A DNA stretch of 64,000 nt, taken from contig CM068825.1 in NCBI GenBank assembly GCA_028554795.2, positions 152,494,053 to 152,558,052 of the forward strand, read 5' to 3'. This DNA comes from Sinohyriopsis cumingii (Eukaryota > Mollusca > Bivalvia > Unionida > Unionidae). Of the stretch, positions 1 to 64,000 are shown piece by piece. Under the pieces are notes generated by a model. It saw only the letters and a program-made list of their open reading frames with translations. It did no database searches and was not told the DNA's origin. A program made the position numbers and the translations under genes. The number at the start of each line of letters is the position of its first letter. The first letter of the stretch is position 1.

Positions 1-1357
1 TATTTCAGCTGCTGTTTTCATATTTCTGCTTTACTACCAAACTACATTTTGGGAACAAATTAGTTATTTTAACTATGAGTTGTGTTTTATTCATGTCAGC
101 ACTTATTGAACTTCACATGTGTAATATGGGATAAATCACATATCATATCATGTAATAATTAGATCAAAGGTCGATGTACCAAATAATATGTACCTCTTCT
201 ATTTAAAAAAAAGTACAATTCACCTAAATTAAGGACTTTATATTTGTTTTGTTTAACATCAGAGACAGGTGGACTTACCCAATCTTATTATAAAGTATAA
301 GCTTTAAACTTTTTACACTGTCTGCAATACATGAGGTCACTAATCACCAGTCCTCACACGAAGGTCAACCTACTCGTCCTCTTTGTAAAACGAAAAGGAA
401 GCTTTCCTCTTTTGTGTAGTGAATAAAATTGATGCATTAAGCTAATCTGTCACCAAGTATAGTAGATCACAGCTTCTAAGTGGTTATATTGGATTTGGGG
501 CAAAAATTTGGGTAATAACAGACAGAAAAAATGCCAAAGATAATAAGCATTGTGGGTCAAATTGAGTTAAAACAGGAGGAAGGTGTGTATCTAAAAGGGA
601 GATGTAGCTTATGATAAAGGAATTAAAGGAGACAGAAGCAGCAATGAGAATAATGAAAAGTGAAAGTCTGATGACCTTACTTTAGACGAATATCTAAGGC
701 AGTACCCCATAGGTCCAAGGACAGTCGGAAGGCACGTGTGCAATAACATCCCTTACAGGCACCAAAATCTCAGGTGAAGTGGTATTCATTATCATCTAAT
801 ATAACAGGGTGAATAATTTTGATAATAAGGATGAATATAATTTATATTTCCCACATGCATGCGTTTATATGGATACACTGTGAGGCTGTTCTTCCCTACA
901 GATATCACCATACCATTTGCTTTCCATAGACCTCAATGCTAGTGTTTTCTGAAATAAATATACTTTCTTTCCTACCTCAGCATGCATGTCACACACTGCC
1001 ATAGAGAACAATGTTAGATTGTCAATTTGTCAAGGACAGAACCAGGTACTCCACTGCATTTAAGAGAGATAATTCTGCTGGAACTAGATAGGGGTAAGAG
1101 TTATCTAGTCACACCAGCCACATTTTCAGTCATGTGTACCCCATTTGTTAAAAAAATCACAAAAAATACAAAATGTGATCTAGATATAAATTAACATAAT
1201 CTCACATGTTGCCACGAGGCTCAACTGTTTTAAAAAGTCTAACAGAAAGTAAAACTCTTACATAATCCACCAATCAAAGCTAGTTTTGTTGTTTGTTTCT
1301 GAATACACTGTTCCGTACACCTTAAGCACCGCCCACCTGGGGGCTGTACAATTGGTA
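1..1357. other. 5' flank, no gene seen
   Basis: This is AT-rich sequence with no ORF that resembles a known protein, no tRNA-like structure and no clear repeat. Homology with the upstream flank of the second P450 gene starts only near position 1360, so this part lies outside the duplicated unit. Confidence 0.5.
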
Positions 1358-1359
1358 CT

Positions 1360-1589
1360 GTTATACCTAATGACCTATCATGTGTGACTCGTGTTATAAG
1401 TGATTCAGTTGTCGGTATCGCAAGAAGCAGATCTTGTTGTGTGGCTTTGAAATCACGTATAAAAAGCTGTCTCTCGAATGACAGGCATATGCAAAAATCA
1501 GTCCATATTTCAATCGACGAAATATATCTACACGATTTCGCTATCGCAAGATTAAAACCAGAAGCAGATCAATTTTCCAGCTGGGATAC
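1360..1589 (+). promoter_or_regulatory. CYP-A core promoter and 5'UTR, TATA box at 1458-1466
   Basis: A TATAAAAAG box lies at 1458-1466, about 124 bp before the ATG. The same box, the GTGGCTTTGAAATC block before it and the CAGTCCA block after it are conserved at 33965-34205 ahead of CYP-B. That conservation between paralogues supports a real promoter rather than a chance AT-rich match. The transcription start would be near 1490 by the usual TATA spacing, which is inferred. Confidence 0.7.
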
Positions 1590-1944
1590 ATGGAGCCTTC
1601 TGAGCATGATTTGTATCTAAATCCGATTTCTATCGGACTAGTATTGTTAGCTATATTGACACTATGGTTTTACAAGCGTCACGGCCGGGCACAACTTCCA
1701 CCAGGGCCCTGGCACATCCCCTTGATGGGGAACGCCTGGGAACTGACGGCAGATCCAGATTTGCGGAAATCTCTCAGACGGTTGCATAAGCAATATGGTG
1801 ACATCTACCGGCTGTATATGGGACCCAAACTTGCCGTGGTGATCAGTGGGCACGAGGCCATTAAAGAAGTCTTTGTAAAACGTGGAGGAGAGTTCTCTGA
1901 CAGACCAGACTCCTTGTATTTTAATCTTATTGCTGAAAATCAAG
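1590..1944 (+). CDS. CYP-A exon 1
   Basis: It encodes the signal anchor, the proline-rich hinge and the first substrate-recognition region, ending in AENQ plus the first base of a Gly codon. Donor is AAG|GTTAGT. About 90% of codons match exon 1 of CYP-B by eye. Confidence 0.93.
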
Positions 1945-4900
1945 GTTAGTTTAGAAGTGGTTGAAGAGGAAAGGGTCTGGCGGTGTTTTTTCTCTCTTCT
2001 TTTTCTTTACACGATATGAATACAAAACAGCCAAATCAAACTCAAAGCTGACCCGAGGTTAGGAGTGTTCTGTTGTGATAACATTTGTTTAATTCCTTAT
2101 ATAATACCCCAGGAGTCTAACGTTTTATCAAGAAAGTACGATGAAATCTCTGACAACATGAAATCACCTTATCGGTAATATAAGTTAACACAAGAAGTGC
2201 AAGCGTGATCCCAACCCTTCGCCCACTTCAATTTTTCTCGCGCGTCTTTTATCGCTTCAAAATCTCAAGAAGACTTAAAAACTAGACATATCCATACAAA
2301 AGCCAGTAACGTACCAACGCATAACTCTCGGACGACCATCGCATGAATCTAACCCGGCTAATTAACCTTTATTTTCAACATTACGGTCACAAACCTTTTA
2401 TACACAACACCATCAGGCGGAAGTATACCATTCTACCAATTTCTACCCTCCAGTAAATATGTGGGGTGGGGGTGGGGGGAACGCCCAGTTTTTGTGTACA
2501 AATTTAAAGATCTACGTAAGTGTAGAACACGCTATATATCAGAATGCTCCATTTTCACTAAGAAAAACTCAGAAATGTGCACTAAAGATGCATATTTTGT
2601 CTAACAGAGAAGAAAATGAAGATAATGTGTGAATTTATCTATGTTTTATGGAAAACGCCCCGGAAACATTTGTATACTTCCGGTGGTAATAGGATTTCAG
2701 GTAGTGACGGAATTACATCACAATTAATACTTCCAGTTCAGTACCCACGAATGTAGTTCTAGTCTATTTTTAGAACATTTTTTTCCTCTCTCATTTTGGT
2801 GGTGATAGAAGAGTTTTATTTATGCATTTTTGGTAGGGATTTAAAGGTAACTGTTTATTCTTGATAATATGAGCTCAGGGTGTTGTTGTCTGCATGTATT
2901 TTGGCGACAGTGCACAGTGAGTAATAAGGCCTTGGTGATGATCCGGAAGTGAAATTCGTGTTCTGGTTACATGCTGTTATGTTGACAGTCAATAATCTAA
3001 AAAAAGAGCAGGTCAACCTTTGACAAGAACTTCACCGTGAAGTCATCTTTGAAGGTATTTTAGATTAACATATGATTTGCATTGATTGTCACACAGTGGA
3101 AAGGTCAGTACTGAGAAACAAATGTAGAGAACATATAGTAAAATTAATTGTGTACTATGTCCTGACGTACTGTCGGTAAGTCCCTCAAGTTCAGCGTATG
3201 GACATAGAACACATTTAATTTTACTATATGTTCTCTGCATTTGTTTCTCAATACTGACCTTTCCACTGTGTAACAATCAATCCAAATCATATGTTAATCT
3301 AAAATACCTTCAAAGATGACTTCACGGTGAAGTTCTTATCAAAGGTTGACATGCATTTTTTGAGAGGCTGGATTGTCAACAGAGCAGCATGTAAATAGAA
3401 CACATATTTCACTTATGGATCATCACCAAGGCCTTAGTGCTCACTGTGCACTGTCGCCAAAATACACACGTAAAACCACACCCTGAGCCTATATTCTCAA
3501 GAATGAATAATTACCTTTAAATCCCTACACAAAATGCATAAATATAACTATTCTATCACTAACAAAATGAGAGGAAAAAATATTCTAAAAATAGACTAGA
3601 AATACATTCGTTTGGGTACTGAACTGGAAGTACTACTTATGACCTGATTCCTGACAGGCCCAAGTTTTTATGACCAATTTTAGTCAAACTTTTATATCTT
3701 AACCCAACTGAACAATAAAATTGAATGCATTTTGTGTTAAACTTACATCATTTTCATGTTTTCTTACATCCAAGGGTAAATATACCTGGAGAAAGTATAT
3801 TTTATCCCTTTGACCTGTATTTCATTCTCGGACAGTTTAAAATGATTTAGTACAGAACTTGAGTAGGTTCTAGTATTAAGTTTTCATCTCTGCCCTCTCA
3901 CTAAATGCCCCATAACTATGTTTATAAACAATTACTAAAGGCTATACAAACAGATATGTGTTACTCAGGAAGTCACCCCATCAAAAACACATAAATTAAG
4001 TGCTTGGACCCCTAATAAATAGTGTGAATGGCCAGTACAAGTCAGAATTTTGTCTTCATGTATTTTAAATAAAGGTCTCATTTTGACTTAAAAATATATT
4101 TGCTCTGACAAAATTTGACAAATATCCAACGTTGTAGCTTGTATATGGTGTAGGAATATATACATGCTGATATCATATAACATCATTCCCCAAGAATATT
4201 ATATATGTGCATTTTAGGGGGAAAATTTTAATTTTTAATTCCATTCTTATCTTTTCAAAGTCAATTTACATAACACATTAAAATTTCACGTGTCTATAAT
4301 TAATAATAAGGATTTTATACCAATTTAAACTTTACTCAAATACTGCACTGATAGGACATAGAAAACAGTTAATTTTACTATATGTTCTCTATATTTGTTT
4401 CTCAATACTTACCTTTCCACAGTGTGACAATCAATCCAAATCATATGTTAATCTAAAATACTTTCAAAGATGACTTCACTGCGAAGTTCTTGTCCAAGGT
4501 TGACCTGCATGTTTTTGAGATGTTGGACTGTCAGCAGAGCAGCACGTAAACAGAACACAGATCTCACTTCCGCATCATCACCATGGCCTTAATACTCACT
4601 GTGCACTGTCGCCGAAATACACATGGAAAACCACACCCTGACCTCATATTCTCAAGAATTAACAATTACCTTTAATTCTATACCAAAATTGCATAAATAT
4701 AACTCTTCTATCACCAACAAAATGAGAGGAAAATATTCTAAAAATAGACTAGAACTACATTCATTTGGGTACTGAACTGGAAGTACTAATTGTGACCTGA
4801 TTCCGTATGTGGTGATGATGGCTGAATCGAGTGATGATTCAAGCAAATTTATGGCAAATTTGTTATGCTCATTTCCTTCATGTGAGAAAGAAGAACTCCT

Positions 4901-7900
4901 AGAAGATGGTTAAACAGTACCAATTTACGCCCGAACAAGAAGAGAACATGGACAAGGACCCTAAAGAGAACATAGGGCATAATGAGGCTGAGCAGCGTTT
5001 GGGCTATTCATTCTGGTAATTACTATATTCATTATGGTAATTACTATATTCATTCTGGTAATTACTATATTCATTATGGTAATTACTATATTCATTATGG
5101 TAATTACTATATTCATTCTGGCAGTTATTATTATTATTCTTTTGTTAATGTTATTTCAATTTCATAATGAAAAGAGAAAGGCACAAATCTGGGCAAAACC
5201 TCGATGTCTTCAAAGCAGATTTTCATGTGGGCATGGTTCATCAGTAACTAGTGGTGTTAAAAGGTAATCACTTAAGACTCAGACTGTGAGAGATGTAGAA
5301 ATAAATACTTTATTAACTTTATGAAGTTTGTTTTTTTAAACCGTGATGAAGTGTGATTGTTTACTACCCTCCACAGATAGGAAAACTGAAGAATTTGATT
5401 TTAAAAAAAGAAGAAAGTGTATTAATATACCTGGTGTATCCAGATGTTTAGGAAGCATATATTTTCTCTGTGTGTCTAGATGTATAATACTAGTGGCAGA
5501 GGAAGTATACAGTTTTATGGGGAAACAAATCTTGAGAATAATACATTTTTGTGGTACAAAATGTAGAACCAAAGTCTAACCATGCATCACATATACATAT
5601 ATGTCATACCTTAACATGCAACTAATCATACATTTTACCCACAAGTTTGCTATCAAACACAATAATGAATGTTGGAGTGTATTTACCTTGTATATTGGTG
5701 TACCTGTGGAAAATGCAGCAGTAAAGAAATGGTTCAGAAGTGTAGATGCTGTAAGTGACTATGATTTTGAATAAGACTGAGGAGGTCAAGGTGGATTGTA
5801 TCATTGATCATCCAAGATTTCAGACAGTTTGAATATGTCATGGAAGCAGCATGCTGTGCCTACATTCAGCAATAAGGAAATCCTGTCCGAGTACGTGAAA
5901 TATTCTTACAGTAGTTATGGTGTCACTATCAGGGTCAATTTTGAGACAAGTGATTGCTTTATATGCATGTGAATATTATGCTTAAAATTTCTTTTCATAA
6001 AATCCCTCCTTTATTGACAAAATGTATCAGTACTATCACTTTACTTGAGTGTGGAATTTTTACCCAAACCTTTCATTCTGATAATAGATCCTGCTAAAAT
6101 CATTCGTCCATTATCTTGGAAATTCTTATGAAAAATTCTTTAATCTTTTATAATTTCATTTGTTGAACAGGTTCTATACTATGACATTAAAAACACATTG
6201 CTGTCTGTTCATGTTCACCTTTAATTCATTTAGCTTCCTAACACTGGTTGTAGTAAAATCTAAATTTATGCTAAAAGCCATGACTCTGAAAACATGAAAT
6301 AAGTAACAGAAAACCGGGATACATGAAATAACATAACTTTATTAAAGTGTATAAATTTGCTGTACATTCTATTTTCAATCATAATAGATACATGGCTTAA
6401 TAGAGGTGGCAATAACTGTCTATCAACTGACTCTGGCTTCCTGACCACTTTCCCCAGTACTGCCATCAATTCTTATACATAGTCTGAAAAGAAATTGTTA
6501 CCCCAGTAATTCAAGAAACTGAAAAATGTCATCCACTGCCTATATTCAAAGGACAATTTACCAATGAGAATTAATGAAATTGGAAACAAGACTTAAATAG
6601 TTCATTTTAACATACAAAGAAATCATAACTTAATAAATGAATGAATAATAATAATAATTTTTGTCGCAATATATGATTTTGAATATGTGCTACAAAAAAT
6701 ACTGTGTTAGCTTTGTTTTGATTAAAATCTTTCAAGTTCGAGTTGCTTTGCTTTAGTTAGTTCCTTCCTTCTGTGTGTATGTACAGGGTCAGGAAGGAGG
6801 GGCCAGAAGTATTAATGATGGGGAGGGGGGAGCTGACTGTATTCCTGGTGATATGTTCACTGTCCAACTTTAATATAACTTTAAACATAGAACTGTTATA
6901 TTACTATATGTGCTTTGTATACACGTTTTATCAAATGGTATCATTCAGTGTGGTACAAACTGCAATATCTACATACCCTTGGCTACATGTCACACATCAA
7001 AATAGAGTGTGGCTCTCATATTCTTTCTGATCCATTTCTGTATCTGAACATGCCTGTCTGTAATAATAGTGTCCACCTTCACACTGTTGTTCTGCAGTTT
7101 TGTTATGGCTCTAGAAAGTCTCTCTTTCTCCATGTCATGACTACTCTTCACTTCATTTTCTGAAGAAAAGAGGGAAAAAAATGTGTTGAGCAAAATTAAC
7201 AATACTTCTATTTCTTGAAATGTGACATCATTTGTACATAGCTTAAATATGTTTACCAACATTTAAAAATGGACTTGTGCATAAGTAACATTGAAAAAGT
7301 AAGCTCATTTTCTTGCATGAGAATCATGTATGAATGCTGACAAGTACATGAAAATTTGCAATGCCTTGGCTCCTTCTCTTTATTTGCTGGACATCTGATT
7401 CACAAACCTGTGTAGTAGGTGAATTTTTAGAAGTGTATACTGATCATCATGGTTTTCACACAGATGAGGATTTCTCATGAATATGTGTATCAATTAAAAT
7501 GTATCACTGCTAAATAACAACAAGTTCACAAGTGTTTGGTCTACCGAGTCAAACACTTACCTAACCATACTGAGCTTAGTTAAAACAATGTTATATGTTT
7601 CATGTGCTTGTTTTTTCTTTCTTAAGTATCCTATAAGTCTGACACTGAACAGTACTGTATAATGGTTTATCTAGTCCCTGTAATAAGATTATGAAAAATG
7701 TGTTTCATGCCTTTGTAGTAGATATGATAGGCACACAAGAAGTCTTCTGCATGTCTGAACAATAGTTGACAAATGCACCAAACCCATTTTTCTTACTTTT
7801 ACAACAAATGGTTGATCATATTTGTCATATTACCAATACATTATAGTTTTTCCACAATAAAAATTTTTTACATAACTTAATTATTGACTCATATGCTGAT

Positions 7901-10900
7901 ACAATTTGTGAGGCCTTAGAAATTCATTTCAACTATGAAGCTATACAAGCCATGTAAACAGGGAATGAATGGACAGTTCACTGTGACATCAAAATGCATT
8001 ACCGGATACGTCACATCATATACTGTCTTCAGTTCTTTCTAGTGCATTATCTTCCAGGTGTTGGTTCTCAACATTCTCATTCAGTACCTAAAAAAAAGAT
8101 ATATTAAATTAGAGCAGCTTTAGAAGGTAAAATCTTTACACTGACAGCATTAAAGTATTTTAAAAATTCCATTTAACTATGGTTCTATACATATTGTGAA
8201 TAATAATACTACACTCTCCACATTAAATGGACATTATTATAAACACTCACAATCAATGAGTTGTGGGTTTGACTCTGACCTAGACTGTCATCCATTGACA
8301 CAGTTGTGTATATTCTAATTAATCGACAATCAGTGTCTCAACATGAAGGGTTAATTAGCCTTTACAGTTAAACACAATCAATACATCAAATATTTTGGCT
8401 ACAGCATAAAACTTGTTTTGTATTTATTTTTATTCTAATTATTATTATTATTATTATTATTGTTGTTGTTGAACAGGCATGAAATAAGCAATTATTATTA
8501 TTATTGTTGTTGTTGAACAGGCATGAAATAAGCATGGGCATGCAAAAAAAAATAATTTTTTTTTTTTTTTTTGGTGGGGGGGGAGGGAATACTATATATT
8601 GGGGGATTGGGCAAAACTAAAACCCATGAGTCACACACGTACTCATCATGGCAAAGCAGGATTCATTATGGGGGCTAGGGGTGGGGTTATTATGGTTTGT
8701 AAACACCCTCCCACTAAAATCGCCCTCTCCCATTGATCGTTCTTTTTGCTAGGTATATTTGTGGTGAGGAGTTTGACCTGACAACCAATAATATAGCAAG
8801 ATAAGGATGTATAAATATTTTACCCTCTTTAGCTCTCGCTTCTGTACAAGCTTCTCTTGGTCTGCATGTTAGTTCTGCCGTAACTTTGGTTCACGGACTC
8901 GGTTATCTGGCGAGAAAACACGCTTGGTACTGCATTTGGCAGGAGTCGTCTGATGGTTGTAATACTAAGTGACTCTTCAATTTTATATGCGGTATCGAAA
9001 TCGTCGTCTCTCAAATGGTCTATGCAGACTATCTCGCCTGTCACTGGTCGGATAACGCACGGTACGAGTTACTGAATGCAACTAATAACGAAAGTAGAAA
9101 TGCATTGTCCTACAATACGTCACTTCCGCTTTGTCTTAACGGAAATTGCCGAGCACCAAATCGGCTAGGAGCGTTCTTTCTCGTGCGATAAAAAAAATTA
9201 ATGTTTTGTGTTCATTATTTTCATTAATGATGAGCTATTTGACATAATATCTTTAAAAATAACATATAGAAGATTAAAGTTATTACATAAACGAAAGTTG
9301 TGTGAGCACACTAGTAGACCTATAATGCCGCAATCGAATATTAGTATTAAAAATAATTTTAAAAAAATCAAATACACCAGTGACGTCAAAAAGGTCCATA
9401 TTTTTGGATACCTATATTAAAACAAAGCATAAGAATATTATCCATTTGACCAGAGAAGTCAATGGCAGTTCATAGTAGAAGAAGTTATACACCCCAATCC
9501 CAAATTTATATCTGCAATTTTCATATCCATGTCATTTTTGACACCATGTGATGCTCACAGTGCAAACGCAAGCCCTTTTCTTAGATGACAATTCTGCAAA
9601 ACAGTGTGTACTTAACAGGCTGATGCAATTGAAAATAGTTGTTATCCAAGCCATTTTTGAATATTCTACTTATCCCAAACCCACGTGTTTACTGCTATGG
9701 GAGGTTAGCTCTTCTTCCTAGCCGACTATTGCTATTTCACTATCAACATACTGCATATAAAATATGGAAGGTGTACATACCTGACATCAGTTTCAAGAAC
9801 AACACAAGCCTGAAAAACCGTGGTTACAAATATATCCATATCTTTAAATAGTAAACAATAATAGCTGAAAAAGTCACACCATAGCCGTAAGTTAAAACAT
9901 TTGTTCGGGGCCAATTTACGAAACTGGACCCTGTCACCTAGGGTCTAATAATCATACCGAACACGGCGCGCAGTCTGTGTTGTCTTTAAATAGTAGGGAA
10001 ATTTAATAATGTGGAATCAATTGATTAGTTGAATTTGCTCAGATTAATGACTGCATCATGAAAATGTTATTTACAGTATTTTATTACTACTATTTTAAAA
10101 AGCTGAAGAAATTTTTTTTTCTCACTCTATACATACATATTGTTCTCGGTAGTCTTTCGGGCGGAGGAAGACAACTTGTGGGGTCTCATCGACGGTGGAC
10201 GCGCATGTGGCTCCGGAGTCCAAATTCCGATGCACACAAGCGGTTGCAGGTGAGCCATGGACGCCGGTGCTTGGGGGGTAGCTGAGACACAGCTCTGTGA
10301 CGTATCTCACGAGCTTCAGCAAGACGCTGGTGGCGATCAGCTTCGACGGTGGAACTGGCTTGTTGGTCAGGGCTCGCCAGTGACTTCTGTCCGAGGCAGC
10401 GAGCTCGAGCTGGTAGGGTTGAAGGTCTGCCCATTTGATGTGCGTCTTGAGATTGTCTTTGTACCTCTTACGAGAGCAGCCTTGGTTTCGGTTGTCCTGG
10501 GCTAGTTTGCCAAAGAAAAGCTGCTTTGGGATTCTGTTTTGATCCATGCGGATGACATGGCCAGTCCAACGAAGCCTGGCCTGGATTAGTTTGGCTTGGA
10601 TGCTTGTTGTGTTGGCACTATCAAGGAGTTCCTGGTTGGGGATTCGGTCCTGCCACTTGATCCGCATGATGGATCTAAGGGAGCGCTGGTGGAATTGTTC
10701 CCACTGTCTGATATGTCTTCGGTAGACAAATTATGTTTCACAGCCATACAAGAGAGACATGAGGACAACATCAATTTACACTTCATCTTTGTTGACAGGC
10801 GTATGTCCTTGTACTGCAAGACCTTGGTTCGGAGTGGTCCGAGTGCTTGACTGGCTTTTTGAATTCCCGAAGTCATCTCTTTGTTCAGGGAGCAATGGTG

Positions 10901-13067
10901 ATGCAGGGTTGTGAAGGGACAGTGTTTGGATTGCGCTGGAAGAGGACTTCTGTTTTTCCTAGGCTAATTGTGAGTAGATTGGATGCTTCAGAGAACATGT
11001 CCACGATTGCCTGTAAGTGACTCTTTTCATGGGCCATGAGGGTACAGTCATCTGCAAAGAGTGCTTCAGTGATGATTCTTTCTAGAGTCTTGGTTTTCAC
11101 GTCTAGGCAATGGAGACCAACCACTGAACCATTCAGGTGATATCTAATGTAGATACCAAGGTCAAGGTCACGGATGGCATGGAGAAGTACCTGTGTGAGG
11201 AAGAGGTTGAAGAGTACCGGAGCTAGTACACTGCCCTGTTTGACACCGTTAGATACAGGGAATTTCTTAGATTGTTCACCATTTGAGAGAATCTCTCCAT
11301 TCATGTCATCGTGAAAGAGCTGGATGAAGTTGGTAAACTTCTGAGGACAACCAAGCTTCTTGAGTACTACCCACAGTGCGTCTATGTTGACTCTATCGAA
11401 GGCTTTTGTCAGGTCCACAAAGACGGCATACAGATTCATGTTCTGCTCAAGATACGTCTCTTGGACTTGTCTCACAGCGAAGATCATGTCAACGGTGTTG
11501 TGGTCTGGGCGAAATCCACACTGAGACTCGGGGAGGTTATCTTCTGACACTGCCGCAATAAGACTGTTGAGAAAAATGCAAGCATGTATTTTGCCAGCTA
11601 TGGAGAGCAAGGAGATGCCTCTGTAGTTACAGTCCGTACGTGTGCCTTTATTCTTATAGAGGGTCACAATTGATACGTCGCGGAGGTCGTCTGGCATCTT
11701 CTCTTCCGTCCAGATGCTGATTAACATATCGTGGAATGCCTTCAGGTCTGTTAACTGAGAGCCTTGTACACTTCCGCTGGGATACCATCCTTTCCAGGTG
11801 ACCTGCGACAGTTCATTTGTTTAAAGGGCGTCCTCAACTCCTCTATCGTTGGCGGAACATGTAGTTGGTCGTGCGTTGGCTGTTGAGGTATTTGGTCAAG
11901 AACAGATTGGCTGACCGATGAGGGCAGGTTTAGGAGCTGACTGAAGTGTTCTTTCCATCGGTCCTTAATGCCAGCCTTGTCCTTTATTAGTGTACTGCTA
12001 TCTCCAGCAAGCAAAGGGACAGAGCCTGACTTTGAAAGGCCGAAGATTGACTTCATGGCTTTGTAGAACTCTTTGACGTTGTTAGTGTCGGTATAGTGTT
12101 GCACTTCATCAGCTTTCCTTGCGGATTTCTCTCTGAGCCTCAGCTTGATAAGATTTGAAGTGGTCTATTTTGGGGATGGAGTTTAGGTCATTCTGCCAGT
12201 CCATGAATGCTTTGTTCTTTCTGGCAAGCAGATCTTCAATGGCACCGTTGATCTCTTGGAACCAGTCTTGATGGGTTCGCATGTTGGGGACCAGAGTCGT
12301 CATAGCTATTTCTCTTATCATGTTCCTGAGTTTGTTCCATTTCTCGGAGGCATTTCTACGTATATGTCCGTTGGTAGACAGCTTGTCCTCTAGGCTCTTC
12401 TGGAAATTGAGCTGGGCGGAAGGCTGTTGTAGTTTGACAATGTCGAAGTCTGTGCGCATAAGCTTAGGACGCCTTGTTGATGTGGGGCAATGCGTAACTT
12501 TAGGGCAGTTCGGACAAGTCTGTGGTCTGTCCAACATTCCGCTCCTTGCATCGCATTGGTGATGAGGACATCCTGGGCATCGCGTTGGCGGACTATTACA
12601 TAGTCGATTAAGTGCCATTGTCGAGATCTGGGGTGCCTCCAGGTGTTCTTGTGTTCGACATTCTGAACATTGAGTTTGTATTGAGGAGGTCAAATTCTAC
12701 GCATTTGCTGAGTAGGAGCAGGCGGTTGATCATCTTGCCGACACTGTGCTTGCCAGGCACACCTTTCGATCTACCATAATCGCAGCCAACACGGGCGTTA
12801 AAGTCTCCCAGTAGTAATATCTTGTCGTCAGCTTCAACTGAGTGCTGTACAGAATTGAAGTCAGCGTAGAACTGCTCGATGGTTTCGGCTGGGCTTGAGA
12901 GGGTAGGGGCGTAGACGCTGATGATTGTTGCGTGGCGTTTGTGGCTGAGAGGTAGTTGCAATTTCATTAGCCTCTCATTAATACCAACAGGCAGGTCCGG
13001 AAGCTGCTCGTGAAGACTTGATTTGACAGCCAGGCAGACTCCGTGGATCCTGTCTTCGTCTACATAC

Positions 13068-13098
<31 letters not shown>

Positions 13099-16000
13099 CA
13101 TACATACATACATACATACATACATACATACAGTTGCTGATAGCGTTCAGACTGTTCTCGCATTGTATACACACAATCCTGATAATTTTTGTATTTTGTG
13201 TTACCTGCCTCATCTGTCTGTCTGTCTGTCTCTCTCTCCCACACACACACACACACACAGACACACAGTACCATCATCATCAATGGTTAATCAGTTGTAT
13301 AAAGTATCAGCTTTTCTCCTTTCCTACTGTTTTTCTCTCTCTCTGTCATCATCATCATCCTCATCATCATAATAGAAAGCACATATCTCGTACCGTATCT
13401 TCTCGTGGGTCGGTGGTTCTTCCCGGGGTTTTCCCGGGTTCTTCCTCCACCATTAATACTGCCCGTCATGCATAGCCTATCGTGTGCTGAAAAATGGCGT
13501 TAAACCCCACAACAACAACAACATACCGTATCATATTTTCTTTGTCACTATTATTTTCTGTTATGAATTTTTTTTAACAAACAACAGATGGTCTTACCAG
13601 GTGGCAACCTCTAGAAAGTCGAACAAGCACATTTTTAAATCTACTGGATCCAGCATCCGTCTAGACTTTAATATTTCAAGTGTGATGAAGTCCTCAACCG
13701 TTATTTCTACTATCCGAACTTTAACTATTACATTTTCGTTCTGAAAATTTACATAAAATTTTCGTATTATACAATCAGAAATAAAAAGCAAGTGAAACAT
13801 TTTATCGTGTGAAACTACTTTCATGATGTTATTCATTCAGTCCGTTGTAGAATTGACTATTTCCACCCGATGGAGTCGTGTAGAAAGGTTGTGTGACCGT
13901 AATGGTGAAAATAAAGGTTAATTCGCCGGATTGGATTCATGCGATGGTCGTCCGAGAGTTATGCGTTGGTACGTTACTGTCTTTTCAATGGATATGTGTA
14001 GTTTTACAGTCTTCTTGCGATTTTGAAGCGATAAAAGACGCGTAAGAAAAGTTGAATCGAGCGGAGGGTTGGGATCAGGCATGCACTTCTTGTGCTAACT
14101 TATAGTACCGATAAGGTGATTTCGTGTTGTCAGAGATTTCATCGTACTTTATTGAAAAAACGTCAGACTCCTGTGATAATGCTCGCGTACGTACACCACA
14201 GTCATTGGATAATTGTACAAGAAACCAAAAAATGATATAGCTATTGATTCATGATTTTTATCCTGTAGATAAAGTGTAATGATTTTACAAGTCATTTCTA
14301 ATATATACTGTAAAAATAGATACAAGTAGCTATGGCAGCTACCGTAGGATATCCCATTACCATGGGGACGGATCCAATGATGACACGCTTGCAGATAGTT
14401 GCCAAGCAGCATAATTACAAAGTTTCATGAATTGCCGTTCAGTGGTACAGGATGCGATATAGTAACAAAAAGAAAAAGAACAGGCAGACAGAGAAAAGAA
14501 GGTTATTAAAATATCCCCGACATTTAAAAAAAATGTAATCTCCTTTTCTTTTGCCTTTTTTTGTTGGTGTTTTCTTTTGGGTTACCTTTACCCCTTTTTT
14601 TTTTAACTTTGAGGATGACTAGCCTTCAGTGATAGACAGTTCAAGTACCTTGCACGTATCTTTAAAAAAAACATTCAAACATTCCAAATGCTCCCGTAAC
14701 AAGTATTTTTAAGATAAAATAATATTTTTTTGCAACCAAATCTAATTTTTAAAAGATGGTAAGGCTTGTAAAGCTAAATTTAACTGTTCTGACATAATAT
14801 AAAATGTGCGACTTAATAAGGACTTCATATTTTGTTTATAGGCATAGCTTCAACTTCTGGAGAGCTTTGGAAGGAACACCGAAAATTTACTCTTACAACA
14901 CTAAGGAATTTTGGATTTGGAAAAACTAGCCTAGAAGGAAAGATCCACACGGAAGTTTCTATACTTTTATCTGAGATCGCGAAACAAAAAGAGAAGCCAT
15001 TCCGTATTCAGCATCTTGTACAAACTAGCGTATCCAATGTCATCAATGCTATGATATTTGGAGGACATTTTAGTCATGACGATCCAAGGTTTGGAAAAAT
15101 AATGACAATACTAGACGAACACTTCGAAAACAATGGACCCAATAATGTAGTTGCTTTCTTTCCTTTCCTGCGGTACCTGCCTGGGGACCTGTTTCATGTT
15201 AAAAAGACGCTGAGAAATATCAAATATGTGGAAGGATTTATAGGCGACCTTATTGACAAGCATATGGAGAACTTCGACGAGAGCAAAATGGAAGACTTTA
15301 TTGATGCTTTCCTACTGGAAATGAAGAATAATCGAGATAAGAAAGATTCTACATTTACAAGTGCGTGAAACTAAACCTATTAGGTCCACACTTTGAAACT
15401 ATACATATTGTTCAATTTTATTAAAAAAGGTCGTGAGGTTATCCGCGTCATACGTACAAGCTATCAACTGAAACTGATTTATTTAATATCACCTTTCTTT
15501 TCTTAAAGAAGTTTTCAGTTTTATGATCGACTTGCATTTCGGATGATATCTTAAAGAGAGTAAAATTGATTGGTACAGTGCGTTTGAAAATCTTAATGAT
15601 CTATCGCTCTGTTATACTGATTTCTATTTTCTTTCATTTTGTCCTCCTGCTAATAATTTAAGGACCATTGCATTGTAATACATTTTTACAACTTTTTTTA
15701 TCTTGTAGAAAAGCAGCTGACAAAAACAGTACTGGATCTGTTTTCAGCTGGCACAGAAACAACAACGACTACGATTATTTGGGCACTTCTGTACCTTGCT
15801 GCCAAACGAGATATCCAAGCGCGCGTTTTTCGTGAGATAAACGAATTCGTTGGAACAGACCGCCTGCCGTCCTTGCAAGACAAACGGAGATTGGTGTACA
15901 CCGAGGCCTTTATTATGGAAATTCTTAGAGCTTGTAACATTGCTACGCTGAGCATTCCCCATACATGTTCTGTGGACACAAAACTCCGGGGCTTTGACAT

Positions 16001-16999
16001 CCCTAAAGGAACAGCTCTTCTGCCAGACATCGACTCCGTGCTTTTAGATTCTAAAATGTGGGGCGACCCGGAGGAGTTCCGACCTGAAAGATTTATTGGC
16101 GAGGAAGGGACCTTACTAAAACCGGACGAATTTATTCCCTTCTTCACAGGTAAAATATATTTTCAACTCAAAAGTTTCATAACTTTTCTCGTTGTGAGGA
16201 AAGTCTCCTCATGCGATAAATAAAATAGATCGATGATACCAAGAGCATGTGAATTTTCTTCGCTTCAGCTAGAATCTAGTCTTTAAAGGTGAACCAGTGT
16301 ATTAGGTCAAACGCAGCGACTTTATGGAGTTAGTTTTCCAAGACTCCCCGTTTGAAATATTCAAGATTTTAGCGGATGATAATAAACATGTTCTAAACCA
16401 CACAGAAGATACAGACGCATTCTTGTGACTGACTTCTCAGTTTGACAAAATAATGATAGATATACATATCTCACATGGCTTTACGTAAGTATCTAATTTT
16501 ATAATGATAGTTTACAAAGCTCTAACTCGATTTCTTTTGAACTGCGCTGCCGCCCCCCACCACCACTATTCCCCACTGATTCTGAATTGTTTAGGTTTTC
16601 GATAATAAGCTGCGCTTTTCAACGATCAACAATTTTTGTTCTCTTCCAAAATGCTGATGGAAAAAGTCCATTTTAATTGCTCTCTGATTAGTTCATTAGT
16701 TTGGGTCTCTTAATCGGGATCTCTTAATTGGGGTCTGTTAATTTGTAACTATCATGATTTCTCTCAGATCAATACAGTTGACTTGTAAAGAAAAGTATAC
16801 CGGGAAGACAACAATTTTCGCGTGGATGAAAATATATTATGTGCCACCGTTTAATATAATACGTTATATCTACTAATGTATTAAACAAACCTTACCGGTG
16901 GCTTAGTGGTTACAGCGTCCGCCTCGGATGCGGGAGGTCGTGGGTTCGATCATCGGCTGAGTCATACCAAAGACTTATAAAAGTGGTTGAAATTCCAAA

Positions 17000-17033
<34 letters not shown>

Positions 17034-18130
17034 TAATATAAATAATGCTAGCCGAGTGAAATATTATTGCATAATATTAGTGCCTATATTAATAATAGAT
17101 TGAGATAACTTAAATTTCGTATATTTACAGAAGTCTGTTTTCTGCCTGTTATTTGCACGAATCTGCAAAAGTTTCTTGACACTTTCTTATAATTGTTCTG
17201 AAACAATTCTCTATCTTTATAATAAATATCTGAAAAACATTTTTATTCTCCGTTTTAACCTTGAATTGTTTTGCTTAGGTAGAAATATATATTATCCTGA
17301 TAAATGACAATGGATTGTTGAGACAGAAATATAAACAGTAATACACGTGCAAAGGAGGAATAGTAAGGGCGTACTTTTCTTTTCATTTTTCGTTTTTTGT
17401 TGGATGCGACCGTACGAAAATATTTAAGAATTTAAACAAGTCTGTCTATCCATTCACTATCGTCGCATGCCACGGACGAAAATCCGCTAATCACATTTCA
17501 CCAGTGAATGACTGCGACAAGATTTCCTTGTTCTTCTTGAACATGCACAAACAGAAATATGTCTTCAACAAGACAACGAAACAAAGAAGGTGATTTTTTG
17601 CGATCGATGAGTGACCGTGTTGGAAATAAAAAGTGGCCGGCTCGTTCCAACAGCACGAAAAGTCATGCTTGGCTAACTTTCTGAGACGATTTTATTCGGG
17701 TTCGTAAAGACTGGTTAAGCGGGTGTGCATATTCATAGATAACGAGACAATCTTATCGCAGGAACCACAGATGACAAAGGACCATTGCAAATATTCGCTC
17801 GTGGCTTTCGACGATACCCCTACATCAACTCCTCCACGATAATCTTTCAGTTTGTAAGATTATTCATTGGCGTTTGAGGATGCCTTTTATCACACAGGAA
17901 AGTGTATCAATTTCCTACAACGAAAATACTGTGTGCTATATATCCTTAACCATTTTACAGGTAGGAGGAACTGTGTTGGCGAGTCCCTAGCTAGAATGGA
18001 ACTTTACCTCTTCATCACTGCTCTAGTCCAGAGTTTAGAGTTACTGCCACCGGAGGGCACAACGCTGGACATAAACGAACTAGACGGGGTGTTTGGTGTA
18101 ACACACAAGCCAAAACCTTTCAAAATTTGA
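1590..18130 (+). CDS. Cytochrome P450, CYP2-type, microsomal (copy A, 4 exons)
   Basis: This is a haem-thiolate monooxygenase expected at the cytosolic face of the endoplasmic reticulum, using electrons from P450 reductase. Exons are 1590-1944, 14842-15360, 15709-16149 and 17961-18130. All three introns are phase 1 with GT-AG ends. They join to 494 codons, a normal P450 length. The N-terminus has a membrane anchor (about residues 11-28) and a PPGPW hinge. The I-helix has AGTETT (305-310), the K-helix has EILR (ExxR, 362-365), then comes FRPERF, and the haem loop FFTGRRNCVG has its cysteine at about 443. Exon 1 uses the ATG 124 bp below the TATA box. Oddity: the paralogue at 34206-41730 reads CGA where this copy has TGA, so the last 15 residues are missing here. 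Family is clear; CYP number and substrate cannot be told. Confidence 0.9.
2108..2437 (+). repeat. Left terminal inverted repeat of the 12-kb element
   Basis: It pairs with the reverse complement of 13846-14175 over its whole length. The best conserved part, near 2305-2350 (CGTACCAACGCATAACTCTC and on), is identical in both arms. Confidence 0.85.
2438..2707. other. Between TIR and foldback arm, no gene seen
   Basis: This stretch has a short G-rich run (GTGGGGTGGGGGTGGGGGGA near 2461) and AT-rich sequence. I see no coding potential. Confidence 0.4.
2708..3162 (+). repeat. Foldback arm 1
   Basis: This 455-bp arm is the reverse complement of both 3200-3651 and 4354-4805. Outer end CGGAATTACATCACAATTAA, inner end ACTATGTCC. 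With arm 2 it forms a near-palindrome with a 37-bp loop. Confidence 0.85.
3200..3651 (-). repeat. Foldback arm 2
   Basis: Inverted copy of 2708-3162. It starts GGACATAGAACAC and ends near GACCTGATTC, where similarity among the three arms stops. Confidence 0.85.
3652..4353. other. Spacer between foldback arms 2 and 3
   Basis: AT-rich sequence with no protein similarity and no repeat that I recognise. If arms 1 and 3 are the ends of one foldback transposon (2708-4805), this is its interior. Confidence 0.4.
4354..4805 (-). repeat. Foldback arm 3
   Basis: Second inverted copy of arm 1, in the same orientation as arm 2. All three arms lose similarity at the same outer point (ATTCCG or ATTCCT), which marks the repeat end. 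Confidence 0.85.
4817..5960 (+). pseudogene. Relic of a P2X7-like cysteine-rich domain protein
   Basis: Three broken pieces lie in order. First is an ATG ORF, MAESSDDSSKFMANLLCSF. Next is a frame with QYQFTPEQEE and, ending near 5012, AEQRLGYSFW. Then, near 5707-5760, comes CGKCSSKEMVQKCRCCK, followed at about 5790 by CIIDHPRFQTV and AYIQQ. The Cys pattern CxxC...CxCC followed by CIxxHPxF resembles the zinc-binding C-terminal domain of P2X7 receptors, a domain found in many multicopy invertebrate genes. Frameshifts and stops break every piece, and a 21-bp minisatellite sits in the middle. The call rests on motif memory, not on alignment. Confidence 0.35.
5015..5119 (+). repeat. 21-bp minisatellite, five units
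   Basis: The unit is GGTAATTACTATATTCATTMT, repeated five times with one variable base (A or C). Because 21 is a multiple of 3 it stays open and makes an artefact ORF rich in YYIH. Confidence 0.9.
6977..7160 (-). pseudogene. Exon of a THAP-linked, transposase-like gene (TGA at a conserved Trp)
   Basis: Read on the minus strand, the exon has an acceptor (CCCTCTTTTCTTCAG at 7161-7175) and a donor (AAGG|GTATGT). It encodes NEVKSSHDMEKERLSRAITK, then IITDRHVQIQKWIRKN, then YFDV*HVAKG. The pattern ITDRHxQIxKWIR...HYDVWHVAKG is one I know from many multicopy uncharacterised genes of fish and invertebrates. The Trp of WHVAKG is TGA here, so this copy is dead. It lies on the same strand and 3' of the THAP exon at 8829-9068, so the two may be one gene carried by the 12-kb element. 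Confidence 0.5.
7170..8828. other. Presumed intronic sequence between the minus-strand exons
   Basis: A possible small exon lies near 8001-8085 (minus, acceptor TTTTTTTTAG, donor CCG|GTAATG), but each frame holds a stop. A duplicated block, (TTA/TTG)n then AACAGGCATGAAATAAGCA, lies at about 8440-8535, and a T/G run follows at 8550-8590. Confidence 0.35.
8440..8535 (+). repeat. Short tandem duplication with (TTA)n(TTG)n
   Basis: Two copies of TTATTATTGTTGTTGTTG plus AACAGGCATGAAATAAGCA stand in tandem, ending before GCATGCAAAAAAAA. Confidence 0.8.
8829..9068 (-). pseudogene. THAP zinc-finger C-terminal half
   Basis: The minus frame reads RPVTGEIVCIDHLRDDDF, then RRLLPNAVPSVFSRQ. This matches the end of a THAP DNA-binding domain: the CxxH pair (VCIDHL, usually VCSDHF) and the AVPxIF box (NAVPSVF). 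The first Cys pair would be upstream, but the frame meets TAA just before 9068, so the start is missing or in another exon. THAP domains occur in P-element and other DNA transposases as well as host regulators. With the exon at 6977-7160 it is the best candidate for a transposase gene of the 12-kb element. Confidence 0.5.
9130..10120. other. No gene seen
   Basis: AT-rich sequence between the THAP relic and the LINE. Short ORFs here have low-complexity translations and no match I recognise. Confidence 0.4.
10122..13040 (-). pseudogene. Non-LTR retrotransposon (APE endonuclease plus RT), 5'-truncated and frameshifted
   Basis: Read on the minus strand, the order is: AP-endonuclease part (13040-12610; VCLAVKSSL, SVYAPTLSSP, LLLGDFNARVG), linker (12693-12109), RT (12104-10885; SPGKDGIPAEVY, DCNYRGISLLS, FVDLTKAFDRVN, GVKQGSVLAPVLF, FADD at about 11047-11058), and a C-terminal region (10876-10186; WQDRIPNQELL, RWTGHVIRMDQ) with a C2H2-like finger (CNRLCASEFGLRSHMRVH) near 10190-10245. 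At least three frameshifts separate the pieces. The endonuclease start is lost at a CATA microsatellite. The 3' end runs into an A-rich stretch near 10100-10120. It belongs with RTE/jockey-like LINEs; I do not settle the clade. Confidence 0.85.
13068..13131 (+). repeat. (CATA)n microsatellite
   Basis: Sixteen or so CATA units at the broken 5' end of the minus-strand LINE. ORFs reading THTYIH or MYVCMYVC across it are artefacts. Confidence 0.95.
13205..13376 (+). repeat. TCTG, CA and TCA simple repeats
   Basis: (TCTG)n at 13215-13232, (CA)n at 13241-13259, CT-rich and (TCA)n at 13330-13370. No coding value. Confidence 0.9.
13385..13522 (+). mobile_element. 3' end of a SINE or LINE with an AAC tail
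   Basis: The sequence CCGGGTTCTTCCTCCACCAT, then GTGCTGAAAAATGGCGTTAA and ACCCC, ends in (AAC)n. I know this kind of 3' end, a GGCGTTAAA block followed by a short repeat tail, from molluscan retroposons. Only the 3' part is present. Confidence 0.5.
13846..14175 (-). repeat. Right terminal inverted repeat of the 12-kb element
   Basis: Reverse complement of 2108-2437. The outer end reads AGACTCCTGTG and abuts ATAATGC, the right target duplication. Confidence 0.85.
14183..14841 (+). other. Remainder of CYP-A intron 1
   Basis: Sequence shared with CYP-B intron 1 outside its own insertions. The intact site GTGGTACAGGATGCG near 14445 is the empty target of the Mutator-like element in CYP-B. TTTTCTTTTGGGTTACC near 14570 is the empty target of its hAT-like element. 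Confidence 0.7.
14842..15360 (+). CDS. CYP-A exon 2
   Basis: The acceptor is TTTATAG|GC and the donor ACAA|GTGCGT. It is 519 bp and phase 1 at both ends. It starts GIASTSGELWKEHRKFTL, with the WxxxR-type C-helix motif seen as WKEHRK. The last base is A, so the codon completed by exon 3 is AAA (Lys). Confidence 0.93.
15709..16149 (+). CDS. CYP-A exon 3 (I-helix, ExxR)
   Basis: The acceptor is TCTTGTAG|AA and the donor TTCACAG|GTAAAA. It is 441 bp. It holds the oxygen-activation motif AGTETT, the K-helix EILR and the FRPERF motif, and ends in IPFFT just before the haem loop. Confidence 0.93.
16889..17031 (+). mobile_element. tRNA-derived SINE in CYP-A intron 3 (internally deleted)
   Basis: It has the pol III A box TGGCTTAGTGG and B box GGTTCGATC in a tRNA-like head that includes GTCCGCCTCGGATGCGGGAG. 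Then come ATACCAAAGACTTATAAAAG and directly AAATCACACAC with a CA tail. The long copy at 51058-51385 has about 200 bp more between head and tail. CYP-B intron 3 lacks the insertion (near 40555), so it arrived after the gene duplication. Confidence 0.85.
17961..18130 (+). CDS. CYP-A exon 4 (haem-binding loop, early stop)
   Basis: The acceptor is TTTTACAG|GT. The exon encodes GRRNCVGESLARMEL, with the cysteine that ligates haem, and a typical CYP2 C-terminus ending KPKPFKI. The frame then meets TGA. In CYP-B the same codon is CGA and translation goes on 15 more residues. The reading frame past the stop is still recognisable here, so the change is recent. Confidence 0.9.
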
Positions 18131-18714
18131 GCTATATTGAGAAAAAAAGAAGCAGAGGAAATAAAGCCATGTTGAACTTTTCTATTGTGCAGTTAGTTAG
18201 GCTAGAAAAATTCAACAGCAATTTGTTAATTTCAGATACAAAGATAATGGATGATGCTTTGTGTATTTTTCATGTTATTTTTGTTAATGTTTTTTTCCCT
18301 ACTTGCAAAGATTTTAAAATACTTTTTGAGAATGTAAATACAAAAACTACAGATTATTTCCCTGTACGTATTCTTAGTACGATTGAATGGTACACTGAAT
18401 GGTACACTCATAAACTACAAAATTGAAAATGCTTACGGTGACAAGGTCTTGAAAACAAATTGAATATACTTCTCTTTTGTCAATATTTTGTCAACATCAT
18501 TTTTGGCGACAAATATTTTAGAACTGTTATTTTATAGCTCAAAACGAATGATACATTCACTATAAAAATGAAGTTGCCATCTGTTTTACGGAACATCATG
18601 TTATATATATCTAAAACAGTAATCGTTATTTTCACAATCTTTCTGTTTAGATGTAAGTATATTCGTGACGGTACTTTTTATGAATATGAAAACTGACATT
18701 TGCTTAAAGCGCAG
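18131..18714 (+). other. CYP-A 3' flank shared with CYP-B
   Basis: It matches 41731-42243 and then diverges abruptly after TTAAAGCGCA, which marks the right edge of the duplicated P450 unit. It includes the 3'UTR. Confidence 0.75.
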
Positions 18715-19360
18715 GTTTTCTCGATTTTTTGTCGATAATAACAATTATTTCTTCCTACCAAAGCATACTATTTCCAAGGATGATTAAAGTTTATAACACC
18801 CAACCGAGTCGGGCCAGTCGTCACAGAGACATAAACCCGTAACATGATAGTTCTAACTTTCCTTCGACGCACTGGTCAGTGACATCAAACGTGCCAGCCT
18901 TGGCAGGTTTTCATTGTGTTTATCAGTACCAGTCACTTTGAAACATCTCTCTACAACATGTTGATTACTGTATGCTTAACTCCATGCCTACCTGTCGTTA
19001 CCCCATATTTTCTTTCTACCTGGAATATCTTCCCTAACACTCATTTTTAGGCAAGATTTTTACCCATCTTAAGGAGTTGTAAAGAGTGCACCACTTTTAT
19101 TAGAAATGACCGTGATGAGAACGGAGCCAAGTACATCAGTTCATAAACACGTAACCTGGATTATGCATAATTCACTGAAGAAATTCCAAACAGTGACCCA
19201 AAAAAACATATTTACTTCCTCTATTAATAATAATACTGATTTTAAACACATGCATAAAGAGAATAATTTAGCTATGCATTATTTTTTAAAATTTTTTTAC
19301 AATGAATAAAATAACAAAATACGCAATATGGGTCAAACAGAAATGAATTCAATTTTGGAC
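18715..19360. other. No gene seen
   Basis: Unique AT-rich sequence after the end of the duplicated P450 unit. Short ORFs are not convincing. Confidence 0.4.
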
Positions 19361-19364
19361 AAGT

Positions 19365-20500
19365 TCAGCATACAACACTTCCCCTTATAAAGAAAAAGAT
19401 ATTTACGCAATCAAGCTTTCTTTTTACTCTTAGGCAAATATACATGTAGAAAAAGTTACATAAGGTTAAATCGTTTGAATGAGACAAAGTATACATGAAA
19501 CAATATATTTCTATACACGTGAAAGAGCATCTGCTATTAAAATTGTCTTTTTCCTTGATGTGCCGATGAAAGTAAGGGTGGTTTTGATCACTAAACATAA
19601 TAATTGGAGAAGGAGCTAAACTAATATAGACTTCAAAGTGTTGTAATGCCAATATCAAAGCCAAACATTCCTTCTCGATTGTGGAATAATTTCTCTGGTA
19701 CTTATTTAATTTCTTAGAAAATAGTACACTGGATGATCTACATCATTTTTGTCTTCTTGACTCGATGCTGCTCCAACCATAACATCACTTGCATCAACGC
19801 AGAGTTTAAATGATTGACTGAAAATTGGAGCTGTAAGAACTTGTTCACTTTAAGTATGGCCTTATCAAAAGCCTCCTGATATTTTTCAGATCATGAAACT
19901 TGGTTTTCTTGCTGAATAATATTTGTCAGGGGTTCAGCAATTATGGAAAAATTGGAACTAATTTCCGATAGTATCCAGCCATACCCAAATATCCATCAAT
20001 TGCTTTTTATTGATAGGAATGGGGAATTCAGAGATAACCTTGACCTTAGCATCTATAGGTTTAACTTGTCCTTGTCCCGCATTGTGTCCTAGAAATCATA
20101 CACAAGCACGTCAAAACACAGTTTTGAATAAATTAATTGTCAAATTTACATCACTGAATCTGTCAAAGAATTTCCGAATTGTTGCTAAATGATCTTTCCA
20201 GGTGTCGTTGGAGATGTATACATCATCAATGTAAGCATCACAATTATCTAGACAAATTGTAATCATAGTTATTAACGTCAAAAATTACTAGGCGAACCTT
20301 TCATGCCAAATGGCATCACTTTATATTGATAATGTCAAACTGGAGTCACGAATGGTGAAATTTCCTTTGCTTTTTCCGTCAGTGGCATTTGCCAAAATCG
20401 TTCAGAAGGTCAAATTTGGTGACATAATTTGCATCTCCAAATTTATCAATGCAGCCATCGATTCTTGGAAATGGAAATTAATCTGTTTTAGTCTGTTTGG
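19365..20500 (-). pseudogene. Ty3/gypsy retrotransposon relic (RT and RNase H)
   Basis: On the minus strand, RT pieces come first: AYIDDVYISNDTWKDHLATI, with the IDD form of the catalytic box near 20230, then VNLTINLFKT and FLGHNAGQGQVKPIDAKV. Connection and RNase H pieces follow: KKLNKYQRNYSTIEKECLAL and LALQHFEVYI, then FSDQNH. This order and wording are those of gypsy pol. Stops and frameshifts are frequent and no LTR is recognised. It is older and of a different lineage from the gypsy copies at 47470 and 53550. Confidence 0.8.
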
Positions 20501-20985
20501 CTGAAATTAAGTCTGTTTCTCAAAACTACGTGCGGCAAGCCTGATTGGTACTTGTTGGTACATAATGTCAGTGCCATCCATGTTATCAAGGTAATAAATG
20601 ATTATGCAGAAAGATGAAGGGTTTTTATATAATAAAAAACCCTCCGGGGCCAAATCCCCCTACATCCAGCAAAAGGAGATGACCATTCCCAACTAAATGA
20701 TGTTTCAAATACAGTTTCATGGGTAATTTCTTAATTTTGCCCGTGCGTGAACACCCCCTCCTCGGCGAACCCATAGGTCCGAAACGAAAAAGAAAGAGGT
20801 TCAGAGGGCTGTTTAGGTCGAATTTGAATTTCTAATTTGTAATAAAGCACCACCCAAGTGAACCTACTGGGTTCGGGGGAGGTGAAGCACCCAGAAAAGT
20901 TTCATTTGGGTAAAAAAAAATATTTTTTTTTTTTATACAGATGAGCAGTTCATTGATATTTCAACATCTTCCCAGCCGATCGCAA
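20500..20985. other. No gene seen
   Basis: Possibly the upstream RT part of the same gypsy relic, but I could not read a convincing frame. An A/T run ends at 20935. Confidence 0.3.
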
Positions 20986-20989
20986 CTGT

Positions 20990-21470
20990 CCCCCAAATAT
21001 AATATCTTTTACAATCGCCGACAAAGTGTCCGTTGCGTGTATTTCTTCTTGGCGACCAGCGTGTCAATGAATAAACTTCCCACCACAATAACCTATCGGC
21101 CACGAACCAGGTGTAGAAATATTTATGGAAAGAAATGTATAAAGATACATGTGTGTCAGTTACCTGTTGTACCGCCCACAACAGGTAATTGAGTTTTCAC
21201 CAGGTTAATCACAAAAAGGTTTACTGAATCATAATTGACACTGTTGGATTGTATATGAACGTAGGGGAAAAGGAAAGTAATACTATAATTTTATTGTATG
21301 TACTTCCTTGTCTTTTACGGTCAAGAGTGTTACAATTATTGTTCTGTACGAGGCTAATAACGTGTGTTATTGAAAGGACATTGAACCGGATATATCATCA
21401 CTGGGGAATTTCATGTTTTATAAATCAGCGCACGAATGGTTCCGGTAATTTGAAGTAGGCAGAAAAAATA
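20990..21470 (+). repeat. Dispersed 0.5-kb repeat, copy 1
   Basis: It matches the reverse complement of 46945-47478 throughout: ATCGCCGACAAAGTGT at the start, TTTTCACCAGGT in the middle, and AATTTCATGTT and ATAAATCAGCGC near the end. Its first part is a degraded form of the tRNA-like segment that is clearer in copy 2. Confidence 0.75.
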
Positions 21471-21629
21471 CGGTACATTTATATGTATACTGAATTGTAT
21501 GTTTTGATTATACCGTTTCAATAGAGCTGATTTTGTTATACCAGCAGATACACTCTGTACCGATTTTGGATGAATATTAAAATATTATCAATCAACGGAA
21601 ATGTATCGAAAACTACGCTACTCGACAAC

Positions 21630-21760
21630 GTGAGTGTGCTTGTCAAACTGTTTGAGTAAGATTAAAAATGTTTGTCAGTTTCAAAACGCGAACCAGTACT
21701 GTGACCGTTTAATATTTGATGTGGCAAGAAGAAATGATACAATACGCAACAAAGGGTTTG
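21630..21760 (+). repeat. 131-bp direct repeat, left copy
   Basis: Nearly identical to 22082-22212 (GTGAGTGTGCTTGTCAAA to AACAAAGGGTTTG), 452 bp upstream. The right copy runs directly into the polymerase-B relic, so the duplication took in its 5' edge. Confidence 0.85.
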
Positions 21761-22081
21761 TACGTTTACACTCCAATCTGTCTGCACTGCAATCGTAACA
21801 GCGCTCTTGCGTTGGCATTATTTTGCCACACTACCTTTAAAAAAAACAATGCATTACTCATCATAAACGATTTCATTGGCTATACTTATTTTCTTACCGC
21901 TTTCGCTTCGAATTGACTTCAGTACCGTTTCGCACAGTGACAAGATCGGACGTGTTTTTTTTTTTTTATTCTGCGGCTGGTCGCTACACTACTTGCCCTG
22001 AATTTACAACCAAACAATGTGTTACACATTGTAAGTGACTTCATTGGCTAACGGATATTTTACACTTCTGTTTCTGTTGAT

Positions 22082-22212
22082 GTGAGTGTGCTTGTCAAAA
22101 TGTTTGAGTAAGATTAAAAATGTTTGTCAGTTTCAAAACGCGAACCAGTACTGTGGCCGTTTAATATTTGATGTGGCAAGAAGAAATGGTACAATACGTA
22201 ACAAAGGGTTTG
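22082..22212 (+). repeat. 131-bp direct repeat, right copy
   Basis: Partner of 21630-21760. It ends where the readable exonuclease part of the polymerase begins. Confidence 0.85.
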
Positions 22213-24588
22213 GGATACGATGGACAGTTTCTTTTGAGGTACTATACGGAACAAGGCACCGAACGTCCTAAAGTGATTTTGAACGGAGCCTAAATCATTT
22301 CCATGCAAGTGGGACAAGTACAGTTTAAAGATTCCATGAGCTATTTGGCCATGCCTTTGAGCCGAATGCCTAAAACGTTTGGAGTGACAGAAATGGCTAA
22401 AGGTTATTTTCCTCACTTTTTCAATACCGAAGCCAATCAACATGCCATTCTACCCCATTTGCCTGAGGCTCAAGATTACGACCCCGACAACATGCGTACC
22501 GAACAACGAGAAGATTTCTACGCTTGGTACCAGGCTCATGCCTCCGACCCTTTCGACTTCCAGGAAGAAATGTTAAAGTATTGTCGTTCCGACGTGGACA
22601 TTTTACGACGTTGCTGTGGAAACTTTCGAGAACTGTTCATGGAACAACGGAGGGGTCGATCCTTTGAAAGATGCTTGCACCATTGCCAAAGCGTGTTCCT
22701 TAGTGTACCGCCAACAATTCATGCCTGAAAACACCGTGGCTGTCATCAGCCCTCAAACAACCAACTTTGTCAAACGTCAATACTCGGTCAAAGCCCTACG
22801 CTGGTTACATTACTTGTGCGACAAGGAAGACAAATCGATCCAACATGCCCGCAACGGAGGGGGTGAAAAGACCATCGGAACGTATTCGGTGGATGGCTGG
22901 GACTTAGAAAACCCCAAGATCGTGTACGAGTTTAACGGTTGCTTATTTCACGGATGTCCCGTCTGCTACCCTGATCGTGACACTAAAAATCAGTTTTTAC
23001 AACGGACCATGGAAGACTTGTACCAGTATACTTGTCAGCGACGTTTGAAGTTAGAACAGCAAGGATACCAAGTGGTGGAAATGTGGGAACACGAATACGA
23101 TCACCGTTTGAAAACCGATCCCGAGTTTAAACGTGTCGTGGAAAGTTACAAGCTGATGGACCCCCTGAACCCGAGGGATAGTTTGTACGGAGGAAGGACC
23201 AATGGCACCTGTTTGCTGTACCATGCCGACGAAGAGAAAGGAGAAGAAATTAAATACTTGGACGTGTGTTCGCTGTATCCCTACGTGTGCAAATATTGTC
23301 GCTTTCCTTCAGGGCACTCGCAATTGTTGACGGAACACATCGACCTGGCCAACATTCGACAATACGAAGGCTTGATCAAGTGCAAAGTTTTGCCTCCCAC
23401 CGACTTGTACCATCCCGTCTTACCTCACCATTGTCAAGGCAAACTGATGTTTCCCTTGTGTCGTACATGTGCCGAAACGTGCAACCAAGACCAACCTTGT
23501 CATCACACCCAGGAAGAACGCGCCTTGACGAGAACCTGGGTCAGCGTAGAATTGTTTAAAGCTATGGACATGGGATACCAACTGTTAGAAGTGTACGAAA
23601 TTTGCCACTTTCCCAAGGCACAACAATACCACAAGGGTGATCCCAGTCAGAAAGGCATTTTCGCAGACTACGTGGATGCCTTTTTGAAACTGAAGCAAGA
23701 AGCCAGTGGTTATCCGTCCTGGTGTCACACTCCCGAAGACCAAATTAAATTCAAAGAGAAATACTGGGAACAAGAAGGCATCACTTTGGACCACATCGAG
23801 AAAAACGAAGGCAGGCGATCGTTTGCCAAAGTGATGTTAAATTGCTTGTGGGGAAAAATGGCACAACGACCGTGTTTACCCAAGATGGAATATTTGACAG
23901 AACCTTCCCGCTACTTCCAGATGATTCACGACAAAACTAAATTCATAAAACACGTGGACGTCGTTAGCGAGGATTTGATCTTAGTCAATTACGAAGAAGA
24001 TCTGGACTTTGTACAAGCCGACGAATTTGGAAATGTCATTATTGCGGCTTACGTGACAGCCCATGCTCGCTTAAAATTGTACGAAGCTTTAGAACTGTTA
24101 GGGGATCGCGTCTTGTACTTTGACACGGACAGTTGCATCTACATCGAGTGTACGGGTCAGCAACACCCTAACATCGAAGGAGACCGTTTAGGAACCTGGA
24201 CAGACGAACATCCTGACGACAAGATTTTAAATTTCACTAGTGGCGGTCCCAAAAATTACGGCTACGAATACCGGGACCCACAAGGAGAAGTGCACATGGA
24301 GTGTAAAGTGAAAGGATTGACTCTGAATTATCGTACCAGTCGAGTGGTCAACTTTGGCGTATTGAAAGAAGCCTTGCAATCTGGAGAGGATTAAAACTTT
24401 AAACTGACCACCTACCAGCCAAACAAGATTGTACGTTTACCCACTCACCAAATCGTCAGTCGACCCTTGGAAAAAGTCTATCAAATCGTGTACCAGAAGC
24501 GAGTGCGACTTCCCAACCACTTTACTTTGCCGTACGGTCACATCGATATTGGTCAGCATATAAAAAAGGACAACGTCCAAGACCAATA
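22213..24588 (+). pseudogene. Protein-primed-type DNA polymerase B of a Polinton-like element
   Basis: Replicative polymerase of a self-synthesising or virus-like element. Exonuclease part: Exo II YDGQFLLRYY (about 22215) and Exo III YCRSDVDILRRC (about 22580). Polymerase part: FNGCLFHGCPVC, YGGRTNG, YLDVCSLYPYV (motif A, DxxSLYP, about 23260), KVMLNCLWGKMAQ (motif B region, about 23830) and YFDTDSCIYIE (motif C, DTD, about 24120). The C-terminus ends near 24588 after LPYGHIDI. Three lesions are visible: an in-frame TAA at 22291-22293, a one-base frameshift near 22645-22655, and an in-frame TAA at 24392-24394. The catalytic motifs themselves are intact and the rest is open, so decay is recent. 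The N-terminal part and Exo I are missing. Confidence 0.85.
24559..24568 (+). promoter_or_regulatory. TATA-like box, first copy
   Basis: TATAAAAAAG follows LPYGHIDI at the polymerase C-terminus and precedes an ATG at 24622. The block is repeated at 24781-24905, where the box (24827) lies before an open frame. Confidence 0.35.
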
Positions 24589-24826
24589 GTTCATTGTCAC
24601 TACTAAGACCAATCGAGAAAAATGAATCCTTTGAAAACAGCAAGTATAGAGCATAAGACTCAAGTCCAACGAGAAACTCGGGTGTGCTTCTATGCCTCAC
24701 TATCACATCACCAGTGCAGTAACACATCTTAGTTATTTATGTACTAACGCCATGACAAACTACGTGCAACCAGTGAAACTTCCAGGTCACAAAACTTTAC
24801 CTTATGGACATACTGATATCAGCCAG

Positions 24827-24836
24827 TATAAAAAGG
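24827..24836 (+). promoter_or_regulatory. TATA-like box before the 172-aa ORF
   Basis: TATAAAAAGG lies 43 bp before the ATG at 24870. It is the second copy of a box that also follows the polymerase end at 24559. Both sit in a repeated block (TTACCTTATGGACATACTGA here; TTGCCGTACGGTCACATCGA there). Confidence 0.4.
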
Positions 24837-24869
24837 GACGACTTCCAAGAACGACAAGCAACCAGAAAG

Positions 24870-25388
24870 ATGAATCACTCTACACAGATGAAAAAAGAGA
24901 AGGAACAAACATCATTGACCTCTTTCACTACCATACCGTCACAGCAAAGTGCGTCCAAGAAGGGAAAAGATTCAGTAGACCTAAAGGAGTATTTTAGCAT
25001 CCAAATGATTCAGACAGCAACCTCGAGAAAATTTAGAACGACAACTTACACCTACACGGTGAAATTTAGAGACTTCGCGTCTGACATTTCAGCCGAGGAA
25101 GTAGCAGGTTTCATTACGGACCTACTTGACTCACTGTTAGAGGAATTCAGATGTCATTGCCAAGTCAAAGATCGAGGTCGTGTGAGCCGATCTATGTATC
25201 ACGACACTTTGAACTCACCTGTATGTCTCGGATTTAGCACACCTGCAGAAATAACTTCTTCCAAACTTTTGAGGGCTATTGAAGACGTGCTGTCGATGAG
25301 AGGAAAATTTGACATCACCGAAGGAAAAGTAACCATTCATATGGCATACGTTGTACTTCCACGGGAAGAAGACGATGACTGCACTTGA
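24870..25388 (+). CDS. 172-aa element protein next to polymerase B
   Basis: The start MNHSTQMKKEKEQ is chosen for its TATA box 43 bp upstream; the frame itself is open from 24804. A Ser/Lys-rich leader is followed by TYTYTVKFRDFASDISAEEV and LLDSLLEEF, then LNSPVCLGFSTPAEITSS, LLRAIEDVLSM and VTIHMAYVVLPREEDDD. I recall a similar module, YTVxxxDF...LxxPIxLPF...VNVVHVxMP, at the N-terminus of polymerase-B proteins of invertebrate mobile elements. If right, this is the head of a second element copy placed after the tail of the first. The last 27 codons are copied again at 26907-26989 by the 1.58-kb duplication. The function is unknown. Confidence 0.5.
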   Translation: MNHSTQMKKEKEQTSLTSFTTIPSQQSASKKGKDSVDLKEYFSIQMIQTATSRKFRTTTYTYTVKFRDFASDISAEEVAGFITDLLDSLLEEFRCHCQVKDRGRVSRSMYHDTLNSPVCLGFSTPAEITSSKLLRAIEDVLSMRGKFDITEGKVTIHMAYVVLPREEDDDCT

Positions 25389-25934
25389 TCTGTTTACTGA
25401 TAAGTGTACCTAGCACAATGGATATAACAGCCTATTTACGAATGAAACGGATTAAGTGATGGGAAACATCTACGCTGGGACACAAGTGCTAGCTGACCAG
25501 AATTTTAACAACGTGTGAGACGAATAGAGAGAGAAACATGAACTTTGTCCTATTTGATTCCATGTTACTTGTTCTGTGTTAGCTTTTTCTTATAAATGAA
25601 CATTAAATATAGACAGGTTTACTAGAGCCAAGAACTAAATAACTAGCAAATAGGTTTGTTTGATGTAGAAATGCTTATGTATTAAATGGATAGTGCTTAG
25701 ACCAAAGCACAGGCCAGAGAGCCCATGTATATACTTGTACAAATGTTGTGAACCCATACAATAGACTTTTCTTTTTTGAGTCTCTATTCTTTCTGGGAGG
25801 TTTTCTTTAGAACATTTCTGTCGTCTTTTCTGTGTGTTTAAATGTGTAATTATATGTTTGTCCCTATCTACCCTTTGTCCTTACCAATACATTAAAATCC
25901 CTATAAAATGTTTTGACCCTATAAACCTCATGAC

Positions 25935-26060
25935 GTCACCCAATGTTCAATTCCCATTGACATCCAGGTGACATTCCCATGTTAAATTCCCATTGACGCC
26001 AAAAGTGCAAACCCCTATTTTAACGTTAAAGTCCCCTTGAGGCTATGGTGGCCCCATATA
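25935..26060 (-). repeat. Degenerate units of the 45-bp satellite
   Basis: Blocks CATGTTAAATTCCCATTGAC and GTTAAAGTCCCCTTGAGGCT are the reverse complement of the 45-bp unit arrayed at 61481-61850 (CTCAAGGGGAATTTAACATG). About three units are present, copied again at 27538-27660. Confidence 0.65.
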
Positions 26061-26498
26061 CTATTCACGTAAAATGAGGAGTCAGCAGGTCTTGAAGCGT
26101 TTGCATTTCAGGAATGCCACGAACTTCTCTTTACAAATACCTGATTGCTGTCAAATGAGTTCAGCTTCTCGCTTTAGTGACTGACTCCGATCTTTTCATC
26201 CTATCCCATTATAGTTTCCATTCCACTACATCGGTTTTTTTTTCCTCGGCTTACGTTCTGCCAAGGACAATGGCAGTGGCTAAACACATCTGATTTTGTA
26301 AGTTATTAATCTGGATGATACTTTGTTTGGTACTGAGAAATGCATCCACCAATAACACTTTGCGTAATCGTCTGCCTCTTGGAGTTGAAACATGCGTCAT
26401 GTGATGAGTAGCTTTTCAACCAATTATTTTAAATTCGTTATTGGGTTGAGGTAAAGAATTACGATACATTTCTCTCATATATAATTCAGTCTGCCAAA

Positions 26499-26633
26499 AT
26501 GTCTTTCAAAACAAAGTGTTTCGTTTTCACTCTGTTCTTTGTTTCTGTTTCAATCCCTGTCTTCTATTCACTGTTTTCCACTTCTGTCCTTCGTCTCGCT
26601 TTCTTTTGTTTCTATTATTGCTGTTATTGAACA
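26499..26633 (+). CDS. 44-aa hydrophobic peptide ORF, doubtful
   Basis: A short basic tail (MSFKTK) is followed by about 20 hydrophobic residues (CFVFTLFFVSVSIPVFYSLF), like a type II signal anchor. It ends at TGA after CCY. An identical copy stands in unit 2 near 28101. It could be the first exon of an anchored protein or simply T-rich noncoding DNA. There is no conservation evidence beyond the recent duplication. Confidence 0.15.
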
Positions 26634-26906
26634 GACGTTTCTCCATCATCTTTCTGACGTTGCAAAAATCACTCCAACCCTCCTTTGTTTCTTTAGGAAT
26701 CATCAGCCGGTGGTAATGATAGACAAAGAGGTGAAGATAGTACTGTCGCAGGCAAACATTTTTATGGATGCGACAGGAAACTAATGTGATACGAAGTTTG
26801 AGAAGAAGACCAGTGAAGCGAAGCTAATAGGTCCCCTATCACGGGTTATCAAAAACATATTGCCCTTTTCAGGGACAGGCAGATCTCAATTTGATCTCAG
26901 ACAGGC

Positions 26907-28489
26907 AATTTGACATCACCGAAGGAAAAGTAACCATTCATATGGCATACGTTGTACTTCCACGGGAAGAAGACGATGACTGCACTTGATCTGTTTACTG
27001 ATAAGTGTACCTAGCACAATCGATATAACAGCCGATTTACGAATGAAACGGATTAAGTGATGGGAAACATCTACGCTGGGACACAAGTGCTAGTTGACCA
27101 GAATTTTAACAACGTGTGAGACGAATAGAGAGAGAAACATGAACTTTGTCCTATTTGATTCCATGTTACTTGTTTTGTGTTAGCTTTTTCTTATAAATGA
27201 ACATTAAATATAAACAGGTTTACTAGAGCCAAGAACTAAATAACTAGTAAATAGGTTTGTTTGATATTGAAATGCTTATGTATTAAATGGATAGTGCTTA
27301 GACCAAAGCACAGCCAGAGAGCCCATGTATATACTTGAACAAATGTTGTGAACCCATACAATAGACTTTTCTTTTTTGAGTCTCTATTCTTTCTGGGAGG
27401 TTTTCTTTAGAACATTTCTGTTGTCTTTTCTGTGTGTTTAAATGTGTAATTATATGTTTGTCCCTATCTACCCTTTGTCCTTACAAATACATTAAAATCC
27501 CTATAAAATGTTTTGACCCTATAAACCTCATGACGTCACCCAATGTTCAATTCCCATTGACATCCAGGTGACTTTCCCATGTTAAATTCCCATTGACGCC
27601 AAAAGTGCAAACCCCTATTTTAACGTTAAAGTCCCCTTGAGGCTATGGTGGCCCCATATACTATTCACGTAAAATGAGGAGTCAGCAGGTCTTGAAGCGT
27701 TTGCATTTCAGGAATGCCACGAACTTCTCTTTACAAATACCTGTTTGCTGTCAAATGAGTTCAGCTTCTCGCTTTAGTGACTGACTCCGATCTTTTCATC
27801 CTATCCCATTATAGTTTCCATTCCACTATATCGGTTTTTTTTCCCCCTCGGCTTACGTTCTGCCAAGGACAATGGCAGTGGCTAAACACATCTGATTTTG
27901 TAAGTTATTAATCTGGATGATACTTTGTTTGGTACTGAGAAATGCATCCACCAATAACACTTTGCGTAATCGTCTGCCTCTTGGAGTTGAAACATGCGTC
28001 ATGTGATGAGTAGCTTTTCAACCAATTATTTTAAATTCGTTATTGGGTTGAGGTAAAGAATTACAATACATTTCTCTCATATATAATTCAGTCTACCAAA
28101 ATGTCTTTCAAAACAAAGTGTTTCGTTTTCACTCTGTTCTTTGTTTCTGTTTCAATCCCTGTCTTCTATTCACTGTTTTCCACTTCTGTCCTTCGTCTCG
28201 CTTTCTTTTGTTTCTATTATTGCTGTTATTGAACAGACGTTTCTCCATCATCTTTCTGACGTTGCAAAAATCACTCCAACCCTCCTTTGTTTCTTTAGGA
28301 ATCATCAGCCGGTGGTAATGATAGACAAAGAGGTGAAGATAGTACTGTCGCAGGCAAACATTTTTATGGATGCGACAGGAAACTAATGTGATACGAAGTT
28401 TGAGAAGAAGACCAGTGAAGCGAAGCTAATAGGTCCCCTATTACGGGTTATCAAAAACATATTGCCCTTTTCAGGGACAGGCAGATCTC
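26907..28489 (+). repeat. 1.58-kb tandem duplication, unit 2
   Basis: Second unit, separated from the first by 18 bp (26889-26906, AATTTGATCTCAGACAGG). That filler repeats pieces of both ends, as in template switching at a repaired break. Confidence 0.95.
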
Positions 28490-29354
28490 TAGAAAAGAGA
28501 TCCTACTCAAAATGATTGCCGACTGCTGTTTCATTTTTTTTTTTTTTATGTTTTGCGGAAGTCATCTTCCTTTCTCTTATTGTTATGTGTGAGGGTATCG
28601 TTTGTCTTTTCACACTCATACCCCCCCCCCCTTTTTTTTTTTTGGAATACGCCTACTTAACGACGATGGTATAGAGTGTCTCGAATGTATGCAAATAATG
28701 CTAATACTCATTAATTAGGTAGGCCGAATAGATTGCGGACTACTCATTTTTGTTTACATTCGATGCAAATTTTGGTCTGGCGGAAACAGTAGACATGCTG
28801 TGAATGGTTTTCCGTGCCTTCCGTTATTCCCGTGTAAACAAAGTGCATCAAAAACGATATGTAACAAACAACCCAATTCCTTCCTTTTCACACATTTCAT
28901 GCAAATTAACTCAGTTACAGCTTTGTTACATACCATTACGCTTGCGTACTTTCCTAAAATACCAATCTTGTGTTTATTTATTTATATTTGTCTGGATTGT
29001 TTTCATTTTCTATATGTTAAGAAGCCCATTTTCCATGATTCATTGCCCCCATTATCTGTTAGCCATGTGAGAATTTTCCCCAGTAGCATAGGTGCGTCCT
29101 ACTTTATGATCTACATTGTTTTTACTCAATTAGTCGAGGGACTTTTCTGATTATCTGGCTTTTCAGAGGGACTTTTCTTATTATCAGGCTTTTCAAGTTC
29201 ACGGTGCTTTCTAGGTTACCAGCATTATGAACAATCACATGGACTGGGCGAGTGTATCATTTGCGCTCACATATGTTTTTTTTTTTTTTAATACTGCAGT
29301 TCATTTGGCTCAACCATGCAACAATCAGTATTGCTTTATCGGAGGTCTCCCGTT

Positions 29355-29391
<37 letters not shown>

Positions 29392-29480
29392 GACCTTTAA
29401 AGTATTAATATATACTGATTTCGTGGTGAAAAGTATGTGTATGTATGTCCTCCAAGGGTGTGCCTTGAAAATGTCACACA
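28490..29480. other. No gene seen; C/T run and CA-TA repeat
   Basis: A C-run then T-run lies at 28621-28642 and a (CA)n(TA)n repeat at 29354-29391. The rest is AT-rich with short, unconvincing ORFs. Confidence 0.5.
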
Positions 29481-29484
29481 ATAT

Positions 29485-29660
29485 ATACACGTCATACCTA
29501 ATGACCCAGCAGGCATGATTCGTGTATTGAGTGCTGGAGTGGTTGATAACGCAATAAACATACAGATTTACGTGGCTTTTGAAATCTCGTATAACAAGCG
29601 TTAACTTGTTTGATGGGCATGCAAAATTCAATCAGTACCCATTATAGCGTTGAATGTAAA
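29485..29660 (+). pseudogene. Relic CYP promoter and 5'UTR without a coding exon
   Basis: It aligns with 1360-1530 (CYP-A) and 33965-34115 (CYP-B): ATACCTAATGACC, then GCATGATTCGTGT, ACGTGGCTTTTGAAATC, then TATAACAAG where the genes have TATAAAAAG, then GGGCATGCAAAATTCAATCA. No exon 1 follows. It marks a lost or rearranged third P450 copy between the two genes. Confidence 0.7.
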
Positions 29661-31243
29661 GCACGTGGTGGTCAGATTTTTAAATCAAAAACAGATAATT
29701 TTTATTTTACTTATACAAGGATTCGTTTGAACCTGAGTTATAAATAAATCCAATTTGTTTGGCAGAACAACTGTTAATAATATTTTATAATTTAAAAATA
29801 AATTATAATGTTATTCAATATTAAAAACACACATCTTAGCAGTCCATCTCAGCACCTTCATAAAATGCTATTTCACATAACGAGGTAGTAAAATTAGTTG
29901 TCTTGCTGTAGTGAAAAACGGTAGTTCCCGTAGTAGGTTGCATAGATTTAACCTCGGCCTTACAATTTCGGCTCTAAGTAGATAGACGATTCAACCCCAC
30001 CCCCTACAAATCGCAAGATAGTTTGGCAATTATCTTTCACTGTGATGAAATAAGTGCAATCGTTATAATTAATTCTGTTTCAAATAAATACTGGTTAAAA
30101 CAAAATAATTATGAAACCTTGAAACAATTATTAATAAATTAGACGACTTGCACATGTTTTGATTGCTCGACATGAAGTATTTCGAAACTTTAGAGTATAT
30201 ACTAACTAAAATAGTTACGTGGTATTTCTCATCTCGTGATGATTATAGACGCTTTTAAGAAATAATAGAAACGAGTACACGTAAATGGTGGGGTTTTTGC
30301 TATCGGGATGAGGTGTCTTTCTAGTCTTCTGCGGTGTACGCTAATTGTGAGACTAAAAAGGCATTATGCAACAACAATTGACTAATAGGGTTTTATTTTC
30401 GACCAGCGGAATCTCTGGTCCTATCTGTATATACTAATTAAAAGGCGTTACAGGTAGTAACCATCGTTTGATGTTTCAAAAATAGTTTTAGATGTAACAA
30501 AATCTGGAATAGTATATACTGCTCTTTCTTTCTTCGAGTATCATTAATCTCGTACAATATGCTTCTCAGTCGCGTATTAAGGGTTAATGGTGTCCGGGGC
30601 GATAATGAATGGTTTTTGCGGCTGTGATTTTGGCGCCCCAAGACTTCTGGCGCCCAAGGCAACAGTACCGTCCGCTCACCCCAACCATATCAGAACACTA
30701 CTGACTGTTCTACAATGTATGAGAACTACTGACTAACCCCATGACCATTTTCCCCCATAATTCATATTGTCCGATACTGATACACAGCTTTCTGACTATA
30801 TAAAAGAAACGGATGTATGATATGAATTGAATTATAAAGGCTGGTCAAGGGTTCGCTATTTGGCCATGCCAAATATAACATTACTTATTTTAACGTTATA
30901 AGAATAAAATGTAAAATAAAATTAGAAGTCTAAATCCTGCTAAATATAAAATACACACAATAAAGACAAACTGTAAAAATATTGTCCATGCATTTTGTGC
31001 TATGTTTTAGCTGTAACGTTTTTAATTTTCCTTTAGTACTAGATGCTACCTTGTCTATGAATGGTTTTTGTATTGTGTGTTGCTGATATACTTTTAGCAT
31101 TTTGTATATTTACACGCATTTAAAGTATCAGATACAGTTATAATGGGTTTTACACTTGAAGATCTCCAGGCGTTAATACCATATGATAATTAGTCAAAGA
31201 ATAGAAATTCAGACTTTATGTTTTGTACGAGTGATCAGTCGAG
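29661..31243. other. No gene seen
   Basis: AT-rich sequence with no recognisable protein, RNA or repeat family. Confidence 0.45.
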
Positions 31244-31483
31244 TGTCTTTAATGTTGTTGAATATTGATACATACATGACGATACAGGCTATTAATTACA
31301 TATTGTCTTTAATGTTGTTGAATATTGATACATACATGACGATACAGGCTATTAATTACATATTGTCTTTAATGTTGTTGAATATTGATACCTACATGAC
31401 GATACAGGCTATTAATTACATATTGTCTTTAATGTTGTTGAATATTGATACCTACATGACGAAACAGGCTATTAATTACATAT
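31244..31483 (+). repeat. 60-bp minisatellite, four units
   Basis: Four nearly identical 60-bp units beginning TGTCTTTAATGTTGTTGAAT. Differences are CATACATG/CCTACATG and GATACAGG/GAAACAGG. As 60 is a multiple of 3 the frame stays open and yields a 20-residue repeat (SLMLLNIDTYMTIQAINYIL) in a 106-aa ORF. Confidence 0.95.
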
Positions 31484-33960
31484 TGTTAAAAGCGGCATGT
31501 TAAAGAGCGCTGTATACACCGTACGAAGGGCTTAAACCTGACTTTTTATGATTAGTAGATTAGGCTGGATTAATAGATATTTGCAGATTGAAACTACTTA
31601 TTATTTCAGTGACAAAATATTAAATTAATAACATTTATAAAAATTTCATTCCGTTCCTTACTCAGTCATGTTGATAATAATTACGGATGCGTACAATGAC
31701 CCAACAGACTTATTTCAATTTTCTAAAAGGCTACACTGTACAAAATAAAGCTACATTATAAAAGAAAACAACAACTGTCTAAACCTTTAAGAAAACGTTT
31801 TTTATTGTGTGTACATCTGTTTTATTTAAAGTTATATTGAGATACATTGGTCTTTAATTGATAAATTGACGTTACAAATCCTTCAAGTTAATTCATTTGT
31901 TAATAAAGTAATCATACTGTACAAGCAGTCGAAACGTATCCTTAACACCAACTATGGACTTAACACAGCTCATAACATAATCCCATCCATCACCTTATAT
32001 GGCTATGTGTCACGGTAACACCATCAACGTTCACACAGTTATGTATTGCCATGACATATACAAAATTCATGCTGTTTCATATTGTTTCATTATGTTTATT
32101 TGGTAAAATAATTTCTTTGCGTTTTATATTTTTTAATTACTAACAAAAACTATAGTTTGTGCAGCTCGTAACAATAAACTATATAACAGTGTAATTGAAA
32201 CATACATGCTATGTCATTCGTGTTGTACAACTTTGTCACACAGGAGAGAGAGATTTTCTTTTCAGCCAGAAGACATTTACAGTTATAATTCAGTACTTCC
32301 TTTTAAAAAGAAAATCACAATTGTTAGGCATCTTTGTAAATTTGTTTAAATTTTATAAAATGCTAACAGCTCAATTTAGTTAATCTTATATACCGTTATT
32401 CAAAAGCCCGGACCCATTTATTTCAGGAAATTCACAGTCATAGTATTTGCACAGAAAGAAAGATGGATATTTGCTATTTACCTATGTTGTTGTGCAGCCT
32501 CAACCAGCCATGCAATCCACCATATTGGAGGTTCGTTATGAAGAGGAAAAATATTATATGCATTACATTGCCGAATTTCCATCCCATAATATATCAGATG
32601 TTTATATTAAAATATCAATCATCACAACACATCCATTCTAATTAGGGAAAAAATATTAAAACTTTGGCACATTTCAATGTGTTTATATTATTCTCCTTGT
32701 GAAAATAATCGCAAAGCAGTTAATAAAATATAAGTCAACTAAAAGTATCATCTGCTACTTTTGACCTTGAGGTCAACCTCGTTTCCTCAATATCTGCCAG
32801 GTCTTCCGTGGAATCCAATGGAAGCTTTGACGTTAGGCAAGAAGTAAAATATGGAAACCTGGTTCTAACGATATGAAAAAATTCTTTTGTGCAATATTGA
32901 AAATACTCCAAACAAAAGAAAAGACTGCCCGAAGGCAATCTTTGAACAATTTTCGGGGTCAGATTCGTGTATTGATAGTGGAGGACCAGACGACACCAGA
33001 AACAATGAACATACGGGGATTTGTGATGGATTTTGAGACCGGTAAAAATATTCCCAATTTTATAAATTTTAGAGACAAAACACTGTTACTAATTATGAGG
33101 CTAATGGGGGTGGCGGTGCATGGTCTGAAATGAGAAGGCAGGGTCACGAAGACTGGAGACTGTAGAGTTGGAATAGAGCAGGGATTAAGATCAGTTTACA
33201 TGCAGAAGATAGAAGTGGATTGGTTCATTATTAGACACGTAACTGTGTAATAGCAATAAAGGACTGAGAAAAAGATATTTACAATGGATAAAATATTATG
33301 AATGGCAGAAGAAAAAAAATGCATTCCATCTGTTGGATATTCATATGAGGGAATGATTTACTCGATGCAGAGTTTTATCAAATCAAGATAACATATGTTG
33401 CCGAATATAGTATTTCCAGGATTAATGTATCTGTGACCGGATAGATGCATTATTTGATTTGGTAGAAGGCTGTGGTTGGAGAACTTTTTGTCATTTGGGA
33501 GATTGGATTTTGCCCTCATTTGTCTCTCAACAGAAGCGAGTTTATTAAATCCTATAGGTTAACAAACCATGGTTGTCATAAGGTGGAGTGCTTGTTGCAG
33601 ATGTATACCCCCGCAAGCCTTTTATCCATTGACCGATACCTTAGTTGTGTTTCTAATAGCCCGTGTGTGGTAAATTGGCATGTTACGACAGACGTAACGT
33701 TTTATCTCATTGTCCCTTAGTTAATCGATTAAAAAAATGTCCGCGAAAATGTTCATAGTAAAAGCAAAAAGAAAAGGTTCCAGAAGGCGGGGAAAGGGGA
33801 CTTCACACGATTGTAGAGAATCTGAAAGTGAATGGTGTTCAAGAATTTAATTGACTTATTTGGACTAATCAGGTTCACAAAAATTGAAACTTTAGTATTT
33901 TTTTTAAAACTGCAAAGTTTACTTCCTACGTTATGTGTGTGTGTTAAGAGAAGGGATTGA
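31484..33960. other. No gene seen
   Basis: AT-rich intergenic sequence. An ORF at 32873-33133 (86 aa, MKKFFCAILKILQ...) has ordinary composition but no family I recognise and no supporting context. Confidence 0.45.
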
Positions 33961-33964
33961 ATAT

Positions 33965-34205
33965 TATAACTGCGTCCTACTTAATGAACCAAAATGCATG
34001 ATTCATCTTGCCTTATGCAATAGAGTGCTTGACAACGTATGAAGATAGTCACGTGGCTTTGAAATCGGATATAAAAAGCAGTAGCTTGCATGATACGAAT
34101 GCAAAGTTCAGTCCACACTCTATCGTCAAACTATATTTACACGATAGTAAACCTCCCTATCGTAAGATTAAAACTAGAAGCAGGTCATTTTTCTAGTACA
34201 GATAC
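33965..34205 (+). promoter_or_regulatory. CYP-B core promoter and 5'UTR, TATA box at 34070-34078
   Basis: TATAAAAAG lies 128 bp before the ATG, in the same place as in CYP-A. GTGGCTTTGAAATCG precedes it and TCAGTCCACA follows. Homology with CYP-A starts near 33965, the left edge of the duplicated unit. Confidence 0.7.
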
Positions 34206-34560
34206 ATGGAGCCCATTGAACATGACTTGTATCTAAATCCAGTTTCTATTGGAGTGCTATTGTCAGCGATATTGACAATATGGATTTACAAGCGCCAGGG
34301 CCGGGCAAAACGTCCACCAGGGCCCTGGCACATCCCCTTCATAGGGAACGCCTGGGAGCTGACGGCAGATCCAGATTTGCGCAAATCTCTGAGACGGTTG
34401 CATAAGCAGTATGGCGACATCTACCGGCTGTATATGGGACCCAAACTTGTTGTTGTCTTCAGTGGGTACGAGACCATTAAAGAAGTCTTCGTAAAACGTG
34501 GAGGAGAGTTCTCTGACAGACCCGACTCCTTGTTTTCACGTCTTATTGCTGAAAATCAAG
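34206..34560 (+). CDS. CYP-B exon 1
   Basis: Anchor and hinge exon (MEPIEHDLYLNPVSIG at the start, ending AENQ). Donor AAG|GTTAGT, identical to CYP-A. Confidence 0.93.
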
Positions 34561-36219
34561 GTTAGTTTAGAAGTGGTTGAAGAGGAAAGGGTCTGGCGGT
34601 GTTGTTTTTTCTTTTTCTTTGCACGATATGAACACATAAGACAGCCAAACCAAAATCAAAGCTGACCCGAGGTTAGTATTGTTCTACTGTGATAACCTTT
34701 CTTCAATTCCTTATATAATACTCACATACGTATTCCACTTTCATTGGATAATTGTACAAGAAACCAAAAAATGATCTAGCTATGGAATCATGATTTTTAT
34801 TCTGTACATAAAGTGTAATGATTTTACACGAAAGTTCTAATATATATACTTTTTAAATATATACAAATAGCTGTGGCAGCTACAGTAGTATATCCGTATT
34901 ACCCTGGGGACGGATCAAACGATGACACCGCTTGCAGATAGTTGCCAAACAGCATAATTACAAAGTTTCATGAATTGCCATTTAGTGGTACAGGTAGTCT
35001 GGTTCCCTGCTTCTTATGCTCCCTGCGTTGAACTCCGCTATACGAAGTCAGGCGAACGCGGACGCCATATTGTCACGTGATCAAAACAAATGGCCTCACA
35101 TGGAGAGATCTAGTTAATCTAACCGTGGCACATTTATTCCTTTAATATTCTTTTCCTTAAGGAGACAATGTGAACTTTACTAATATTTTTTATTTGAATT
35201 ATATCAGTCGTTATCTTGTGTTAAAGCTTTACCACCAATTCGTCATACAATTATTTTTACAACTATTTTTTTTCTAGTAGACGGAGTTGAAGGAAAAGGG
35301 TACACACAAACGATATTTCGATAATAATGCACATTTTACACTGCGTCATCTCATAGATTCCTTCTCCAATTGATTCCTTGATAAATTTTACGTCCAAATT
35401 GATTTTTGAGGTGATGTACGACAGCCTAAATATAGCCAAAGATAAAGCGATAATATCACCCCTCTTTTACGAGGGGGTGAGGGTAACGATTGTTTTGCAA
35501 ATATTGCACACTTCACACCAGGTCATCTAAAATATTCTAGTTGCAATAAATTCCTTGATTAATTTTACATCGATATAAATATCTCGTTGTACATTACACC
35601 TCAGACTTAGCCAAATATTATGATTCAAACAGCAACCCTAGTCCACGAGGGGGTGAATTTGATTGGTCCAATATTGTACATTCCGACTGCATCATGTAAC
35701 AGAACTCATTTGCTATCAATCCCTTGATATGTTTCACGTCGGAATTGACGTAAGGCGACACATGACATCCTTCATTTGCCAAAGATATAAGACCGAAATT
35801 CCATATCTTTTATACGCAAGAGGGGCGGGTGTGACGATATTTTGTGAAATAAGTGTTTCTGAGATTACATCGTCTGAAATTTAGATCTGTAATTGATTCC
35901 TTGGTCAAGTGTACATTGATACAGATGTATCGTTCACGACAATACAGATTCTGACAAACAGTAAGACCAAAACACCAATCATCTTCATACCAAAGTCTTA
36001 TATAATTGGTACTAAGAACTGCCTCACTAGGCGCTCAGCATTAAGATGTTAGTGTTTAGGACTGGTCGGCCTGGTGTCAGGATAATGTGACTGGGTAGGA
36101 CATCATGCTACATGTCTGCGGCTTGATGCCCCAAAACTAGACATCACTATAAACTGTCACACTGCAGATATTGTAGCAATATGACTGAACAATTGTTAAC
36201 GCTACGTTAAAAATCTAAA

Positions 36220-36252
<33 letters not shown>

Positions 36253-39200
36253 ATCTTCTATGAGGGGGTGAGGCTAATATTCTGTACAATATTGGTCATT
36301 TCTGACTGTCACCTAATAATTCCATTTGCAATTGATTCTTTAAAAAAGTGGTTTAGCAGCCGCCCAACCAAACCTCACAACTTGGGGTTGGAGCTAAAAT
36401 TACCATCAAACTACCTTTTGGGGGAGGGGGCTCCAGACTTTAGTTTGGGTGGAGTAATGTTAGAATTTTTGGCTATGCCACTACTTGAACAAATTTACAC
36501 TGATACTGATATATAATTTACATAAATTGTATTTGTTGTGTGTCATTAGGCAAGGCACATTACTTGCCTCAGCATGATACAAATTATAATGTGCTGCTGT
36601 GTTTTTTTAAATTTATTTTAAATTGATTAAATGAAATTAATTAATTAAACTTACATTAATATTGAAGTTCTCATTTATACAAGTGAATTTTTAATTTATT
36701 TAACTTAACACCATGCAGAATTGATCCCAAATTTTGGCATGTACGTGTAGTTTTATTTAATCATTATTGTTATGCCCAGACAAACCACTCCAAGCTCCTT
36801 CCCCCAAGGGGCCTCCCATTTAGTACGTACGCATGGAGAGGGAGGGGGGTAACCCAAATGCATACGCTTGCGTATGGGCGATATGCTGATAATGTACGTA
36901 CGCATAGGAAATGGGGGTGACTCCTCGAAAACAATTTGTGTAATACGTAACCTGTTCGACTGGGTTCAGTAGGCATTTTAATTTTAGCGGACACTAGACA
37001 TACTTTTTAAAGTTACGCAGCTTATTTGTTTGATGCAGCCAGATATTCAACGTCGGTGGACTATCTGTTTTATTAAACACGTTATTATTAATCCTTGATC
37101 GTTTCTGCGTCGATTAAATATAGGCCATTCTATAGAATTGGGGGTGTATGTGTGTGTGAGCGTCACGAGTACGTACTAAATGGATGGCCCCCAACCGCCC
37201 GCCTTCGTAGAAGAGATCTTATTTTGGTCTTGATCTTAGGCAAACGAAAGCTGCCACGTGTCGCCTTAAATCAATTTTGATGTAAAAGGTATAAATTATA
37301 TTCACTGTGCGTCATTAGGCAAGGCACATTACTTGCCTTAGCATGATAAAATTTGTAATATGTGTCTCTTCACACGAGGCCATTTATTTTGATCACGTGA
37401 AAATATGGCGTCGGCGTTCGCCTGACTTCATATAGCGGAAGTTCAACGCAGGAATCATACGAAGTCGGGAACCAGACTATGGTACAGGAGGAGCTTTCGT
37501 AACAAAAAAGGACAGGCAGACAGAGAAACGATGGTTTTTACAATATCCTCGACGCTAAAAATATGTCTAATTATCCTTTTCTTTTGTCCAGTGTATTTTT
37601 CTTTCTTTTGGGCAGAGGCGGCGTTAGGAGTACTCGCTGCCTAGGGCCGACCATGACCGCGCGGGGTCAGAGTATCGGTATCTCGATTGGTATGCTACTG
37701 CAAACACTGATTATGTCTAGACTAGATCAACTTTCGCGATTTGTCACACGAATTTAGTTTTTTCATTATTCATAAAAAAATTCCTGTTTGTGGACAACGT
37801 TTTTTTTTATAAAAAATTTCAAATAATAACTTGACGACAATATCTTTAGCCTAATAAACTGATCATTATTGTCGTTTTTCAAATAACATGAAAACACGAA
37901 CTAAGAACAATAATTTGCTTAATTGCAAGTGTACTCTGAATGTAGACGTCTTGCTAATAACTCGTTACATTAACCAAACACAGCTGGCAATAAGTCAATA
38001 TCAGACATGCAATAAAGAGTTGCTGGCTAGGTTATATATCAATATATGACAGTCTTCCACACATATACGTCAGTTTCAGTGTTTTCAAAAGAGATGTTCT
38101 ACATTATGTACCGCCACGAAATCCTTACAAGTTTCCAGCTTCACAGGCGAAAGTCCACTTTTCTTGCCTTCCGTGTGGAAACTTCATGGATGAGATCTTG
38201 GTAGTCCAAAGTGGAAGCAATGTCTGTCTGCATATGTGCTGCCACCTGTTAATTGCGTTACGAAGTTGACTAAGCTGACTTTGCAACTTTTCGTACATTA
38301 CGTGCGTCCTGTATCATCGTTTCCAATTTACCGGAGAATACAGCTTGATAACTCATAAGGACGACGACCTTAGACCTGAAGCGCGGGGCCCCCTCAAAAG
38401 CGGGGCCTGGGGCAGTCGCCCCCCTTGCCACCCACAAACGCCGTTCGGGCTTTTGGGATACCGTTACCCTTTGTTTTAAAATTCGAGGATGGCTACAGTC
38501 TTCAATGATATTTCAAGCACCTTGCACGAATCTTTACAAAAACCATCCAAACATTCAAAATGATCCTGTTACAAGTATTTTCAAGATTACATTTTTTTTT
38601 ACAACCAAATCTAATGTTTTAAAAGATGGTAAGGCTTGTAAAGCCAAATTTAACTGACATAATATTATTTGTGCGACTTAACGTCTAATAAGGACTTCAT
38701 ATTTTGTTTATAGGTATAGTTGCAACTTCTGGAGAGCTTTGGAAGGAACACCGAAAATTTACTCTTACAACACTGAGGAATTTCGGATTTGGAAAAACCA
38801 GCCTAGAAGGAAAGATCCACACAGAAATATCCATACTTTTATCCGAGATCGCGAAACAAAAAGAGAAGCCATTCCGTATTCAACATCTGGTACAAGCTAG
38901 CGTATCCAATGTCATCAATGCTATGATATTTGGAGGACATTTTAGTCATGACGATCCAAGGTTTGGAAAAATAATGACAATACTGGACGAACACTTCGAA
39001 AACAATGGACCCAATAATGTAGTTGCTTTCTTTCCTTTCCTGCGGTACCTGCCTGGGGACCTGTTTCATGTTAAAAAGACGCTGAGAAATGTCAAATATG
39101 TGGAAGGATTTATAGGCGACCTTATTGACAAGCATATGGAGAACTTCGACGAGAACAAAATGGAAGACTTTATTGATGCTTTCCTACTGGAAATGAAGAA

Positions 39201-41730
39201 TGATCGAGATCAAAAAGATTCTACATTTACATGTGCGTGAAACTAAATATATTAGGTTCCACACGTTGAAACTATACATATTGTTCAACTTTATATATAT
39301 ATAAATCATGAGGTTATCCACGTCATAGTTACAAGTTATCACCTGAAAGTGATTAATTTAATATCACCTTCCTTTTTTTAAAGAAGTTTTGAGTTTTATG
39401 ATCTACTGTATTATGGATGATATATTAAGTAGATTAAAATTGATTGGTACAGTGCGTTTGAAAAAATGTTCATGATCTATCGCTCTGTTATACTGATTTC
39501 TATGTATCATTATTTTGTCTTCCTACTCACAATTTAAGGGCCATTTCAATACATTTTAACAACTCTTTTTATCTTGTAGAAAAGCAGCTGACAAAAACAG
39601 TACTGGATCTGTTTTCAGCTGGCACAGAAACAACAACGACTACGATTACTTGGGCACTTTTGTACCTTGCTGCCAAACAAGATTTACAAGCACGCGTTTT
39701 TCGTGAGATAAACGAGATCGTTGGAACAGACCGACTGCCGTCCTTACAGGACAAACGGAATTTGGTTTACACCGAGGCCTTCATCATGGAAATTCTTAGA
39801 GTTTGTAACATTGTTACGGTGAGCCTTCCTCACACATGTTCTGTAGATACAAAACTCCGGGGCTTTGACATCCCTAAAGGAACAACTCTTCTTCCAGACA
39901 TCGACTCCGTGCTTTTTGATCCTAAAATCTGGGGTGACCCGGAGAAGTTCCGACCTGAAAGATTCATTGGCGAGGAAGGGACCTTACTAAAACCGGACGA
40001 ATTTATTCCCTTCTTCACAGGTAAAATATATTTTCAACTCAATATTTCATAACATTTCTCCTTGTGAGGAACGTCTCCTCATACGATAAATAAAATAGAT
40101 CGATGATATCAAGAGCATGTGAATTTTCTCCGCGTTCTAAACCACACAGATAATACAGATGCATTCTTGTGACTAACTTCTCAGTTTGACAAAATAATGA
40201 TAGATAGACATATCTCACATGGCTTTACGTAATTATCTCATTTTATAATGATAGTTTACAAAGCTCTAACTCGATTTCTTTTAACTGCGTTGCCCCTCTC
40301 CCCCACTACTCCTAACTGATTTTGATTTGTTTAGGTGTTCGCTAATAAGCCGTGATTTTGAATGATCAGCAATTTTTGTTCTCTTCCAAAAGTATTGCGC
40401 TCTGATTAGTTCTTTAGTTAGTTGATTTCTCTCATGTCAATGCAGTTGACTTGTAAAGAAAAATATGCCAAGAAGACAACAATTTCCTTGTGGATGAAAA
40501 TATATTATATGCCATTATTTAATATAATACGTCATATCTACTAATGTATTGCACAAACTTTGATATAATTAATATTAACCGAGTGGAATATTATTGCATA
40601 ATAGTATTGCCTGTATTAATAATGGATGGAAATAACTTTTGAATTTCGTGTATTTACAAAAGACTGTTTTCTGCCTGATATTTTCACGAATCTGCAAAAG
40701 TTGCTTGACAAATTTCTTACAATAGTTCTGGAGCAATTCTCCATCTTTAATATATTACATCGTTTGTAATAAATATTTGAAATACATTTTTATTCTTCGT
40801 TTTAACCTTGAATTGTTTTCCTTAGGTAGGTATATATATTATCCTGATACATGACAATGGATTGTTGAGATAGAAATATAAATAGTATTACATGTGCAAA
40901 GGAGGAATAATAAGGGCGTACTTTTCTTTTCATTTTTCGTTTCTTGTTAGAAGCGACAGTACAAAAATATTTAGAATTTATGCAAGTCTGTCTATCCCTT
41001 CACTATCGTCGCATGCCACGGATGAAAATCCGCTAATCACATTTCACCAGTGAATGACTGCGACAAGATTTCCTTGTTCTTCTTGAACATGCACAAACAG
41101 AAACATGTCTTCAACAAGACAACGAAACAAAGACGGCGACCTTTTACGAATCGATGAGTGACTGTGTTGGAAATAAAAACTGACCGGCTCGTTCCAACAG
41201 CACGAAAAATCATGCTTGGCTAACATTCTGAGACGATTTTATTCAGGTTCGGAAAGACTGGTTAAGCGGGTGTGCATATTCATAGGAAACGAGAACATCT
41301 TATTGCAGGAACCATGGATGAAGAAGGACCATTGCAAATATTGGCTCGTGGCTTTCGACGATACCCTTACATCAACTCCTCCACGATAAACTTTCAGTTT
41401 GTAAGATTGTTCATTGGCGCTCGATGCTAGATTTTATCACACGGAAAAGTGTATCAATTTCCTACAACGGAAATACTGAATACTATATAGTTTGAACATT
41501 TTTTTTTCTCAACAGGTAGAAGAAATTGTGTTGGCGAGTCCCTGGCTAGAATGGAGCTTGACCTTTTCATCCCTGCTCTAGTCCAGAGGTTAGAGTTTGT
41601 GCCACCGGAGGGCACAATGCTGAACATAAACGAACTAGACGGGGTGTTTGGTATAACACACAAGCCAAAACCTTTCGAAATTCGAGCTATATTGAGGAAA
41701 AAAGAAGCAGAGGAAATAAAGTCATGCTAA
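34206..41730 (+). CDS. Cytochrome P450, CYP2-type (copy B, 4 exons, junction stop)
   Basis: Paralogue of CYP-A with the same four-exon, phase-1 plan: 34206-34560, 38714-39232, 39580-40020, 41516-41730. It would encode 509 residues, with anchor, PPGPW hinge, AGTETT, EILR, FRPERF and the haem loop GRRNCVGESLARMEL all present, and a C-terminus ending EAEEIKSC. The fault is at the exon 2-3 junction. Exon 2 ends ACA T|GTGCGT and exon 3 starts AA AAG, so splicing at the conserved sites gives TAA. In CYP-A the base is A, giving Lys. No other phase-1 splice choice that avoids it is visible. Unless the T is a sequence error, an RNA edit or an allele, the product would stop near residue 291 without the haem loop. 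Confidence 0.85.
34995..35098 (+). repeat. Left TIR of the MULE-like element
   Basis: Reverse complement of 37376-37479. It contains AAGTCAGGCGAACGC and TCACGTGATCAAAA. Confidence 0.88.
35290..36340 (+). repeat. Degenerate 180-bp tandem repeat inside the MULE-like element
   Basis: GAGGGGGTGA-type blocks recur at about 35470, 35648, 35820 and 36260, each followed some 90 bp later by a form of AATTGATTCCTTGAT. The last interval is longer because a SINE (35988-36251) sits in it. Confidence 0.7.
35988..36251 (+). mobile_element. SINE copy lacking its tRNA head, nested in the MULE-like element
   Basis: It begins at ATACCAAAGTCTTATATAAT and matches the body and tail of 51058-51385 (GGACTGGTCGGCCTG, ATGCTACATGTCTGCGGC, ACATCACTATAAACT), ending AAATCACACAC(CA)n. 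CATCTTC before and after it looks like a target duplication. 5' truncation is as expected for LINE-driven insertion. Confidence 0.8.
36523..36592 (+). repeat. 70-bp direct repeat, left copy
   Basis: TCATTAGGCAAGGCACATTA, then CTTGCCT(C/T)AGCATGATA, is repeated at 37291-37365, just inside the right TIR. Confidence 0.8.
37376..37479 (-). repeat. Right TIR of the MULE-like element
   Basis: It ends GGGAACCAGACTA directly before the right TGGTACAGG duplication. Confidence 0.88.
37605..38457. mobile_element. 0.84-kb hAT-like element in CYP-B intron 1
   Basis: The element is 37613-38449, flanked by an exact 8-bp duplication CTTTTGGG (37605-37612 and 38450-38457). CYP-A has one copy of that site (near 14573). 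The ends are CAGAGGCGGCGTT and, reversed, CCCGAACGGCGTT, followed in both by G/C-rich sequence (CTAGGGCC and CAGGCCCC). Short imperfect C-A-G-type ends with an 8-bp duplication are typical of hAT transposons. No transposase frame is left. Confidence 0.7.
38714..39232 (+). CDS. CYP-B exon 2
   Basis: 519 bp, acceptor TTTATAG|GT, donor ACAT|GTGCGT. The final T replaces the A of CYP-A and creates the junction stop. Confidence 0.93.
39580..40020 (+). CDS. CYP-B exon 3
   Basis: 441 bp, acceptor TCTTGTAG|AA, donor TTCACAG|GTAAAA. It holds AGTETT, EILR (followed by VCN) and FRPERF. Confidence 0.93.
41516..41730 (+). CDS. CYP-B exon 4
   Basis: Acceptor CTCAACAG|GT. Haem loop GRRNCVGESLARMEL, then a C-terminus 15 residues longer than in CYP-A (RAILRKKEAEEIKSC after KPKPFEI). 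Confidence 0.92.
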
Positions 41731-42243
41731 GTTGTTATATTGTCAGTTAGACTAGAAAAAAATCAACAGCAATTCAGATACAAAGAACCGATGATGATTT
41801 GTATATTTTTCATCTTATTTTTGTTAATATTTTTAATTCGTACTTGCAAGGATTTTAAAATATTGTTTGAGAGTGTAAATACCTAAACCACAGATTATTT
41901 CTTTGTACGTATTCCTAGTACGACTGAATGGTACACTCATAAACTACAGAACTGAAAATGCTTACGGTGACAAGGTCTTGAAAACAAATTGAATATACTT
42001 CTCTTCTGTCAATATTTTGTCAACATCATTTTTGGTGAAAAATATTTTACAACTCTGTTATTATATAGCTCAAAACGATTGATACATTCACTTTAAAAAT
42101 AAATTGTCATCTGTTTTACGGAACATCATGCTATATAGATCTAAAACAGTAATCGTTATTTTCATAAGCTTTCTGTTTAGACCTGTGTATTCTAGTGACG
42201 GTACTTTTCATGAATAAAAAAACTGACACTTGCTTTAAAGCGC

Positions 42244-42780
42244 ATTAATCAATGCACTGGTTTACTACGAAGTAACTTAATAGAGAATTTCAACATTAGG
42301 TCTGATCACAAGTTAACAACCTATATAATTCCGCGTCGCATATAATAATTCGGTACGTAAGGTTCAAGACCATTTCTCCAATACTCATATAAATGAAACA
42401 CTACAAAGGTAATTTTATTTACTAAACGAGCCGAGTCATTAAGTGCACATACTAGAAATAATTACAATTATGATGCCGAAATATTCTGCAAAATCGAGCA
42501 AATAACTTACTAACCTTTCCAATTTTTTGTCTTTCCTTAGACTCTACCATTAAGTTTTGCCGCTAAATTACGAGTGGATTCTTCTCGGAGTAAACCCTAT
42601 TGATCAGCAATCTATCTAGGCGGCGAATACTGAATTTTCTCTTACAAGTTGGATAGTATCATTCGGACCTCAATTATAATCACGCTATCTATCGCAATGT
42701 TTGATTGGTTACACTGGACAACAAATTTTTACAAAAGTCATGTTACTGAAATAAAATTAGTCAATTCTTATCAATTTTTA
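42244..42780. other. No gene seen
   Basis: Unique AT-rich sequence past the right edge of the duplicated P450 unit, up to the inverted repeat of the next element. Confidence 0.4.
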
Positions 42781-42928
42781 TGTGCTGAACACGAATATGA
42801 CAGTCAAATTGCAAAATTGGCTCTAGTTTTTTTGTAATCTGCAAGAAATTAATGTTTACATAACGAAATGCATTCCAATAGTAAAAGGTCAACTGTAATA
42901 GCCTACCTATAAAAAATCAAGTCATTGA

Positions 42929-44615
42929 CTACATCTTAGATTTCTTCGCCTGTCTCTTGTACAGCTGTTCGGGAGCATCTCTGAGGAGTGTCCAGCAGTA
43001 GTCAGCCAGCATTGTAGTGGACCATTTTCCCTGGTATCTTTGTTCCATTGTTGCGATATCTTGATGAAAACGTTCGCCGTGTTCATCACTAACAATACCA
43101 CAGTTGCTAGGAAAGAAATCCAAATGGGAATGAAGGAAGTGAATCTTTAGAGACATATTGCAGCCAAGTTTCTTATACTTCATCAACATGTCTTCTACTA
43201 GTTCCTTATAGTTTTCTGCCCTAACATTTCCGAGGAAGTTTGTAGAAACTAGGCGAAAAGCATTCCATGCTTGTTTCGCGTCACCTTCCAGCAAGTTGTT
43301 GAACCGGTCATCTTTGAAAAGCTCTCGAATCTGAGGACCCACAAAAACTCCCTCTTTAATCTTTGCTTCGCTGAGTCGAGGGAATTTTTCATGTAGGTAT
43401 CGGAATGCTGGCAAAGTCCGGTCAATGGCTTTCACGAAGTTCTTCATCAAACCTAGTTTGATGTGAAGGGGTGGTAGCAAGATTTTCTGAGCCTCAACCA
43501 GAGCTGGGTGTTGAATATTCTTCTCTCCAATGGCTACATTCTGCCTGTGAGTCCATTCCTTCCTCATGTAGTGCATTTCCCTTGCTCGGCTATCCCACTC
43601 GCATAAGAAACACATGTATTTTGTATATCCTTGCTGCAGTCCCATTAAAAGGGCAACTACCTTCAAATCACCACAGAGGTGCCAGCTGTACTTGTTATAC
43701 TCAATGGAATTCAGTAGCTGCCTTAAGTTATCGTATGTCTCTTTCATGTGGACAGCATACGCTACTGGAATAGATGGAAGAATGTTTCCATTGTGCAAAA
43801 GCACAGCCTTGAGACTCAGTTTCGAAGAGTCCACAAATAGTCTCCATTCTTGTGGGTCATGAGTGATTTTTAAAGCATTCATGAGGCCCTCAATATCGGA
43901 ACAGAATATCAGATTACTTTCCTTTCTGAAGAAAGGCTCCAATTGCTGGTGGCGCTTTCGATATGCAGTAATTGTGACATCTTCTTCTAGAAGATTCCAT
44001 TGTTGGAGTCTTGATCCTAGCAATTCTGCCTTGTTCTTTGATAAGTCCAAATCACGAATCAGGTCATTTAGTTCTTCCTGTGTTATTCTGTGTGGGGTTG
44101 ATGATGCACCACAGTGAAAATCTGGATCACTGCATGCTGATGGACCAGGAGAAGAACAGGTCGACTCACCTTTGTCTTCGTCAGATGAATCAAGAGAATA
44201 TTCTGCTGGAGGTTCTGGAATAGGAAGTCCCTCACCATGTGGAACTGGTCTCAATGCAGACGGAATGTTTGGGTAGACTATTCTCGACTTCTTTCGCTTC
44301 GTTATTCCGCCGGAAAGAGGAGGAACCAAGCAGAAGTAACAGTCATTTAGGTGGTTGCTTGGCTCTCTCCACACCATTGGGACTGCAAACGGCATTGATG
44401 ACCTTTTGCAATTCAACCACTGTGAAAGCTGTGTTGTACATGTAGCACAGCATATATGCGGAGCCCAAGGCTTGTCTTGGTCACCAACCTTGCATCCGAA
44501 GTAAAGATGATATGCCTTCTTCACTTGAGAATTGATACTTTTCTTCTGGTTGGCAAATGTCACTTCCCCACAAATATAGCAAAAATTGTCCGCGGTATTA
44601 ACACTTTCGAGGCAT
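42929..44615 (-). pseudogene. Intronless orphan transposon-like gene, frameshift at its start
   Basis: A 544-codon frame is open from 44563 to the stop at 42929. Its N-terminus is Cys-rich: FCYICGEV, WAPHICCATC, PMVWREP then DCYFCL. The C-terminus has EHGERFHQDIATMEQRYQGK and MLADYCWTLLRDAPEQ. I know this wording from high-copy, uncharacterised genes in arthropods, cnidarians and molluscs, whose function is not established. The likely ATG (MPRKC, at 44615) is separated from the frame by one extra T in TGTTAAT, giving an immediate stop. The rest is intact. Imperfect inverted repeats outside it suggest a DNA transposon. No DDE motif was recognised. Confidence 0.6.
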
Positions 44616-44736
44616 TACTGTTCTTTATTGTACGTAAATGGATAAAATAATAAGTTTTATGTAACAGTAGCTTGAACTGTCTCGCACAACGTCTAAAATA
44701 TTTTAAATGCTGAACCTATCTGATTGGGCTTTATAT

Positions 44737-44851
44737 AGTACACTGCTTACGTCAGCTTCAGCAGCCGCCTGGCATTAGTATAATAGGCCTACACATGTAT
44801 AGTACACTGCTGACGTCAACTTACTTCAGCAGCCGCATGGCATTAGTATTG
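44737..44851 (+). repeat. 60-bp tandem duplication
   Basis: ATAGTACACTGCT(T/G)ACGTCA, then CTTCAGCAGCCGC(C/A)TGGC and ATTAGTAT, occurs twice in a row. Confidence 0.85.
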
Positions 44852-45544
44852 CATTGCATCAGAAAATGATGCAATCAACTGTGGATGATGTGAGCATGAT
44901 GGTATTATGCAATGTTACATCATTATTCCGGATGTTGCTGCAGTCCTACTGGAGAAATTTACACAGTGAAACATAGAAAATGAGGTATATGAATATCTTC
45001 AAAACGAGAGCCAATACAAATTTTTCACGGTTATATTCGTGTTCGGCACGCCAAAATACTACAGATTAGGGACTTTTCAAGTCAGTAATGATTTCACTGT
45101 TGACCAGTGTTATCGCTGTGGACCGATTAAAAAATACTAAGCGGACACTGTTCCTGTCGCTGTCTGTCAATGACGGGATGGATAAAACCACGCATGATTC
45201 ACCTCGTCGACTTTCTTTTGATCCCTGAACAAACTTTTAACATATAGGTGCAATAATGGCAAGACTTTGTTAAGTGATGCAATAACACGCCTCTCAAACT
45301 CAAGTTTCCGGTCTCTGACTGGTCATAGTAATCTTGCGTATGAGTTCAACACTAACCCCGATTCAATGTGTAAAGATCTAACACAACACCGCGGTGATAT
45401 TCCCGAAACAGACAGGCAGATTATAACTCATACATGACTTTACAGCTGCGGCTTAGCAAACGTGACACTCTTGATGACGATATCAATAAGGCTTGACAAA
45501 CAAACCAATCCCGCCAGACTATTTTCACGAGACACAGATGTCGT

Positions 45545-46371
45545 TTACGTTACGCAACGAGATGTTCATACCTAGGTGTTACTGTGGACAGTACTCTCAC
45601 ATTGCACCAACATGTCATGAACATATGCAAGGATGAATATCTTGAGCTGAGACGCATTAGCTCAATTCGCAAATATCTTTCAGTTGATGCGACTAAAGCA
45701 CTTGTGTGTTCATTAGTACTTTCAAGACTGGACTATTGTAACTCAGTTATGCCTGGTTCATCTCAATATCTATTCCAGAAACTTCAAAAAGTTCAAAACA
45801 TAGCTGCTCGGATCATACTTAGAGTACCACGGTCAGAGCACGCCTCCCCGCTGCCCTGTACCCTACACTGGCTATCCATTCGATCCAGAATCAAACACAA
45901 AATTTGTTCTGTGTGCTACGTTTCACTGTCGGACTCTAGTCCAGCATACGTATCCGACCTCACCGATGTGTACACACCAGCAAGATACTTACGCTCCTAT
46001 TCTGACAATCGTATACTCATTATTCCAAGTATGAAAACAAAGTCATATGGACAGCGTTCTTTTGCATACCAGGGTCCAGCAACGTGAAATGTATTGCCCA
46101 CTGAACTTAGGCACAAAGACACAGTGACCTCTTTCAAGAGGGCTCTCAAAACTCACTTATTTCGACTGCAAGAACAAACTTAAAGACCTTATATTGTTTC
46201 TTACCTTAAATATTCTCAGCATGTTTTTTAATTTCATGGTGTTTGTTTTTGTCATCATATCATTATCTGTTTTTTATCTTACAGATGTTATCTAATGTTG
46301 TAAAGTGCTTAGAGCTTCTAAAGATTAGGCGCTATACAAAGTCCTCATTATTATTATTATTATTATTATTA
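45545..46371 (+). pseudogene. 3' end of an L2/CR1-type LINE (RT C-terminus, 3'UTR, ATT tail)
   Basis: The frame reads YLGVTVDSTLTLHQHV, SRLDYCNSVMPGSS, LQKVQNIAARIILRV, then HWLSIRSRIKHKIC, the C-terminal part of L2/CR1-type reverse transcriptases. TGA at 46085-46087 replaces a conserved Trp; reading on gives LPTELRHKDTVTSFKRALK and ends near 46181. The 3'UTR has TGTAAAGTGCTTAGAGC and AGGCGCTATACAAAG, the L2 3' end, followed by (ATT)n as tail at about 46347-46371. The copy is strongly 5'-truncated, which is normal for LINEs. Confidence 0.85.
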
Positions 46372-46634
46372 TCATCCCCAAAGTGATCAGATATAATTGT
46401 AATTTTTTGTCTATCTTTATCGGTGTTGATAAACATACACTGCAAAATACTTATCAGACTTGGAGTCTCAGCGACATGGACATAAATAGGGTTTTAACTT
46501 CTTTGCGCATGCTCAGAAAACTCCGTTGGATTTATTACAATTATTATACATGATCCAACGAAAAAAATATCGCAATTATCTCGATACAATCTCTGGATGG
46601 TTTTCTTTTATTAAAGAAATATATTTACTGTATA

Positions 46635-46763
46635 ATGAACCAAGAAAATATTAACACAACTATCTCTAAGGTTGATCAGTTGCAACAAGATGGTCTCGCT
46701 GTTCAGTTTGATGTTGAAAAAATTAACGACGATTTTGAAAAGATACAGGAGCGACGGGAACAT

Positions 46764-46829
<66 letters not shown>

Positions 46830-47039
46830 CTAGCGGCGGAATTTAGAGTTATCAAATTAGTCCAACACGAAATGAAATTGTCCCTGGCTGGTTTACATAA
46901 TAGCGAGACTGCCAAATTTGTCCCACTGGCAAGCGCCATTGAGAAAGTTAGAAAGTCAGTGTATACAGTAATTTACTGTATTTCTTTTTACCTACTACAA
47001 CCTGCCGGAACCATTCGCGCGCTGATTTATACAACATGA
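46635..47039 (+). other. 134-aa ORF cut by an (AT)n run, unrecognised
   Basis: The frame MNQENINTTISKVDQLQQDG looks like ordinary protein with heptad-like spacing, then passes through about 30 AT repeats (46765-46826, translated as YI) and resumes as EFRVIKLVQHEMKLSLAGLH. The AT run would be a strange coding segment, so this may be a fragment of an older gene split by microsatellite growth. Family unknown. Confidence 0.2.
46765..46826 (+). repeat. (AT)n microsatellite
   Basis: About 31 AT units; able to extrude a cruciform. Confidence 0.97.
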
Positions 47040-47478
47040 AATTTCCCAGTGATGGTATATCTGGTCTAATATCCTCGCAATAGCACACGTTATTAGCCGC
47101 GTACAGAACACTAATTGTAACACTGCTGACCACCAAGCAAGGAAATACACACAAGAAGATTTTATAGCATTATTTTTGACCTACATTCATGGAAAATCCA
47201 TCAGTGTAAATTATGTGTTCCAGTACGCCTGTTTGGATTTACCTGGTGAAAAATCAGTAACCGGTTGTGGGCAGTACAAATGGTAACTAACACACAGGTA
47301 TCTTTATATATTTGTTTTCATAAATATAAATATTTCTGTAACTGGCTCATGGCCAAGAGGCTAGCGTGGTGGTGTGTTTGTTTAGCGACTCGCTGGTAGC
47401 CAAGAGTAAATTCTTTCGGGTTCGAAACCACGCGACGAACACTTTGTCGGCGATTATATAAACAAAGCACAGCACCTA
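46945..47478 (-). repeat. Dispersed 0.5-kb repeat, copy 2, with a tRNA-like segment
   Basis: Reverse complement of 20990-21470. On the + strand, 47341-47455 is tRNA-like, with an A box TGGCCAAGAGG (near 47349) and a B box GGTTCGAAACC (near 47440), and a Ser/Leu-like spacing with a long insert. The repeat interrupts the RNase H frame of the gypsy element at about 47470, so it was inserted into it. Confidence 0.7.
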
Positions 47479-49509
47479 ATGCAGATGAAGATGCATCTGC
47501 AGATACAACTGTTTCTCTATTTGGATCATAAAAAAGTTGGTGAAGATATAATTTCTTGCTTGATATCACTAGAAGCTTATTCTTGATCTGGACTCCAAGT
47601 CCACGAGTTTTTACCTTTCAGAAGCTCGCGTAATGGTTTTATATGTTCTGCCAAATTTGGACTAAATTTGCCAAGCTGATTTGCCATACCGAGAAATGGT
47701 CGTATCCCTGCTATACATTTTGGAGTTTCCATTTCAGTTATAGCTTTGACTTTTTCTGGGTCAGGTGGACAACCATTTTCGTCAACAACATGCCCAAGAA
47801 ACATAATGGATGGTCTCGAAAATTCACACTTTTCAGTGTACAAAGTGACGCTGGCTTTTTTAATTGATTTCATGACCATTTCTAGTCTTTCGTCATGCTG
47901 TTTCTGCGTGTCCCCAAAAACAAGAACATCGTCCATGTGAAAGAATGCTCCCCCACGTCACTTTAGAGTTTCTGACATCCTTTTCTGAAAAAATTCAGGC
48001 GCGGAATTGATTCCGACTGGAAGGCGATTCAAATAAAACCTACCAAAAAGAGTAATGAAAGTTGTAAGGCGGCGTGAATATTCTGACAGGTTTATCTGCC
48101 AAAAGCCTGAGTTTGCATCACATTTGGTGAACAACTTTGCTAGTTTTGCAAATGATTCTTCAATTGATGGTAGTGGGTGGTTCTCTCTTTTACAGATCCA
48201 CGCAAATTCTTACCGTACCGTTTGGTTTCGGAACAACAGCCACTGCCGCGCACCACTCCTTGGCCTCATCTACTTTTGAAATAACACCCGTTTTTTTCCA
48301 TTCTATCCAATTTCTCTTGAACTTTATTCAATAAAGGGATAGGAACTTTTCTTGCGGTAGATAAGGCATAAGGTTTTGCATTTTTGTCCAGAGTTATGTT
48401 GTAGAACCATTTTTTTCCCCTAGTCCTTTCAACAAATTTGGAAATTTCTCGCGATAATCCCTATCTAAGTTGATTGATCTATCGTGAATTTTGCTTGCAT
48501 TTTGCGAGTTTTTGTCAAAGGCATTTATTGAGGACATGTTTAAATGTTCAATAATCTTTCGAGCCTGAATCGCGGGCCTGTCCAGGAGTGCCTGATTCAG
48601 TCCCTTTACAACAAAAATGTCTTGTACACTGAACGCATTGTTCGATTACAGTCCACATGTAAATTTTCCAAGTACTTCAAGTTTCCAGATCCATACAGTC
48701 TTCGATCAGACTTTAATAGTTTTTGGTCTCCGCTTTTTCGTAAATCCCTCTCAGGAATTACAGTCACATCAGTTTCAGTATCAATCCTGAGCAAAAGTGA
48801 AGCGATGTTCAATCTCACACGCATTGTCCACGGCTGACCCTTCTTTGTGCTAATATTCTCTAGAAATCAAGGTTCCGCTCTCCATTCTATTGTGCGAACA
48901 TGTTGATTTTGACAGACAGAACTTTGTATAGTGTTCCCTTTTCTTACACTTCCAGCATTCTGCTTCTCTTGCTGGACTTTGGTCTCGAGAATGATTAACT
49001 TTGTTTCCACATCTCATGCATCCTTTTTTATCTGACATTATTCTGTTGAACTTTTGGGATTTTATGTTTTTGTTTCCCATATTTCAGTGAAGATGATTTT
49101 ACTGCATCAGTGCAGTCATTCGTTCTCCAGTTGCTCGTAAAGTTGATTATTGCTTTTTCACAGCCTCGTTTAGTCGAGCTTGACTAACGGCAGTCTATTG
49201 AGTTAGATTTGCATCTAACTACAATTTGTTTCAGACAGTTTTGAATCTCGCAGTCCAACTACAAGTCGATCTTTTATCATTTCATCACGTAGTGGCCCGA
49301 AATTACAATTATCTACTTACACATATATAGCTGTAACAAAACTGTCCATTGTTTCTCCCTTTTCCTGTTTTCTTTGATTAAATTGTGCTCTTTCAAAAAA
49401 ATTACATTCCTCTTTGACGAAAGCTTTCAAAGCGCTGAAGCCACTTTTTCCAAGTTTCAGGTCTCGAAAAGTCAAATTTGTCCGGATTTGTAAATTGAAA
49501 TGAAGCCAT
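47470..49509 (-). pseudogene. Ty3/gypsy gag-pol relic (gag, protease, RT, RNase H start)
   Basis: On the minus strand, gag starts at 49509 (MASFQFTNPDKFDFSRPETW), with FERAQFNQRKQEKGETMDSF and RLVVGLRDSKLSE. A CxxC zinc-knuckle pair follows (CMRCGNK, then CWKCKKREHYTKFC, 48850-49020), then protease (RIDTETDVTVIPE, near 48780), with D-T-E where active enzymes have D-T/S-G, and RT. The RT catalytic box is MDDVLVFGDT (near 47930), followed by FLGHVVDENG and PFLGMANQLGKFSPN. RNase H (VVSADASSSALGAVL) is cut at 47470 by the 0.5-kb repeat. Frames are broken in gag and the RT palm. Integrase is absent from this copy. Confidence 0.85.
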
Positions 49510-49558
49510 TTTGAACTCTGATAATTTCAATCCTGTGTTTTACCGCTGCCACCATATA

Positions 49559-49809
49559 ATGTGATTTGTTATTGAAGAATAACTTCAGAAGGCATTCTGT
49601 ACTATTTATTAAATACAAGACATCAATACACATAGGAAGGGGAGTAAAGACTGCGCTGCGAGTAATTTTCCCCTGGAACATAAACCCTAGTGAATGTATA
49701 ACATAAACCAGCTGTTGGTGTGTATCAGTTCTAATCTAGTGTGGACTATCTGATTACTTTTTCTGTCAAATAATATTACAAAGCTAATTAGATTAAGGCT
49801 TACAATACA
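49559..49809 (-). mobile_element. Gypsy LTR shared by two elements
   Basis: On the minus strand a polypurine tract (AGGGAGGGAAA) is followed by TGTATTGTAAGCC..., about 250 bp with an AATAAA signal (near 49603), ending in CACA. Then, after a few bases, comes a primer-site-like TGGTGGCAGCGG (near 49541-49552) and gag at 49509. So this LTR is at once the 3' LTR of the pol end before it and the 5' LTR of the gag-pol after it. Confidence 0.6.
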
Positions 49810-49819
49810 TTTCCCTCCC

Positions 49820-50160
49820 TGAGAAGTTTACATTAAAACGAAACGTGATCTGATGACCGCATTTCTAAACAAGCTACATCAGCTTCATGTTTATAAGTTC
49901 AGTCTCTCTCGGGTGGTTTTGACAATCTTCCCGAATGTGTGAAGTATCTGTTTTGTCTGGTTGGCACTGCTTTGCTTTCATATGAGTCAATAAAAATACC
50001 AGGGTTTAAAACAGTCATGTCACTCCCTGGTCAGTTACTACCATGTATGAACGAGGTGTCGATGCCTTAGATTTAATAATGCCTGAAGAAAAATGATCTT
50101 TAATCCATACTTCATTCCCTACCTGAAGTTGTATCATATTTCGGGCGCGATGTCATCGAT
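49820..50160 (-). pseudogene. Gypsy pol 3' end (integrase C-terminus)
   Basis: Minus-strand frames give LQVGNEVWIKDHFSSGIIKS, then PRSYMVVTDQG and RYFTHSGRLSKPPERD. These are the usual end of gypsy integrase (VGxxVWxKD... TRSGRxxKPPxRL). It lies directly before the polypurine tract and LTR and on the same strand as the gag-pol that follows. Confidence 0.7.
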
Positions 50161-50184
50161 CATAATTTCTATTCGTTCATCATC

Positions 50185-50430
50185 TCACTGTCCATAATCT
50201 TCTTCCGTGTGGCTTTGTCTCTTTCCTAATAATGAATGGCGAAAGCAAGCTTGAACAGCACATCTATTACTTTATCATCTCCAAACACGTAGAACAAAAA
50301 CAAGTTTTCCAATAAAATGGTAACCTAAATATTGCTACTTGGTTAATTAAATAATATAATGTTAACCTATATGATACTAAATATTCATGCAAGAAATTAT
50401 TTTGAATGAAATACTTTAGGATTTCTATCA
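50185..50430 (+). repeat. Dispersed repeat or segmental pair, copy 1
   Basis: It matches 59730-59965 (GTCCATAATCT, AATGGCGAAAGCAAGC, GCAAGAAATTATTTTGAATG). It lies directly before the relic P450 exon at 50452. Confidence 0.7.
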
Positions 50431-50451
50431 GACAACCATTGTTAGCAAAGT

Positions 50452-50990
50452 GACACTATGGATTTACAAGCGCCAGGGACGGGCAAAACTTCCACCTGGT
50501 CCCTGGCATATCCCTTTCAGAGGGAATACCTGGGAGCTGACTGCATATCCAGATTAGTATAACTCTCTCAGACGGTTGCATAAACAGTATGGTGACATCC
50601 ACCGGATATACGACCCAAACTTACCATGACGATCAATGAGCACGAGGCCATTAAAGAAATGTTTATTAATCGTGGAGGAGATTTCTCTGACAGACCAGAC
50701 ACCTCAATTACTAGTCTCGTTGGTGAAAAGCAAAGTAAGGTTTCTTTTGACCCAGTGGTTTTTATTTGGGTTACCCTTGCCCGTTCTTTATTATAATTTT
50801 AGGATGGCAACATTCTTCAATCATACACAGTTCAAACAACTTGTACGTACCCTAACAAACCATCCAAATTTACAAATGTTCATGTTGCAAGAATGTTCCA
50901 GAGAAAATAATAACTTTAAAACCAAATCCTATGCAGAAAACAAATGCTGGTAGAAGACCATAATTAACTGATCTGGCGAAAGTCTCGATC
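50452..50990 (+). pseudogene. Relic P450 exon 1 with a collapsed intron 1
   Basis: 50452-50734 is exon 1 of the CYP-A/B family without its first codons: LWIYKRQGRAKLPPGPWHIP, then RRLHKQYGDI, with internal stops and a missing stretch, and a donor GTAAGG at 50735. 50740-50990 directly follows and matches the last 250 bp of intron 1 of the genes (compare 14565-14800: TTTGGGTTACC, TCAAACAACTTGTACGTACC). No exon 2 follows. Thus the middle of intron 1 is deleted or was never present. Confidence 0.85.
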
Positions 50991-51057
50991 ACGTACTGAC
51001 TGTAAAGATGACTACTTTACATGATTCATAGATTAGTGTCACTTCTTTGATTTTGGC

Positions 51058-51385
51058 AGCTCCGGTGGCCCAATTGGTTAGAGTTCCGCCTCGGATGCGG
51101 AAGGTTGTGGGTTCCAACCCCGGCCTAGTAATACCAAAGACTTATATAAATGGTACTAACAGATGACTCGCTTTCCGCTCAGAATTAAGAGGTTTGTCGT
51201 AGGACTGGTCGGCCTGATGTCGGAATAATGTGACTAGGTGGGGCATGATGCTACATGTCTGCGGCATGATACCCAAGTGCTGCACATCACTATAAACTAC
51301 CACATAACAGACATCGAAGCGATATAACTAAAATTGTTAAAGCAACGCTAGAAATCTAAATTATGCTCACACACGAACACACATA
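51058..51385 (+). mobile_element. Full-length tRNA-derived SINE
   Basis: The head GCTCCGGTGGCCCAATTGGT has pol III A and B boxes (GGTTCCAACCCC). The body runs ATACCAAAGACTTATATAAA to ATGCTACATGTCTGCGGC to ACATCACTATAAACT, and the tail AAATCTAAAT is followed by a CA-rich end. It is the reference copy for the shorter ones at 16889 and 35988. The family resembles SINEs widespread in molluscs. Confidence 0.85.
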
Positions 51386-51429
51386 CACATAAACACCTTT
51401 GATTTTGCATTTGGTGTGCACTTCCTTAT

Positions 51430-52395
51430 ATCAGTCTCTGTATCGCTAACTATAATCTTTGGGGTCACCTCTAGCAATAGGGTCTTCGGAATGCTCATAA
51501 CGGTCGTCTTCGATGCCTGGGTGATTGCTGCCAGGGCGATCGATCCACATGAAACTCAGTCTCGTAATATTCCGATGTATCATTCAATTTTAATGGGCAC
51601 TGACTTTCAAATACGCTGTAATGATGACATTTCCAAACTCGTCGGGGTGCAACTCTACCACTTCTTCGCTAATGCACGAAAATCAAATGCGTACTGATAA
51701 TTTCCACGTGTTTCACGAGTATTCGTTTATTCGTCCATGAGTTCAAAGTAATGACTTGGCTCTGCCAAGAATTCCATTTTGGGTAATATTGGATGTTGCG
51801 CTAGTTTTTCCCACAAACAATCCAGCATCACTATAGAAAAATATCGACTCCCTATGTTCTTCGCCACATGTTCCAACGTGATGCCTTTTCTTGAAGTTGG
51901 TACCGTTCTTTGAATTTGCCTTTGTCTTCGGGAGTTTGACATCAAGAAGGATAGCTAGTAGCTTCTTGGTTCAATTTTAGGAATTCTTTGACGTGGCCTG
52001 AAACATTGATGTACTCGACTTGTCGTCCATTCGGTATTGTTTTTCGGTAGGAAAGTGTCAATTTATTTGCTTTTAACAAGCGATATCCACAATCCAGAGC
52101 ATGAAACGATTCATCACTCTTCCTCATTCCTGTCAAAGCACGCTCTTGATTCTCATGGTGACAAGGTTGCTCTTGATTACACCTCTCAGTACACGTAAAA
52201 GAAAGGTCCTGTAACGCGAAGCATTTTCTTCGCTCCAAGTGTCGTCGGTAGGGTGAAAAATCGTTTCGGCAAAATCGGTAAGAGTTTGGAGTTTAAGAAA
52301 GATTCATTTCTTCTTCTCATGGAATCATGATGAATTTGGACGATGAAAATATATTGGTTCTTGTATACACTTGTCACAAGCATGATGAGCTGCAA
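51430..52395 (-). pseudogene. Second polymerase-B relic of the Polinton-like family
   Basis: Read on the minus strand it follows the protein at 22616-24394: KRFFTLPTTLGAKKM, CTERCNQEQPCHHENQERAL, HVKEFLKLNQEATSYPS, VMLDCLWEKLAQHPILPKME, then PDEFGNVIITAY and HPGIEDDRYE, ending GDPKDYS*RYRD. Frameshifts and stops are frequent and motif A is absent, so it is clearly older than the first copy. The motif C region is disrupted. Confidence 0.8.
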
Positions 52396-52614
52396 AACAA
52401 TTAGGGACGTAATTTCAGTTTCTTGTCAACTTTCGAAATAAAAACGAATAAAATCTACACTTTGGTGTTGTTCTTTTTCTGATCTTTCTTTCATATTTTG
52501 AGTTCGTTATTTTTTAAAAATTATAATACAAACGCTCGAAATTCACGACTTGGTCACGAAAACGGCATCTGTTTCTTTCCTGTGCAATTGAATTATTCGT
52601 ATGAATAAAATATC

Positions 52615-52616
<2 letters not shown>

Positions 52617-52656
<40 letters not shown>
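52617..52656 (+). repeat. (GA)n microsatellite
   Basis: About 19 GA units. Confidence 0.97.
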
Positions 52657-52658
<2 letters not shown>

Positions 52659-52732
52659 TGACTTGGATTTTAAACGTAGCTTTAACAATTTTTCAGATCC
52701 ATAATAGATTCTTTATTCACTGATTTTACAAC

Positions 52733-52812
52733 AAAGCCATCAGTACTACAGCTAAGCATTGTACAACATGTAGATGTTATTATTCATTAGATATTGTGGC
52801 TCTACGCCAGCT
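52733..52812 (+). repeat. 80-bp direct repeat, left copy
   Basis: AAAGCCATCAGTACTACAGC, then ATTGTA...ATATTGTGG(C/T)TCTA, recurs at about 53093-53170. Possibly 3' ends of an unrecognised element. Confidence 0.6.
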
Positions 52813-53489
52813 CCGTTAAGACAACAGATGTATATAATAACATATATCCATTACAAGCTATGATTTACGAATTCACAGACAACGATTCAAGCTAGTCAAC
52901 ATCTGAGTGGAATTATTACGATGTAATTGTTTAGGAATTTATAGAATATATGATTTTTGGAGTGGCAATTTGAATTCAAATAATTGTATTAAAAGTATGA
53001 TTTTTGGAATTGTAATATAAATTCATATTAGAAAGAAAATGATTGTTATAATTTTGGTATCATCTGATTCTTCTATGGAGAGCTTAATAAAGCCATCAGT
53101 ACTACAGCTATGTATTGTGAAACAGGTAGATTATTATTAATTGTATATTGTGGTTCTATGCCAATATGTGAATCTAATAAACTATATGTAGATAGAGCGG
53201 TTCTGACCAAGCCAGGTATCATTGTGGCATGAGGGTCATGAGTGATCGAAGTTTAAAGTGAAGCTAAAGATAGTATTACATGCCATATTTTGGTAAAGCC
53301 GACGTCTCGCAGAATAGAAATCACTATATCTATCCTACGTCCCCATGGTTTCGTAAAGAATTGCTGCCGTACACTTAGACCTTGGGTTCATGTTTTCCAG
53401 CTAAGAGGAATGTAATTAGTATAGTTAACGATTTTTCTGTGAAACACGTTTAGAGATGATTTCATCCGTCTCTGGAAAGCTTGCCGTAT

Positions 53490-53518
53490 GTTATAATAAT
53501 AACAATAATAATAATACA

Positions 53519-53549
<31 letters not shown>
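53490..53549 (+). repeat. (AAT)n microsatellite
   Basis: AAT/AAC triplets directly before the integrase relic. Confidence 0.95.
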
Positions 53550-55438
53550 GAGCACAGTTAGGTCAGAAGCCATTGATAAATACTCCGTTTAAATGAGTGG
53601 CCATTGACATTTTAAGACCTATATTTCCACATACAGATCGGAAAAACCGATACATCCTGACGCTGGTAGATTAATTCACTAGACACCCCGAAGCCATATC
53701 TTGTGCATCGATCAAAACCGAACGTGTAGCCGAAGTGATGGTAGACTTGTTCAGCAGGGTCGGTGTGCCCGAAGAGGTTTTTACTGATTGTGGAGCGCAA
53801 TTCACCTCAGATCTCATGGCAGAAATTAGTAGGTTTTTGTCCCTTAAACGGTTGCACCCAACACCCTACCACCCTATGTGCAAAAGGTTGGTAGAGAAAT
53901 TAAACGGGACATTGAAGAAAATGTTGCGACGGATGTGCGTGGAAAGACTTAAGTATTGAGATAGGTACCTGAACGCAATTCTGTTCGCATATCGTGTGGT
54001 TCCTCATGAAAGATTAGGCTTCTTCCCGTTTGAACTATTGTACGATAGGACAGTTCGTGGTCCAATGCGTATTCTACGCGAACTGTGGTCAGACGAAGTC
54101 GCGAACGAAGAAGTTAAGACCACTTACCAATACGTGGTAGATTTACGTGAAAGGTTAGTGAGTACATGTCGAATGACGCTAGAAGAGTTAGCGAAATCTA
54201 GTCACAAGTACGCGAAGTACTACAACCTTGATGTAGGCGATCAAGTGTTGGTGCTTCTCCCAACGAATAAAAACATGGTGCTAGTCCATTGGAAAGGGCC
54301 ATACGAAGTCAAACAGATGAAAGGCAAAATGGACTATATTATTGACATGGAATGTAAGTCCAAGATATTTTACGCTAATATCTTGAAACTCGACGTAGAA
54401 AGACCTAGTCAAACAATTGATAACGGGATTTGAAAGTAGTGTATGTAGCGGTGATTGAGGATAGGTCGTGTGACGAATTGGAATTCTTCTCCAGTACAGC
54501 AATGCCCCTTGAATATTCCATTGATGTAGGGAAAGAATATATTGACCAGATCAACGCATGCTCGGATTTATCAGAGGGTCAGCGTACACAGATCTTGGAG
54601 GTTCTGTCCCAATACCCAGACGTTTTTACGGACAAACCCGGCAGTACTGGATTGATACAACACGAGATCAAGTTGAATACATCAGAGCCGATTAGGATTA
54701 AAGGATATCCAATACCCTTTAATGCGCGGGCGACAAGTAGAATTGGGGAAACTGTTAGAGCAGTAAGTGATTGAACCTTCCAGTTCCCCGTAATCGTCCC
54801 CCTTTGTGTTAGTCAGAAAGAAAGACGGGACAAACCATTTTTGCATTGACTTTCGGCAACTGAACAAAATCATCGTGTTCGATGCAGAACCAATGTCAGA
54901 CATAGAAAGATTATTTTCAAAATTGGCAGGTCAATTATACATTTCCAAGTTATACCTCACCATTGGATATTGGCAGATACTAATCGCTGATAATGTCTGT
55001 GAGTTAACGGCATTTGCGACTCCCAAAGGTCTTTATCAGTTTAAAGTCATGCCTTTCGGTTTAGTCAACGCTGGTGCAAAGAGCGTTCGTCTCATGCGCA
55101 AACTGTTAAACGGTATGGAAAATGTCGAACACTTTTGTAGATGATATCTTTGTTTATACATATACCTGGGATGAAAATGTTAAGATATTAAGGGATCTGT
55201 TCGATAGACTTCACACTGCCAATCTTACAGCTAGGCCCACCAAATGTAGTATAATGTATTTTAACCTAGAATGTTTGGGACATCTTGTAAGTGTACTAGG
55301 CCAGTTGAAACCTCACCCAGATAAAATAGGAGCAATCAGAGATGTACCTAGACCAGAAACTAAGAAACAAGTGAGATCTTTCCTAGGTTTGACTGGGTTT
55401 TACAGGAAATTTGTCCCCAATTTTGCAACAGCAATGGA
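53550..55438 (+). pseudogene. Gypsy-type element with integrase before RT (Gmr1-like)
   Basis: Integrase core: VAIDILRP (first Asp), TLVD*FTR, VPEEVFTDCGAQFTSD (second Asp), RLVEKLNGTLKKML (Glu). Then PFELLYDRTVRGP, TYQYVVDLRERLVS and the integrase C-terminus VLVHWKGPYEV (to 54433). After a spacer (54430-54770; DVFTDKPGSTGLIQHEIKL) comes RT: VRKKDGTNHFCIDFRQLNK, KVMPFGLVNAGAK, FVDDIFVYTYTWDE (catalytic DD near 55140), LECLGHLVSV and SFLGLTGFYRKFVPNF. Gypsy elements normally have RT before integrase. The reverse order in gypsy-like sequence is known from the Gmr1 group. Several stops and two or more frameshifts are present. RNase H is lost where a LINE fragment begins at 55439. Confidence 0.8.
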
Positions 55439-56787
55439 CATCCGCTCTTGAGGATGTGCTTATCTTATGATCTCCTGATCACAAACACCGTCTTCCGTCT
55501 GCATAATCGTAACAAAACACGGATTCACTCACGGTCTAAGCATTGGCATCTGATCGACTACATCTTAGTCCGTAGGAATGACAGGAAGCATGTCCGTGTG
55601 CCATGTGTGGTGCTGACTGCTGAACAGACCACAGGCTACTGGTTTCCAAGACGAATCTTAGAATTCAACCTCAAAGACGTCCACAGGGAATTAAAGTTCC
55701 AAAGCAACTCAACGTCTCCAGGCTGAAAGTATTCAATACTGAGAAATCTCTGTCTGAAGCTCTGAAAAGCCAGTTGGAAACCAGAGTCTGATACCAACGA
55801 TATAGAGAAATGCTGGGCGGCCTTCAAACATTGTACTCTACTGCATCTGAACACCTGGCGTCTCTGCGCGAAAGCACCAAGACTGGCTTGATGAGAACTG
55901 TGAAGAAATACAATCCCTGCTAGAGAAGAAGCATCGCCTCCGTCGTGCGTACAACATCAATATCGAAAACATGCAGGACACATGGCTGAGCCGAATGACT
56001 GATGATATTCAGTCGTTTACCGACCAACACGACATGGAGAATTTCCATAGTGCTCTTCGTGGTGTTTATGGCCCAGTAACATCACAACCCCACTCTTGAG
56101 CTCCGATGGCAGCACTTTCATACCTGTGAAGGACAAGATATTGGATCACTGAGAGGAACACTTTGGCGGTGTCCTTAACAGACCTTATTCCATCAACGAT
56201 GAAGCAATCATTCATCTATCCCAGGTGAAGATCAACGAAATATTTGCTGACCCTGCAACACTGCTGGTAACTCATAAGGCCATTTTGCACTTGTCTTGTA
56301 GCAGACTCCATTCCAGTTGAGATATGCAAGTCTGGTGGGCATCAGCTGGTTGAAAAACTAACACATATGTTCTGTGTGATGTGGAATCAGAAACGCATAC
56401 CCCAGAAATTCAAAGATGTCTCCATGATCCACATTTACAAACGCGAAGGCAATCGCCAATCCTGCGACAACCATCGGGTAATATCTCTACTCTGCATCGC
56501 ATGCAAGGTCCTAGCCAGAATACTGCTGAAAAGACTCACAGAGTATCTTGATCAAGTCTTCAGAAAGGAGAGAGGCACCATCGACAGGATCTTTGCTGCC
56601 AGGCAGATGCAAGAAAAGTGTCTTGCACAAAATGACCAACTATACACCACCTTCGTGGACACGATTAAGGCATTCGACACTGTCAGCCGGGAAAGCATTT
56701 GGAAGAACATGGCCAGCATTGGATATCCAAAAGTCTTCATTGAAATGGTGAGGCATTTTCATGATCGCATGTTTGCCAGAGTCCAGG

Positions 56788-56795
<8 letters not shown>
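55439..56795 (+). pseudogene. LINE fragment (endonuclease end and RT start)
   Basis: Endonuclease tail: SYDLLITNTVFRLHNRNKTR, HWHLIDYILVRRND. RT start (56340-56790): VMWNQKRIPQKFKDVSMIHI, SLLCIACKVLARILLKRL, FVDTIKAFDTVSRESIW and FIEMVRHFHDRMFARVQD. It then runs into a (GT)n repeat at 56791 before the catalytic FADD. It is the same broad LINE type as 10122-13040 but a different copy. The start is the junction with the Gmr1-like relic. Confidence 0.8.

Positions 56796-56823
<28 letters not shown>
56791..56823 (+). repeat. (GT)n microsatellite
   Basis: GT units at the 3' break of the LINE fragment. Confidence 0.97.
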
Positions 56824-56827
<4 letters not shown>

Positions 56828-56829
56828 CA

Positions 56830-59725
56830 TGCGCACACGGTATTTATTGAATAAGGTAGCAGGAGATAAAGACTTCACAGATCGATTTGCAGTATTTCTC
56901 AATTAGCAGGGTTAATTCAGGAATGTTATTCTGGTGGGAGTGAGGCTGCCTAAACAGTTAGGTAAGTGGTCTGTGGGATGGAATCCCTGCCACCTCCCTA
57001 GCCACCAACATCCTGTATTTTAAACTTGTCAAGGGACAATTTTAGTCATGTAACTGTAAAAATTAAAAAAACTAGGAAATGATCTTGTTGTTTTAGAGAG
57101 TGGCAGAGAGAGACAGATAGTTAGAGACAGAGACAGATGAACTAATCAACCGTTATCTAATATTGCTGTTGATACATGCCTATCTAAATGATACATTGTA
57201 AAGTCTATCACATATGCGCATGCAATTTTCTTTTATTTTGTTCACTTCACCATTTAATTTTAGATTCTTTTAGATTGCAAAAATCGTGGTTGAGTACCGA
57301 CAATTGATAAAGTCTAGATGAGTACTAGCGTTGGAGATATTTGACTGTTGAATTACAATATATTTCATAGCAAAATGCCACTGAAACACAATACTACCTT
57401 AGAAAAGTTAATTATACAGTACCAGTAATCAATGCAGCGTTTGACTGGTGAATATTTCATTCTTTGGAAAAGGAAATGACAAATTAAAACATCATGTCAA
57501 GGAAGATGGTTTGAATAAATGGGAAAAAAAACATGAAATAAAAAGACAGAATACCTCCATAGATACGTTCTCTACTTAGAGAAAGTGACGAAAACATTGA
57601 CGATGTACCGACTCTTAAAAGAAAGGCAAATGGATAAAAAAAGTGTGACATATGCTTGTGATAACATGCAAGGTATCCTAACACATGGACCATCAACCAC
57701 GACTAACACGCCCGAGATCAATACCTATGTTGAACGAAACCTTTGTTGAAATTTGTAATAAACAGGCAACAACCTCCTTCATTCCAAAAAGCAGTATCTT
57801 TAGAAAGCAGTGATATCTGCGTATTTTCATATCTATTTCATACTGGATCTCTGTTTAAAAGTATACTATGTCAAAATTGCACAGGGACGTTTAAGTACTT
57901 TATCAGGATTTTCAATGCTTGTGAATGAAAATCATTTCGTAAATTGTTCAACTACTTTCACAGTCCCAGTAGTTTCTAAAAATGCTCAGTTTTCATGATA
58001 GAGATTCGATTCACAACCGACAAAAGATCACGAATTTAGATATCAGAATCTCCAGAAATTTTGTTTTGGGTGGGGGAACTTAAATCAACTGAACCTGGTT
58101 TACAGCTATAAACACATACACACACGGATCAGTCAGCTAAAATAAACACGAAGAACAAAGCAGTTTACGTTTTCATCTCCCTAAAGTTGAGGGAAGAATT
58201 CCTCTTTTGCCCAGATGTTCATAATGTTAAAAGACATTGTCTGAGTCTATGTAAAAAAATGCTAACTATCAGTTTAATATCTTTTCAGCCGCTTGTTCCT
58301 TTTTTCTACTGTGTCTAACATGGTGAATTTGTGTTGCTATTAAATTCGTCATCGTCTTGAAAACAGAGTTTCTGGCAATTATGTGGCCCATACATGTTTA
58401 CTGGTAATGTATTATCTTGTAGAATACACTGACAATATATATCACGATTAACATTAAATAAATTTATGATTATCTTACATTTATAAACATTGACAACATA
58501 GATTAAAACGAAAGTATCCATGTGAATTTTCCTTAATATAGTCATGTGTGTCGTCACTTCCGATAGAGTTCGAATAAAAATTTCATTAAAACAATGCACA
58601 GGACTCACTGCTGTTGAACGACCGTTGCTTGTTTTACATATATGATGATGTAATCAATTTGAAAGGCAAGAAACATTCGGTCACTCGTCTTTTCGAAACA
58701 AACTTGGCGAGAAACCATGAATTCATGCTCAGAATGGGAAGAAAAAATCGCGGAACTAAGCTATAAACACGCTTTAGTGTCTTATTTACTTATTTACTAG
58801 CAATAACCAATTTATTACTTATTTTTATATTTTAATAGTCAGAGACAATAATATTTTCAGAAAATTGTACGTTTCCTTAAATAGTTAACAATTCACTTAA
58901 ATTATGGTGACAGAATAAAACTAAGTGAAACCCAATAGAAACGATTGTGTACATATATACGGCAAAGTCTGGATATAAATAATTCGAAGGATTCAGTAAA
59001 CTTCTTGTCCCATTAATTAACATTTAGGACTCAAAGTTAGAAAATTCCGAATATATCTTAGTACATTTTCACTAAACGGGTATGCCAGCGATTTATACAA
59101 CGGGTCAAAGTGCAAATGTTCTAAGAGAATTAACATATTGTTTAATACTCCCACCCAAAATAAACTATTTTAGTATATATGCCTTCTGATATTAAAAGTG
59201 CCGTAGAGGAAATAGCCAAATCGACGGGCATATGTTTAGAATCAGTCTCTAATTCATTACATTACGCACCTGGCCCCAAAAAAGTGTTCTATGCGAGAAT
59301 GACACATGTACTGACGTATCTATCTATCTATCTATCTATCCAAGTATTTGAAAAGTAAGCATGCAAAAGTTGTAAATTAGCCATTAACATGTAATACATG
59401 AAATAATCGCAATTTACAGAATATTCCTTTCTGATTTCATATAAGTAATCATCCAAAGTCAGAACAATCAACAACTTCACAAGCAACCCCGCAGGCAAAA
59501 GTGAGGAGAAAAAATCGACTGAAATAAAGTCTGTAATACATGATCATGTGGAGAGATAAAGAAGTTCTACCTAACAGTGATAAATCCTTTTAAGAATTAG
59601 AGTTGACATGTTAAAATTCAGTTATAAAATAATTGTTTTTTCCCCACCTAATTGCTTTGTGAAACACAGTTCATTTGTACCTTAAGTCTTAAATATTACA
59701 TTCCTGTTATTGCTTCGTTGATCGT
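56830..59725. other. No gene seen
   Basis: AT-rich sequence. ORFs up to 97 codons (58315-58608, minus) have no family match I know and atypical composition. A (CTAT)n run lies at 59318-59341. Confidence 0.45.
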
Positions 59726-59729
59726 CTTA

Positions 59730-59965
59730 TGGTCCATAATCTCCTTTCCATGAGGTTTTGTCTTTTTCGTAATTATGAAAGGTGAAAGCAAGCATGAACA
59801 GCAAGTCTTTCCTTTTATCAGCACTAAACATTTAGAACAAAAATTATTACGTTAAAATAATAACCTAAAATATTGATATGACGTTATTTATGTAATATAA
59901 TCTTATCCTATACCATAATAGTTCTGCAAGAAATCATTTTGAATTAAATGCTTAAAGATTTAAGT
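59730..59965 (+). repeat. Dispersed repeat or segmental pair, copy 2
   Basis: Matches 50185-50430. Here no P450 exon follows, so the pair is either a dispersed repeat or the flank of a vanished fourth P450 copy. Confidence 0.7.
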
Positions 59966-60138
59966 GTGTAATGCACTTAAATGCTTTCGTTGAGTTCTCA
60001 AGGAATTAAAAGTTAGATTTCTTGCAGTTTCCTAACAAAACCTTTTCTTTCTTCTCATTGTTTCAATTATGTACAAATTGTACTCATTAATACGATGGCC
60101 GATAGCGGCAGCCAGAATACAACATCAAAGTAAAGTGA

Positions 60139-60313
60139 ATTTGTACATGTACACATTTTATACTTGACGGATCTACATATTAAAGTAATAGACATTTGTA
60201 CATGTACACATTTTGCTCAAAAGTGTTCGTGACGGATCAACATATTAAAGTAATAGAGATTTGTACATGCACACATTTTGCTCAAATGTGTGCATGTACA
60301 ACTCTCTATTACT
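60139..60313 (+). repeat. 65-bp direct repeats ending in a 30-bp hairpin
   Basis: TTGTACATGTACACATTTT and ATATTAAAGTAATAGA recur about every 65 bp. The third unit forms an inverted repeat, 60249-60278 with 60284-60313 (AGTAATAGAGA... and ...TCTCTATTACT; 29 of 30 pair, 5-nt loop TGCTC). Confidence 0.85.
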
Positions 60314-60525
60314 TCACAAGTAAAACCAATTAAAATTCCTTGCGCAGTAATACATTAGAAAGAACAATTCACCTCTCTGATAACCTCTCGGCTTATTTAT
60401 TAGTTCGTCTTAACCCAATTACACTGCTCTCTATGTTAGCAAGAAAGCGGGAGGAAACCTACATCACATTTATAACAAAGATGTAGCTGGAACATCTCAG
60501 TTACAAGTAATCGTGTGAGTGCACC

Positions 60526-60596
60526 TCTCTCTCTCTCTCTGACTGTACAGACAAACATACATACGTACGTACGTACGTACATACATACATACATAC
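60526..60596 (+). repeat. (CT)n and (CATA/CGTA)n microsatellites
   Basis: CT run at 60526-60540, then CATA/CGTA units at 60555-60596. Confidence 0.95.
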
Positions 60597-61228
60597 TATT
60601 TCATTTTATTTTACTGTAATCTTATGATGTTTTGTTTACTTGTTTGTTTTTCTTTCTCCATCCGATGTGAGCTTTTGTGTTGCTGCAGAATGACGTAATG
60701 ACCATGGTAACCTCATTGTACTGTCATTACTCGTGATCAAACATAGTACGTGACATACCTGTACTCGATTCAAGAACATTTTATTCTGAATGGAATAAAA
60801 TAGAATAGTTTTATTTTTTTGAAGACTCGGAAATATATATTGGTGCTTTGTAAATACGGACTCAATATTTGATCTACATACAGCATGTAATACAATAATT
60901 ATCATTACCATGAGCAATGGAAAACTATCTGTTCTACAATGCTTGTAATTTTATGAACTTGCATACAGCTTTTATATTTACAATCGTGATAAAATTAATA
61001 CCTTTGCATCAATGACTTATGTCTTTACAGTGTCAGCTTTGAGATCCAAAAAAATCTGATATTAAGTTTTGTGAATAAGTTTTTAATCTTCTTGCATAAA
61101 ATAAAAAAATTAATTTTTTTGTATCATCTCGAACTGGACAACATGCCAAACGTTTTTTGATTTATATGGAGACTTCTTGGCTTGTCATTATATACCTCTT
61201 TGACTTTTGCACTGTTGATAGCTTCGTA

Positions 61229-61231
61229 TTG

Positions 61232-61262
<31 letters not shown>

Positions 61263-61372
61263 ATTTTAGGTCGCACATACCAATAACAAATTCCGAAGAT
61301 ATAGATGACACGACGACTCTCTCCCTCCCTCCCTCTGTCTCTCTCTCTCTCTCCCTCTCCCTCTCTCTGTAC
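61229..61372 (+). repeat. (TTA)n and CT-rich repeats
   Basis: (TTA)n at 61235-61261 and (CT/CCCT)n at 61318-61370. The two long ORFs across them are artefacts. Confidence 0.95.
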
Positions 61373-61385
61373 ACACAGGAGCTCG

Positions 61386-61471
61386 TATCGTTGCTTACAA
61401 TTGACCTATTATCATACATGTACTATATAATAACTACCAGTTGTATCATAGGTCAATTGTAAGCAACGATA
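61386..61471. repeat. Perfect 24-bp inverted repeat beside the satellite array
   Basis: 61386-61409 (TATCGTTGCTTACAATTGAC and four more) is the exact reverse complement of 61448-61471, with a 38-bp loop. It ends 10 bp before the 45-bp satellite array. Confidence 0.9.
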
Positions 61472-61480
61472 GTAGTGAAG

Positions 61481-61850
61481 TGGGTCACCCTAGCCTCAAT
61501 GGGAATTATCATTACAGAGACCCCTGGGTCACTCTAGCCTCAATGGAAATTTAACATGGGGAAAAATCGTGGGTCACTCTAGCCTCAAGGGGAATTTAAC
61601 ATGGAGAAAAATCGTGGGTCACTCTAGCCTCAAGGGGAATTTAACATGGAGAAAAATCGTGGGCCACTCTAGCCTCAAGGGGAATTTAACATGGGAATAA
61701 ATCGTGGGCCACTCTAGCCTCAAGGGGAATTTAACATGGGAATAAATCGTGGGCCACTCTAGCGTCAAGGGGAATTGAATATGGAGAAAAATCGTGGGAC
61801 TGTCTAGCGTCAAGGGAAATTGAACATGGTGGGATTGTCTAGGGACAATG
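61481..61850 (+). repeat. 45-bp satellite array, about eight units
   Basis: The unit starts GGG(T/C)CACTCTAGCCTCAAGG and ends in GAATTTAACATGG(A/G)GAAAAATCGT. Unit starts fall at 61481, 61526, 61571, 61616, 61661, 61706, 61751 and 61796. A 15-residue in-frame repeat on the minus strand is an artefact. Degenerate inverted units occur in the 1.58-kb duplication. Confidence 0.93.
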
Positions 61851-62119
61851 ATGGTAGAGGGTCAAACACAACAGAGACAGAGACATACATACACTAGTAC
61901 AAAGCGTGAGATTTATATATAAAGCATTACCAAGACCTGAAATCTTGCTGGGGTGTTCAAAAATTTGCATAATTGTAATAATGCTATAAATAGCTATAAT
62001 CAAGGAAATGCTCAACGACAAAATGGATGTGACTAAAAGTAACGCTAAAATGACGAAATTGTCCCAGAATTTAAAGGAAAATAAACATATCCCCGAAAAT
62101 TAAGTTACAACGGTTTAGA

Positions 62120-62640
62120 ATAAAATGGATAAAATTAGTAACTACTTACAAAATCAACTTGTGTGACGATCGTCGATAAACACCCATGTATCTATTTATA
62201 GCTATAATCAGCTAAAATTCCTATGAAATTCCACTATCTATTTATAGCTCCAACTTGTGGGTTATTCCTTTGGAAAATCCTACTATCTTTTTATAGCCTC
62301 AGCTTGAGTGACGTTCCTGTTTATGAACTCTAGTATATATGTATAGCTACAACCTGTGGAAATCCCCAAGTCCATATTTATAGTCTCGAAATTTCCAGCG
62401 TCAGTGACGTCACTGTACTGAACACTAGGGGATAAGTGTCAACAGTGTTGCAAGTGGCTGACCTGAATACGCGCTACTGTAGGTAGGTAGGTAGGTAGGT
62501 TAGGGGATAAGTGTCAACAGTGTTGCAAGTGGCTGACCTGAATACGCGCTACTGTAGGTAGGTAGGTAGGTAGAATGTATTTGATAGGGATAAAGGGAGT
62601 TTTATACGGACAAACAGAGACCAATAGACACACACACACA
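62120..62640 (+). repeat. 725-bp period duplication, unit 1
   Basis: It matches 62845-63272 almost base for base (AAAATGGATAAAATTAGTAA through GGACAAACAGAGACCAATA). It has an extra 76-bp internal tandem copy (62427-62502 repeated from 62503; ACTGTAGGTAGGTAGG) that unit 2 lacks. CTATTTATAG occurs at 62192 and 62238, and the palindrome TGACGTCA at 62405. Confidence 0.93.
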
Positions 62641-62674
62641 CACACACACACAACGTATGCGCGCAGACATACTC

Positions 62675-62709
<35 letters not shown>

Positions 62710-62844
62710 CAACATACGCTAGCAGACATACTCACACACACACACAAAAACACACAACGTACGCGCGCAGACATACACACACACACAAACACACAACGTA
62801 CGCGCGCAGACATACTCACACACACACAAACACACACACACACT
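62628..62844 (+). repeat. CA-rich array with ACGTACGCGCGCAGACATAC
   Basis: Blocks AACGTACGCGCGCAGACATA alternate with (CA)n about every 50 bp, four times. Long purine-pyrimidine alternation could form Z-DNA. Confidence 0.9.
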
Positions 62845-63272
62845 ATAAAATGGATAAAATTAGTAACTACTTACAAAATTAACTTGTGTGACGATCGTCG
62901 ATAAACACCCATGTATCTATTTATAGTTATAATCAGCTAAAATTCATATGAAATCTCACTATCTATTTATACTACAACTTGTGGGTTATTCCTTTGGAAA
63001 ATCCCACTATCTTTTTATAGCCTCAGCTTGAGTGACGTTCCTGTTTATGAACTCTAGTATATATGTATAGCTACAACCTGTGGAAATCCCCAAGTCCATA
63101 TTTATAGTCTCGAAATTTCCAGCGTCAGTGACGTCACTGTACTGAACACTAGGGGATAAGTGTCCACAGTGTTGCAAGTGGCTGACCTGAATACACGCTA
63201 CTGCAGGTAGGTAGGTAGAGTGTATCTGATAGGGATAAAGTGAGTTTTATAGGGACAAACAGAGACCAATAC
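62845..63272 (+). repeat. 725-bp period duplication, unit 2
   Basis: Second unit. CTATTTATAG at 62917 and TGACGTCA at 63129 are kept; the second CTATTTATAG is changed (CTATTTATAC). Confidence 0.93.
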
Positions 63273-63314
63273 ACACACCCACACACACACACAACGTACG
63301 CGCGCAGACATACG

Positions 63315-63345
<31 letters not shown>

Positions 63346-63532
63346 ACACAGAGGGAAGAGGAAAAAACAAACCCCAAATAAACTATCCACACAAACGTAC
63401 GCGAACGCATAGAAACCCCAAATATACTATCCACACAACGTCGCTAACGCATACAAACCCCAAATATGCTATCCACACTCGGGAGGAAGAAGAAAAAAAA
63501 CAACCAAATATACGATCTACACAACGTACGCG

Positions 63533-63578
<46 letters not shown>

Positions 63579-63680
63579 GAAGAGGAAAAAACAAACCCCA
63601 AATAAACTATCCACACAAACGTACGCGAACGCATACAAACCCCAAATATACTATCAACACAGAGTGAAGAAGAAAAAGTT
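63270..63680 (+). repeat. CA-rich array with ACCCCAAATA units
   Basis: (CA)n blocks alternate with AAACCCCAAATA(A/T)ACTATC and CACAACGTACGCGAACGCAT; whole sub-blocks (for example the one with AGGGAAGAGGAAAAAACAAA) occur twice, near 63350 and 63577. Confidence 0.9.
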
Positions 63681-63689
63681 TTTTGAAAG

Positions 63690-64000
63690 CACCTAAGCCC
63701 TCACCTGCAATGACCAACTCTGCCAAACACCTACACCCCACACCCCACTCCCAACATTACAAAACCCATTTGACCCGTTATTTTATGGCATCAGTGTGTG
63801 ATTTAGGAAATATCAAGACACAAAATGATGGATGAATAGACTGACTATTGTTTACGGACTTGCATGCCTAAAGAGCGTGCGTGAAGGAAAACATCTTTCC
63901 ATTTCAATTCTAACTAAAACATGATCCAGAGGGATAGAGAGAGGTGAAAGAGCACAATTTCATAAAGTGTGAGTAAAAACAAAACACGCCATCCTTATTA
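63690..64000. other. No gene seen
   Basis: Unique sequence to the end of the window. Nothing recognised. Confidence 0.4.

What the first reader, a model, noticed from the sequence alone, without database searches (positions are those of the whole stretch)
2101..14182. A 12-kb long-TIR DNA element of unassigned superfamily in a P450 intron, with its own empty site in the window
The 330-bp inverted repeats at 2108-2437 and 13846-14175 are bounded by ATAATAC/ATAATGC. The paralogous intron of CYP-B has a single uninterrupted copy of this site. This defines both ends to the base. The termini (CMCAGGAGTCT) with a 7-bp duplication do not match a superfamily I can name. Inside are THAP-type exons, so it could be a large autonomous element now hosting a LINE and a foldback.
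Basis: partly seen in the sequence, partly recalled or inferred. Interest (0 to 1): 0.8.

Follow-up and report, generated by a model that had tools for sequence, protein, structure and literature searches.

The report
Nested transposons inside a small transposon
The 12-kb stretch is a small, common, gene-less jumping DNA element of about 1.5 kb in a P450 gene's intron, swollen by six later insertions, one of which carries the transposase remains that made it look like one giant autonomous element.

Summary
In detail: 332-nt inverted repeats (88%), a 7-bp duplication (ATAATAC/ATAATGC), and an empty site with one ATAATAC in the paralogous P450 intron. The reading as one large THAP-coding autonomous element does not. 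Copies elsewhere in the 2.9-Gb host genome show that only ~1.5 kb is the element's own. The rest is nested: an abundant ~0.65-kb repeat at 2461/9939; in it, at a TTAA, a decayed Kolobok-like element (2508-9321) owning the THAP and HVAKG fragments; in that, two LTR-like insertions (the "foldback"); plus a LINE and a SINE-like repeat. The outer family is large (1,319 termini at <=1 mismatch, control 2). In 10 exact pairs the duplication is 7 bp in 8, 8 bp in 1, ambiguous in 1, with a target resembling GTANTAC of Drosophila Galileo (P superfamily). Best reading: a non-autonomous, Galileo-like P-superfamily family, probably in a mollusc. P-type transposase domains exist in this genome (17 places), but none was tied to these repeats, so membership is inferred. 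Ordinary in kind; the Galileo-type target preference outside Drosophila is the part worth following.

The parts
2101..2107 (.). left target-site duplication ATAATAC of the outer element
2108..2437 (+). left long TIR of the outer element
2438..2461 (+). outer element, subterminal sequence up to the nested insertion
   Evidence: short copies continue directly at 9939
2462..2503 (+). left piece of the nested ~0.65-kb abundant repeat (left boundary approximate)
2504..2507 (.). TTAA, target of the Kolobok-like element
2508..9321 (-). decayed Kolobok-like element (gene on the minus strand), itself holding the LTR-like insertions
2710..3162 (-). solo LTR-like insertion, TSD TGACG (first arm of the 'foldback')
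3201..4804 (+). LTR-like insertion: ~450-bp direct repeats (3201-3651, 4355-4804) around ~700 bp, TSD GTATG
6975..7163 (-). HVAKG exon of the Kolobok-like gene, with an internal stop
8832..9068 (-). THAP-like exon (C-terminal half of the domain, below cut-off)
9322..9325 (.). ATAA, right copy of the TTAA target
9326..9938 (+). right piece of the ~0.65-kb abundant repeat, ending ...CACC
9939..10139 (+). outer element resumes
10140..13060 (-). LINE (reverse transcriptase; endonuclease remains below cut-off) inserted at the outer element's own (TACA)n
   Evidence: RVT_1 2.7e-29; junctions
13061..13390 (+). outer element: (TACA)n and internal sequence
13400..13523 (.). SINE-like short dispersed repeat (class not tested), 9-bp TSD TACCGTATC (13391-13399, 13524-13532)
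13533..13845 (+). outer element, internal sequence
13846..14175 (-). right long TIR of the outer element
14176..14182 (.). right target-site duplication ATAATGC
34715..34721 (.). empty site (single ATAATAC) in the paralogous P450 intron

Best explanation
The 12-kb unit is a ~1.5-kb non-autonomous cut-and-paste element with ~330-bp inverted repeats sitting in a P450 intron with a 7-bp duplication (shown). That it arrived after the P450 duplication is inferred from the empty paralogous site. Six later insertions enlarged it, each seen absent in other copies: an abundant ~0.65-kb repeat; a Kolobok-like element in that repeat at TTAA; two LTR-like insertions in the Kolobok-like element; a LINE in the outer element's (TACA)n; and a SINE-like repeat. 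The THAP/HVAKG fragments are the Kolobok-like element's decayed gene. The outer family was most likely mobilised by a P-superfamily, Galileo-like transposase supplied in trans (inferred from TSD length, target preference and long TIRs). Short copies with little between the repeats would arise by internal deletion during gap repair, as discussed for P and Galileo (inferred). The nesting is the 0.9 claim; the Galileo-like superfamily alone I put at about 0.6.
For: Nesting: 12 of 20 fetched places join 2461 to 9939; copies read lack the LINE (7 copies shown, of which L021, L027 and L009 were read across the whole (TACA)n) and the SINE-like repeat (5 copies shown). The 0.65-kb repeat occurs without the Kolobok in all 3 copies read: L017, L066, L067. 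All 17 other Kolobok left ends read start alike, 16 of 17 directly after TTAA (L063 has GTAA); L041's right end is followed by TTAA. L036 has both LTR-like sites empty. Outer family: 1,319 termini at <=1 mismatch against 2 for the control. In the 10 exact inverted pairs among the first 100 listed termini, the TSD is 7 bp in 8 (5 exact, 3 with one mismatch), 8 bp in 1, ambiguous in (TACA)n in 1. Target: 13 TSDs match GTANTAC at 3.35 of 6 positions against 1.69 +/- 0.29 for permuted letters, 0 of 20,000. Of 570 exact termini, RTANTAY precedes 10 (7 insertions), a permuted motif 0. Galileo: 7-8 bp TSD, GTANTAC, long TIRs. P-type RNase H domain PF21787: 17 places above cut-off in this genome.
Against: No transposase is tied to the outer TIRs: none of 159 listed TIR entries (some the same terminus) lies within 20 kb of the 17 PF21787 places, but the family has over 1,319 termini. 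Of the 10 fetched loci (of 20) where both termini were found, only 5 show a TSD at <=2 mismatches without shifting the ends. The TIRs (330 bp) are shorter than Galileo's 0.5-1.2 kb. Only 10 of 570 termini carry the strict target motif. L076 and L086 share a flank, so two of the 10 pairs are not independent. The 0.65-kb repeat's left edge in the window lacks a clean duplication. L013 carries another SINE-like copy a few bases from the window's site, read as a separate insertion.
Confidence: 0.9

Rival explanations
1. One 12-kb autonomous long-TIR element with its own THAP/HVAKG transposase; the short copies are its internal deletion derivatives.
For: The gene lies between the TIRs, and P-superfamily transposases also carry THAP domains.
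Against: 12 places share the same 2461/9939 junction and the 0.65-kb repeat there also occurs alone. The gene-bearing unit has its own termini, after TTAA in 16 of 17 other copies with unlike flanks except one duplicated pair. Only the window locus joins the gene to this TIR within 10 kb among the entries compared.
Confidence: 0.03
2. The outer family belongs to the Mutator (MULE/Foldback) superfamily, which also has long-TIR and foldback elements.
For: Long TIRs and short foldback-like copies; Tetris, a Drosophila foldback element with 8-10 bp TSDs, was assigned there by its authors (passages).
Against: TSD is 7 bp in 8 of 10 pairs and the target resembles Galileo's GTANTAC.
Confidence: 0.15
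3. The outer family belongs to another or an undescribed superfamily with a 7-bp TSD.
For: No autonomous partner found; the superfamily rests on TSD length and target only.
Against: The match to the published Galileo target, a consensus taken from the literature and not from these data.
Confidence: 0.2

Closest known systems
Galileo (P superfamily, Drosophila)
   Same: 7-bp, sometimes 8-bp TSD; target consensus like GTANTAC; long TIRs; most copies non-autonomous (PMC4168063: abstract, background, passages; PMC2775673: passages; PMC3688188: passages).
   Different: TIRs here ~330 bp, not 0.5-1.2 kb; no linked transposase found; TIR sequences were not compared with Galileo's; the host looks like a mollusc, not a fly (not tested).
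Kolobok superfamily (Xenopus XKol and others), for the inner element only
   Same: TTAA target, AG...CT ends, short TIR, THAP-like exon, length of several kb (PMC6004289: passages).
   Different: All copies seen are decayed; THAP and catalytic matches are below Pfam cut-offs.
KolobokP (bivalve-rich Kolobok lineage)
   Same: A Kolobok lineage rich in bivalves (PMC9587614: passages).
   Different: KolobokP has long terminal direct repeats; the inner element here has inverted ends, and the 450-bp direct repeats inside it have 5-bp, not TTAA, duplications.

Membership tests
P superfamily / Galileo (outer element) | 7-8 bp target-site duplication | tested here: met
   8 of 10 exact pairs 7 bp, 1 of 10 8 bp, 1 ambiguous; 3 more pairs, picked by motif, all 7 bp (2 exact, 1 with one mismatch); 5 of 10 fetched loci with both termini
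P superfamily / Galileo (outer element) | target preference GTANTAC | tested here: met
   modest: 10 of 570 strict matches
P superfamily / Galileo (outer element) | long TIRs (0.5-1.2 kb in Galileo) | tested here: inconclusive
   330 bp: long, but below Galileo's published range
P superfamily / Galileo (outer element) | P-type transposase between the TIRs | tested here: inconclusive
   17 PF21787 places, none within 20 kb of the 159 TIR entries compared; most termini could not be compared
P superfamily / Galileo (outer element) | terminal ~40 bp similar to Galileo ends | not tested
   the published ends were not at hand as sequence
Mutator/MULE (outer element) | 8-11 bp TSD (range recalled; Tetris 8-10 bp) | tested here: not met
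   7 bp in 8 of 10 pairs
Kolobok (inner element 2508-9321) | TTAA target-site duplication | tested here: met
   TTAA/ATAA in the window, uninterrupted TTTAA in L017, L066, L067; TTAA before 16 of 17 other left ends
Kolobok (inner element 2508-9321) | 5'-RR ... YY-3' ends with TIRs | tested here: met
   AGATCTACGTAAGTG ... AGTAGACCT
Kolobok (inner element 2508-9321) | THAP domain | tested here: inconclusive
   half-domain, Pfam E 0.07, below cut-off, E 0.99 in a longer frame; no THAP hit in L045 or L033
Kolobok (inner element 2508-9321) | DDE catalytic domain and H2CH motif | tested here: inconclusive
   exon with TDRH...FDV.HVAKG; PF21787 and Mutator matches below cut-off, with unrelated families scoring about as well; H2CH not sought

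The most novel reading that the evidence does not exclude
A Galileo-type lineage of the P superfamily, with long TIRs, 7-bp GTANTAC-like targets and foldback-like short copies, lives outside Drosophila in an apparently molluscan genome in more than a thousand termini, driven in trans by one of the P-type transposases present there.
Probability: 0.55. Interest if true: 0.45.

Novelty: new member of a known kind. Interest (0 to 1): 0.3.

Why it matters
It shows how an apparent giant autonomous transposon can be a stack of nested insertions, resolved level by level with empty sites. If the P-superfamily link holds, long TIRs with Galileo's target preference are not a Drosophila peculiarity. A curated mollusc library counts no P element among the DNA transposons listed in the passage I saw, though P was among its search profiles (PMC10294476, passages). 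Galileo generates chromosomal inversions in flies (PMC2775673, passages), so an abundant relative elsewhere would let that be tested in another phylum.

Tried and rejected
Rejected: the THAP/HVAKG gene as the outer element's transposase. Rejected: the inner unit as an internal part lost by deletion, because the repeat at the junction occurs alone. Rejected: the 'foldback' as one palindromic element; it is two LTR-like insertions with separate 5-bp duplications, TGACG and GTATG. Considered: KolobokP for those direct repeats; not followed, as their duplications are not TTAA.

Led nowhere: Pfam on long concatenated frames (0 families); viral contigs for the HVAKG exon (22 stretches matched a pattern, no relative); PF12017 in the genome (1 place); consensus-TIR search for a partner copy (40 candidates scored of 1,931; none of the entries near a P-type domain); THAP in other copies; paper search for CANRG (one unrelated paper); paper searches for P elements or Galileo with mollusc, bivalve or octopus: no listed title or abstract start names a Galileo-like element in a mollusc. 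That is a search of one open-licence library, seen as listings.

Rows dropped: one search used 13 TSDs and left out two 8-bp ones (L026, L070), the microsatellite one (L074) and two that need shifted ends (L016, L023). L076 and L086 share one flank. Of 20 fetched places L009-L028, 10 show both termini and 5 of these a TSD at <=2 mismatches (L010, L015, L017, L018, L026); L009, L012, L016, L023 and L027 do not without shifting the ends. L020 and L021 are near-identical copies 40 kb apart, and L007 is the same place as L013. In one search only part of the 145 HVAKG places was typed in; one search used all 145.
Full report
The observation. The window holds an inverted repeat of 332 nt at 88% identity without gaps. 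Its ends are flanked by ATAATAC and ATAATGC, and the paralogous P450 intron carries one ATAATAC with both flanks collinear. P450 exons lie on either side and in the paralogue. A single insertion with a 7-bp duplication is therefore well supported; that it came after the P450 duplication is the simplest reading of the empty site.

What is inside. The host genome (2.9 Gb) holds many copies of the repeat: 43 matches with 40 of 1,681 candidates scored, and 1,319 termini at <=1 mismatch against 2 for the reversed control. Twenty places were fetched. In 12 of the 20 the sequence runs from window 2461 directly to 9939, with small differences at the join; the other 8 lack one or both stretches. Further in, copies continue to about 13110-13393 and 13528-14175. 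The outer element's own sequence is about 1.5 kb, and the other ~10.5 kb arrived later.

The nested layers. (a) At 2461/9939 sits a ~0.65-kb repeat (2462-2503 plus 9326-9938), very abundant (40 of 3,607 candidates scored, 88-91% identity besides the window itself), seen without the Kolobok in L017, L066 and L067. (b) At a TTAA in that repeat sits a unit from 2508 to 9321 with ends AGATCTACGTAAG and AGTAGACCT; L017 shows the same place uninterrupted. Seventeen other left ends were read: all start alike, 16 of 17 follow TTAA, and the flanks differ apart from one duplicated pair, L055/L057. (c) The HVAKG exon (145 matches, 150 of 518 candidates scored) and the THAP-like exon (40 of 137 candidates scored) travel with these ends: 20 of 40 left ends have an HVAKG match within 10 kb, and 27 of 40 THAP places have an HVAKG or left-end match within 10 kb, using part of the HVAKG list. 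(d) Inside the unit, two LTR-like insertions with TSDs TGACG and GTATG make up the apparent foldback; L036 has both sites empty. (e) The LINE sits in the outer element's (TACA)n, and the SINE-like repeat has a 9-bp duplication; L013 has its own SINE-like copy a few bases away.

Link between gene and TIR. Of 140 listed TIR entries, only the window locus is within 10 kb of any HVAKG place; within 20 kb there is one more, a weak match 15.5 kb away. None of the 20 fetched places matches 4810-9321.

Superfamily of the inner unit. TTAA target, RR/YY ends and a THAP-like exon are among the features given for Kolobok (PMC6004289 and PMC9587614, passages). The protein evidence is weak: THAP half-domain E 0.07, and RNase-H-type matches below cut-off, with unrelated families scoring about as well. 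Filing it as Kolobok rests mainly on ends and target.

Superfamily of the outer element. TSDs are 7 bp in 8 of 10 exact pairs, 8 bp in one and ambiguous in one. Among older fetched copies, 5 of 10 loci with both termini show a TSD. Thirteen TSDs resemble GTANTAC more than permuted letters do (3.35 of 6 against 1.69 +/- 0.29; 0 of 20,000). Genome-wide, RTANTAY precedes 10 of 570 exact termini (7 insertions, one of them also among the 13), and a permuted motif of the same letters precedes 0 of 570; base composition alone would give about 1.3 (my estimate at 62% A+T). Galileo makes 7-8 bp duplications with that consensus and has long TIRs. P-type RNase H domains are present at 17 places, none within 20 kb of the 159 TIR entries compared. 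I call it Galileo-like, non-autonomous, membership inferred.

Age and host. Of 27 TIR rows, 26 lie 88-94% and one 84% from their majority consensus; these are among the best-matching copies, so the family is not young. P450 type (recalled), genome size, and the statement that Kolobok is almost confined to bivalves among molluscs (PMC10294476, passage) suggest a bivalve; this is inference, not a test.

Verdict. The finding is real and its ends are right. The 12-kb autonomous reading is wrong: it is a nested stack on a small non-autonomous element.

Noticed in passing
L042:1-1559, L047:1670-2935, L041:about 1192-1569 (window counterpart 7036-7094): In 3 of the 20 HVAKG loci read, the HVAKG exon has been amplified into an 18-codon (54-bp) tandem array, 29 and 24 copies in L042 and L047: a minisatellite growing inside a transposase exon.
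   Followed up: partly
window 8889-9065 (THAP-like exon): Genomic copies that match only this stretch do so at about 86-92%, while full-length matches of the exon lie at 78-88%; this may reflect past coding constraint or just an indel nearby.
   Followed up: no
window 2462-2503 and 9326-9938; L066, L067: A very abundant ~0.65-kb repeat ending in CACC followed by TA, of unassigned class; L066 and L067 share further sequence to its left.
   Followed up: partly
G000, 17 places: P-superfamily RNase H domains (PF21787) above cut-off in this genome, several in open frames of 300-600 aa, some with stops.
   Followed up: no
window 25306-28489 and 61480-63661: A 1.58-kb direct duplication at 98.7% identity, and a cluster of short direct duplications at 83-100%.
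   Followed up: no
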